Assembly: GCF_008831285.2 (NCBI RefSeq)
Contig: NC_045144.1
Location: forward strand, 20,661,716 to 20,725,715
DNA: 64,000 nucleotides
Direction: 5' to 3'
DNA from: Nymphaea colorata
Taxonomy: Eukaryota > Streptophyta > Magnoliopsida > Nymphaeales > Nymphaeaceae
How positions within the stretch are numbered: the first letter of the stretch is position 1; the number at the start of each line of letters is the position of its first letter. The position numbers were made by a program, and so were the translations under genes. Below, in pieces: positions 1 through 64,000 of this stretch. The notes beneath the pieces are model-generated. The model searched no databases. It was not told the origin of the DNA and was given only the letters and a program-made list of their open reading frames with translations.

Positions 1-779
1 AACCGCATTTAGAACCTAATTTATCTCTATGACAGGTTCTTTGACAGATATTTTTGTTCATTTTGGATCTGAAATCCGAGGATCTGATGTCTGACACCCC
101 CTTCTGGTCAGAGCGTAGATTTGAGTTTTTGTTATTTAACAGAGCTCTCGAACCCACAGTGCACAAATCATAGATTTTAGATCAAGCTTGGATATTAAAT
201 ACGAGATTACCAATCAAAGTTTGGGATTAAAAAGCATCACATGCATTACTCAACCAAGCCTCCATACATTGGCTCAAACTTGGCATAAAACATAAGAAGT
301 AAGAAATTTTGTTTCGTAATTCCTCAAAAGAGATCCAAAAAGCAGATTCATGCAACCAATTTGAAATGTATTTGAAATTTCTAGTGTCACCCATTTATTT
401 TTTTTTCCTTTTTAATTTTGTTAAGTTTCTTACTTAGAGAAACTGCACCAACTAGACCTTGTTGCTCTCCCTTTAACTTTTGTAATTTTAAAATCCTGCT
501 TACATAGTTGTAATTTTTAAATGTAATTTTGTTAAGTTACATGCTTATGATCATAAAAAATAAAATAAAATACCACGAATTGCTTATTTCCTCAAGTAGC
601 GTTTGGTAACTGGAACAACCGTCTCGGAACACGTGAACCTAGAACATTTATCTTAAGAGCAAAGTGCTCTCGCCCAACAGGATAAGATGTAATCTTGTCT
701 AGCATTTGTTTGTCCAAACACACTACATGTTCAACTTATCTTCTCATATATTCAAATCGTAGAGCAGACATGTTTAGCA

Positions 780-781
<2 letters not shown>

Positions 782-826
<45 letters not shown>
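782..826. repeat. (CT)n microsatellite
   Basis: A pure CT run. Its inverted-repeat counterpart is the shorter GA run at 19,223-19,252, so the tract length changed after the arms separated. Confidence 0.95.
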
Positions 827-832
<6 letters not shown>

Positions 833-1116
833 CTCCTCATAGAAAACAACTAAAATCCACATATAATAAAACAAAACACCAGATAAAGCATTTAAAAGTA
901 TATAAACCAATAAAAATACCCTCTTTCTTTTTCTCTCTACATACACAAATGACTCAAAATCTATTTAACAATTAACGAAGCACTTAAATAAAGACCTTAT
1001 AAATCCAGATATAATTAAGTATGACGAATGTCGCAGAAGGGAACAGGCTTGGTAAGGGTTTTTCCTGTTGTTCCCTTTTGCATGATCGTCGACACGGGAC
1101 TCAGCGTGTAAATCAC

Positions 1117-1188
1117 ATTTCAAAAAAAAAAAAAAAAAAAAAAAAGGCCCTAGAATGGCAGTCCAATCGACATAGTGGACCCATCAGA

Positions 1189-1218
<30 letters not shown>
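1117..1218. repeat. Poly(A) run and (TA)n microsatellite
   Basis: An A run of about 25 bases is followed within 50 bp by a TA run and a short AC run. The opposite arm (18,840-18,930) has the TA run but no long homopolymer. The rest of 1-4,590 holds no credible coding region, only inverted-repeat arm sequence and degenerate AT-rich repeats. Confidence 0.85.
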
Positions 1219-1227
<9 letters not shown>

Positions 1228-4200
1228 CACATTAGTTGTCAACTTTCTTGTCTATAATTATTTCATTTTCCTTTATTTTTAAAAATGTTTACTTTTCAAT
1301 GTTGAGATTGAGAGAACCTAGCGAATCAGGCTTGGCATCTTCTTCGTATTATCCTTAAATAGATTGATTTTCAACGGCCTCCTTGAACATTCTCATCAAT
1401 ATCCTCTTCATGTCCTAATTAGTAATTACACGCATCACACTGCATGAAGATTTCTTTTAATTGCTTAAGACAAATAAACATTTCATGCACCTACCAGCCC
1501 TCGCACTTCCATTGCGCCAACCCACTTAAGACCTAATGTACACATGAAATTTTATTCATTGCAACATTGCCTTGCATGCATTTTAAGATGAACCTGATAG
1601 TTGGTCTGAGGAAATGAATCTCCTTGCCAGGAATTCAGAAACATGTGATCCTTATCTAAGATGGTGCCCAAAAAGTGGATCCTTTTTTGAAATTTTTCCT
1701 TTTTTTCAAACTCTGTGAAAATGATCTCTATCCTGATCTCTTTATGCACTTCATTGCTTCCGAGCTTGGCTTCATCAGAAGCTTTCTTGACGTCTCATCA
1801 TCTTTGTAATATGGGCCAAACAAAAAAAATTATATAGCCATGTCCAATTATATAGCTGCATAGATTTTCCAACATCAAACTAAATGATCTCATTAATAAT
1901 GACAGCATGAGGAATGAATATATATATATATATAATACAACTAACATCCTCCAGTGGTCCATGATATCCTCTAATAATTGCTCTTTCTTTCAGAATTATT
2001 TCGCCACATTGAAAAAATTGAACGAGAAAAAATGACAGACTTCATTCAAACCTAAAATCTTTGTGTTTCCTTTTTCCTCTAGAGTTATAATGTTTATAAT
2101 TGAAAGCGTAGGCGGTTATTTAGAGTATGAACATGTTCGGGTGAGCGAATTTATGAGAATGCCACTAACAAGATGGAAGACAGGTCATTCTACTAAGACA
2201 AATTGGTAAATTTTGAGCTTGAACACATACCAGGACTAAGGTGAAAGCGCCCTTGCATTGCATTAGTGATTATGGTTGGTAAACTCGTAGAGCTGAGTCG
2301 AGAATTGCCTGAGTCAGCTCGGGTTGCAAACAAATCTACCCACAAGTCAGGGTTGGCCTAACTCGATTAGATTCGGCTTGACTCGGCCCTGACTCACCCT
2401 CAATTCGCCCTTACTTGTCCAATTCACCTGTAATGATTTACATTATGGTTATTTGAATACTCAACCGAATCGACGAGTCAACTCGCTGATTTAGTGACTT
2501 GGTCATTTGCTGATTCAAGTCTGACTTATGGGTTTACCGACTATAGTGATTAGGCTGGAGCCCTCACTCCTTGTGAGCTAGTGCATTGTTTCATTTCATT
2601 TACATAAATGGTGTCTTTCATCCATGTCACTCAAATCAACCATTGGCTGACAAATGGTTACCTAAAAATATGTTTAATTAGTGGAAACCACCTTTGTCAT
2701 AAAATCCTCAAGGTTATAATTTTATTGTTCTAAGGTTCTGAGTTGCTTTGAGGCTTGCATGGACCTACTAAACATTCTTCACCTCGATCTCGATCCAGTA
2801 TTGTGTTTGCTATCGCTTGCAGCCTATATGACCCTTAGATGTAAACTGCTTTGCCACCCAATAGATCGGATTCAAATTAAGTATAGTAATAACTATGTCC
2901 GTCTTCATATGTTGTTATATCTAGATTTGGATAAGAATGAAGAACGATTTATGCCATGTCTGAATCTCAATTCTCAATCCAAATCCGATCCACATCCATT
3001 TTTCAATTCACATCCAACTCTTTAAGCGAATCACAACCACATTACATACGTCAAGAGCCGACTTTTTGAACATAGGGACATCTGGTATACTACTTGAAAC
3101 TAGCTCCGATCGAATGTCCTTTTTAAATTCTAATTTTATTTCTTAATCAAACGTTGGATTTTTCCCATATTTAACTTGAAGCAGTTTGTTTGGATATTAG
3201 ATCCAAATCTAATTTATTGACATCCACATATCATCCCCCCATCTCATAAATACCTACTGTTCATCCCCCCAACGTCTTCATGCTCACCAACTGAGCCTGG
3301 TTACATGCGTCATATGGGCAGTGGCATAGCCACATTGTGGCTGGTGTGGGCAACTGCCCACCCCAGCCTCTTAATTTTATTAATTTTATTTTTAAACAAG
3401 TGCCTCTCCAACCAATTTGGCTCCACCACTGCATATTGTGTACCAGTCCCCTTAATGTAGAAAAAAATAAAAATATTGTAAATGATATTTTTATTTTTAA
3501 TAAATTATCAAAATGTTATTCTTTGCTTTACTGCACGGTGCATCCCTCACACCTAACTTTCTCTTCCCAGCAACTCAATGAGCAGTCTTGTTGAGCTCTT
3601 CTGACTATCATTTGAATGAGGTTGGCCTGGCAAATGAGACGACATATATCCAATTTAATTTAATGACAAATCCATGATGAACAATGAACTCGGGAAGACG
3701 AGTGGAAATTATAAGATTAGCCGGGAAATGTCTTTTCTGTTGACTGCCTTTTGTTTTTCAGCCTTATCTATTTCTGTCATTGTTCTAATAAAAGGCACCC
3801 GTTCGGTGAGATTGGGTGAATTTTTCTTAACCTCAAGAGTCAAGCTAAAATGCCAAAAAAATAATTTAGTGATGGAGAGGACTAGTTAAAATTAAAAGAA
3901 AAGAATTGTTGCTGACTCCCGCTATTGTTTCTAAAGTTAATATAACTCTTCTTTGACAGTTTTTCTATATCTTATTAAAAAATCACGAAAAGTATTTTTT
4001 TTTAAATATTGGAGATTAAGTATTTTCAGCACACATATTATTTCAAAAGTTTGTATTGTGTGTGTGTCCAAAATATGATATTTCTTGCGTGTATGTCTTG
4101 CATGCATCGAGTGGCGCATGTCCTCTAATGTTATTGGCAGCACATATAAACTGCGTCATTTTACATTAGTCAATTGAAAAGATAGCTTTTGAAAAGCCAC

Positions 4201-4589
4201 TTTACTTTTGGAATCCACTCACCTCTTTCTTTAAGCAAATTCAAAATTGAATCAGTAAAGTAAATGACTAAAATGTCCTTAGTTCATACTAAAAAATGAA
4301 AAGAAATTTTTTTATAAAAACAAAATTACAAATAAAAAAAATAAAAAAGACTATGGAAGATATTTTAATAAATTACTAAAATGTCACTCCCTCATTTGAC
4401 CATGGCAGGTAAAAGGGCATACTACTCAAGTTGCACTAAAATAAAATAAAATAACTATAAAATAATGAGAAAGCTGAGAATCATTTGTGAAGTTAAACAA
4501 TACATGATTAAGTTTCTCCAAGCATCTTGCTTTCCAAACATTTCTTGTATAGGGAAACGAGAAGGCGAGAATTCTCTCTAACTAAGGAA

Positions 4590-4753
4590 GTAAGAAGGAG
4601 ATCTTAAGAGAGAGAGAGAGATCTGTATACCCCTCCGTCTTTGTTGCAAAGACATGGCCTACCAATGCCGCGTAAGAAGGAGATCTTAAGAGAGAGAGAG
4701 AGATCTGTATACCCCTCCGTCTTTGTTGCAAAGACATGGCCTACCAATGCCGC
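4590..4753. repeat. 82-bp tandem duplication at the end of a TIR exon
   Basis: Two adjacent, essentially identical units lie at 4,590-4,671 and 4,672-4,753. Each contains a GA run, the TIR-exon donor region and the last TIR codons. The mirror position in the right arm (17,010-17,127) carries an independent 59-bp duplication. Confidence 0.95.
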
Positions 4754-5200
4754 TACAGTCTGACAAGGAGTCCCTCCATTGTTTCACTGTCTTCTCGCTC
4801 AGGTTCTTGTTGTTCGTGTGCTCCCGAAATGCATCCTCAAATGGTCCACTCTGATTCTTTACGGCGAAAGGTTCCACATCGAAAAACACCGGAATAGTCA
4901 ACCTTCCAGTCCTCACCCTCTGCGTGACCTCCATGAGGCACCACTGTGATTCAGCGTAGCCTCCGAGATGATGGGCACAAAAATCTTCGACTTGTCAATG
5001 TATTCAAGCAATTTATGGATGCTCTCCCCCTTTTTCAGACATTTGTAATCTATAAAGGTGTGGATTCTTCTCCGGGTTAGAGCTGCATAGAGATGGCCGG
5101 TGAAAGTTTTGCGTGTGTCTCTTCCTCGGAAACTGAGGAACACATCAAACTGAAAGATTCCCCTACTTCTTCCTGAGAAAGATGCTGCTCCTGCTTCCAG
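4713..5200 (-). pseudogene. Broken TIR-domain exon of a TIR-NB-ARC gene
   Basis: The minus strand encodes a plant TIR domain. It starts near 5,200, and the core motif DVFLSFRGRDTR is read at about 5,155-5,110. Further along come a YIDKSKIFVP block, then WCLMEV (with the glutamate that is catalytic in NADase TIRs), PVFFDVEP and WRDSL. The domain is split between two frames. One lost base near 4,960, seen by comparison with the right-arm copy, shifts the frame, and a second shift near 4,755 is needed to reach ALVGHVFATKTEG. The exon would end at 4,713 before GTATAC, the donor position used by the neighbouring TIR exon. No NB-ARC exon follows. It is a duplicated first exon of a resistance-like gene and is not translatable as it stands. 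Confidence 0.85.
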
Positions 5201-5249
5201 CTATCCACAAATATCACATGCAATCAGATAATTGGCTTTTCTTTCAACT

Positions 5250-5255
<6 letters not shown>

Positions 5256-5341
<86 letters not shown>
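5256..5341. repeat. Long (TA)n microsatellite
   Basis: About 43 uninterrupted TA units. The tract sits between the end of the NB-ARC exon and the second TIR relic, where the LRR exons of a full TNL gene would be expected. It may mark the deletion breakpoint. Apparent proteins across it are only Tyr-Ile repeats. Confidence 0.97.
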
Positions 5342-5342
<1 letters not shown>

Positions 5343-5402
5343 CAGCAGAAGAAAAGGAAATCATGGAACCAATTTCAAAAAGACGACACTTGTGTAACAT
5401 AC

Positions 5403-6483
5403 CATGGAGTCCCCATTCCATAGTCTGCTACGTCTGTATGGATATAAGCAGTCATCTCTTTCGACAATCGCTCTGCCCATCTCCCGTATTTCATCATGCA
5501 TTTCAAACTGTCCATCACTGGTAATCTTGATTAAGGATCTGCGCTGCAGGGTTTGAATAGACAAATGAGGGAAAAGATGGCCATCGTCCCACGTATAAAA
5601 TGGTGCTGCTTTATCTATTTTATAAATCAAACGAGCGATATCTAGAAATATTTGCTGTTCTTTCTTTTCTAACCCATTATAGCTTATTCTTAGTCTTTCA
5701 TGGATCATTTTGTGTTGATTTTCCTGTAATTCTCTCAACAGCTTTCTCCATCCTTTTGCGCAATGTACGCCAGAAAATAGTGAACCGAATACTTCAAGGA
5801 TCAACGGTATGCCGTTGGTGGTTTGCACAACTCCTTTAGATAATTCCTTCAGCTTTGCTGTTGGCTCATCCTTGCCAAAAGCATGGCAACAGAACAGTTC
5901 AAGAGACTGTGTCTCGCTCAAACGTTTAACCGGGTAAACACATTGCCTTTCCACACTGGCTTTGCTCAGGACTTGCTGGTATCTGGAGGTGACAATGATT
6001 TTGCTTTTTGGGCTGAGCCATTCTTGTCTGCAGGCGAATGCGTCGAGTTGCTTTTCATCATCAAGAGCAAGAAGGATAACCTTTCCGTCCATGAGTTCCT
6101 TGATCCTCTTGCACCCAGCACTCGGGTCAAGTATCTGAGGCTCACGCGATCGTGAAAGTTGCCGAATGAGTTGGTTTTGCAAGGAGATGAGTCCATTACG
6201 TTGAGCACAAACCTCCCTTATATTTGAGATGAAGCTGCAAAATTCGAAGTTTGGTGAAATCTTGTTGAAAATGGCTTTGGCAAGCGTCGTCTTCCCGATG
6301 CCTCCACTGCCGTGGATGCCTACCATTCTCGCACCGTTCTCTTCCTCCACATCTATTAACTCCATCAATTCTTTGATACGGTTGTTGATTCCAATAAACT
6401 GGTATTTGCCAACATCCAAGTCATTCTCGCGTAGCACTCCAAAAATCCTTCTCGCAATCATTTCAATGAGCTCCGCCTCATGC
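5403..6483 (-). pseudogene. NB-ARC exon of a truncated TIR-NB-ARC gene (no LRR)
   Basis: This is the second exon of the gene that begins at 8,001. An acceptor (TTACCAG) precedes base 6,483. Joined to the TIR exon, it reads ATETQ-G-HEAELIEMI, the usual TIR/NB-ARC junction. NB-ARC motifs are in order: P-loop GSGGIGKTTLA, Walker B-like ILLALDDEKQLD, RNBS-B IIVTSR, a weakened GLPL motif (GIPLIL), and MHD (EMHDEIREMG). The arrangement ends RSRLWNGDSM at a GTATGT donor (5,402). The exon itself has no stop or shift over about 360 codons. Downstream there is only a TA tract and another TIR relic, so LRR exons are missing. Plant TN proteins lacking LRRs exist, but the first exon is broken here. This would be a nucleotide-dependent immune switch if expressed. 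Confidence 0.85.
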
Positions 6484-7061
6484 CTGGTAAATTAAGACCG
6501 CGTCAGTAAATTCTGGAAGACAGGCTAAAACTTGACAAGGTTTCAGGGCAGCAGAAAATCTCTTTCTCCGGAACCATCTTTTTACTTTTAATTTGGATTC
6601 TCTTTGGGCGATAATTCGAACGCACGGTACCTATAATTTTGAAATAGCTTCATTTTCAGGGCTACCTTCTGTACATAAGGTCACATAGACAAAAAAAAAA
6701 AAAACAAAAGTTTGCTCTTGTTAAAATATAAATAGCCTCAGCTTTTCTTAACTTCAAAAGTGCAGGTGGATTTTCTTTAACTTCAAAAGCAAGAAAATAT
6801 AAATAGCCTCAGCTTTTCAACCGATACTTTTTTTGAAATAATATGATCGTTCAAAGTTTTACAACCGACATATAAGCGCTCAAGGTTTCTTCTGCCTGTA
6901 GATTAAAAAACATGAAATTAGAAGGATAATTTATTAAATTAAATTCTTTAAAAACAATAAAAAATTGGAAAAGGAAGGACCGTTACAAGACAACGAACGG
7001 ACTTCCTTTTTATTGACACGCGGTATTTTGGTCATATATTTAACTTTCTTGGCACCAGACA

Positions 7062-7102
<41 letters not shown>

Positions 7103-7177
7103 TTCATAGTGGCTTCATTTAATGCATATGAGAGAAGAAACATCCAACACAAGAGATGGTATGAGAGACAAATGTAC

Positions 7178-8001
7178 CCCTGGGTCTCTGTTGCAAGAGA
7201 ATAACCTAAAAAGTCTGATGCTCGCCGCAATGCGTCCCTCCATTCACTTACAGTCTCCTCGCTCAACCTCTTATCGTTCACGTGACGCTGAAATGCATCT
7301 TCGTATTGTCCCCTTTGATTCCTAACGTCGGCAGGCTCGACGTCGAAGTACACTGGAAGGATCAACCTTTTCGTCTCCACCGCCTTGGCAACCTCCTTCT
7401 GGCACCACCACAATTGAGCATAGCGTCTTGAGAAGATGGGCACAAAAATCTTCGATTTCACAATGTATCCAAGCATGTCCTCGATCTGATCTCCCTTTTG
7501 AAGCCTTTCGTCCATGAAGGTGCGAATCCCTCCTACTTCCAGTGCTGCGCAGAGATGGCCGGCGAAAGTGTTCCCCGTGTCTTCCACAATGAAACTGAGG
7601 AACACATCAATTTGGTAGACCCTCCCGCTTCTTCCCGATGATGCTTCCCTTTCGTTTGAATGCCATGATGATTGTCCTTGAAATGCTCCACTTTCAAATG
7701 ATGCTGGTGCCGGACATGGCGACTGCTCCACGTCTTCAATATTCCAGGCCTCTTCTTCATTGGACCCCGACTGGAATACCCCCCTAGTAAGTATAGACAA
7801 CGATGATGCTGGTGTCTGACAAGGCGATTGCTCCGTGCCTTCATATCGGCCATCTCTTTCCTCAGACCCTCTGATTCGCCAGCTAGAATCCCTTCACTGC
7901 AGAATCTCCTTTCTGAGAACCAGAGCTATAATGATGACGCTGAGAACCACAAGAAACCCCAAAAAAATGAGGAGCACCGCCAGGGGAAACGCGGCCATCA
8001 T
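7178..8001 (-). pseudogene. Signal-anchor plus TIR exon, interrupted by an in-frame stop
   Basis: Two adjacent ATGs (8,001 and 7,998) open a frame with a strongly hydrophobic segment of about 25 residues (FPLAVLLIFLGFLVVLSVII), an N-terminal membrane anchor. The frame then meets TGA at 7,894-7,896. Without shifting, it runs on through a Ser/Pro/Gln-rich linker into a TIR domain: IDVFLSFIVEDT, YIVKSKIFVPIF, WWCQKEV (catalytic-type Glu kept), LPVYFDVEPADVR and EWRDALRRASDFLGY. The exon ends at 7,178 before GTACAT. The linker contains a repeated EQSPC-x-x-PAS unit. An anchor ahead of a TIR domain is known in flax L6-type TNLs. After the TGA there is no Met before the TIR core, so the gene looks dead unless the stop is spliced out or miscalled. 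The usual RGEDTR is changed to IVEDTG. Confidence 0.8.
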
Positions 8002-8236
8002 CTCCTTGAATTGATGCCACGAGTAACACCAATTGGACAGCTCCAGAAGAAGGTTGTGAACTCTTAACAGCCGCTGAAAAAAGTTGTCAATGGATACTAG
8101 GGTCAAGAAGCATATAATGAACCATGCCTGGTGGTGCTATTCATATATCATGGGGCCTTTCCCCAACATTTTATATAGAACAAGAATCTGCCATGTTGTG
8201 CTCCGTCGTGCATGAGAGTCGGGGGCAGTAGGAGGT

Positions 8237-8455
8237 TGAGGTGGGCATGGGCCGGGCCGGCTTTTAAAAATAAAAAATAATTTTTAATTATAAAATATTT
8301 TTAATATAAAATATATTTGTTAATAATAAATATATATTATTAAAACGATAAAATTTTAAAAAAAATATTTTTTAAATACTAAACCGGACCGGGCTGACGC
8401 CCACTGTTGAAAGCACCGGCCCAGCGGCAGCCCAGCCCGACGCCCACTGTTGAAA
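8237..8455. mobile_element. GC-ended, AT-cored short element
   Basis: GC-rich ends containing GGGCCGGGCCGG and CGGACCGGGCTG flank a nearly pure A/T core of about 110 bp. The same architecture recurs at 9,533-9,800, 12,395-12,560, 37,440-37,774, 38,877-39,207 and 41,355-41,685. Ends are approximate here. The class was not recognised. Confidence 0.55.
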
Positions 8456-9266
8456 GCGCTTTCATAAAAAATTAGCTTGTATTTGTAAATAAATAACATA
8501 AATTAATAATAACAAATTCCTAAAAAGCATCACATGCCTTAGTCGATACATTGCCCCAAAGTTGGCATAGAACATAAGTAAGAAATTTGTTTAATAATTC
8601 CTAAAAAGAGATCCATTCATGCAACCAATTTGAAATGCATTTGGAAATTCTACTTTGTTAACATCGTGCTTACATAGTTGAAATGTGTTTGAAAAGGAGA
8701 CTTTGTACCAGCTGTAAAAATCACCCATTTAACTCTTTTTTTTTCAATTGTAAGTTTCCCACTTGGAGAAACCGCACTCAGTTTCGATAGAATTTGTGAC
8801 TCACCTGCATCTAAATGATCTCATTAATAATGAAAGCATGAGAAATGAATATATATATGGGATTCCATACATATATAGGTTGGACCTTGAAGGTAGTGGA
8901 TCGATGGCAGTTGGACTGGCAACCAATTTCTCATAAATCCTGAAAATTTAAAAACACAGCCAGACACTTTGTTGATATGACAAAAAAAACATCAAATTTC
9001 TTCCATTTAACAACTCAAGATCATTCCATAACTGTAAGTGGTCACTTCGTTTGTTTGATGTTATAAATTCTCATAAGATGTAATCATGAAAATTTGGGAA
9101 GTTACCCTGGTAAAGGAATTAGCTTGCATGATCAGCTTGAACTATGGAACCATTGAAGAGACACCTAACCAAAATGATTAAATGACAACCAACTCAGACT
9201 CTTCAAAATTATGGTCTAAATTTATGGTAGCCACAGAAGCAGCATTTGCTTCAAAAGTAACGTAGG

Positions 9267-9458
9267 CAGGGGCGGAGGGAGGGGGGACGCCACTTAGGCC
9301 ATGGCCCCACCCGATCAATGAAAAAAAAATTATATTGAAAAAAAATATTCTTTTTCATACCGCTATGTATTTTTTGTATTTAAAATCAGTTGGCTCTACT
9401 CGGATTCAAAGCTTGGACTGTCGGCCCTCCCTTGATGAAAATTTTGGCCTTGCCCTTC
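9267..9458. mobile_element. hAT-type MITE (left-arm copy)
   Basis: It starts CAGGGGCGGA and ends in a diverged inverted terminus. Flanking 8-mers AACGTAGG and AATGTAAG are a worn 8-bp target duplication. It is the inverted-repeat partner of 12,633-12,824, so the insertion came before the arm duplication. Confidence 0.75.
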
Positions 9459-9532
9459 AATGTAAGAACAAAGTTATTTTTTATTCTATAATCTGTTTTG
9501 GATTCTGTAATGCAGTTTAGGTATTCGGATTA

Positions 9533-9800
9533 AGCCAGGGCATCGGGCTGGGCCGCCGCGGGGCTCGGGTCAGCCCACCCGAGCCTGTTTAGCAGGTTTA
9601 GATTAATTTTTTTTAAAATTTTTTGTTTTATTATTATTAAATATATTTTATATTCAAAAAAATATTTTATAATTAAAAAAATATTTTTTAATTTTAAACG
9701 GGTCAGCCAAGCACGGGCTGAGACCCGAGCTATCGGGCCGGGCTCACAGGCCCGACGGGCCGGATCAGGCCGGCCCAACCCGGCCCGATGCCCACCCTTG
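9533..9800. mobile_element. GC-ended, AT-cored short element (left-arm copy)
   Basis: GGGCTGGGCC-type ends surround an A/T core. The partner lies in the right arm at 12,395-12,560, which lacks part of one GC-rich end. Confidence 0.55.
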
Positions 9801-10857
9801 ACACTTGACCTCTCTCTATCTCTCTCGCTCAGAAGTTGGAAACCAACTCTGTGTTTGGCAACGTATGACCTTCAAGGGGAAGTCCAAAGCAACCTATTTC
9901 CCTGAAATCAGACTCTTCAATTCCTTCGCATGATCGCTGTTCACTTAGCCAAGCCTCATTAGACCACTTGAGCATCGCCCTTCGTATAAAGAGATTGAAG
10001 AACATAGTGGTAGACCTTCCTGTTACAATTTCTCTGAGAACCATCCATGCCAGAAACAGAAATGCAAAGTTAGAATCAACATTGAACTTCAACTTCAGAA
10101 GTCTTTTTAAGAGGAAATTAATGTAATTAATTCTTATGCAGCCTCTGCAGCCATAAACACGTCTAATTCTATAATAAGAAAAACAGTTTCTAAAATTTTA
10201 TAAGTTTGTCTTCAAGAGCCTAGTCCGTAAAACCCTGTGGCTACTACCCTCGTATCAACTCTTATGAAAGATAATACATCAGTAGTTTTTCATATAAGTT
10301 AGTTGCTCAAATTATTTTTACTTGATTATTTTCTATATTTTTAAAGATATTATATATTTCAAAATTTTAATATCGACACATTGTGCATCGTCTTCCTTCA
10401 TAGGCTAAACGCATCTCTTCACTTCAATGCACTTCACAACACTGCTTTCAACCAAAAGATTGTAAAATTTTGTTGGAACATAGAAATTAAGGATTAATTT
10501 CAAATCTTAAATGTAAAACCCAAACTTTTAAGATCTTATATCACTGTAGATCTCACAGTTGAGATAATTAAACACATTTAAACTGCCATGTGTGGTTCCC
10601 AGCTACCCTTGAGTCTTGATGACGAAAACTAGAAAAGGGTTATATACGCTGAGTCAATTCCATTTGAAGATAATTTTCAGGAGACCATTGAGTTGCTTGG
10701 CAGGGAAGGATTTCCTCACGGAGGAAGAAGATATACATAACTTCAAAGGGGTATAGTAGTTGGAAATTTAACTAGTCATACCTGAATTATAAATTTCTTT
10801 GAACTTAAACAAAGATAAAAAAACAAGTTTCCAAAAAATGTAATAGGAAACTTGTTG

Positions 10858-11142
10858 GCACATCCACTCATGGTGTTAAATGAGGCTTTCCTAAAAAATG
10901 CACTCAGTTCATTTTGGCAGCAATTTAACACCATGAGTGGATGTGCTTTCCTGGTTGCTACACTATAAGGGAAGGTCGACAAGATAGGGAAGGTCGACAA
11001 GATAGTGGATGTCCTTTCCTGGTCCCTGAATGGATGTGTTTTCCTGGTTCCTACACTATATGGGAAGGTCGACATCCTTTCCTGGTTCCTACACTATAAG
11101 GGAAGGTCGACAAGATAGGGAAATCCACTCATGGTGTTAAAT
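10858..11142. repeat. Shuffled short-repeat cluster at the palindrome centre
   Basis: A perfect 24-bp inverted pair lies at 10,858-10,881 and 10,921-10,944. A third, direct copy of most of that motif is at 11,120-11,142. Between them, a unit of about 34 bp (TTTCCTGGTT, CTACACTATA, GGGAAGGTCGACA) occurs three times, at about 10,949, 11,040 and 11,072, with a partial GGTCGACAAGATAG duplication. Confidence 0.9.
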
Positions 11143-11922
11143 TGTGACACCATTGTTCCCTGTCTATCGTTCACTTGATCTCTCTACGTTCATGCATTAT
11201 CGATTGGTAGTCTGATATAGACCAAGTAAATATAAGTATTATAGAGATTAATTATCAGACATTTGATCATCAGGGTTGATGGTTCACAGTTGGTTACGGA
11301 ACATGCAAGCAATGAGCTGCAACGAAATTTTCAGTAACGCATCTCTTTCCCCATGTTGAAGGTCCATCATTTATTGGCCCTATGCTTATGCTTTTGTAGC
11401 GCTTGACATTACAAGAAGTACACGAGTGTTATTAGTGCCGGAAAACAGATATTGTTTTGCACAATTAGCGGCATCGATGTTTATTTTAACGACAGTTTTT
11501 TTTTAAAAAAAATTTACTTGGGGAAAAACGCCAGAGTCAAAATGCTTCTCGCTCGCACGCCCATTGCATAAAACTCTCAAGATCATTCCCTGACTCATTC
11601 TTACTTTGCACAAGTTAAGGATGTAGAACCAGCGAGCCGCGTTCAAGTTCCGGTAGCTCCAGCTCGACTCAATTTATATATAACTCGGCTTGAGTTCGAA
11701 TTAACCGAGTCCAACCCTGAACTCGACTTGTTTAAGCTTGTGTAATTTAGTATATATTTTATGCTTAAAATTTTCACATTTTTTAAAGTCATATTAAGGT
11801 TTTGAAATTACAAAAAGTAAGTATTAGTGTCGAGTCTAATTGAGTTTAATCGCGTTGAGTTCATCCAACTCGAACTCGACTCGTACAAACTCAGAGTTAT
11901 CAATGAAGCTTGAACTCTACTC

Positions 11923-12008
11923 GTTCAACTTATGATTTGAGCTAGAGTTGAGTTTGACTGAGTGAGTTCAACTTATGATTTGAGCTAGAGTTGAGTTTGA
12001 CTGAGTGA
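11923..12008. repeat. 43-bp tandem duplication
   Basis: Two identical adjacent units, 11,923-11,965 and 11,966-12,008, lie inside a degenerate GAGTT/CGAGCT-rich stretch. Confidence 0.92.
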
Positions 12009-12394
12009 GTTCGAGTGGAGCTCGAGTTGGCTTGACTTGTTGAACATTCCTAATTGCCCTATGCCCCTCGGGCTGCTTACAATTAGCAAGAATTGATTTG
12101 GTGAAATTCATTCCCCCGTTCAAGAGCGAGCCTTTTAGTTTATAAAAATGTTCAAAGCACAAGAGAAAGGGGAATAAGTTTGGGCCGGTTTGAAATATTT
12201 TCCTCTACTAATTATACCAATGAATGCAGGTGTGAGTTTGGTGCCTGCTGCCCTGACTTCATCTTCTCTTCGTCATGAGCCTCCCGATTTGAAAATTTGA
12301 GCATCAAAGTCTAACTTGAGAGACAAGAGCTGAAAGCAAAATGCAGGGAATCCAGCCTCTAGATCAAAAAACGGAAAAGGGAGGAGAAAAAGAC

Positions 12395-12560
12395 GACAAA
12401 GGGCCCGGCCTGACCCATTTAAAATTAAAAAATATTTTTTTAATATAAATTATATTTAATAGTAATAAATATATATTATTAAAACAAAAAAATTTAAAAA
12501 AATATTTTTTTAATCTAAACCTGCAAAACAGGAACGGCCCGGCCCCACGCCCAGGCTTAA
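12395..12560. mobile_element. GC-ended, AT-cored short element (right-arm copy)
   Basis: Inverted partner of 9,533-9,800. GC-rich ends with GGCCCGGCC motifs flank an A/T core. Confidence 0.5.
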
Positions 12561-12632
12561 TCTGAATACCTAATCTGCATTACCAAATCCAAAACCGATT
12601 ACAGAATAAAAAAATAACTTTGTTCTTACGTT

Positions 12633-12824
12633 CAAGGGTGGAGCCAGAATTTTCATCAAGGGTGGGCCGACAGTCCAAGCTCTGAATCCGAGTAGGGCCA
12701 ATTGAATTTAAATCCAAAAAATACATGACGTAATTAAAAAAATATTTTTTTTCAATATATATTTTTTTTTCATTGGCCGGGGTGGGGCCATGGCCTAGGC
12801 TGCGCCCCCCTCCCTCCGCCCCTG
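12633..12824. mobile_element. hAT-type MITE (right-arm copy)
   Basis: Termini are CAAGGGTGGA and TCCGCCCCTG (imperfect inverted repeats). Flanking 8-mers CTTACGTT and CTTACATT form an 8-bp target duplication with one mismatch. The length of 192 bp, the CAGGGGCGGA-type end and the 8-bp duplication fit a non-autonomous hAT element. Confidence 0.85.
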
Positions 12825-13627
12825 CTTACATTACTTTTGATGCTACTGCTTCTTCCGTGGCTACCATCAATTTAGACCATAATTTTGAAGAGTCTGAGTT
12901 GGTTGTCATTTAATCATTTTGGTTAGCTATTTCGGTTTCAATGGTTCCATAGTTAAGGTTGATCATGCAAGCTAATTCCTTTACCAGGAACAAAGTGACC
13001 ACTTACAGCTAGGGAATGATCTTGAGTTGTTAAATGGAAGAAATTTGATGTTTGTTTTGTTATATCACCAAAGTCTGGCTGTGTTTTTAAATTTTCAGGA
13101 TTTATGAGAAATCGGTTGCCAGTCCAACTGCCATCGATCCACTACCTGCAAGGTCCAACCTATATATGTATGGAATCCCATATATATATATATTCATTTC
13201 TCATGCTTTCATTATTAATGAGATCATTTAGTTTGATGTTGGAAAATCTATGCAGGTGAGTCACAAATTCTATCGAAACTGAGTGCGGTTTCTCCAAGTG
13301 GGAAACTTACAATTGAAAAAGAAAAAGAGTTAAATGGCTGATTTTTACAGCTGGTACAAAGTCTACTTTTCAAACACATTTCAACTATGTAAGCATGATG
13401 TTAAAGTTACAAAAGTTAAAACAAAGTCTAGTTGGTGCAGTTTCCCACAGTGAGAAACTTAACAAAGAAGAATTTCCAAATGCATTTCAAATTGGTTGCA
13501 TGAATGGATCTCTTTTTAGGAATTATGAAACAAATTTCTTATGTTTTATGCCAACTTTGAGGCAATCTATCGACTAAGGCATGTGATGTTTTTTAGGAAT
13601 TTATTATTATTAATTTATGTCATTTAT

Positions 13628-16600
13628 TCAGCTACTTCATGCATCAGGCGAAGAAAGTCGGTAACAAAATAGCACTCACCAACATAAAATCCAGACCAAA
13701 ACTCAACCACATTCAACAATTTGAAGGAATCTTGAAGTATGTTTTTTGGTCAGCAACTCTTTTACAGGATAGAGTAGAAATGAAGGAACGAAAAGCAGAA
13801 CTGTGACAACAGTCAAGAGTTCAAATACAAATAGGCAAAAGTCTAAAGAACCCCAACTCATTGTACTTTGTTCTGGATCACAATGGAGACTATTGTATTT
13901 ACTAGCCTATCTCTGCCCTGAATTTCCATGAAATGGGCAGAATTATAGTTTTAAAGTTTTGACAAAGGCTAAAAATATATTTTTTTAAAAAAAAATTATG
14001 AGATAAATAAATTTATTTACATGTACAATTTTAAAAACAATTTGCTTCTACAAACATGGGTTCTACACTAAGTCCAATACAACGTTGTGACAGCCTTCCC
14101 ATCAATGCTACTATGCCGGATTTAGTGAAAACAAACACTTTGATGGCTCTTGCTGAAGGCTAGTGGCTTGCTGGTTTCAATTATAAATATGTGGACCCTC
14201 TTGTCATGGCACCAACTCGATCACTTATTTGGAAGAGGACTTGTTCTTTTTTGAAAAAGAATATTAGAAAAAACACCTAATTTAACTCCAGCTTTTTCCA
14301 TCAAAATATTCAGGAATGGGGTATTTCCTTCCTCCCAAGGAATGTAATCAAGCTTCTTTCCTTTTCCTCATCGGACATAAGGAGTATTTCGCCTCCAACT
14401 TGTGATGCAAGAATGCTTCAACAATGTGAGACACCACCAATTGAAGCAGTGGTGGAGTCATATTTTTTTTTTACAAATGAGCATTGAAAATTCATATTTC
14501 AAACTTTAAATGACACAATTAAATTAACAATGCCCATTAATTAAATTAACAATGTCCAATAATTAGTACAAAAATTCCTGACTCAGCCTCAGCGTGCTGC
14601 ATCAAAAGTTCCGTGCAAAATATGTCTAATGACTACATTCCTTAGGAAGAGAGAGTCACTATATTCAGGGGCGGAACTAGGATTTTTTTCAGGGACGGGC
14701 TAAACGATCCGCAGGTCGGGCCAAAAGGAGCGACGGGTACGGCTAAGAGGAGCGACGAGCCGGGTCAAACTAAAAAAAAATTATTTTTTTAATATAATTT
14801 TTTTTTCCCTGCGCTCACCCGGGCCATGGCCCAGGCAGACCCACTCCCCTCCCTCCGCCCCTGACTATATCAAACCTCAGTCATTATGTAACGACTGAGG
14901 TTATCGATTGTGCGTCCAAGAGGTGGTATTTCATAGGTATCTCCTTATCTATATATTGGCGCCCTTAAGTTATTTTATAATATGCATGCATGGCTTATTA
15001 GTACGTAGCGCCTTCTTTCTTTAATTTCGTCCCACTTATTTTTTAGTTGAGTAACTTCCTTATATATGTGTGCATTGCTTATCTGTGTACAATCGGGTTA
15101 ATTGTTATATGTCCGTACCCATCTCCAAATCCAAATCTGATTAAGCAAGATCCAATTAGATTAGAATAAGCATGAACACGTGAAAAGAGAAAAAACGAAA
15201 ACAACTAAAAAGAATTGCTCAACTGCTAGTGACAAGTGAGCCACTGAAAAATGAGGCGTTAATTTTATTTTTATGTCTCTCCAATATTTTTGTTTCCAAT
15301 AATTGTATAAGCTTGGCCTTTAAAACCACCACCATATGTTTCTGAATTTTTGATTTCATAGCTAGCTTTTGCGCTTGCTTTAGTAGATCTTGAACTAGCT
15401 AATCGATTTAAGTTTTACTATCGGATGAAGAATTCAAGTCGGATTCGGATATTAGAAATGACATCTGATCGAATTCAGATTCTTGTTTAAATAAATAGTG
15501 GCCGTATTTGGCTTTGGATTGGATATAATTATTTTAAATAAAAATCCTATACTCAGTGTCTATAATATGGTTTGGATTCTGTTTAAAGTCAGATTTGGAT
15601 GTTAATCTAAAAAATGGATTCATATTACGAATTCGGATACTCAACGTCTTTTACTTTTTTCATTTTCTTTTTTGTCTTCTCATTTTCTTTTTTTGTGAAC
15701 TAAAAGTTTTTAGTCACAACCATACTGATGCGCACGAAAATTCATGCACCAGTATGGCCCAGGTTGGCTTTTCTACACTACCAAGTGTGACTTATTTCTC
15801 ATCTACCCATTCATATGGGCTTCTGCATGTACTTGTCCACCCCCATACAAATTGCTTATTTAAACATAGTTTTCTGTTTATCTATGTATTGGTGCTTCTT
15901 AGTTATTTTATTATTTTTATGATGGGCTTGATTGCTATATATATATATATTACATATATATTCTGATTTTCATGATTGTGGCATGCATAGCTTATTAGCA
16001 CGTAGTGCCTCCTTTATTTAATTTTGTTCCATTTATTTTTGAGCTGAGTAATTTTATTATACTTATTCCTTTGGATACTTGCATTATTTAAATAAAATGG
16101 CACAATTAAACTAAAAAAGTTATGATACTTACGTTTTACTGAATGCTGCATTGTTTAATTTTAAATTTCATGCCAATGCCAATCAGTGATACGGGAGCAC
16201 TCCTCGATCTTGAGATGGACAGGCTTCAAAGATAAGCAAACTTGAGATGGACGGTTTCAATGAGCGGTTTGAGATGAAATTAGCATTATGTAAAGTTCAA
16301 CTCATTTATTTCTTAATATCTCTCACTAGTTTTGGCACAAAAATTAGTGGATAGAGCTCAATGTCATGAACTTTTATTTTTCTTTTTTCATGGCTTGCAG
16401 ATCGTTTTTGAATTGTATGTATCATATATATCTAAACATCATGTATTCTATGGATGGCAGCACATAAAGAACCAAGGAAGGAAGTCTAAATTCATTATTT
16501 TTATAGTTAAAAGAAATTAAATGGTGCAGGGCTTAAACTCAACCTTGAAGAACTAAGCGGTATATATTTTTGGAGTCTAGTTGAAAAAAAAATGCATTAA

Positions 16601-16900
16601 AAATATTAAAAAAAAAACTACGACGAAACCCCTTGATAGGAATACAATTTCCTTAATATTTTTCACAAATGATCATATGTTGTTTTTTATTGTTATTTTA
16701 GTCTTCTTTTTTTTTCTCTAAAGTGCAACAACTTTTACTTTTTTTTATTACTTCTTTTTCTCATATTTTTAATTGTTATTTGATTAATGTTGGTCACTCA
16801 TTGTGCTTTGTTCTACTACATTTGTCAGATCACAATGACTATTATTTTATTTACTACCCTATTGCCGATCATCGCAAACATGGGATCAACACTAAGTCCA
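13628..16900. other. Unpaired interior of the right arm
   Basis: No gene recognised. Two direct duplications are visible. One links 13,850-14,070 with 16,790-16,905 (shared CACTAAGTCCAATACAA). The other links 14,930-15,090 with 15,875-16,075 (shared GCTTATTAG-ACGTAG). A hAT-type MITE lies at 14,666-14,863 and GGATTCGGAT-type degenerate sequence at 15,420-15,640. An open frame at 15,556-15,966 is low-complexity, Phe/Leu-rich and not credible as a gene. Confidence 0.55.
14666..14863. mobile_element. hAT-type MITE with intact ends
   Basis: Perfect 10-bp terminal inverted repeats CAGGGGCGGA and TCCGCCCCTG bound a 198-bp element with no coding capacity. Flanks ACTATATT (14,658-14,665) and ACTATATC (14,864-14,871) are an 8-bp target duplication with one mismatch, the hAT signature. 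It is the best preserved family member in the window. Confidence 0.9.
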
Positions 16901-16904
16901 ATAC

Positions 16905-17015
16905 AATATTAAGATACATTGAGAAGTCCAAGAATTTTGTGCCCATCATCTCGAGTGGCTACGCTGAATTACAGTGGTGCCTCATGGAAGTCACGCTCAC
17001 GCAGATAAGAGACGG
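16905..17015 (+). pseudogene. TIR-domain scrap, right arm
   Basis: The plus strand reads RYIEKSKNFVPIISSGYAEL and then QWCLMEVTL, the central part of a TIR domain including the WCxxE motif. It is the inverted partner of the broken TIR exon at 4,713-5,200 and keeps the frame which that copy lost near 4,960. About 220 bp of TIR 3' coding sequence is deleted after VTL, and everything 5' of the scrap is unrelated sequence. Confidence 0.8.
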
Positions 17016-17127
17016 AGGGGCATGCATATCTCTCTCTCTCTCAAGATCTCCTCCTTACTTCCTTAATTAGACGGAGGGGTATGCATATCTCTCTCTCTCT
17101 CAAGATCTCCTCCTTACTTCCTTAATT
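17010..17127. repeat. 59-bp tandem duplication, mirror of the left-arm duplication
   Basis: Units at 17,010-17,068 and 17,069-17,127 differ at about one base. Each carries the GACGGAGGGG donor-side motif and a CT run. The mirror site in the left arm carries an 82-bp duplication with different endpoints. Confidence 0.93.
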
Positions 17128-18177
17128 AGAGAGAATTCTCGCCTTCTCGACAAATGTTTGGAAAGCAAGATGCTTGGAGAAACTTAATCATTTTCACTTC
17201 ACAAATGATTCTCAGCTTTCTCATTGCTTTATAGTTACTTTTTTTTTTCTTAGGCAACTTGAGTCGTATGCCCTTAGATAAGCATAATATAATCACAATA
17301 CAAACTGTTGAAATAATATGTATGCTGAAAATACATAATTTCCAATATTAAAAAAAGAATAATCTTCGTGATTTTTTTTAATAAGATATAGGAAAACTGC
17401 CAAATAAGAGCTATGTTAGCAGGAGTTATAACAATTCTTTTCTTTTAATATTAAAAACTAGTCCTCTCCTACACTAAATTATTTTTTTCCCGTTTTAGCC
17501 TGCAATCTTTGCTTTTGAGGTTAAAAAAATTCACCCAATCTCACGGAACGGGTGCCTTTTATTAGAACAATGACAGAAATAGATAAGGCTGAAAAACAAA
17601 AGGCAGTCAACAGAAAAGACATTTCCCGGCTTATCTTATAATTTCCATTCGTCTTCCCGAGTTCATTGTTCATCATGGATTTGTCATTAAATTAAATTGT
17701 ATATATGTCGTCTCATTTGCCAGGCCAACCTCATTCAAATGATAGTCAGAAGAGCTCAACAAGACTGCTCATTGAGTTGCTGGGAAGAGAAAGTTAGGTG
17801 TGAGGGATGCACCGTGCAGTAAAGCAAAGAATAACATTTTGAGAATTTATTAAAACTAAAAATAATCATTTACAATCTTTTTATTTTTTTCTATTTTCAA
17901 GTTTATCTTTATAAAAGGTTTACTTTTTCAATGTAAACAAAAGGTATATTAAGGGGACTGGTGGACCATATGCAGTGTAAACAAAAGGTACAATAAAGGT
18001 ATAACCTTGAGGATTTTATGACAAAGGTGGTTTCCACTAATTAAACATATTTTTAGGTAACCATTTGTCAGCCAATGGTTGATTTGAGTGACATGGATGA
18101 AAGACACCATTTATGTAAATGGTAAACCCTTAAGTCGGACTTGAATCAGCAAATGACCAAGTCACTAAGTCAGCGAC

Positions 18178-18180
<3 letters not shown>

Positions 18181-18211
<31 letters not shown>
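18181..18211. repeat. (TA)n microsatellite
   Basis: A TA run in the right arm. A second short TG/TA run lies at 18,838-18,870 and a GA run at 19,223-19,252. Confidence 0.9.
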
Positions 18212-18212
<1 letters not shown>

Positions 18213-18837
18213 TTCCTCATATTACTATGGAAAATCTATGCAGTTATATAATTGGACATGGCTATGTAATTTTTTTGTTTGGCCCATATTACAAAGATGC
18301 TGAGAAGTCAAGAAAGCTTCTGATGAAGCCAAGCTCGGAAGCAATGAAGTGCATGAAGAGATCAGGATAGAGATAATTTTGAAATTTTCACATAGTTTGA
18401 AAAAAAGGAAAAATTTCAAAATAAGGATCCACTTTTGGGCACCATCATAGATAAGGATCACATGTTTCTGAATTCCTGGCAAGGAGATTCATTTCCTCAG
18501 ACCAACTATCAGATTCATCTTAAAATGCATACAAGGCAATGTGGCAATGAATAAAATTTCATGTGCACTTTAGGTCTTAAGTGGGTTGGCGCAATGGAAG
18601 GGCGAGGGCTGATAGGTGCATGAAATGTTTATTTGTCTTAAGCACTAATTAGGACATAAAGAGGAGCATATTGAAGATAATGTTCAAGGAAGGCTGTTGA
18701 AAATCAATCTATTTAAGGATAATACAAAGAAGATGCCATGCCTGATTAGGTATCTCAATCTCAACGTTGAAAAGTAAACATTTTTAAAAATAGAAGGAAA
18801 ATGAAATAATTATAGACAAGAAAGCTGACAACTTATA

Positions 18838-18869
<32 letters not shown>

Positions 18870-19218
18870 GAAGCTGATGCGTTCACAATGTCGATTGGAC
18901 TGCCATTCTAGGGCGTCTTTCACATTTTTTATTTGAAATGTGATCTACACGGTGAGTTCCGTGCCGACGTTCATGCAAAAGGGAACAACAGGAAAAATCC
19001 TTATCAAGCCTGTTTCCTTCTGCGACATTTGTCATACTTAATTATATCTGGATTTATAAGGTCTTTATTTAAGTGCTTCGTTAATTGTTAAATAGATTTT
19101 GAGTCATTTGTGTATGTAGAGAGAAAAAGAAAGAGGGTATTTTTATTGGTTTATATACTTTTAAATGCTTTATCTGGTGTTTTGTTTTATTATATGTGGA
19201 TTTTAGTTGTTTTCTATG

Positions 19219-19255
<37 letters not shown>

Positions 19256-19989
19256 TAAACATGTCTGCTCCACGATTTGAATAAATGAGAAGATAAGTTG
19301 AACATGTAGTGTGTTTGGACAAACAAATGGTAGACAAGATTACATCTTATCCTGCTGGGCGAGAGCACTTTGCTCTTAAGATAAATGTTCTAGGTTCACG
19401 TGTTCCGAGACGGTTGTTCCTGTTACCAAACGCTTGAGGAAATAAGCAATTCGTGGTATTTTATTTTATTTTATTTTTTATGATCATAAGCATGTAACTT
19501 AACAAAATTACATTTAAAAATTACAACTATGTAAGCAGGATTTTAAAATTACAAAAGTTAAAGGGAGAGCAACAAAGTCTAGTTGGTGGAGTTTCTCTAA
19601 GTAAGAAACTTAACAAAATTAAAAAGGAAAAAAAATAAATGGGTGATAGTAGAATTTTCAAATACATTTCAAATTGGTTGCACCAATCTGCTTTTCGGAT
19701 CTCTATTGAGGAATTATGAAACAAATTTCTTACTTCTTATGTTTTATGCCAAGTTTGAGCCAATGTATGGAGGCTTGGTCGACTAATGCATGTGATGCTT
19801 TTTAATCCCAAACTTTGATTGCAAATCTCGTATCTAATATCCAAGGTTGATCTAAAATCTATGATTTGTGAGGTCCTCCTTTTAGGAAAAAAACGGTTGA
19901 TATAGGCACTGTGGGTTTGAGACAATTCCTAATAAATGAAACAATCTAAATAAATCGAATTTTAAACACACTATTGGTGTTTTGTTGGT

Positions 19990-20830
19990 GCAGCATATTC
20001 ACAGTTCCAATACATAGAAAAAACATCTAAATAAATCAATATTCTTATCTCTAAGCCCAACCTTTCTCATTATATTTGAGCCTCTTAATGGCGGAAGATT
20101 TGATTACTTCGATGAATGCAAAAAAAAAAAAATCACTTAAAAATATGGCATAGCATTTATATAATTCATTTATGTACATTTTCAGCTAGGTTTAGCTCGA
20201 AACCGATGTTGTTAAATGCGATGAAGCGAAGTGAGATGTCAAACCAATCATGAGGCAAAGCATAAGCCTTGAGGTGTTGAAGCATAAGCTTCACATAAAT
20301 TGTAAAATATATGATATTCACAAAAATATTGAAAATACGTGGAAAAAAACTATTAAACTAATGATTATATCGTAAGGAAAACAATATAAAAAGTAACTCT
20401 ATAAAAACCTTTTAATGTTAAAAGCATGACCAATGTTTCGCCGTGGGTGAGTTAATATGTAAAGGCCACAATTATAAAGAACATATTTGACCACTCATCT
20501 TCTAGCACTAGAAAGAAAAAAAAAAATCAAAACATAAACAACCCACTTGTTTAGACAAGCAAAGATCCATGAAAACAAATGGACAGAAAGCTAGCGCACT
20601 GAATGAAATATCAAAGATCTAAAATACTGAACCACTAATGAACATTGCAATCTAGGCAACAAAATACATGTATTTTTAAATAGAAGGAAACTCTTCAACG
20701 GTGCAAAAAATAAAGCAAATGGAAGTAATGTAGTATATATATATATATTTATATATATATATCTTAAAACCCAATAGGAGAGGCTGGAGGGCACTAATTC
20801 AATAACTTGAATTTTGTTGGGTGCACTTAT
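19990..20830. repeat. Inverted copy of 34,345-35,100
   Basis: The reverse complement of this block is recognisable at 34,345-35,100. Part of it (about 20,080-20,290) is also at 40,215-40,450. Shared landmarks include GGCTCAA-TAT (Ser/Glu-independent, non-coding), the CGTGGAAAAAACTATTAAAC region and the TACATGTATTTTTAAATAGAAGG region. No coding potential was seen. Confidence 0.85.
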
Positions 20831-20879
20831 ACATACAAACAATCAAATATTTCAAAACAACAATATAAAAGCAAAAATA

Positions 20880-21860
20880 CATTGTGAGTCTAATGTGAGC
20901 AACTCGCACACACCGGCTCCCACGTGGCTCGATTAACTCTCATTCACATCAGCCTTTAAGAACAACCTCATTCACATCAGCATCAGCCTTTAAGAACAAC
21001 CTCATTCACATCAGCGTTAAGAACTCTATCCAGTGAAGAAATACAAGACAGTCAGTCTGCACGATTTTGTCTTTGAAAGGAGAGAGGAAATCGTCAAAAG
21101 TGCTTTTCATCGAAAGCCAATTCTGGCTCATCGTGAGACCTTGATTCCGGGGGAAGGTGGTGGGCTAGTTGTGCCTCAAGTCAAGTCTTCGGGGGAGGAG
21201 CTATCAACCACTCAGCCATCTCTCCAAGAGATTATCTTCATTTTCTTCGAGGTTAAAGAGATATTTTTAAGCTCAAGTGAACTGCAATATCTCTCTATCA
21301 CTCATGGCAAGGATCTCTTAAAAATGGGAAGAATGAGCTAGTACTTTATCCTTTGTCACCCTTATGTACATCAAGACTTTTAAAAGGGTTAAAAGTTTAG
21401 TCCTGCATCAAAAATTGAACCGTCTCCTCCCCGTGTTTGTAACTATAAATACTCCAGTGGGAAGAGATTTCAAGACATCCAAAGCCTTGCTTAAGAGTTA
21501 GTAACTAAGAGGCAAACAAGGACCTTCTAGACATGGTCTATGTAGCAATCAAATGCTTCTTGATATCAGAAGGCATTCTTGGCCAAAACTCTGCAGATTT
21601 GATAGAATCTTATTGATTTTGCCAGGCTTATTGCTTTTTTTTTTCCCTTTTTCTTTAATTTATGCTTGCTAAGTTTTGCATGTTCGTTTTTTTTCTTTAA
21701 TTTCTTGGTTTCTTAGGTTTGGCATGTTTTTCTTTTTTCTTTAATTTCTTGCATCTTAGATTTTTCTTGCATAGTTCTTTTTTTCCCCTGCTTATTCCAA
21801 ACAAAGCTTAGTACTTTTATTTTTCCATGTATAGTTTCACTGCTTCCATAGATTATAAAT
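20880..21860. other. Unassigned segment with short tandem repeats and a TATA-like motif
   Basis: A 28-34 bp unit (CATTCACATCAGC followed by TTTAAGAACAACCT) repeats about 2.5 times at 20,939-21,022. A plus-strand open frame at 21,033-21,341 (102 codons) is not recognised. ACTATAAATACTCC near 21,440 looks like a plant TATA box, so part of this may be LTR or promoter sequence. From 21,620 the DNA is T-rich with repeated TTTCTTTAATTTCTTG motifs. Confidence 0.35.
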
Positions 21861-21873
21861 ATTCTGCGTTAGC

Positions 21874-22125
21874 TTAGTTAATGAAATGATCAACCCTTTT
21901 GTTCAGTTCATTGACTGGCATCTCGCATTCTTTCTCTTCTTCTTTCACACCTTTCTCAGTCTGCAACTTGTCATTGCCTTCATCTTTACTCACCTTCCAG
22001 TTGCCTTTCTCTTGGTTATTTTTGCTTCTCACTTTCATTAGAATCACCACGAACTTCTTAATCACAGTCTTGCCTTCATAGAGGTGGGTTGTCTCCTTTG
22101 TAGCCATGTCAGGGACCTTTTGCAA
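21874..22125 (-). pseudogene. Possible DUF761-type C-terminal fragment
   Basis: A minus-strand frame of 83 codons is Lys/Glu-rich and ends MPVNELNKRVDHFIN before a stop. Plant DUF761 ('cotton fibre') proteins end with a similar ELN-R-V-FI block, usually followed by a few basic residues that are missing here. No membrane segment, promoter or upstream exon was found. Chance similarity of a short charged peptide cannot be excluded. Confidence 0.35.
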
Positions 22126-22962
22126 AACCTTGTTTCTCTTGACCTACTCATCGATGGTGTTTGAGCTTGACCTTGTTTCTCATGTTAGGAAGTCACTTAT
22201 AAAAACTCAACTTGAGCTTGACTTGATTAAACTCGACTCGAGCTCGACTTAGTTTAACTGCATAATGAATGCTGAACTATAATGAAAAAATAGTTGTAAG
22301 AAGCAATCCTAAGAGCTAAATGAGTTAGAAGAAATGCGACCGGCTTAACATAAATGTACTATATTGTATTTTAGGGTTTTCTTTATCATAAGTTAGCTGA
22401 TGAATGTGTGCAGAAATCAAGTGGGCTCCTCAGAGAACCATGTTGCACTTGTTGCTAAGAAACATCCCTCTAGCAGCCAATAGTTGTTAGGATAAGGCAA
22501 AGGTCAACTCAGGACCCTTAAGGCAGGAGGAGAAAGGGCCTTCAAACATTGTTCTGTTCTGGGTGGTTGGGATGAACCACGGCTCGATCATTCTAACGAG
22601 TAATCAGGGTGGAATTTCATCCTTTATTCAATTATTGATTGACATTAAGATATAAATTAAAGAAGTTGTTTTCAGTAACCGTGCAAATGGTCACAAGTTT
22701 TGGAAAATTTTAATTCATGGACCCGCTTTTTGTCATAATTCTAAACACAGGCCTTGCATTTGCATGTGCTAGAAACTGCCAACGAGATTGAAGAGACAAA
22801 ACATGATATGTAATTCGATCACGGCAAAGAAAAGAACACACTCTGCTCTGCAGAAACATTGTTGAAAATTCTTATCATGTCATTCTATATCCGATTACCG
22901 ATAATGCATGAACCTAGAGTGAGCGATAGATAGGGAAGAGAGAGACCCCCCCTTCTCAGCTA
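22126..22962. other. Non-coding stretch
   Basis: No gene seen. It contains CGACTCGAGCTCGACTT-type degenerate repeats at 22,190-22,260. A short segment at 22,880-22,945 is inverted relative to 11,155-11,215 (shared TTCATGCATTATCG). Confidence 0.5.
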
Positions 22963-23666
22963 CTACTTTTTGTATGTCTTAGCCCAGCTGTAGTAGATGC
23001 CTGCGGCAAACCCAAATGCACAGAGATTCGCACCATAGGTCTTCGTCTCCGATGCGATATCCACCCTGCCCTTCGATGGTTCTGTTGTCTACCGTAATGC
23101 CTTTATCAAATGCTTCTTCCATGGGAATTACTGGGTTCGCTGATTTCTTCGTCTCCCTGTTATCTTTCTCGCTCTCGCCACTATATTCATCATTTTTTGC
23201 CCACCACGTTCTTGGCAGACGCGTCCATTAATGTCAGCAGTCGGGCTTCCCTTTCCACCTTCCGGATTGCACGGAGAGGATGCCTGGATTTACCTCTCCC
23301 GTCACCACCACCTTGCTTTCTTCCGGGTACAAATTCACAGATTCAACTCCTGCAATACGAGTTTGTCTATTCAGTAAAATTCGATGACAGATTTAGTTTT
23401 GTATATCAATCTTCAATGTAAAATCAGTTTAAGACGCTGCCATAATGTATTACCTTTATAACTCGTCAGATCATTTTCACATTGTGACGGCAGCCTTCGC
23501 AGCAGCCGATGTTAGCTTCAATCTTCCACTTCTGCATCCAAGTAAGCAGAAGAACGTTGTACACAAGAACTGAAGAACAGCAGCTGCAGCAGTAGTTGCA
23601 GAATCAAATGAATATATCTAGCTAGCTAGAAGAAAAGAGGAGGGGGGAAGGACGTACCTGCACCAT
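22963..23666 (-). pseudogene. Heavy-metal-associated (HMA) domain pseudogene
   Basis: Three exons are visible on the minus strand. Exon 1 (23,666-23,658) is ATG GTG CAG followed by a GTACGT donor. Exon 2 (23,531-23,454) follows an ATGCAG acceptor and encodes KWKIEANIGCCEGCRHNVKM, the HMA metal-binding loop (CxxC), ending at a GTAATA donor. Exon 3 (from 23,349, after TTGCAG) begins GVESVNLYPEESKVVVTGEV, the second half of the domain. The order and the phase-1 junction at the KG/VES position fit plant HMA (HIPP-like) genes. One base is missing in exon 2, giving TGA right after KMI, and further shifts follow: LRAIRKVEREARLL, an NPVIPMEEAFDKGI segment and a final YYSWAKTYKK stop at 22,963 lie in different frames. 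No CaaX prenylation motif is seen. Partial paralogs lie at 38,159-38,480 and 39,696-40,200. Confidence 0.75.
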
Positions 23667-23669
23667 TTT

Positions 23670-24064
23670 TCAATAAGTTGACGCAGTAGTGCCGGAGAAG
23701 AGAGTCCGATTGGAAGGAAAGGAGAGAGACCAGGTTTCGCCTGCAGAGAACTCAAGAACCTTTTTCTTATAAACGTCAGTGAAGTTTTATTAGGTAAAAC
23801 GTTCTCCCATTGGGTTGAACGTGACATCAGATTTACTGGCAATGCATTCAGCGGAAGAAGTGGATGAATAGAGGAGCGCAAGCGAGGGAGGGGAGAGGAG
23901 ATTGTCCTCTTCACTTCACCGTGGGAGTCGTCATTGATTTTAGCGGGCCCGAAACGGAAGAGGGGGAGTGAAATAAATGGATGTCCAGTTAGCCTCCTTC
24001 GTTTTTCAAATTAGTACGCCACTTGGTGGGGCACAGCTTGAGCGCTGACAATTAGTGGAAGGGA
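23670..24064. other. Flank between HMA relic and satellite array
   Basis: Purine-rich and GC-richer than its surroundings, with no reading frame of interest. Similarity to the other HMA copies ends near 23,690. Confidence 0.5.
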
Positions 24065-27000
24065 GCCCTCTGCACAAAATAAGAATACCGAGACGTGTAA
24101 AAGACGTGTAAAGGTTGTCTGCATGTTAGCAAATCTAACATTATGTTGCTCAATTAAATTGATAGAAACAACCTTCGAATTACAGTGTTGCTCAATCTCC
24201 AACATTCCAAGACCCCCCATTCAAAAAACTCTTCGTTTCTTTCTTTCATGTTCCATCAACTTCTCTGCTCTCCAAATGGGATAGCACATTCCCCTGCTTT
24301 ACCACCCCTCTCTGTCTCCTCCAGTTGACTGTCAGAATATACAAGCACCTAAAAACAGAGGGCCACAGCCTTCCTGCATCAGTAGTAAAGCCAAAAAATT
24401 CCTAGTAAACGAGGACACTTATACTTCAAATTTTAAACCTTTAGAAGATTTTTCCTGTCATGCTAGAGCTTTCGGGGGATTCAACGATCGAATCAACTTG
24501 CTGAATGTTGGTATTGATTATCCTAAACCAAAATTCGGTCATCAAAATCAAAACGCTCACAAAACAGCAAGTCCATTTACCGTCACGCCCCACTCTCCTG
24601 TTGCTACTTTGAGATTTTCGGGCTGATCAAGCCAGCCCTCTGCACAAAAGAAGAATACCAAGACGTGTAAAGGTTGTCTGCGTGTTGGCACATCTAACAT
24701 TATGTTGCTCAATTAAATTGTAGAGACAACCTTCAAATTACAGTGTTGCTCAATCTCCAACGTTCCAAGTCCCCCCATTCAAAAAACTCTTCGTTTCTTC
24801 CTTTCATGCTGCACCGACTTCTCCGCTCTCCAAATGGGATAGCACATTCCCCTGCTTTACCACCCCTCTCTGTCTCCTCCAGTTGACTGTCAGAATATAC
24901 AAGCACCTAAAAACAAAGGGCCACAGCCTTCCTGCATCAGTAGTAAAGCCAAAAAATTCCTAATAAACGAGGACACTTATACTTCAAATTTTAAACCTTT
25001 AGAGGATTTTTCCTGTCATGCTAGAACTTTCAGGTGATTCAACGATCGAATCAACTTGCTGAAGGTTGGTATTGATTATCCTAAACCAAAATTCGGTAAT
25101 CAAAATCAAAACGCTCACAAAACAGCAAGTCCTTTTACCGTCACGCCCCACTCTCCTTTTGCTACTTTGAGATTTCCTGGTTGATCAAGCCAGCCCTCTG
25201 CACAAAAGAAGAATACCAAGACGTGTAAAGGTTGCCTGCGTGTTGGCACATCTACCATTATGTTGCTCAATTAAATTGTAGAGACAACCTTCAAATTAGA
25301 GTGTTGTTCAATCTCCAACGTTCCAAGACCCCCCATTCAAAAAACTCTTCGTTCCTTCCTTTCATGCTGCACCGACTTCTCCGCTCTCCAAATGGGTTAG
25401 CACATTCCCCAACTTTACCACCCCTTTCTGTCTCCTCCAGTTGACGGTCAGAATATACAAGCACCTAAAAACAGAGGGCCACAGCATTCCTGCATCAGTA
25501 GTAAAGCCAAAAAATTCCAAGTAAACGAGGACATTTATACTTCAAATTTTAATCCTTTGGAGGATTTTTCCTGTCATGCAAGAGCTTTCGGAGGATTCAA
25601 CGACCAAACCAACTTGCTAAAGGTTGATATTGATTATCCTAAACCAAAATTCGGTCAGCAAAATCAAAACGCTCACAAAACAGCAAGTCCTTTTGCCATC
25701 ACGCCCCACTCTCCTTTTGCTACTTTGAGATTTCTTGGCTGATCAAGCTAGCCCTCTGCACAAAAGAAGAATACCAAGACGTGTAAAGGTTGCCAGCGTG
25801 TTGGCACATCTAACATTATGTTGCTCAATTACATTGATAGAGACAACCTTCAAATTACAGTGTTGCTCAATCTCCAACATTCCAAGACCCCCCCATTCAA
25901 AAAACTCTTCGTTCCTTCCTTTCATGCTGCACCGACTTCTCTGCTCTCCAAATAGGATAGAACATTCCTCTGCTTTACCACCCCTCTTTGTTTCCTCTAG
26001 TTGACGGTCAGAATATACAAGCACCTAAAAACAGAGGGCCACAGCCTTCCTGTATCAGTAGTAAAGCCAAAAAATTCCTAGTAAACGAGGACACTTATAC
26101 TTCAAATTTTAAACCTTTAGAGGATTTTTCTTGTCATGCTAGAGCTTTCGGGGGATTCAACGATCGAACCAACTTGCTGAAGGTTGGTATTGATTATCCT
26201 AAACCAAAATTCGGTCATCAAAATCAAAACGCTCACAAAACAGCAAGTCCTTTTACCGTCACGCCCCACTCTCCTTTTGTTACTTTGAGATTTCCTGGCT
26301 GATCAAGCCAGCCCTCTGCACAAAAGAAGAATACCAAGACGTGTAAAGGTTGCCTACGTGTTGGCACATCTAACATTATGTTGCTCAATTACATTGTAGA
26401 GACAACCTTCAAATTATAGTGTTGCTCAATCTCCAACGTTCCAAGACCCCCCATTTAAAAAACTCTTCGCTCCTTCCTTTCATGCTGCACCGACTTCTCC
26501 GCTCTCCAAATGGGTTAGCACATTCCCCTGCTTTACCACCCCTTTCTGCCTCCTCCAGTTGACGGTCAGAATATACAAGCACCTAAAAACAGAGGGCCAC
26601 AGCCTTCCTGCATCAGTAGTAAAACCAAAAAATTCCTAGTAAACGAGGACACTTATACTTCAAATTTTAAACCTTTAGAGGATTTTTCTTGTCATGCTAG
26701 AGCTTTCGGGGGATTCAACGATCGAACCAACTTGCTGAAGGTTGGTATTGATTATCCTAAACCAAAATTCGGTCATCAAAATCAAAACGCTCACAAAGCT
26801 GCAAGTCCTTTTACCGTCACGCCCCACTCTCCTTTTGCTACTTTGAGATTTCCTAGCTGATCAAGCCAACCCTTTGCACAAAAGAAGAATACCAAGACAT
26901 GTAAACGTTGCCTGCATGTTGGCACATCTAACATTATGTTGCTCAATTACATTGATAGAGACAACATTCAAATTACAGTGTTGCTCAATCTCCAACATTC

Positions 27001-30000
27001 CAAGACCCCCCATTCAAAAAACTCTTTGTTCCTTCCTTTCATGCTGCACCGACTTCTCTGCTCTCCAAATTGGATAGCACATTCCCCTGCTTTACCACCC
27101 CTCTCTGTCTCCTCCAGTTGACGGTCAGAATATACAAGCACCTAAAAACAGAGGGCCACAGCCTTCCTTTATCAGTAGTAAAGCCAAAAAATTCCTAGTA
27201 AACGAGGACACTTATACTTCAAATTTTAAACCTTTAGAGGATTTTTCCTATCATGCTAGAGCTTTCGGGGGATTCAACGATCGAACCAACTTGCTGAAGG
27301 TTGGTATTGATTATCCTAAACCAAAATTCGGTCATCAAAATCAAAACTCTCACAAAACAGCAAATCCTTTTACCGTCACGCCCCACTCTCCTTTTGCTAC
27401 TTTGAGATTTCCTGGCTGATCAAGCCAGCTCTCTGCACAAAAGAAGAATACCAAGACGTGTAAAGGTTGCCTGCGTGTTGGCACATCTAACATTATGTTG
27501 CTCAATTACATTGTAGAGACAACCTTCAAATTACAGTGTTGCTCAATCTCCAACGTTCCAAGACCCCCCATTCAAAAAAACTCTTCGTTCCTTCCTTTCA
27601 TGCTGCACCGACTTCTCCACTCTCCAAATGGGTTAGCACATTCCCTTGCTTTACCACCCATTTCTGTCTCCTCCAGTTGACGGTCAGAATATACAAGCAC
27701 CTAAAAATAGAGGGCCACAGCCTTCCTGCATCAGTAGTAAAGCCAAAAAATTCCTAGTAAACGAGGACATTTATACTTCAAATTTTAATCCTTTAGAGGA
27801 TTTTTCCTGTCATGCAAGAGCTTTCGGGGGATTCAACGACCAAACCAACTTGCTAAAGGTTGGTATTGATTATCCTAAACCAAAATTCGGTCAGCAAAAT
27901 CAAAACGCTCACAAAACAGCAAGTCTTTTTGCCGTCACGCCCCACTCTCCTTTTGCTACTTTGAGATTTCTTGGCTAATCAAGCCAGCCCTCTGCAAAAA
28001 AGAAGAATACCAAGACGTGTAAAGGTTGCCTGCGTGTTGGCACATCTAACATTATGTTGCTCAATTACATTGATAGAGACAACCTTCAAATTACAGTGTT
28101 GCTCAATCTCCAACATTCCAAGACCCCCCCCATTCAAAAAACTCTTCGTTCCTTCCTTTCATGCTGCACCGACTTCTCTGCTCTCCAAATGGGATAGAAC
28201 ATTCCCCCGCTTTACCACCCCTCTCTGTCTCCTCCAGTTGACGGTCAGAATATACAAGCACCTAAAAACAAAGGGCCACAGCCCTCCTGCATCAGTATTA
28301 AAGCCAAAAAATTCCTAGTAAACGAGGACACTTATACTTCAAATTTTAAACCTTTAGAGGATTTTTCATGTCATGCTAGAGCTTTCGGGGGATTCAACGA
28401 TCGAACCAACTTGCAGAAGGTTGGTATTGATTATCCTAAACCAAAATTCGGTCATCAAAATCAAAACGCTCACAAAACAGCAAGTCCTTTTACCGTCACG
28501 CCCCACTCTTCTTTTGCTACTTTGAGATTTCCTGGCTGATCAAGCCAGCCCTCTGCACAAAAGAAGAATACCAAGACGTGTAAAGGTTGTCTGCGTGTTG
28601 GTACATCTAACATTATGTTGCTCAATTACATTGTGGAGACAACCTTCAAATTACAGTGTTGCTCAATCTCCAACGTTCCAAGACCCCCCATTCAAAAAAC
28701 TCTTCGTTCCTTCCTTTCATGCTGCACCGACTTCTCCGCTCTCCAAATGGGTTAGCACATTCCCCTGCTTTACCACCCCTTTCTGTCTCCTCCAGTTGAC
28801 GGTCATAATATACAAGCACCTAAAAACAGAGGGCCACAGCCTTCCTGCATCAGTAGTAAAGCCAAAAAATTCCTAGTAAACGAGGACACTTATACTTCAA
28901 ATTTTAAACCTTTAGAGGATTTTTCCTGTCATGCTAGAGCTTTCGAGGGATTCAACGATCGTACCAACTTGCTGAAGGTTGGTATTGATTATCCTAAACC
29001 AAAATTCGGTCATCAAAATCAAAACGCTCACAAAGCTGCAAGTCCTTTTACCGTCACGCCCCACTCTCATTTTGCTACTTTGAGATTTCCTGGCTGATCA
29101 AGCCAGCCCTCTGCACAAAAGAAGAATACCAAGACGTGTAAAGGTTGTCTGCATGTTGGCACATCTAACATTATGTTGCTCAATTACATTGATAGAGACA
29201 ACCTTCAAATTACAGTGTTGCTCAATCTCCAACATTCCAAGACCCCCCCCATTCAAAAAACTCTTCGTTCCTTCCTTTCATGTTGCACCGACTTCTCTGC
29301 TCTCCAAATGGGATAGAACATTCTCCTGCTTTACCACCCCTCTTTGTCTCCTCCAGTTGGCGGTCAGAATATACAAGCACCTAAAAACAGAGGGCTACAG
29401 CTTTCCTGCATCAGTAGTAAAGCCAAAAAATTCCTATTAAACGAGGACACTTATACTTCAAATTTTAAACCTTTAGAGGATTTTTCCTCTCATGTTAGAG
29501 CTTTCGGGGGATTCAACGATCGAGCCAACTTGCTGAAGGTTGGTATTGATTATCCTAAACCAAAATTCTGTCATCAAAATCAAAACGCTCACAAAGCTGC
29601 AAGTCCTTTTACCATCACGCCCCACTCTCCTTTTGCTACTTTGAGATTTCCTGGCTGATCAAGCGAGCCCTCTGCACAAAAGAAGAATACCAAGACGTGT
29701 AAAGGTTGCCTGCATGTTGGCACATCTAAAATTATGTTGCTCAATTACATTGATAGAGACAACCTTCAAATTACAGTGTTGCTTAATCTCCAACATTCCA
29801 AGACCCCGCATTCAAAAAACTCTTCGTTCCTTCCTTTCATGCTGCACCGACTTCTCTGCTCTCCAAATGGGATAGCACATTCCCCTGCTTTACCACCCCT
29901 CTCTGTCTCCTCCAGTTGACGGTTAGAATATACAAGCACCTAAAAACAGAGGGCCACAGCCTTCCTGCATCAGTAGTAAAGCCAAAAAATTCCTAGTAAA

Positions 30001-33000
30001 CGAGGACACTTATACTTCAAATTTTAAACCTTTAGAGGATTTTTCCTGTCATGCTAGAGCTTTCGGGGGATTCAACGATCGAACCAACTTGCTGAAGGTT
30101 GGTATTGATTATCTTAAACCAAAATTCGGTCATCAAAATCAAAACGCTCACAAAGCTGCAAGTCCTTTTACCATCACGCCTCACTCTCCTTTTGCTACTT
30201 TGAGATTTCCTGGCTGATCAAGCCAGCCCTCTGCACAAAAGAAGAATACCAAGACGTGTAAAGGTTGCCTGCGTGTTGGCACATCTAACATTATGTTGCT
30301 CAATTACATTGTAGAGACAACCTTCAAATTACAGTGTTGCTCAATCTCCAACGTTCCAAGACCCCCCATTCAAAAAACTCTTCGTTCCTTCCTTTCATGC
30401 TGCACCGACTTCTCTGCTCTCCAAATGGGATAGCACATTCCCCTGCTTTACCACCCCTCTCTGTCTCCTCCAGTTGACGGTCAGAATATACAAGCACCTA
30501 AAAACAGAGGGCCACAGCCTTCCTGCATCAGTAGTAAAGCCAAAAAATTCCTAGTAAACGAGGACACTTATACTTCAAATTTTAAACCTTTAGAGGATTT
30601 TTCCTGTCATGCTAGAGCTTTCGGGGGATTCAACGATCGAACCAACTTGCTGAAGGTTGGTATTGATTATCCTAAACCAAAATTCGGTCATCAAAATCAA
30701 AACGCTCACAAAGCTGCAAGTCCTTTTACCGTCACGCCCCACTCTCCTTTTGCTACTTTGAGATTTCCTAGCTGATCAAGCCAGCCCTTTGCACAAAAGA
30801 AGAATACCAAGACATGTAAACGTTGCCTGCATGTTGGCACATCTACCATTATGTTGCTCAATTACATTGATAGAGACAACATTCAAATTACAGTGTTGCT
30901 CAATCTCCAACATTCCAAGACCCCCCATTCAAAAAACTCTTTGTTCCTTCCTTTCATGCTGCACCGACTTCTCTGCTCTCCAAATTGGATAGCACATTCC
31001 CCTGCTTTACCACCCCTCTCTGTCTCCTCCAGTTGACGGTCAGAATATACAAGCACCTAAAAACAGAGGGCCACAGCCTTCCTTTATGAGTAGTAAAGCC
31101 AAAAAATTCCTAGTAAACGAGGACACTTATACTTCAAATTTTAAACCTTTAGAGGATTTTTCCTATCATGCTACAGCTTTCGGGGGATTCAACGATCGAA
31201 CCAACTTGCTGAAGGTTGGTATTGATTATCCTAAACCAAAATTCGGTCATCAAAATCAAAACGCTCACAAAGCTGCAAGTCCTTTTACCGTCACGCCCCA
31301 CTCTCCTTTTGCTACTTTGAGATTTCCTGGCTGATCAAGCCAGCCCTTTGCACAAAAGAAGAATACCAAGACGTGTAAAGGTTGCCTGCATGTTGGCACA
31401 TCTAACATTATGTTGCTCAATTACTTTGATAGAGACAACATTCAAATTACAGTGTTGCTCAATCTCCAACATTCCAAGACCCCCCATTCAAAAAACTCTT
31501 CGTTCCTTCCTTTCATGCTGCTCCGACTTCTCTGCTCTCCAAATTGGATAGGACATTCCCCTGCTTTACCACCCCTCTCTGTCTCCTCCAGTTGACGGTC
31601 AGAATATACAAGCACCTAAAAACAGAGGGCCACAGCCTTCCTGCATCAGTAGTAAAGCCAAAAAATTCCTAGTAAACGAGGACACTTATACTTCAAATTT
31701 TAAACCTTTAGAGGATTTTTCCTGTCATGCTAGAGCTTTCGGGGGATTCAACGATCGAACCAACTTGCTGAAGGTTGGTATTGATTATCCTAAACCAAAA
31801 TTCGGTCATCAAAATCAAAACGCTCACAAAGCTGCAAGTCCTTTTACCGTCACGCCCCACTCTCCTTTTGCTACTTTGAGATTTCTTAGCTGATCAAGCC
31901 AGCCCTTTGCACAAAAGAAGAATACCAAGACGTGTAAAGGTTGTCTGCATGTTGGCACATCTAACATTATGTTGCTCAATTACATTGATAGAGACAACAT
32001 TCAAATTACAGTGTTGCTCAATCTCCAACATTCCAAGTCCCCCCATTCAAAAAACTCTTCGTTCCTTCCTTTCATGCTGCTCCGACTTCTCTGCTCTCCA
32101 AATTGGATAGGACATTCCCCTGCTTTACTACCCCTCTCTGTCTCCTCCAGTTGACGGTCAGAATATACAAGCACCTAAAAACAGAGGGCCACAGCCTTCC
32201 TGCATCAGTAGTAAAGCCAAAAAATTCCTTGTAAACGAGGACACTTATACTTCAAATTTTAAACCTTTAGAGGATTTTTCCTGTCATGCTAGAGCTTTCG
32301 GGGGATTCAACGATCGAACCAACTTGCTGAAGGTTGGTATTGATTATCCTAAACCAAAATTCGGTCATCAAAATCAAAACGCTCACAAAGCTGCAAGTCC
32401 TTTTACCGTCACGCCCCACTCTCCTTTTGCTACTTTGAGATTTCCTAGTTGATCAAGCCAGCCCTTTGCACAAAAGAAGAATACCAAGACATGTAAAGGT
32501 TGCATGCATGTTGGCACATCTAACATTATGTTGCTCAATTACATTGATAGAGACAACATTCAAATTACAGTGTTGCTCAATCTCCAACATTCCAAGACCC
32601 CCCATTCAAAAAACTCTTTGTTCCTTCCTTTCATGCTGCACCGACTTCTCTGCTCTCCAAATTGGATAGGACATTCCCCTGCTTTACCACCCCTCTCTGT
32701 CTCCTCCAGTTGACGGTCAGAATATACAAGCACCTAAAAACAAAGGGCCACAGCCTTCCTTTATGAGTAGTAAAGCCAAAAAATTCCTAGTAAACGAGGA
32801 CACTTATACTTCAAATTTTAAACCTTTAGAGGATTTTTCCTATCATGCTAGAGCTTTCGGGGGATTCAACGATCGAACCAACTTGCTGAAGGTTGGTATT
32901 GATTATCCTAAACCAAAATTCGGTCATCAAAATCAAAACGCTCACAAAGCTGCAAGTCCTTTTACCGTCACGCCCCACTCTCCTTTTGCTACTTTGAGAT

Positions 33001-33175
33001 TTCCTGACTGATCAAGCCAGCCCTCTGCACAAAAGAAGAATACCAAGACGTGTAAAGGTTGTCTGCATGTTGGCACATCTAACATTATGTTGCTCAATTA
33101 CATTGATGGAGACAACCTTCAAATTACAGTGTTGCTCAATCTCCAACATTCCAAGACTCCCCATTCAAAAAACTC
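24065..33175. repeat. Tandem satellite array, about 559-bp unit, 16.3 copies
   Basis: Using GCCCTCTGCAC as phase mark, units begin at 24,065, 24,635, 25,193, 25,751, 26,311, 26,869, 27,428, 27,987, 28,548, 29,106, 29,667, 30,226, 30,784, 31,343, 31,902, 32,461 and 33,020. Spacing is 558-561 bp, except the first (570, with an 11-bp internal duplication at 24,100). The last unit breaks off at 33,175 in the middle of the CAAAAAACTCTT motif. Units differ by scattered substitutions and single-base indels. Subfamilies are marked by ATTGTAGAG versus ATTGATAGAG, and by ACAACATTC in 26,869 and 30,784-33,019. One frame of about 100 codons stays open in nearly all units (see findings), but no unit has a convincing gene structure. 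No similarity to a known satellite was recognised. Confidence 0.97.
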
Positions 33176-33360
33176 TTTTCCGTCCCTCTTCCTTGGACAG
33201 TCTGACGGCTCAAGTACTTAAACTTTACTTGACAATCACCAAAGATAGTCAACCTTCATTTACAACAATTTTCTTACTTTCTAATGGAAATATTTATAAA
33301 CTACAAAAAGCTGCTGCGTTTCTTGTTCAGTTACTAGGCACGACTTATTGTTGTGTATTA

Positions 33361-33500
33361 AGTAATGCCCAATTTGGGCATTACTTAAGGGGCATTATAG
33401 TCATCGGCTGCTTGCCGATGGCTATAAAAAGGCCACGCTGTTTCCCCAGCCCTCAGCGCATCACTCCTCGGGTTCGCGTTGCCAACAGCACAGGTAACCC
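33361..33500 (+). promoter_or_regulatory. Palindrome and TATA-box segment, LTR- or promoter-like
   Basis: A 25-bp near-perfect palindrome (AGTAATGCCCA and its complement) at 33,361-33,385 is followed by GCTATAAAAAGGC at about 33,421 and a C-rich initiator-like stretch. That spacing suits a class II promoter or the U3/R region of an LTR. The copia relic immediately downstream favours the LTR reading, but matching LTR ends were not found. Confidence 0.4.
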
Positions 33501-33539
33501 CGGTTCGTGGAAATCTCCTCCTCTGGCATTTCATAAAAT

Positions 33540-33900
33540 GTTGGTGCCCTTCATTCAATATCTTGCTTTCACTAGACTAAGACTAGATATTCAGTTTATG
33601 CATGGACTTGTAGCACATGTAAAGCGGATATTTAGAGAGCACCATTACTATGGTTCTTAAAGTCATTACGATGCCGAATATAAGGCTGTTGCAGACGGAG
33701 TTTTGGATCCAGCATTTGCTTGAAGAACTCGGAATTAGTTTACATACAGCTCTTTGCCGATGGCTTTTGAGATATCTTAACCCGGCTTACAATTTTTTGT
33801 TTCTTCTCCTGCTTACGTCACCATCAATTTTGTCAAAATACGTCGCTTGTCGGTTGCCTAAATGATACATTGATTCTTTCTTGTTTTTATTAAGTAAATT
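33540..33900 (+). mobile_element. Ty1/copia reverse transcriptase/RNase H relic
   Basis: Plus-strand pieces match the copia pol C-terminus in order: FIQYLAFTRLRLDIQ, FMH and HVKRIF (the 'LTRPDI...QFMH...AVKRILRYL' region), then SHYDAEYKAVADG and FWIQHLLEELGI (the RNase H 'S-x-x-EAEY-x-A' and 'WLxxLLxELG' motifs). Several hundred bases of the normal interval are missing and the frame changes between pieces. It directly follows the satellite array and the TATA-like segment. Confidence 0.7.
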
Positions 33901-34344
33901 CATAAAAGGAGTTTAAAAATTCTGGGGCCGTGACTGATGGGCCGAAGCTGCTTTTGGCTCCGCCAGCGAGCCGTCTCGTAAGAAGGTCTAGTTGTTGATT
34001 TCATATGCAATCTCTTCTTCGTCGTCATTTATCAAATCAATATCGACGGTCCTTATTTCTGTCAACAGATAGGAGGATACTTACATTACATGATGTCCAT
34101 GAGAGAGAGGGAGAAAGGCATGAAAAATCAAAGAAGCAGATAAAGAGAGACCTGCCTTTTTCTCTTATTAGATCAGAGGTTTAGATCTGGTTTTGGATTG
34201 GAAATAATTGTTTTGGATATCAGATTTGAGATCCAAATATAAAACGTTAAACAGATCTAGATTGCCGATTTAGAGTTTCAATTCAATACCTGGGGAGATC
34301 CATGCACATCCCTTGGGTCCTGTATCGGTCTAAAGTTGATCGGG

Positions 34345-35100
34345 TTTATTTCTGGTTCTGCTGTCGAGTCTTTAAGTTATATATATGTGTGTGTGTGTTC
34401 TACATTACTTCCATTAGCTTTATTTTTGGCAGCCTCGAAGAGCTTCTTTCTATTTAAAAATACATGTATTTTGTTGCCTAGATTGCAATCTTCATTAGTG
34501 GTTCAGTATTTTAGATCTTTGATATTTCATTCAGTACGCTAGCTGTCCATTTGCTTTCGTGGATATTTGCTTGTCTAAACAAGTGGGTTATTTATGTTTT
34601 GATTTTTTGTTTCTGTTCTAGTGCAAGAAGATGAGTGGTCAAATATCTTCTTTATAATTGTGGCCTCCACATATTAACTCACCCTCGGCGAGACATTCGC
34701 CTTGCTTTTAACAATAAAAGAATTTTTATAGAGTAACTTTTTTATATCGTTTTTCCTTGTGATATAATTATTAGTTTAATAGTTTTTTCCACGTGTTTTC
34801 AATATTTTTGTGAATATCATATCTTTTACTATTTGTGTGAAGCTTAAGCTTCAACACCTCTAGGCTTATGCTTCGCAACAACATTGGTTTTGAGCTTAAC
34901 CTATACGTGGCTGAAAATGTACATAAATGAATTATACAAATGCTATATTTGGCCGTATTGTTAAGAGATTTTCGTTTCATTCATCGAAGTAAATCAAGTC
35001 TTCCACTATTAAGAGGCTCAAATATAATGGGAAAGGTTGGATTTAGCGATAAAAATATTGATTTATTTAGATGTTTTTTCTAAGTATTGGAGCAGTGAAT
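34345..35100. repeat. Inverted partner of 19,990-20,830
   Basis: Reverse-complement copy with the same internal order. Parts recur directly at 40,215-40,520. No gene. Confidence 0.85.
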
Positions 35101-36729
35101 TAAGAACTCAAGAGCATTTGGGGTGTTGACCTCCATTAGGACTTTGGACCATCTTCAGTAGTGATCCACGTTCAAAAAAAAATCGAGAGAGAGCGGACCT
35201 TGATCAAGAATTCCACAATAAAAGTCTTAAAGTTGAGAATTAAGATCCAAAGAGCTTCATTTTAAGAATTAAGATCCAAAAAGTTTTTACTCTCAAGAAT
35301 TGAATTGAGGTTCAAATTGGATTATGGATCTGGACCAAAGGAATTTTTTTGAAGGTAGGTAAAGAAAATCTTGGTTAGGATGAAGATCTGATGGAGAGTT
35401 GCTTACTGGATCATGGATATGGCCCACTCAGGAAAATTGAGTCCTTCAGATTATGTGCATCATATTGGTGCACTCTTTTTAGTGCTCCAGTATGGTTAAT
35501 GATTAAAATATCCTTACTTCACTGAAAAAGAAAATTTTTTGTAAGGATAAAATTCAAAATGGAAAATAATAAAATGACTATAAAGGATTTTTTTTAATAA
35601 ATTACAGAGAGATGCACTCGAAGAACGTAGGTCATATTGTAATTAAGCGTAGCTCGGAATTTATCAACTTGTGCAGGCTGGCATCATTTACAGATTGAGA
35701 TAACATGAGAGAGAGAGAAGGGCATAGCCAACTTTCTCTCAAAGGCCTTAGCGTCTCTTATTATCAACATTGGTGCATATGATCAATTGGCATTTGTCAA
35801 TCACATATCAAATATCAGCTGACATGAGGCAAGTTCAAATCAAATTGGCTTGTATTTGTAGATAAATAACATTAATTAACAATAATAAATTATAATTTTC
35901 ATTTTGAATTTAAAACAGACCAATGCAAACTGATAAATATGTGCGGATATGTTGCTTGTGTGAAATTGCTTCGTTTCTCAGGAATTGGTACATATGAATC
36001 CACATCAACTTCCATTACGTAACTTTCTGATACTTTTTTTTTAAGTTTGAAAAATTAAATTAAAGTAGTTTAAACAAAACCAAGAGGTATTTTTTGAACC
36101 CATATCAGGGCTCATACAATAGTGTGCAATGGCAACCACATTTAGAACCAAATTCATCTATATGACGGGTTCATTTTTGTTCATTTTGGATCTGAAATCC
36201 GAGGATCTGTTGTCTGACACCCCCTTCTGGTCACAGTTTGCTATTTAACAGAGTTTGAATTTGCATGAAGTCAGCAGTGTGTATTTCGCGAGTGAAATTG
36301 ATCCAAATTTGCATAACCCCAGCTTCCGTGCTTATGAACAGAAAAAATAAAATACAACGAATTGCTCATTTCCTCAAGTAGCGTTTGGTAACAGGAACAA
36401 CCGTCTCAGAACACGTGAACCTATAACATATTTATCTTAAAGAGCACAGTGCTCTCACCCAACAGGATAAGATGTAACCTTGTCTAGCATTTGTTTGTCC
36501 AAACATACAACATGTTCACAGTATAGATGCGCTCAAAACCAGTGTCTCACAGTATCGGCAAGCGTTACACTTCCCTAGGCATCATTTAACATCATGAATT
36601 TTTCTTAAGAAATGGAAGAGAAATTCCCCGGCTCGATTTTATAGGTAATATCATGAATAAGATTCCAGAGTCATTAGTAGGTGGATACAGCCAAGTGATA
36701 ATAATCATAGTACGAATAGGAATATACTA

Positions 36730-36763
<34 letters not shown>

Positions 36764-37140
36764 TCTGCAAGCAGGCATATGAATGGATGAAAAGGAGGCT
36801 CACATACCAAAAATGAGTTGTCATTATTCATACAAAAAACTATTTGCGATTAGAGTTGACCTGCCAATGAATGAAAAGCAAATTATGGAATTTATGAAAA
36901 GGAAATGGTCAATGGCAATTGTATGTCATTATTAGTGGCTATATACACTGATAAACCACCATACAATTCTAAAGGTCTGCTTCCCATGCAAAATATAATA
37001 AATGGACTACACAGGAAAAAGATCTAATAACCAAGTCCGCCTGGGAGCAGTTCACAAGAACCACCACACTGTTCAACATACCAAAGAATTGATTTGGATG
37101 GCAAAACAAACATCAAAGTCCATAGAGAGCCTTTGTCAGT
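34860..37140. repeat. Direct duplication, copy 1 (partner 40,220-43,230)
   Basis: Long collinear matches include 34,975-35,480 with 40,340-40,850, 35,745-36,040 with 42,175-42,480, 36,110-36,250 with 42,520-42,670, and 36,760-37,125 with 42,945-43,225. The piece 36,142-36,260 also matches the start of the window (1-120), and 36,350-36,515 matches 565-735. Copy 2 is interrupted near 40,980-42,170 by unrelated sequence. No coding region was seen in either copy. Confidence 0.85.
36736..36762. repeat. (TA)n microsatellite
   Basis: A TA run inside duplication copy 1. The corresponding position of copy 2 (42,918-42,941) carries an AC run instead. Confidence 0.9.
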
Positions 37141-37439
37141 TCAGCAAACATGTTGTGGGAATTTAGTGTTTTCAAACATTGGAGGCTGCATTATAAACAA
37201 AAAATATCCTCTAATGTAACATTCAAAATGACATTGTTGACATCTACTTCCCTGACTTTCTAATTTTCACTTATAGCAAGAGCAAGGATGATATGAATAG
37301 TAGCTGGTTTAACGATAGCATTGAAGGTTTCAAAGAAATCTATAGCTTGCCCCATGCATGAGTCACAGCATGTATAAGTTTGATGTTAGGGTTTTATTAT
37401 GTCAGGTAAATGATAAAGCCTTTTGACGTAGATGTGGTT

Positions 37440-37774
37440 AAGCCTGGGATTGAGCCGGCCTGATAAGAGTTGGGTTCGGGCAGACCCGTAGCCCGAAACC
37501 CAAGCCTTGGCCTAGTCTGACAACTTGGAACCTGAGCCTAGGCTAGGCCCGACCAGGTTAAAACAAAAATTTATTTTTTTAATGTAAATAAAATTTTTTT
37601 AATGTAAAATATATTTTTAATAGTAAAATATATATTATTATGAAAATAAAAATAATATTGAAAAGATATCAGGTCAAATCAAACCCTGTCAGGCCAGTTT
37701 TTCAAGGCTCGAACCCATGCCCAATCGAGCCAGCTACCGAATACCCGTCGGATACTCGGCCTGATGCCCAAGTC
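37440..37774. mobile_element. GC-ended element with 11-bp target duplication
   Basis: A perfect 11-bp direct repeat TAGATGTGGTT flanks the element (37,429-37,439 and 37,775-37,785). Ends read AAGCCTGGGAT and GATGCCCAAGTC. The centre is A/T-only. There is no coding capacity and no good terminal inverted repeat. An 11-bp target duplication is longer than that of hAT or Tc1-type elements and would suit a Mutator-like element or a target-primed retroposon. Confidence 0.75.
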
Positions 37775-38158
37775 TAGATGTGGTTTATTCTGTGTCCCAA
37801 GCCAAAGAAAAAAAAAAATTTTTGCTGCTTTTAACTACAAAGATAACTTGGTACAAAAGGAAATGGCCGTTTTCCCTCAAATTCTCGATGTGGTGGATGG
37901 GGCTCTAGGGCTCTCTTTAAATAGGTACCAATTGATGCTTGCCACCATTAGCTCCGCACCCAGAAAGCTACTCTAATATGATTTTGACACACAAACACAC
38001 GTATATGCACACATATATGCAAAGTAAAGCAAGTTGGCACACCTATTATGTTCTTAAACTATACATGTAAATTGTTTTTTAGATATATATATAAACATTT
38101 TAAAACCTTGTTCTTATCTTACGTTACTTTTGATGCTACTGCGTCAACTTATTGAAAA

Positions 38159-38480
38159 ATGGTGCAGGTACGTCCTCCCCCCCTCCACTTTTCTTCTTCT
38201 TCGTAATCGATCCCCGTAGCTAGTAGCTAGATTATCATTTGATTCTACATCTAGTCCTGTAGCTGCCGTTCTTGTATACATGCTTCTTCTTCTTACTTTG
38301 GTGCAGAAGTGGGAGATTCAAGCTAACGACGGCTGCCATCACAATGTGAAAATTATCTTGACGCATTTTATCCAATCAATGCACCTAAAAATGGCGGTTT
38401 GTTTGATCGATATAAATTTTTATCATATTTATTACTACAGAATAAAATGTCGAGTGTAAGTGTGGTTCCTCTATTGAATC
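38159..38480 (+). pseudogene. HMA-domain pseudogene fragment, copy 2
   Basis: Exon 1 is ATG GTG CAG at 38,159-38,167 with a GTACGT donor. Exon 2 begins at 38,307 after GGTGCAG and reads KWEIQANDGCHHNVKIILTHF. Compared with the 23.5-kb copy, two codons of the metal-binding loop are gone, so the CxxC pair is lost. No third exon follows, because similarity ends near 38,500. Confidence 0.65.
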
Positions 38481-38540
38481 AGGAATCAAATTAAAAATAT
38501 TTTTAATATATTTTGAGATTGTATGGTCTCATACCATGTT

Positions 38541-38690
38541 TGTCTGTATTCTTCTTTTGTGCATAGGGCTAGCTTGATCAGACAGGAGCTCTCAAAGTAG
38601 CAAGAGGAAAAGTGGGCCGTGAAGGCAAAGTAATTACTGTTTTATGAACGTTCCGATTCTGCACTGTCACCAAATTGTCGTCTTTTGCAT
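38541..38690 (-). repeat. Stray inverted satellite fragment
   Basis: The reverse complement matches the unit junction of the 24-33 kb array: CTACTTTGAGA, CTGATCAAGC, GCCCT-TGCACAAAAGAAGAATAC. The match is good to 38,643 and weaker to about 38,690. It lies just after HMA copy 2. Confidence 0.85.
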
Positions 38691-38714
38691 TGAGAGAGGA
38701 AGTTTAATATCTAA

Positions 38715-39900
38715 GTCCATAGAGAGCCCTCGTAATTTCAGCAAACATGTTGTGTTAATTTAGTGTTTTCAAACATTGGAGGCTGCATCATAAAAAAATA
38801 TATCCTCTAATGTAACATTCAAAATGACATTGTTGACATCTGGTAAATGATAAAGTCTTTTGACGTAGATGTGGTTAAGCCTGAGATCGGGCCGGCCTAA
38901 TAAGAGTTGGGTTTGAGCAGACCCGCAGCCCGAAACCCGAGCCTTGGCCCTGACAACTTGAAACTGAGCCTAGGCTAGGCCCCACCAGGTTAAAACAAAA
39001 AATTATTTTTTTAATATAAAATAAAAAAAATTAATGTAAAATATAAACAAAAATAGTAAAATATATATTATTATGAAAATAAAAATAATATTGAAAAGAT
39101 ATCAAGCCAAATCAAGCCCTGTCAGGCCAGTTTTTTAAGGCTCGAACCCATGCCCAATCGAGCCAGGTACCAAGTACCCGTCGGGTACTCGGCCTGATGC
39201 CCAAGTCTAGATGTGGTTTATTCTGAGTCCCAAGCCAAAGAAAAAAAAAATTTTTGCTGCTTTTAACGACAAAGACCAAAAGGAAATGGTCATTTTCCCT
39301 CAAATTCTCGATGTGGTGGATGATGCTTGCTACCGTTCTCTCCCCACCAAGCAAGCTACTCTAATATGATTTTGACACACAAACACACATATATGCACAC
39401 ATATATGCAAAGTAAAGCAAGTTGGCACACTTATTATGTTCTTAAACTAGTACATGTAAATTGTTTTTTAGTATATATATATATATATATATAGTGTCAA
39501 CTTATTGAAGTAAAGCAAGGTTGCACACTTATTATGTTCTCCTACGTTACTTTTGATGCTAGCGTCAACTTATTGAACTCTTTTCTTCTTGTTCGGCATT
39601 GATCCCCGTAGCTAGCTAGATTTTCATTTGATTCTGCAACTAGTCCTGTAGCTGCCGTTCTTGTATACAATGTTCTTCTTCTTACTTTGGTGCAAAAGTG
39701 GGAGATTCTAGCTAACATCGGTAGCTGCAACGGCTGCCATCACAATGTGAAAATTATCTTGACGTATTTTATCCAATTAATGCACCTAAAAATAGTGCTT
39801 TGTTTGATTGATATAAATTTTTATCATATTTATTACTATAGAATGAAACGTGGAGTGTAAGTGTGATTCCTCTTTTATTGAATCAGGAAATCAAATCAAA
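38715..39900. repeat. Direct duplication with HMA 5' half, copy 2
   Basis: Collinear with 37,118-38,500, with a deletion of the LVQKEM-region segment near 39,270 and an added TA run at 39,474-39,494. Confidence 0.9.
38877..39207. mobile_element. GC-ended element, duplicated copy
   Basis: Same insertion as 37,440-37,774, with identical TAGATGTGGTT flanks at 38,866-38,876 and 39,208-39,218. It was therefore duplicated with its host segment. Confidence 0.75.
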
Positions 39901-40200
39901 AATACTTTTTATTTGAATGATAAATTTTTTAATGTTAGGGGTATTATTGTAAAGTATTATAAAACTGTATAATCACTTTTTTCCTTTCTTTTTCTTTTCA
40001 TTTCATTCCTTTCTCATTCTCTTTCCCTTCCTTTTCATCCATCCCTTTCCCTCTATCCAAACAAAGAGTTAAACTGATTTTACATTGAAATGGACAATGA
40101 GATTGATATACAAAACTAAATCTGTGATAGAATTTACTGAATAGACAAACTCTTATTGCAGGAGTTGAATCTATGAATTTGTACCCGGAAGAAAGCAAGT
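39696..40200 (+). pseudogene. HMA-domain pseudogene fragment, copy 3
   Basis: Exon 2 (from 39,696) reads KWEILANIGSCNGCHHNVKI, so the CxxC loop is kept, but the acceptor AG has become AA and the ATG exon is absent near 39,575. Exon 3 starts at 40,162 after TTGCAG and reads GVESMNLYPEESK, ending at 40,200 where duplication copy 2 of the 34.9-kb block takes over. Confidence 0.65.
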
Positions 40201-41354
40201 TTCTTTTAGAAATTTATTGGAACACTTATCTTTTGCTTTGACATCTCACTTGGCTTCACTGCATTTAACAACTTTGGTTTTGTCGCTCAAAATGTACATA
40301 AATGAATTATATAAATGCTATATTTGGCCATATTTTTATGAGTTTTTTTGTCGCATTCATTGAGTAATCAAGTCTTCCGCCATTAAGAGGCTCAAGCATG
40401 TTGAGTAAGGTTGGATTTAGAGATAAAAACATTGATTTATTTAGATGTTTTTTCTAAGTATTGGAACTGTGAATATAGTGCAATCTTAAGAACTCAAGAG
40501 CATTGGGGTCTTGACCTCCATGGGGACTTTGAACCTTCTTGAGTAGTGATCCAAGTTCAAAAAAAAATAGAGAGGGAGGCGGACCTTGATCTAGAATTCC
40601 AAATTAAAAATGTTTAAGTTGAGAACTAAGATCCGAAGAGCTTTAATTTTCAGAATTGAGATCCAAAAAAGTTTTGATTCTCAAGAATTGAGGTTCAAAT
40701 TGGATTATGGATCTGAAACAAAGGCATCTTTTTGAAGGTAGGTAAAGAAAATTTTGGTTAGGATGAAGACCTCGATAGAGTTGATTACTGGATCATGGAT
40801 GTGGTGCACTCAGGAAAATGAGTCCTTCAGATTAAGCTTCGGATCCACATGGGCAATGGCTATATGTGAAAAAAGGAGACTTAGAATATGATCCAAAGTC
40901 ATAAAATGACATGGGGTAGAACATTCAACTTGGATTTGAAATTCACGTACACCATGGATTTAGAATTGGGCAAAAAGTCATCGTGTAATACATGTTTATG
41001 TTAATTGAAATGTTTGCGAAAACGCTGGTCTGGATTGGCCAAAACATTGGAAAAACTTTTTTTTTTTCATTTTCAATTGTCTTTAGAAAAAAGTTTTTTT
41101 TTTTTCAGTGTAAACTAAAGGCATTTTAGTCATTTGTCATACTGGTGCATAAAAAATAGTGTACAGTATGGCAAAAAATAGTGTACAGTATGGCGCATAT
41201 GACCAGGTTAGGTGAACAGTAAGGGTAACCAGGTTCAGCGAACAATAGGACAGAAGATAGAGGGAAAGAAAGAGAGCGACAGAAAAAACTGAAAATAGAG
41301 GGAAAGTTACCAGAGACGGATGGCAGCAGAGAGATGATTTGTGGGGGTAGGTAA

Positions 41355-41685
41355 GGCTGGGCGTTTGGTAGAGTACCCAATGGGTACCCGTACCCGGCTG
41401 ACTTGAGCCCGAAAAAATGGCACTGGGCTGGCTTGATAAGTTTTCGGGCTGGCCCTGGTGGACCTGATTAAGCCCGGTTCAGGCCGATAAAATTTTTTTT
41501 AATACATATAAAATTAATTTTTATATATGTAATTATAACATTTTATTATGATTAATTATATTTATATAATATTTTATATAAAATATATATTTCAAATTTA
41601 ATTGGGGAGACTCGGGCTCGGGTTTCGGGTGTCGACCGACTCCTTATTGGGGCAGGCCAGCCCGGTGCTCAGGTTAACAGTGGGC
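41355..41685. mobile_element. GC-ended, AT-cored short element
   Basis: GGGTACCCGTACCCGG-type and GGCCAGCCCGG-type ends surround an A/T core of about 120 bp. It is inserted in the segment that interrupts duplication copy 2. Confidence 0.5.
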
Positions 41686-42916
41686 TTCTGGTAGTGAGAT
41701 GGTGACGGAGAGAGAACCGAAGTGATGGCCAGAGAACGGTGAGGAAAGAGAAAGACAACGAGTGAAAAACAGGTCCGCGCCTGATGCGTGTTCATCATGC
41801 GCGCACTATATCATATTCAGATTTGGATTTGAAAATTCACATGGTATCATATTCAGATTCGTTTAAAGTGAATATATGATTGAATTTGGATTGGGATTCA
41901 GTTTCAAGTAAATATCTTATATCTGATATCTATAACTTTGAACGTCGTTTTTTGACAACAGTAGTGCTTTGGTTGGGATTCAGTTGTGCATTTAAAATTT
42001 AGATCCAGATTTGGAGGTTGGAAATAAAAGTACGACTGCTAATCAGACTTAGAATATGAATTTAAACAAATATATTTCAAATATGGTATCACTTTTTTTC
42101 ATTTGTATTCGAATCTGAAGATGTGGAACATCAAATAAATCAGATATGGTGAAAGGTATATTGGATTCGAATACGATTCCTTAGCGTCTCTTATTACCAA
42201 CATCGGTGCATATGATCAATTGGCATTTGCCAATCACTTATAAAATATCAGCTGACATGAGACTCGTTCAAATCAAATTGGCTTGTATTTGTAGAGAATT
42301 GACATTAATTATTAATAATAAATTTTCATTTTCATTTTTAATTTTAAAAAGAGACCAAAAACTGATAAATATGTGCGGATATGTTGCTTGTACCAGATTG
42401 TTAAATTTATTAGGAATTGGTACATATGAATCCACATCAACTTCTATCGTGTAACTTTCTGTACCTTTTTTATTTTTGGAGGAATTAAAGTAAAATAGTT
42501 TCAACAAAACTAAGAGGTATCTTGTGAATCCATATCAGGTCTGACACAAAAGTGTGCAATGGAAACCACACTTAGAACCTAATTTATCTATGTGACAGGT
42601 TCATTAACAGATATTTATGTTCATTTTGGATCTGAAATCCGAGGATCTGATGTCTGACGCCCTCTTCTGGTCGGAGGGTAGATTTGAGTAGTTGTATTTC
42701 ACAGAGCTCTCAAACCCACAGTGCCTAAATCAACCTTTTTTTTTTAATAGTGGACCTCACAAATCAGCTTTTAGATCAACCTTGGATATTAGATACAAGA
42801 TTAGCAAACAAAGTTTGGGATTAAAAAGTATCACATGCCTTAGTCGACCAAGCCTCCATACACTTGGCTCAAAGTTGGCATAAACATAAAGAAATTTATA
42901 TAAATGTGTATATAAA

Positions 42917-42942
42917 CACGCACACACACACACACACACACA
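42917..42942. repeat. (CA)n microsatellite
   Basis: A short CA run inside duplication copy 2. Confidence 0.9.
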
Positions 42943-43548
42943 CTTACAAGCAGGCAGATGAATGGATGAAGAGCAGGCTCAGCGACAGGCTTAGAGCTAG
43001 TTTCATTAATATATAGATCCTACGGCGTAGATAATGAGTGATGGCTATATACACTGACAAACCACGATAAAATTCTAAAGATCTGCTTCCCATGCAAAAC
43101 ATAATAAATGGACTACACTGAGAAAAGATCTAATAACCAAGTCCGCCTGGGAGCAGTTCACACCCACCACTACACTGTTCAATAACATAGCAAAAGAATT
43201 GATTCGGATGGGAAAACAAACATCATGTTTGACTTGCAAAACTCTAATAATGCCATAATACTTCAAAATGACTACAAAGGTGCCGCAATCCTTGGACCAT
43301 TAAATTTCACAAAAACAAGAAAATCCAGAGAGAGAGAGAGAGAGACGGCAAACAAGATGACGAGGTACCTACAGCAACAAAAACACACAAGCGCCAATGG
43401 CTATTGTACTTAGCTGCTACATTTCAATGGAAAACATCAGAGAACAGCAAGTATTCTTGTAGCAAATTTCAGTCGATAACACACCGCTATCCCAGTCTAG
43501 AGAAGTTTTATACCATGATGAACTGCTGCAAAACGCAATTTCACATAT

Positions 43549-43669
43549 CTAGGGTGCAAGCAACTTCACATATCTAGATGTATCCACTGTCACCCGTACT
43601 GCTTGAAGGCGTTGCTCTCCAGCTGCTTCGATCTCCATATGCAGTTGATTGCCGGGCGCCGCATCAGTC
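43549..43669 (-). other. eRF1 3'UTR exon with an open readthrough frame
   Basis: A pyrimidine-rich tract ending AAATGCAG places an acceptor just before 43,669. If joined to a donor at 44,115 (GTAATT), the frame of eRF1 continues from its UAG through 25 codons, across the junction, and 40 more codons (MTDAAPGNQL...) to TAG at 43,549. If joined to the stronger-looking donor at 44,131 (GTGAGA), it runs 20 plus 26 codons to TGA at 43,590. Unspliced, it stops at TAA 44,112-44,114. Either intron (446 or 462 bp) lies more than 55 nt after the normal stop, which marks a transcript for NMD. No transcript data are available, so the splice sites are inferred. Confidence 0.6.
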
Positions 43670-44186
43670 CTGCATTTGAACAAGTTAAAAGCAGACATAC
43701 GATAATGCAATGATTGCATGCCATCCGATGCTGATAGGGAAAAAACATAAAGCACATCATGAAACTAAACATGAGTTTTTAGCATGTAAAATACAGTCAT
43801 TTATTGACAGAAGATAAAAGGGATTTAATTGAACACAGAGCAAGAAATGTAAACGTTTAAAAAGGAAAATTAAGGGATCAAAAGGTCGTGGCTTCGGCGA
43901 AAACATCAGAAAAGACAATCATCCTCCAAAAGGTGTCATGCGCCAGGCCTGCCCTAAAAAGGTTCACTTGATTACGGAGCACATAAACTATAGAATCATC
44001 AAGGAATCCAAACCTCATCTAGCAATATATGCAAACCTATTTCACAGAAAAAACAAATAGAGAGAACAAACTAACACATAAGAACAAGCTAGAGAATTTT
44101 GAGTTTTGAAATTACATCACAAGCATCTCACGGCAACCAAAGCCTGGGCGAGCACAGGGAGCTCCGCACGAGCCCTCTGGATAAAT

Positions 44187-44195
44187 TGATTGCTA
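44187..44195 (-). promoter_or_regulatory. Leaky-stop context at the end of eRF1
   Basis: On the minus strand the stop and next two codons read TAG CAA TCA. This matches UAG-CARYYA, the tobacco-mosaic-type readthrough signal. It sits on the gene for the factor that decodes the stop, which suggests dose-dependent feedback. Confidence 0.8.
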
Positions 44196-45506
44196 GTCTG
44201 AATCTTCATATACTTCTCCATCATCAGATATGTCATCGAATGACCTTATGTCAAGCTGATAGCGAAGAATTCCACCAATACCACCAAACCCTCGACAAAA
44301 CTGGGACCCTTCTTGAGATTTGTTGGTAACAAACTCTAAGGTGCAGCCAAACCGCTTGTATTCATGGGCAAACCACTCCAAGAGAGATGTTTTCTCTTGA
44401 ACTTCCAGCTCTGCACCAGAAGACAGATCGCGAAAGTTATTCTGGTCAGACTCTTGTTCTTTGTTCAAATGCTTTATGACAATATCTCCGGACACACTGT
44501 TCTTGAGCACATATCTGTTGACATCCAGGTTCTCCCACACGATCAGTGTCTCGACTGCACCCATCTCCAAAGTCTTGAGGGTGTCTTCAACTCCAAACAC
44601 ATACTTCCCCGTGTCTTGGCTTATCTCCTCAAAATATTTCCCTATCAGCTTTTTCTCCTGGATAAACTTCACATTTGAGAGTATCTCAGCTGATAGTTCA
44701 ATAGCCTGATTAAAGCCATTTTCCCCTCCATAAGATACATCAACCACATTCAATATCTTTGCCTGGAGACGGGGATCAAACATATCTGACTGACTCAACT
44801 CTGTCTTGAAATCAGCAGAACCAGCCAATATCAACCCTGAAACATTAGGCTGGCTGGTAGCAGGATTTATGAAGAACTGTGCAGCAAGTTCTGCTGTTTT
44901 CCTAACATAATTATGCCGCTTCTCCATCCGAAGACGAGCAAACCGCAGAGCAGACTGCCCTCCTCTGCCATGTTTTTTGGGAAGGTCCACTGTGAACTTG
45001 TGAAGCACCTCACGTGTATTACCACTTAACGTCCCAAAAAGAGTACCATTACCATCCATGACTATGAAACCAAATTTATCATCAGATTCCAGAAGTTCAT
45101 TCAGAGCTTCAGTATGGAACTTGTTGTCACACAGATAAAGGGAAGCATTGATGGGTTTGAAAGGCTCAAAATCAATTGTAACCTTCTTTTCTTTCCCATC
45201 TTCAGTCACAATAGTTCCTGTATACAGAACCAATCCATTTGGAGGAACCTTATTGTAAAGTTTAAGCCTCTGCTGAGCAGATGTGATGGCTCCCAACACA
45301 GATTGCCGATTCACTCTACTCTTGATGTTTGATGCAGTCCCAAACTCATCGCCTAACATCTTAGTAACCCGAGCTATTTGATCTCTTGGCGGCATTATCA
45401 AAGAGATCATGCTGGTGCCATTGCCACGAGCAGACTCCAGTGCCTTAATTAATTTCTTGATCTTCCATATTTCAATATTCTTATCAGTTTCATGTCCATC
45501 AGCCAT
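44193..45506 (-). CDS. eRF1: Eukaryotic peptide chain release factor subunit 1 (eRF1)
   Basis: An intact 437-residue protein, the usual plant eRF1 length. It recognises all three stop codons in the ribosomal A site and triggers peptidyl-tRNA hydrolysis together with eRF3. The stop-recognition domain shows GTASNIKS (56-63) and YLCDNKF (124-130). The catalytic GGQ is at 182-184 within [17 protein letters not shown]. The C-terminal eRF3-binding domain ends in an acidic tail ([14 protein letters not shown]). The start chosen is [10 protein letters not shown] (45,506). An upstream in-frame Met lies in intron sequence, since ATGCAG/GGAAC at 45,530 is a splice acceptor. The coding region has no intron. 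The stop is TAG followed by CAATCA, the UAG-CARYYA readthrough context. A 3'UTR intron follows, and a 5'UTR intron of about 3.4 kb precedes. Plant eRF1 is reported to autoregulate by readthrough and NMD. Confidence 0.98.
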
Positions 45507-45530
45507 TGTGGGAGATAACAGAAAAGTTCC

Positions 45531-47465
45531 CTGCATTACCATCAACAATTAGTCAATGGATGAAAACCAGTGGCAACAAGAGGTACAACACTAGCAACAC
45601 TATGAGAAAGAAAGACAAAACATATTGCATATAAAATTTCAAAGAGACAAACTTCATGACAAAGAGAACTTCAGCTGCAGAAAATGTCACCACAAGACAA
45701 GAAATTGAATTAATAACTGCATATGAAATTACAGACGACCAACCTGCTCTTTCTGGACTTTTAAGAGAACAGGGAGATGAAGCTGTGCAATAAACAGAAC
45801 AAGAACAGCCCTCTATCTTGACTCCCAACATGATGACCTACTTACCTGTTTAAATTGTCAGCTGTCACCTATTTAAAATTTTGAACAAATGAATTTCACT
45901 CGATTCGAAAACATTTTCAAATAGGCCTTCCCATTGTCGTCCACCATAGGGTTGACAATTGACACACAACACCGCATGATTGAATGAAAGAACTTGAAAA
46001 ATATTTCCACTCATTCCGAGGCCAATAATTAAAATTCCACTGAATACGAAATATTTTAAGAAGAAAATTATGTGTTGCCAAACAGCCTAATGTATGCCAA
46101 AACCCAAAAAAAAAAAACAAACAAACAAACAAGCCAACCACCGAAAGACTTCAGCACTTATCCTAATCCCCAGTAAAACCAACAGAAAGTTCAGCTTAAT
46201 TACCTCAGGAGAATTTCAATAATGTGTGCAGTAACAGAAAAGACGATTGTAATAATTATAAAAGGCTTGAAACTTCTAACAGTAAAGAACATTTTTTTAA
46301 AGCTTTCAACTGAATAATGTTAGAGCCTTACAGCATAAAATATCAACATATGATTATTCACAAATTAATATTTATCTATAACAAGTGATTAATTTGGGAG
46401 AATGCTGGAAATCAACCTAATAAATTTTGTTACACAAGCCAAATTTTGTTTAACCAGCAACACTTGGAGAAACTTGTTTTTCACAAGTCTGCATGAGCCT
46501 TATTTTCGCCTCAGATAGTCACATGTACTCCTCCAGATGATAAGGAAGCCCAATGCCACCTATATCATGTGCAGACATGACTAATATAAGCATACTAGTG
46601 ATACTACCCAACCACCAAACACTGGCAACATAAATATGTCGCATGAAATGAGTGATTTCAAATTCCAAATTAGTAATTCAGTGGGCAAACTAGCTTCAAT
46701 GTCCAAAAAGGTCATAACATGGAGATGCTAGTGAGTTGTGTCACCTAATTCTAGAGTAGTTCTACATAGTCAACAGTAACGGAATTCAAGCCTCCAGCTG
46801 GTTATTTAGCTCAGTGGTCGTCCAGGACTGCTATAACAAGCAAGGATGAACGAAAAATGAAATTATTTACTTGATTAGCTCATCACACCATCTAAGTCAT
46901 GTTTACAGTTTACACCAACTAGTTTCTAGAAATAGCATAGAAAAATTTGACTCTTCACTGGTCTTCATCCTGGGACCTCTAGATGCAACTGGAACAAGTC
47001 TAGCCTTTCATTCCTCAGTTTCCAAGTTCATGTTTGGTCAAAATCTCCACTACAAGACGGTCTAAGGCCCATCCCTTATCGACTCCCCTTGTTTGGAACA
47101 CTGATAATGGTTGATGCTTGGCAACCAGCAAACAATAGGTTATTACTCAACGGAGCTTAATTTGATCATTATGAAGACCCATCCAACTAGGACACCAGAC
47201 TGCAATCCTTCAAGATAAACCAGTTTTAACCCTTAATATTGCTGAATGCCCATTTCTGCTAGGTCATATTATGTGCCTGCAGAAATGGACATGTCATATC
47301 AATACTGTAAACAGGCAATTCTTGTACCACTCATTATGTAGTTAGTATTGAAAGTTTAAGTGTGAACACGCATCACGTATTACCACCTCCCCCCTCCCTT
47401 TTTCTCCCAACCAAATTAAAAAAAAAAAGGAAGAAGATGAAAAAGCAACACAAGAAACACATGTG

Positions 47466-47509
<44 letters not shown>

Positions 47510-47512
47510 CGA

Positions 47513-47552
<40 letters not shown>

Positions 47553-48909
47553 TTCAAAATAAAAGAAAAATATGCACATTTAACTTTTAATAGTTTTCCA
47601 AATTTCTACAAGTTATCCAACTTCAGAAGAAGAAAAAATGCTAAAATCAGCCAAGTGTAAATCATGTAGACATAGCTCGTGCACTAGTTGCTCAACTATA
47701 ATATGCCCCATTTTTAGCAAGCATCTACCCAATGAGAAGAATCCATGATAGAGGATTGGAATTTGTATTATACATCTAGCAATAGAATAATAAAAACAGC
47801 TCACCCTCAATGTTGAATTGCATCGATAGAATTCGATGTGGTTTTGCAAATTGATGTTAATATATGTCACAGACATAGAGAACATCAATATGAAAGACAA
47901 AACATCGTACATAAAATGCATTCTGTCAACATTATGCATTCATGCCCTTGTCTATTCCTTGACAAGGTCGACCCAATCTTGTCATGTTACATTAGTTAGG
48001 TTACTATTTTGATCAAGCAAAATTTGTTACAAGGAGACACACATGTAACATCGAAGAAGTTTGAGGTAGTAAAAGAATCAACGAGCCTACACTTCCCTTT
48101 TCAAAATTGGACAAGTATTTCAAATAGTCTAGAATGCCGACATTTCAGTTTGATATGAAAAGAAAGATACCTTTTGGTTCACATTTCAAACACAATGTGA
48201 TGCCGTAAAGTTGTTCAATGACATGGCACCATTTTCATACAGTTATCATCTCGTTACCTATGGTCAAGACTGAAAGAGTGACAGAAAGCAATATCAAAAT
48301 ATCCTCTTGGATGTCATTCATCTAAGTCTAACGCCTCCTCATAGTATCTTTTAACATTTACCTATGTCAGTTGCCCACATACAGAAGGCTGCTCTTGCTG
48401 GTCAAACAGACAGCAATTGAGAATACCTACCATGAAGTGCTGCGGAAAAAGCTGCAGAAACGAGCAGAATGAAACAGTAGCCAAATCCACAAAATGCAGC
48501 CAGCATCTAACAGCATCCAACAGAAACCGACTGTGAGAAACGTAAAATTTTGGACGAAATCGGCACTAAAACTCACGATTCTAGGTTCTAAATTATTCTG
48601 AGCCCCCAATGGACATGAAACCAACCAAGAATCAAAGAAAACACTACCGGAAACTTCAAGTTTCTCGCCGGATTTTCAGAAACCTGAATTAGCGGTAGCA
48701 TATTTCGGTTTTCTTTAAAACGCGAGCAAGTTTTTCAGTTTTCCGCTCGATTCTTCATTCAGTCGGTGGTAGATTCGATCCTAAGGCTATTTATAACAAG
48801 ATCCCTAAATTAATGGAATTCAAACCCTAGATTTAACGTTGAAAATCGCGAGTTACTGCCGGCAAGAGGGAGGAGACCATACGGAGAGAAGCACACCTGA
48901 GACGCTTAC
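45531..48909 (-). other. Probable 5'UTR intron of eRF1
   Basis: Bounded by a donor AAAAG/GTAAGC at 48,909 and an acceptor ATGCAG at 45,531 on the minus strand. The interior is AT-rich with GT and GA microsatellites and no convincing coding exon. Small open frames inside (for example 45,553-45,831 and 48,427-48,624) lack family features. Additional small UTR exons cannot be excluded. Confidence 0.6.
47470..47552. repeat. Compound (GT)n-(GA)n microsatellite
   Basis: Two GT runs separated by GCGCGCACGA, then a GA run, all within the eRF1 5'UTR intron. Such alternating purine-pyrimidine tracts can adopt Z-DNA. Confidence 0.95.
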
Positions 48910-49080
48910 CTTTTCGCAGCGGAGCGGCGCTGCTGAGGAAAGGCTCTGCCGAGCAAGACGTGATGTGAGGAAGAACGCCTCAGGAAGCTACTGCTGCAAC
49001 GATGCGAGGAATACGAGAGGAGAGAGATGCGCGGAAGCCCTAATGGGCAAAAGATTTTTTCGAAAGAAAGCCGGACCCCT
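48910..49080 (-). other. Probable eRF1 first (5'UTR) exon and promoter side
   Basis: The minus strand here is GC-richer, with typical plant 5'UTR composition (TTAGGGCTTCCGC, TCTCTCTCC) and a strong GTAAGC donor at its 3' end. The transcription start is not visible. Sequence above 49,080 would be the promoter. No clear TATA box was identified. Confidence 0.5.
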
Positions 49081-49969
49081 CTCGAGCGTTTTCCTATCTT
49101 CTTTCACGATCCGAATCGGGCTGTAACGCCTTATGGGGTGAAAACGCCTCCTTATCTGTCCGTATCGGTCGAAATTTAAAGGGACGGGTGCCATGGGGTT
49201 CTCCACGATCTGATTTGCATCGGACGATACGAACCGGATTAAATAACGTTCCAGTTATCGGAAAACACATTGCGTCGAAGGCATCCCGTACCAGCCTTCC
49301 ACAAGTAGGATTTTTTAACGATTTTTTTAAACAAATGCGACGAAATTTAAAAAATTACAAAAAACTTGCAAAAGTTGTTCGACTAACAGATACTGAAATC
49401 AGTTATTTCAGCCCCAAGTGTAAGTAAATCTTCCAACAAATTCGATAAACAGAAGATGAATCAAGCTGCTATCAGAAAATGCTATCAGAAACAAGATTGG
49501 GCCTTCAAATAAAAAACTAACGAGCAATTAGAAATCAGATTGCAGCTTGAAGTAGAAAACTGACAAGCATCTGAAGTAAGATTGGGAATTGAGATAGAAA
49601 ATTGACGAGAGAGAGAGAGATCACCCAGTTACTGCATTCCTCAATTCGTCTTTGGCAAGTCACTTTTGAGTAGAGATGGAGGTCGGCAGAACGCCTACGA
49701 AGACCTAAATTTATAATTCCACCATATATACAGTTTATAGATTTGAGACCACGAATTTCGCAACCGGCAGGGCCCCTTTTTCTTTTGAATCCAACCATAT
49801 ACATAAATTTAAAATGTTTACGTGCAGTAATAAAACCAGAACCATCTACAAGAATGTGTACATCAAATTCCATAAAAATTTAAATTTAACTTTAAACTAG
49901 AAACAAGATGTCATAAAGTCACATCCACGTCAATTTGTTCAGTTAGGGGATCACACTTTTCAAAGTTCA

Positions 49970-50113
49970 TTTATGAACTCGGATTTACTAGAAAACAGCT
50001 AGAACTTTATGAACTCGGATTTACTAGAAAACAGCTAGAACTTTATGAACTCGGATTTACTAGAAAACAGCTAGAACTTTATGAACTCGGATTTACTACA
50101 AAACAGCTAGAAC
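49970..50113. repeat. 36-bp minisatellite, 4 copies
   Basis: Units of 36 bp start at 49,970, 50,006, 50,042 and 50,078 and are nearly identical (core GAACTCGGATTTACTAGAAA). The last unit has one change. It lies upstream of eRF1. Confidence 0.96.
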
Positions 50114-50267
50114 CAAAGACACCCGCCAAATCAATCTCTTTCTTTCTCTTTTCTTTCTCCGGTATTCATTTCTCCTCCTCTTTCTCTTTTTCCTTTCCCT
50201 TTTTAGTTATTATTGTATTGAAGGACTCCTTTTCCTTAAATTTTATTATGCATTTCCATTTTCTCCG

Positions 50268-50273
<6 letters not shown>

Positions 50274-50326
<53 letters not shown>

Positions 50327-50327
50327 A
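50274..50327. repeat. (CT)n-(AT)n compound microsatellite
   Basis: A CT run passes directly into an AT run. Confidence 0.95.
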
Positions 50328-50644
50328 GCGATATGGATGCACATGATTATGATTCAACTTTATAAAAGAAAGAAACTAATTTTGTTTTCTAACACCAAAT
50401 TTGAGCTTTCACACGATGTCGTATACATGCTCGTAATCTAGAAAGAAAATAATCCAAGACGATGGAACTCATCTGCTAACACAAAATAGATATACACAGA
50501 TATAAAACAGAATTTGCCAATAGTGCCCTTGAACAAAGACAAATATTCAAGCAGAAAATTATAAAATGGAGAAAGGACAAAGAAATGCAGAGGAAAAAAT
50601 CAAATGTCGGTGGAGAATAATGCCGGATTGAGAGTGAATGAGAG

Positions 50645-51190
50645 AGAGGGAAGGATACCGGTCCGGTCACAGACGGGTTTTGGCGAGAGATATTCTCCGC
50701 TCACAGAAGCCTCCGGAATTGACAAGGGAGAGGACGAAGAGGAAGAGTTGCAGCTGGCCGCCTCCAAATCACACAAGTCTTAGCCTCAAACGCGCCAACC
50801 TTCTGCTGTAAACGACCAAAGAATCTCAAATACAGAACCTAATCCTCTATCTCCAACACCAGAAGGATCGTAAAACATGAAATATATACCAGCAAAGGTC
50901 CATCAGCGCTAGAAAACACGCTGGAATCCCTAACCCCTACCTATAAACCCTAGATTTACACCAAACAACATGAATCACAAGCGATCGAAGCAAAGGAAAG
51001 ACGGATCCACACCAATTCGAAACAACAAGAGAGAAAGAGCATCACAAAATCCAAGAAACGAGAAACAACTTCACCGATACCTCTTCCTCCTGTCGCTGCT
51101 GTTCTTCCTATCACGAGAATTGCCTCGAAGAGAATTCAGTGAGTTACTCAGATCGTCGATGGCTTCACAAATCAGCGTTTATCTCTAGGG
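50645..51190 (-). other. Possible 5' exons of an unidentified minus-strand transcript
   Basis: A minus-strand frame near 51,175-51,075 reads EAIDDLSNSLNSLRGNSRDR and onward into a basic KNSSDRRKRYR stretch, with a possible GTATCG donor. After a probable intron containing TCTAGGGTTTATAG, a second stretch near 50,755-50,655 reads CNSSSSSSPLSIPEASVSGE before a GTATCC donor. There is no ATG in frame with the first stretch and no downstream exon. Alternative readings are UTR exons of eRF1 from a distal promoter, or a gene remnant. Confidence 0.3.
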
Positions 51191-51199
51191 TTGGAAATG

Positions 51200-53570
51200 G
51201 GTCGGATTTGGCTCGAGAGTTTTTGGATCATGGGCACGGATTTGGTTTGAGAGCTTTGTTTTTTGGGGAAATTTTCATTTTTCCGCCACCATTTAACCAT
51301 AATTTGAATAAGCCAGAACCTTCTATTCTTTTCTTTGCAAAACAAAAGCTACTGCCTTTTGTTTAAGAAGCTGCAATCTTGTTCTCTATTGTTAATTTGT
51401 ATCCTTACTTTTTAACTGACATAAAAGCTAAAAATATAACTTGGTCAAATAACATTGAAGAATAAGCAGCCAACTTTTTTCTAGTGTGGAAAACTCTTTT
51501 CTCAACCTTTAACGTGAGTTAAGAATTTTGTCAAAAAGTGGTTTTAGGCAAGATACATGTTCCTTTCTTCTTCTTCTTTCCCTTTTTGTGATTTCTCGAA
51601 AATAAGATTTGAGTTTCATCTTTTGATTTTCACATGAGAGGCAAAGTTAGGGTCGATCCCTCCGTGTCATGTGCTTTCATAGGGATGTCAATAGATTGAA
51701 TTCAAATTACATATATTTTTAATCGTATATGTTTTTTTAGATATATAGGCTCGAATATAAACAACAAAAAAAGGTTACGCCGAAACCAAAATCCGTTTTC
51801 ACAATTTGAGTCTGATCTGAATTTAGTTTTTACTTTCATATATGGATCCAAATCTGAATTTTAAACCAAATCCAGCCGATTTTCAAATATAAGAAAATTG
51901 GATATAGTATATTTATTTTAGAAGTAAATGTGATTTGAATCGGAATCTGATCTGATTTTTATACATATTTGTATTCGATCATATGTTATTTTTTAAATCC
52001 AAATCGGACCCATTTTTTTAATTTTTCTATGTATGATCTTTTTGAATGGTTGAGTTGGATATTCGATCCAAATTGAATATATTGACATCACTAAATAGGA
52101 GGCATGTGGCATAAGAGGCATCGTTTCTATGCAAAGCTCACTTCTAACTTTATTTACAATTACCAAAAAGAAGCCTTCCACTAAATACCAAATACTGAAG
52201 TAAAAGCTTGTGCTTTCCTATTATGTCATTTTAAGTTGATAAATGTTCTTCATTTCTTATTAAGAAAATAATTTTTCTTTTTTTTTTCTTTTTGTCATAA
52301 TTAACATTTCAAATACAGTTAAATGAAAAATAACTTGTATTTGGCAGTTGCCAGTAAAAATTTGGTGCTCGTTATGGCGGCATGAGAAGGGGAGAGGGCA
52401 GAGCAAATGTTAGGCTCCTAACACAAGACAGTGTGTTAGGGAACATAAATGACAAGAATGTTAGGAAATACTTGTAAGTACAACATTTATTGTTTAGTTG
52501 TATATTGTCTACGAACATATACTTGTACGTAGGATTGATGTATATTTTTTATTTATTTTTGTATTTTGACTTTTGTAGTTTACTTTTCTATTTTATTATT
52601 TGAAGGGGACATTGGAGTCACCAACGGCTACTTTTGTATCTGTTAGGCTCTCCAACAGCCTTCTACCCTTTGCTATTTGATTCTTGAATGAGGCTCTTTT
52701 ACAGCTCCTGTTCCTTTTTATATATACAGAATCATGGAGTTTTAAAATCAAAATGCACATTTTTTAAGAAATTGAAATTATTAAACAAATAAGGTATTTT
52801 GTTTCTAGAATTAAGAAACTGAAACATAGAATTCTGATTCCATTCCATTTTGGAGAGGAATTATGATTCTGGAATTTTCATTTTTGGATCAAAATTCCAA
52901 ACCATCAAACACCCCCAATAAAGTTTCTATTTCATTCAGTAGTATGATTCCTTGATGGGCTTTGGTGCCCCTTTGTGAATTGTTTCTTCTTGGGTCAAAC
53001 CAAAGAAAAAGAAGGAAATGAATGGTTTATTGCAAGAATTGAACTTAATTTTTGTTCAACCATGGGCCTTTGGGAGACATTTGACAATGATGACAAAATA
53101 TTTCATGTATTTGCCCCAAACACTCAGATTCATATAATTATCGAAAACTAACAATATACATAAAGCAGTTTGTTACAACTCTCATTGCCAGATTGGCCCT
53201 TCATATACTATTCAATCCAAAATGATCAAATTTCATTAGTGGAGTATGTAAGGCTGAATTTGGACTAGGTCAAACTTTCACTATTTTCATTAAGGTTTGG
53301 GTTTGTTTGAATTAATGGAGTTCAAATTCATAAAAAGATAATTGATAAAAAAACATTGTCTTTAACTACATGTTTTTAGGACATATACTTTGAAAATGTC
53401 ATGTCTTTGTTTCTATAAATATGGTGTAATTGTAGATACTGTTCCTAGATTTAAGGATTAGATAATTGACATAATCGCACCAATGTTCCTTGTAACAAGA
53501 AGTAGATAAGGTCCAACTATGACTGTCACCTGAAGCCACTACAAAAATGTAGAATCTTAAGGGATATAGC
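51200..53570. other. Non-coding, repeat-derived stretch
   Basis: No gene seen. CCAAATCCGATT-type degenerate repeats at 51,680-52,090 resemble those at 15,420-15,640 and 41,820-42,190. A TGTTAGG-rich segment at 52,411-52,720, with repeated TGTTAG/CTAACA motifs and a T-rich middle, may be part of an LTR, but its two ends could not be fixed. Confidence 0.4.
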
Positions 53571-53574
53571 ACAG

Positions 53575-53745
53575 CTAATCAGGCTGGTGGTGCAAGAATG
53601 AATGTGTTAACTCTTTGATTTCCATAGGCACTACACTCCTATGCCGCATGGGTGGAGCATCATACTGAGATGAATGTAAAACAGTCCTGGATATCCGAGG
53701 CAAGGGGAAAGGGAGGGGTTTCAGCTCCTTCCTGAATGGTGGATC
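53575..53745 (-). other. Short open frame, possible exon
   Basis: A minus-strand frame of 56 codons, rich in Pro and basic residues (PFRKELKPLPFPLPRISRT), ends at TAG. An in-frame TAA lies immediately upstream and a weak acceptor (TTTACAG) some 15 bp before. The protein is not recognised and could be chance. Confidence 0.2.
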
Positions 53746-54594
53746 TTAATCATCTTGCTCACCTGTAAATGTAAATCTTTTATTAATACATCGCACCTAA
53801 TTATACATCAAAGTTGGGAGGGGAACCAGGAATGATACATCAAAGTTCAATCCACTACAAGACATAACAATCACTCCCAAAAAAAAAAAAAAAATCTATG
53901 ATTTGATATCATATCAGGCACAACATCACAATAATCATGATGGACTCTCCTTTTACACCCAAACACAACATCAAAACAATCACACGATATCGTGCTTCCC
54001 TTTTACACCCAAAATATGCTAAGGCAAATGCTTAAAACGCACCTGAGAAAAAAATGTTGACGTGAAAAGCCAGAGTCAAGCTCACAGAACTTTGCTGTGA
54101 TGTGAATGGAATCTTCCAAAGCTTATACCTTGACTTAACGGACGATCTGTGATGTTAAAGAGCTTGGTAGCTGATGTTGAATGATATTCAAATCTCCCTC
54201 TTGCTTTGGCCCCACTGCTGAATATTCAGTTCTGATCAATGTGTTTGACACAATGAAGCGATCGTCTTTGGTAGTCTCTCCTTCAAAGCAACTTCTGTTG
54301 CAGCACTTCTCACAATTCTATTTTCCCACAAAATCCAATAACCTGCTTATGCAACCACCCAGAAAAAAAAGAGCATCTGAAGCATTGCCACAATGACAAA
54401 CGACCATCAAATTAATGAGGAACACTTAAGTTCAATACAAGAGGTTGAAGGTTTCCATGCTTAAATTGCTTCAAGGGACAGCTAGGGCTGATCAAGAAGC
54501 ATAAGTGTTCATAAGCAACTTCACCTTGGGTTACATGACAAGTCTTCAATTAGGGGACAACTGTCACACTTGAAACGAAAAGAGCAGATGAATG

Positions 54595-54735
54595 AACCAT
54601 GATGCATATCGATGTTTCCATCATTGGCTATCTTATAGGGACCATGATGCATATAGATATCTCCACCATTGATTAGCTGTTGTGAACCATGCATGTATAG
54701 ATATGTCAATCATTGGTTATCCCTGAAGAACCATT
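54595..54735. repeat. Degenerate 46-bp tandem repeat, 3 copies
   Basis: Units start ACCATGATGCATAT or ACCATGCATGTAT at about 54,596, 54,642 and 54,688. Each ends in an ATTGGTTAT-like motif. Confidence 0.85.
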
Positions 54736-54943
54736 ATTTGCTTAACCCTCAAATATTGGTGCTATATGAGGCATCCTCTTCTGATTGCAGAAAGAGGCTT
54801 CTAAACAAGGAAAACACCCATTACTGTAAGACCTTTGTTAAATAAATTATAAAATAACATGGCACAAGTCTGAACTAAGAAAAAATGATTGGAACTACAT
54901 GGCTTGGAGGTGGTGAAAGTTGTGTAGGTGATACATAGATCTG

Positions 54944-54948
<5 letters not shown>

Positions 54949-55006
<58 letters not shown>
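54949..55006. repeat. (TA)n-(GA)n microsatellite
   Basis: A TA run followed by a GA run. Confidence 0.95.
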
Positions 55007-55007
<1 letters not shown>

Positions 55008-55231
55008 AAAAAATTGGTATGTGCTAGACACTTAGATGCTAGATGGATAAGGAACAACCTCAGCTCTTGTTTCTTTGCCAAATTCACTATTGAGTGGAAA
55101 ACAAGGAGAAAAAGTGTAAACTGCTACTAAATTACAAAAATGTCCCATCACCTTTTCTTCCTTTTTTTCTCTCAGCTGCTGATATTTAAAATATCAAGGG
55201 CTGAGATGGCTAGCACCTACCAGTTTCTCTC

Positions 55232-55240
55232 TATCCCTAT

Positions 55241-55295
<55 letters not shown>
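55232..55295. repeat. (TA)n microsatellite
   Basis: A TA run of about 31 units followed by GCATGCATG and GTAT repeats. Confidence 0.95.
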
Positions 55296-55297
<2 letters not shown>

Positions 55298-55575
55298 TGC
55301 ATGTATGTATGTATGTACATACCAAAACGAGCCCCAGACATGCCATGAGCTGGAGGATACCTGGCGACGTGTAAACAGCTCTTCTGGGCTGCAACATTGT
55401 CAGATTATCCTTTAAAAAGTTATTTATTATTTATTCAACTAATTTCATTGATAGACTAAGCCACAACTTTGTAGCCATAATGTTTTCAGAAATTTCAGTA
55501 GAGAAGCAAGTAAATGGTGCTTTTTTGTTTGTCCTTATCTCTGGGAATAAAAGGAGACCACAGCAAATCTAGCTG

Positions 55576-55832
55576 CAAAGCCTGCAATGAAACTTTGCTC
55601 TTAATTGTAAGCATTTTGACTGTAGGATTCCTAATAATATATGCCTTACGGTGGAATCAATGTCTAGTCTGGATTTTCTAAAGAACTAAAGACCTGGGAG
55701 TCTAAAGTGAACCTAGCTGCAATGAATCTTTGCTCTTAATTGTAGGAATCTTCACGATTTTTAGTAATATCTGCCTTATTGTGGAATCAATGTCTAGCCT
55801 GCATTTTCTAAAGCACTAAAAACTGTGGGATT
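55576..55832. repeat. Tandem duplication of about 138 bp
   Basis: 55,576-55,700 and 55,714-55,832 share CTGCAATGAA, CTTTGCTCTTAATTGTAG, GTGGAATCAATGTCTAG and TTTTCTAAAG in the same order. Confidence 0.88.
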
Positions 55833-55839
55833 CAGCTGT

Positions 55840-58430
55840 TTGGTCTGTGGCTTATCCAGGACATGGCAATTTTCACAGAATTCTGATTACCACCATCCTG
55901 TATGTAGGAATATGCTACGCTTAGACTGGTTTTGAGAGAGGGTGTGGCCAACATTGTACCAAAGACTTCAAAATAGGGAAAAAAATCCTAGATGTTTGTT
56001 GATCTCGTTTCATATAATCAAAACAGAGAAAAAATTGGACACGAACACATCTGCAAGTTCACGAAAAAATACGTGGAACTAGGATAGTTTGGACCAGTAA
56101 TCCAGTCATAGCTGGTGCAAATATGTGCATCAACATTCATGTGATTAAGGAAAAAAAAACAGCTCCTACACCAACTACTGTTCTTTACAAGAACATAATC
56201 ACATAATAAATGATAAGAAAGTAGGGGTAGGATGAAGTAGGGGTAGGATGTAGGGCAGATATAACGTCATATTAAAAGGTAACTTCAGGTAGTTGAACAA
56301 GCTGGTTTATAAGAACACTCTTAATAAATAAGTCAATTAGATCTATGAAATCAGCTTCAATTTTTCCCTCCAAAGAATAATACACACTTGATAATCACAA
56401 CAAATGATGCAGTAATTCCATTAATTTTGAAATAATCTACTGTGATTCCTGATTGGACCTTGCAGGTAGTTTCTATTTTAGTTTGTGAAAGATCATCCAA
56501 GACATAGTGCTGAATGACGAAGAAAAGATTAATTGCCCACAGTACCAATATCTGTGTGAAATGCATGAACTATACCTGAATTTCTAATAAAAATAATAAA
56601 ATTTGAAGCAAAAAGAGGTTTCTGCATGCAAATACTTTCTTTCTCACATATCAGATTCTTGAAAGTTGATTTGGAAAAGAAGGCAACATTTCTGAGAGAG
56701 AGAGGTGATATGGAGACTTGCCAGCAACAGCATAGGATTGCCCTGGGATGAGATGGAGAGGCGCTAGGAGGCTGGAATCTAATAGCAATGGAGGGGGTTA
56801 TGAGAGCTGATGATGCAGTGATTAGAGTTCCTCACTCTAATCCCCGCTTGAAGGGTACCAAAGAATGTAATTGAAGGAGAAAGTGCATAAAAAAAACAAG
56901 GGAAATCAATAATCAAAGGAAATTAGGGTTTCTCACAATGCCAATTAGCCCTAATCACAAGAAAAGATGCGCTTTTAAGGGGCCTAATCCTAAGATCCGA
57001 ATTGGATCTTGGGTCTACACAAGTTAAAGATCCAAACCCAAAATACAGCGAAGTCCCAAATAAGCCCTAACAGATCCGAATCTAAGATCCAGTCTATACT
57101 GCATCAGCTGATAGGTGAACGAGCTTCTTCGTAGGATTGCCTTGTTAATGAGGAAGAAACCCACTGAAGAGTTCTTCATGAACCTCACAGTGGCTTTGGA
57201 GGGCTTCACAGGCTTGGTCGGAAATGTTTTGCGGGGCTGCACAAGCTTGGTGGGAAATATTTTGAGCCCCTCCAAAAAGACCCAGTTACAGGTTCCAAAC
57301 AAGCTGGACCTCCAAACTTATCGGTTATTAGTCAAAACTAGGTTGTCCGAAATACTCAGTTTTGTTAACTGTGTTTTCATTGTCATCCAAATGCATATTC
57401 AATTGAAATTTAAAGCTAAAACTCAGTTGTAGCTCAAAACCAGCTTAGCTAAGGTGTTTTGCCATCACCCAAATGGCCATTAACTTATTCTGACCTACTA
57501 GATAACTTTGCATAGATGAGCGGCCAGGAGGCCTAATTCCCTTGGGGAGCATGTTTATACCTGTTTTGAGAAAAAAAAAGTTGTACGTATGAACTTGCAG
57601 AGAAAACAACCTCCTGCAACACTGCCAACTAATATTATTTGGTGACAAAAATGAGGTTGTATAAATAGCAAACTCTTAAATTTCAAGATTGGCAAAACTG
57701 TGATCGCATAATTTGATGACAAACACCTAGAGCCTAGATGTGTGAAGATCATATTTATCCTTCAGAACTAAGGCCCGTGGAGACATCAACCACTACCATC
57801 TATGGACAACAGCATAGCTTAGAAATCTCCAAGAATGAGCACCCAAACACCACACTCCAATGAAAATGTGATAGTCCTACCAAATGACATGCCTCCAACG
57901 TTGGTCCTCCCATAGGAAAGCCCAAAAAAATTTCTGTTGATAGCTTTCTCCAATTCTCCTCCTTTAGCCGGCACCAAATAAGTGGAGAAAAATAAGCAAG
58001 TGCTGTGACAAGGGTCACGGAATCTGTAAAAGAGAGAGTTAGCTCTCTGTGATCCCAAATTGGAAGCAATATGGCCCGTGATCCTACCCCAACATGATGT
58101 CAATACATGGGAATAATGGTCAGCAGGCTCAGATATGAAGCCAGTAGACCGAACATGCAATTGAAGATGATCTGTCAACTTGGAACACAGAACAAAATTT
58201 GCTTCTTATCAATTTTTATCAGAACAAACTTAGATGAGATTATTCAAGCTAGCATTGGCAAACTAATAGCAATACTCAAAAGAAAAAATGGGAGATGACA
58301 TTATGATTTAACTGATCCATGCATATCAAGAAAATTTCCCATTCCCACATCAGGTCATTCGGCTAAATTCAGAGAGCTTGAAATCTCCCTAGACAAAGCA
58401 CCTTAAATTTGACATTTCATAACATACAAC
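55840..58430. other. Non-coding stretch
   Basis: No gene identified. GTAGGGGTAGGATG is duplicated at 56,220-56,250. An open frame at 57,115-57,432 contains an internal GLVGNVL/SLVGNIL repeat and is not recognised. The minus strand near 56,930-57,000 has gene-leader-like TTAGGGTTT composition but no frame follows. Confidence 0.4.
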
Positions 58431-58449
58431 ACATCTTGGTCATGTGGAT

Positions 58450-58785
58450 TGCTGCAATTTCATGTGCTATTTGTTGGACCATGCTTGTGATTGCTGCAAC
58501 TGCATGTACCATTTGTTAGACCATGCTAATATGAATATGATGACAACTTCTATAAGCTTCCATGTCACATAGTTGATAGTTCCTTTCCCCACTTATCGAA
58601 CGTGAATAAGTCCTGTACATAGAGTACTGTATGGAAAGGAGAGAATTTATGGATGAATATGGGTATGATGACCCCTCTGATGCTTCCACGTTACATAGCT
58701 CCTCTAAACTGTTTCTTGAACACAAGTAAGTCTTAAAGATACGAGTACTATGCGGAACTGACAGGCTTTACAGATGAATTATTCC
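58450..58785. repeat. Two adjacent local duplications
   Basis: A 41-bp unit (TGCAATTTCATGTGC...GGACCATGCT) repeats at 58,452 and 58,493. A unit of about 128 bp repeats at about 58,538 and 58,666, sharing GCTTCCA-GT-ACATAG and AGTACT-TG-GGAA motifs. Confidence 0.85.
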
Positions 58786-60430
58786 AAACATTGTGTAAGT
58801 TTTGCTCAGCATAGGAGTGAAAGTGTTAGAAGAATGGACTTTTGAAAAACAAACCCAAGTAGGGATGGCATGAAAACAATTGTGGCCTGTAGGAACAGGT
58901 TGCCCTAACAAGCTTGATTCACATGTAAACAAGCTTTGATGACATGGAAACCCGTATAACCTTCACCACAATTGTTAAGATCCATAAGAGTTCTCATAAG
59001 CTTAGTTTCTGTGGTACTCTTCACAAGGCTAAAATGCTTTCTGTTAGCCCCTGCTAACTCGCCAATCCCCTTTTACAAGAAAAACCCACGATAGACACAC
59101 CCACACCCTAATATCCCAGAGGGCTTCTTCCTCCCAGAGGTAAGACTATCTCACAACTGTGATCCCCACTGATCTGGCCTACCGACCCTATTTATGGAGG
59201 TTATCAGGTCAGTCCAATGGACCCGACCCGTGATCCTATATCCGGTATCTAACACTTTCCTTCCTAGGAATTATAGCAAGTTCATGCATCTCTCCATGGT
59301 TGAAGGCCATTGATCTTGAAGGCAAAGCATGCAAGTTGAAGAAAGCTACAAACTTGAACAATTTCAAAGAACCTGGTCTAAAAGATCCAACACAATTCAT
59401 TCTTATTAGTTATACAAGTGTCAAAAAACAGTCTTTTAACAGACAAGGAGGTGCATATATCTAAGTATATAGTGAATAGCAAGGGATAACATATGAGAAG
59501 TTTTTAGAAGTCTTAAGGGACCTCCACCAATCTACAACATTGCACTAAAAAAGGAAATTTAATATCCTGAAAAAAGTACCAGTCGCCAGATCTAGCTGAG
59601 GCTGAATCACAGTCATCTTGCAAGGAATATGTGAGGCATTATAGTCAATGCCTAAACTTGCACTATTACGATTGGAATTGAAGTCCCCTTTCCCTCTATT
59701 CTTTACAATTATGTAACCATACAAAGTTGCATCAAACCCACTTTGCCATGAGAAAGCATGTAAACAGTCTATAATGGAGAAGATTGAAAAACTGTCTTTC
59801 CTATATTGAAAATGGTGTACCTTGCCCCCATGGCAGTGCGTCCCTTTGAAAGACGAGATAGGACAATATTCACTAAGGGGCTCCTCCATTTGCTTTCCTT
59901 CTCAAATCTTGTTGATGGTATTAGTTTTTATTTTTAAGCATGTTCTTGGAGTAAAGTCCTGTATGGCATCTCTCTTTGTTTTTTTTTCTGCAGTTCCATA
60001 ATTCATGAATTCTCGCTGATGCTGTTTTATCACTTGATAAAATAATAATTGACCCCAGTTCGAATAATTTGGGCAGCACTCTAATGGCTGTTTCATTTGT
60101 GATGAATGTATCCCAGGTTCCTTCTCACACAAATTGAAGATCTTCATGAGCCAAACTACATCTCATAAGATTAGCAACAAGATCCTGATAGCAGATGGCT
60201 GTGCCTCACAAGTTGGACCCTTTACGTTGATAATTTTGATAACTCAATACTGTTTGTTGAAGGTGCCTGTTTGACAACTTTGATTAACTTAATGGATTGT
60301 TTGCAGTGGCTCAGAGCTTGTCTCAACTCTTAAGCCATGTCATGCAACTCAGGGCATCATTCTCATAAGCAACATTTAATTCTTATTGTGCCTTCTTGAT
60401 TTTTTTAATGAAATGATGAACAAAGTTAAA
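58786..60430. other. Non-coding stretch
   Basis: Two minus-strand open frames, 59,545-59,889 and 59,902-60,147, read like ordinary amino-acid mixes but match no family I know. They lack splice, start-context or repeat features that would support a gene. Confidence 0.35.
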
Positions 60431-60436
60431 TAATAA

Positions 60437-61210
60437 GCTGAAATGTCTTTTTCTAGATTCTTCTTAATAGAGAAAAATCTTTGAGATTTCCTGAAATTCC
60501 AAGGGAGAGACTAATGAAAGCAACAAAAGTATACAATTGATAGACCAAGCACTCAAGTTTGGGGAACATATTATTGCCTATGTGGCAGTCACATGCTGCA
60601 AAACTGAGAAATCAGACTTTATGGCTCTGACATTATAATAACCACCATGCAACTGGCACATCAAGTGTCAGGGATGAATTCTTGGTAACAACATTACACA
60701 GGAAAAATCAGATCAAAAATATTTTTTTGCATGTTCTTCTAAATAGAGGAGAATATCCCTAAGATTCCTAGTAAAACACCATGGAGAAACAAATAAAAGG
60801 AATAAAAATACAATTGACATATCAGAGACTCCAGTTTTCCAAGCATATAGCTATTATATGGCACCTATGTGCAAAACTGAGAAATAAAACTTTGTGGTAC
60901 TGATAACATATGCCAAATGTCACGGATGAATCACAGTAACAAAATTACTCAGGAAAAAAAAATCAGCTCAAAAATATTTTTGTATGTTATTCTTAATAGA
61001 GGATAATATCCTTGAGATTCCTAGTAAAACACCATTGAAGAAACTAATAAAAGGAGTAAAAATACAGTTGACAAATCAGAGACTCCAGTTTGTCAAGCAC
61101 ATTGCCATTACATGGCAGTCATACTCTGTAAAACTGAAAAATAAGACTTTGTGGTACTGATAACATGATCAGCACCATCCAATTGGCATGTGAAGCATCA
61201 GGAATGGTTC
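60437..61210. repeat. Three diverged tandem copies of about 260-280 bp
   Basis: The order TTCTTAATAGAG, GAGATTCCT, ACCAT-GA-AAAC, AGAGACTCCAG, ACTGAGAAAT, GTGGTACTGATAAC, CAGGAAAAA-TCAG is read at about 60,450-60,725, 60,726-60,985 and 60,986-61,210. Copies two and three are closer to each other than to copy one. Confidence 0.88.
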
Positions 61211-61385
61211 TTTTAAGGGAGACGGTTTGGAGATAAAATGAGACCATAGTGCTTTTGAGTCCTGAAAGCTTGGAGACAAAAAGACCGGGCTGAAATTTTA
61301 GAGATGAAAATGAAAGGGTTGAGCCCTCAAAGACAAAAGGGACAACAAGACACCACTGATGCACCTATGCATGCACACCTGCACG

Positions 61386-61405
61386 AGAGAGAGAGAGAGA
61401 GAGAT
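61386..61405. repeat. (GA)n microsatellite
   Basis: A short GA run. The flanking 61,210-62,446 contains no recognised gene and is the downstream region of the armadillo gene, including its 3'UTR. Confidence 0.9.
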
Positions 61406-62446
61406 GTTGAGAAGAAATGGTTACCCTGATAAGGCAAAATATCATTGCAATAGGCTCCTATACCACTCACTCAATCTAAAGACACCATTTTAGACAATAC
61501 AACCAGTAAAAACGAAAAAATTGTGAGTGAAGCATATTTTTCAACTGCAGAGAATTGTGGTTATGCTATAGAAATCTACTCTCTTTAATCTGTAGGATCA
61601 TAAATGGTTAACAAGTAGTATAGGACTTAACTTGTCTTGGAGTTGCTTATGAGGAGAGACTCAAACTTACAATTTCATGACTATGAAAAACACAGTCATC
61701 ATGGTTCTGAGTAGCAATATTAACAGTCATTGACAAATATCATGTAGCGAGTCTAGCGACTCATCCCAGACATATAATTATCGAATATATAACAAGAAGT
61801 CATTTCTAAGCGATTCCTAGTGAACTCATTTTATGAACAAAAAGAGATCTACAGAAATCCAGGGAACAATTTCTCCTGTGTGGACAACCACTACTAAATG
61901 TCAATGGATATCCGTTTCTTGAGAAAAGAAAGCATGAAGACCCATAACAAATCATAGTTCCCATTTCAAAGGATTGTATTTCCCAAGTAAATGAAACATG
62001 ATATCCTCAGTAGATGGATCAAGTTTGCTGCCTTGCAGACACGTGTTATCTTGCTCCAAGCACCATTCTCTGCTTGTTACTGAAGAATTCCAGAATTCTC
62101 ACTGATGAATTCCAGAATTCTAACTAACATGATCATATAATTTTTCTTCTTCCATCACGAAATTATGCAAAATATTCATTTAAAATTTTGAAAATGGTCA
62201 AGCTGCAATTTATGAACTTACCACACAAAAAAGGTTCGTGCTCGAAAGAATCAGGTAATACATATAACCAATGTCATGGGCAATTCTAAGCTGGTGAAGT
62301 GTCTATTATCTAGAAAAGATCAAGTGAAACAAAAGCTGAAGGTATGAAGAATCGTCACTATCCCCCATCAAGAAAGATAGCAGGATTAATTCACAAAGGC
62401 CAACATAGTAATTACATGAACCTGTATTGCAGTGACAAAAGATGTG

Positions 62447-63859
62447 TCAACCATATTCGTGTTCCCTTGCAAGCTGTTCATCAGCCATCCGTCTCAAGGA
62501 CTGATTTATGTGCTCGTCTGTTCTGTGAATTCTGACAAGCCTATTTACTGTATCTTGAAACGTAGGGGTATCAAATGCTTCTGAGATTCTTTCTCTTAAT
62601 AATGGATCTTCCGAAAAATTGATCAGAGCTTCTGCTGCGTTATCCTTCACCTCTTCGGATTCATCCCTCAGGAGCCTCATGAGAATTGGAATGACTCCAG
62701 CATCGGCAAGTGCACGCCTATCATCCTCATCATAGCTCAATTGCGCAACAGCTCCTGAGACCCTCTCCCGGATCTCAGCTGTTCCTACTTGTAAATTTTC
62801 AAGCAGAAGAGGGACTGCACCAGACACTCTGACAACAGGTATGGAATGCTTATAGCTGGACAGATCCCATAGAACATCGACTGCTGCAGCTTTGGCAGCA
62901 TCATTAGACTGCCGAAGAATTGTCACCATATGTGCAGCAATGGCTACGGCATTTTCCTCGGCAACAGCCAACACACAAAGAACATCTTCTGCAATTTCTT
63001 TACCAATAGATTCAGTTCCTTCAAGTAACTCGACAATCAGTGGAATTGCTCCAGCCAGAGCAACAGGTCGGATAAAATCTACGTGGGCAGAGACAATTCC
63101 TAGAGTGTTTGCTGCCACAATCTTCAAAGTCGGGTCGCCTTCCCTCATTAATCCTACCAAAACGGGTATGACGCCCGCATCAACAAGCAGCTGCCTTGAG
63201 GTTCTCGTCCTTCCAATCATCCCGATGGCTGTAACTGCCCTGGCTCTAGAAGCCATTACCCCAACTCCAGCAGCCTCAATGAGAAGAGGCAGACTGCCAG
63301 TGCCAACTATCGCGCGTCTCATGTCTCTCAGCATCGCCATGGCACTCAGTATCTCTGCGAAACAACGCCTTGTCGTGCCGCTAGACGAATCCATCAAACT
63401 GATAACTACTTGCAGCCCGTTGTGTCGAATCAAGATCATCCTGTTTTGGCTAGAACAGATAATGATTTCCCTCAGGGACCTCGCCAATGTCTTCCGATGA
63501 CCGGCTTCCGACTGAACCAGCAGCCGGAGGAGATGCTGAACTGCGCCAGACTGGCCAATTAACCGGCACAAATTATCGCTACGGCGAGCAAAACACATAA
63601 TGCAGTAAGCAGCTGCCTCTTGAATCGATCTCGGATGATCGAACTGAGCGACATCCAGATGTTCAACCAAAATAGGAACGAGCGGTTCCAGAACAGTTTC
63701 AGGCGCAATCTTAGACCGCTTACCCAGCAAAATTGTACCTCTGATCCTACAAACTTCCGACCCACATTCAAGCAACTTCAAATACGTTTCTCTCATGCCT
63801 TCCCAATCGGTATCGACATCCAAACTGGTCGAAGATTCATGAACCTCAGCACCATCCAT
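62447..63859 (-). CDS. Armadillo-repeat (ARM) protein, single exon
   Basis: An intact 470-residue frame from ATG at 63,859 to TGA at 62,447, without introns. After an acidic, Ser-rich leader (about 1-25), nearly the whole protein is made of consecutive armadillo/HEAT-like helical repeats. Typical repeat cores are GAVQHLLRLL, GVIPVLVGLMREGDPTLKIV, GAIPLIVELLEG, GAVPLLLENL and GVIPILMRLLRDESEEVKDN. Each has the Gly-x-Ile/Val-Pro turn followed by an AAxxL-type helix. The C-terminal 45 residues are charged. No U-box, F-box, BTB or membrane segment is present, so it belongs to the plant ARM-only proteins, likely a soluble protein-interaction scaffold. Partner and pathway cannot be inferred. About 140 bp of upstream sequence is in the window. 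Opposite-strand frames over it are shadows. Confidence 0.93.
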   Translation of the reverse strand: MDGAEVHESSTSLDVDTDWEGMRETYLKLLECGSEVCRIRGTILLGKRSKIAPETVLEPLVPILVEHLDVAQFDHPRSIQEAAAYCIMCFARRSDNLCRLIGQSGAVQHLLRLLVQSEAGHRKTLARSLREIIICSSQNRMILIRHNGLQVVISLMDSSSGTTRRCFAEILSAMAMLRDMRRAIVGTGSLPLLIEAAGVGVMASRARAVTAIGMIGRTRTSRQLLVDAGVIPVLVGLMREGDPTLKIVAANTLGIVSAHVDFIRPVALAGAIPLIVELLEGTESIGKEIAEDVLCVLAVAEENAVAIAAHMVTILRQSNDAAKAAAVDVLWDLSSYKHSIPVVRVSGAVPLLLENLQVGTAEIRERVSGAVAQLSYDEDDRRALADAGVIPILMRLLRDESEEVKDNAAEALINFSEDPLLRERISEAFDTPTFQDTVNRLVRIHRTDEHINQSLRRMADEQLAREHEYG

Positions 63860-64000
63860 CTCGAAAAATTCAATATTCTAAAGAAACCCACCTCCACAGT
63901 AGAACTTCCCTCCAATTAACGACTCGGGCAAAGATTTTTCAATCAATCATAGCGATATTCTGCAGCCTTCTGAACGACCCATCAAAAGATTTCCTGTTCA

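Follow-up and report, generated by a model that had tools for sequence, protein, structure and literature searches.

An eRF1-1 type gene of Nymphaea colorata with a probable readthrough and nonsense-mediated decay switch

The Arabidopsis gene eRF1-1 is reportedly governed by an autoregulatory circuit of readthrough and nonsense-mediated decay (NMD; Nyiko et al. 2017, NAR 45:4174), and eRF1 of Neurospora crassa is likewise said to be autoregulated, by readthrough together with 3'UTR-intron NMD (Kurilla et al. 2020, FEBS Lett). In one review, cited here for its passage on this gene, eRF1 is the first readthrough example in Arabidopsis, the intron lies far downstream of the stop codon, and readthrough gives way to NMD when eRF1 levels are high (PMC11062462). 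The relevant passage of a degradome paper gives Arabidopsis eRF1-1 a CARYYA motif at its first stop, a second stop downstream and an intron more than 50 nt past the first stop, and it reports that the mRNA is raised in upf1-1 and with cycloheximide, and that readthrough rescues it only partially (PMC6755094). Ribosome profiling returned zero footprints in the extension of Arabidopsis eRF1-1, and the excerpt in which this is stated still accepts the earlier demonstration (PMC9293766). For Aethionema arabicum eRF1-1, the extract that mentions the gene puts an intron 124 bp beyond its stop (PMC8641386).

We consider it probable that an eRF1-1 type gene of Nymphaea colorata, encoded on the minus strand of a 64-kb stretch of DNA (the whole of which is referred to here as the window), carries this known readthrough/NMD autoregulatory switch. 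The gene shows eRF1 identity, the stop context, plausible splice sites and a frame that is open for four donor/acceptor pairs (Table 1), and is thus a probable further example of the Arabidopsis circuit. Splicing, NMD, readthrough and dependence on eRF1 dose would, by analogy with Arabidopsis, work together in the following way. Most ribosomes would halt at the UAG, and the junction complex of the 3'UTR intron, being far enough downstream, would flag the mRNA for NMD. The CAAUCA context would allow a minority of ribosomes to read through and, their frame continuing beyond the junction, these could remove the junction complex and so partly protect the mRNA. Abundant eRF1 would make termination at UAG more efficient, leading to less readthrough and to decay of the mRNA. 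A preliminary description of this DNA, which itself named the precedent in plants, had proposed readthrough/NMD autoregulation as the model, and this agrees with the Arabidopsis eRF1-1 circuit as set out in the published passages (PMC11062462, PMC6755094, PMC9293766).

Table 1. Coordinates of the eRF1 gene and of the putative switch elements in the window
Feature	Position	Strand	Basis
eRF1 CDS, single exon, 437 aa, ending ...GEVYEDSD	44193..45506	minus	Pfam and PDB matches; start, stop and length checked
Stop codon TAG	44193..44195	minus	End of eRF1 frame
CAATCA, matching the CARYYA readthrough consensus	44187..44192	minus	Directly after TAG
3'UTR exon A to donor 44131, 61 nt, 59% GC; extends to 44116 with donor 44115	44132..44192	minus	Splice-site scan, GC
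Probable 3'UTR intron, donors 44131/44115, acceptors (last base) 43731/43670; lengths 462, 446, 401 or 385	43670..44131	minus	Site scores
Alternative acceptor TTATGTTTTTTCCCTATCAG, last base 43731	43712..43731	minus	Outscores 43670
Exon B stretch of long frame, 39 whole codons TDAAPGNQ...KLLAP, common to 65- and 80-residue models	43552..43669	minus	
Second in-frame stop TAG, 65- and 80-residue models	43549..43551	minus	
Second in-frame stop TGA, 46-residue model	43590..43592	minus	
Second in-frame stop TAA, 40-residue model	43685..43687	minus	
In-frame TAA, closes readthrough after 26 residues if intron retained or donor downstream of 44115	44112..44114	minus	

That the gene codes for eRF1, as the preliminary description had held, is borne out by both Pfam and PDB. 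The protein, searched minus its initiator Met, gave eRF1_1, eRF1_2 and eRF1_3, all above the Pfam cut-offs, and its top PDB match is 8ip8_bl, 'eukaryotic release factor 1', from an entry that we take to be a wheat ribosome. This alignment reaches the last residue of 8ip8_bl, which has the same VYEDSD ending. TAG 44195..44193 is therefore the normal end of translation, and the stop with its following hexamer, TAG CAA TCA, is read directly from the minus strand at 44195..44187, just as had been described.

The foremost rival to the switch is that the mRNA is an ordinary NMD target by virtue of its 3'UTR intron, or that this intron has some other role in expression, the CARYYA being a chance occurrence or an inactive relic and readthrough not being coupled to decay. 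This is unlikely in our view, and the hexamer itself speaks on both sides of it. CARYYA is common in DNA, with 282 occurrences on both strands of the window (shuffles average 330), or about one per 450 strand-positions, and TAGCARYYA occurs six times where 4.6 are expected. Yet the chance of finding it after one pre-specified stop is about 1 in 450, and here it falls on the stop of the same type of gene in which it has been shown to work. A structured readthrough stimulator at the stop was also considered and rejected: the 73 nt comprising nine before the stop, the stop and 61 after it fold at -23.2 kcal/mol, no better than shuffles (z -0.83; 36/200 shuffles as good).

For the 3'UTR intron, splice sites were scored with a model built from 21 introns that a GT-AG spliced aligner placed in seven of this genome's actin genes. 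Donor scoring was restricted to intron positions +3 to +6, the exon side being left out because actin codons fix the exon-side bases. In the known circuit the stop and the intron are over about 50 nt apart; sequence scores give plausible GT..AG sites here at 61 nt (donor 44131, GCC/GTGAGA) and 77 nt (donor 44115, GAT/GTAATT), the shorter distance being close to the NMD threshold of ~50-55 nt. The intron-side scores are 1.44 for 44131 (13 of the 21 real donors at or below it) and 1.04 for 44115 (10/21), and both sites are poor on the exon side, where position -1 is C or T. Pairing with U1 makes 44131 the preferred donor (-4.7 kcal/mol vs -1.4 for 44115). The highest intron-side score among ten window donors belongs to a rival, 44075 (GTTAGT; 2.55, 20/21), and donors 44169 (2.16, 17/21) and 44071 (1.56, 13/21) also score well. 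Donor 44169 lies only 23 nt past the stop, which is too near for the intron rule, and donors 44075 and 44071, at 117 and 121 nt, pair weakly with U1 (-1.1 and -0.6) and would pull a stretch of 27.5% GC (44115-44076) into an exon that is 59% GC from the stop to 44132.

Among the acceptors, 43731 scores 6.84 bits (18 of the 21 real acceptors score no higher) and 43670 scores 1.01 (7/21). From exon A the GC content drops to 35.5% in the intron, rises to 58% in the first 77 nt past 43670, and is 44% over the next 41 nt and 39% from there on to 43300, a profile that fits exon/intron/exon. Between the two acceptors it is 38%, and this low value, together with the 58% after 43670, favours 43670 over 43731, contrary to the site score. 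A candidate intron starting near 44131-44115 is likely. The preliminary description had put donors 61-77 nt after the stop and predicted introns of 446 or 462 bp; such sites do exist (44131/44115 to 43670), but its exact choice of sites is not supported: the better-scoring acceptor 43731 had been missed, and donor 44075, further down, would close the frame.

The predicted extension depends on the pair of sites used. With donor 44131 it comprises 80 residues (acceptor 43731) or 46 (acceptor 43670), and with donor 44115 it comprises 40 or 65, respectively, the frame running 179, 77, 43 and 118 nt past the junction. The frame is thus open across the junction for 4/4 of these pairs, and it is open in 10/10 of a wider set, in one case by 3 nt only. 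When 11 GT donors were tried with acceptor 43670, the frame crossed the junction in five (44169, 44137, 44131, 44115 and, by 3 nt only, 44120) and closed before or at it in the other six (44155, 44085, 44077, 44075, 44071 and 44067), donors 44075 and 44071 leaving it to end 39 and 43 nt short of the junction. The TAA at 44114..44112 overlaps donor 44115, and the unspliced extension has 26 codons. The statement that the frame stays open past the junction accordingly stands for the donors originally named, 44131 and 44115, and fails for six of the 11, including the well-scoring 44075. Of 2000 shuffles, 11% keep 46 codons free of stops and 2% keep 65; when exon B is shuffled, 6.8% of the shuffles stay open over 39 codons. 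The open frame alone is weak evidence; its being only mildly improbable, and its closing before the junction with donor 44075, would suit an uncoupled intron behind a chance CARYYA. The open frame and the stop context gain weight over chance from the demonstration that these elements work in the Arabidopsis eRF1 gene.

A natural contrast exists within the same genome. The genome search found one further intact plant eRF1 (G000:C2:26278296-26279585), 85% identical, whose stop is TGA CATGCG (L005 2596), not CARYYA, and which has a candidate 3'UTR intron of its own. Its candidate donors, 42 nt (GAG/GTGCAG) and 82 nt (CTG/GTAAAA) after the stop, pair well with U1 (-5.9 and -5.3) and score low on the intron side (2/21 each), and its acceptor, ending 474 nt past the stop, is very strong (21/21). 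Were the 42-nt donor used, its intron would lie within the 50-nt rule. That this gene has a plausible 3'UTR intron but lacks the leaky stop means that such an intron need not imply a switch, which again favours the chance-context explanation. The zero footprints in the Arabidopsis eRF1-1 extension, as the excerpt reports them (PMC9293766), also count against the switch reading, as does the unremarkable folding around the stop. The remaining rival, in which the 3'UTR is left unspliced, the mRNA being polyadenylated with no junction after the stop and readthrough ending at the TAA 26 codons on, would accommodate the weak exon sides, the U1 values of both donors and the 26-residue unspliced extension, but is highly improbable given the shifts in GC near the proposed borders, acceptors within the range of real actin ones, and the 3'UTR introns that the cited passages assign to eRF1-1 of Arabidopsis and Aethionema (PMC6755094, PMC8641386).

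Other eRF1-like sequences were found in the assembly. A broken tandem copy (G000:C2:26269284-26270442; L004 1285-2443) precedes the intact paralogue on C2 by ~8 kb and consists of three matching pieces, two of them with internal stops; immediately beyond these pieces the copy ends with TGACAAGCA. When the 3'UTRs of the eRF1 copies were compared, only short matches at chance level were obtained, the best (E 0.45) being to this broken copy, and the idea that the two plant genes have homologous 3'UTRs was rejected, since these align no better than chance. A short fragment at C2:8969016 matches PF03465, and a scan of viral contigs for eRF1 gave four pattern matches and zero relatives. A further eRF1 match (G000:C78:29032-30324; L008) is a ciliate gene and points to ciliate contamination in the assembly, in keeping with an aquatic plant. 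With TAA and TAG taken as Gln, three adjacent long frames on C78, one of them this eRF1, stay open across 3, 1 and 1 such codons; the first frame presumably resembles a MORN-repeat protein, and the ciliate eRF1 reads AAQIKDK where plant eRF1 reads TASNIKS. Contig C104 (G000:C104:19177-20326) carries actin, with three matches and nine in-frame TAA/TAG.

Elsewhere in the window, a tandem array of ~559 bp units (558-561), with neighbours 97-99% identical in places, occupies 24064-33164; it was missed by Tandem Repeats Finder because the longest period was 500. On the minus strand at 5361-7800 are TIR and NB-ARC frames belonging to a resistance-type gene of the TNL class, which also has a Roq1-like winged-helix domain; such frames speak against a monocot.

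The C-terminal extension that the proposed switch would produce is most simply a by-product of ribosomes passing the junction. Codon usage was judged against a small training set of four sequences from the same genome (two eRF1 copies, an Arm-repeat gene and an NB-ARC reading frame). Coding-like usage was seen in the 39 exon-B codons of the 65/80 frame, a level reached by 0.005 of open shuffles, and the full 65- and 80-residue extensions give 0.045 each. The 20 exon-A codons give 0.80, and what exon B contributes to the 46 frame gives 0.55; the 46-residue frame as a whole was rejected as coding sequence, its codon usage being equalled by 0.79 of open shuffles and so carrying no signal. The value of 0.005 comes from one of six tests and is therefore suggestive only, so that the codon usage of the 39 exon-B codons is a hint only of coding. 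A Pfam search of the 46- and 65-residue extensions gave zero matches. The earlier suggestion that the extension may be more than a by-product is not supported beyond this weak hint, and we regard it as very unlikely that the 39 post-junction codons (TDAAPGNQLHMEIEAAGEQRLQAVRVTVDTSRYVKLLAP, in the 65- and 80-residue variants) are selected as a functional tail altering eRF1 activity or stability. Were that so, readthrough would spare the mRNA and also yield a modified release factor.

The mechanism itself is already known, from Arabidopsis, and the Nymphaea gene is very likely another example, so that the gain is modest. Its significance lies in the reach of the cis-elements of the eRF1 switch to Nymphaea colorata, whose lineage was among the earliest to diverge within the flowering plants; this would point to a circuit already present in the ancestor shared by all living angiosperms. 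None of the titles listed by the literature searches, which did not pair the species with eRF1 and covered few subscription papers, reports the circuit in a water lily. Of the described systems, Neurospora crassa eRF1 is alike by the title of its report, readthrough and 3'UTR-intron NMD acting on its own mRNA, and differs in being from a fungus. Aethionema arabicum eRF1-1 also has a 3'UTR intron past the eRF1 stop, at a distance, in the extract that gives it, of 124 bp as against 61-77 nt. Closest is Arabidopsis eRF1-1, which shares with the Nymphaea gene an eRF1 CDS, CARYYA at the stop, a 3'UTR intron (probable in Nymphaea) at a distance of over 50 nt, and a second in-frame stop beyond the junction, predicted in Nymphaea for the likeliest splice pairs; the species is a different one, and the predicted Nymphaea distance is 61-77 nt.
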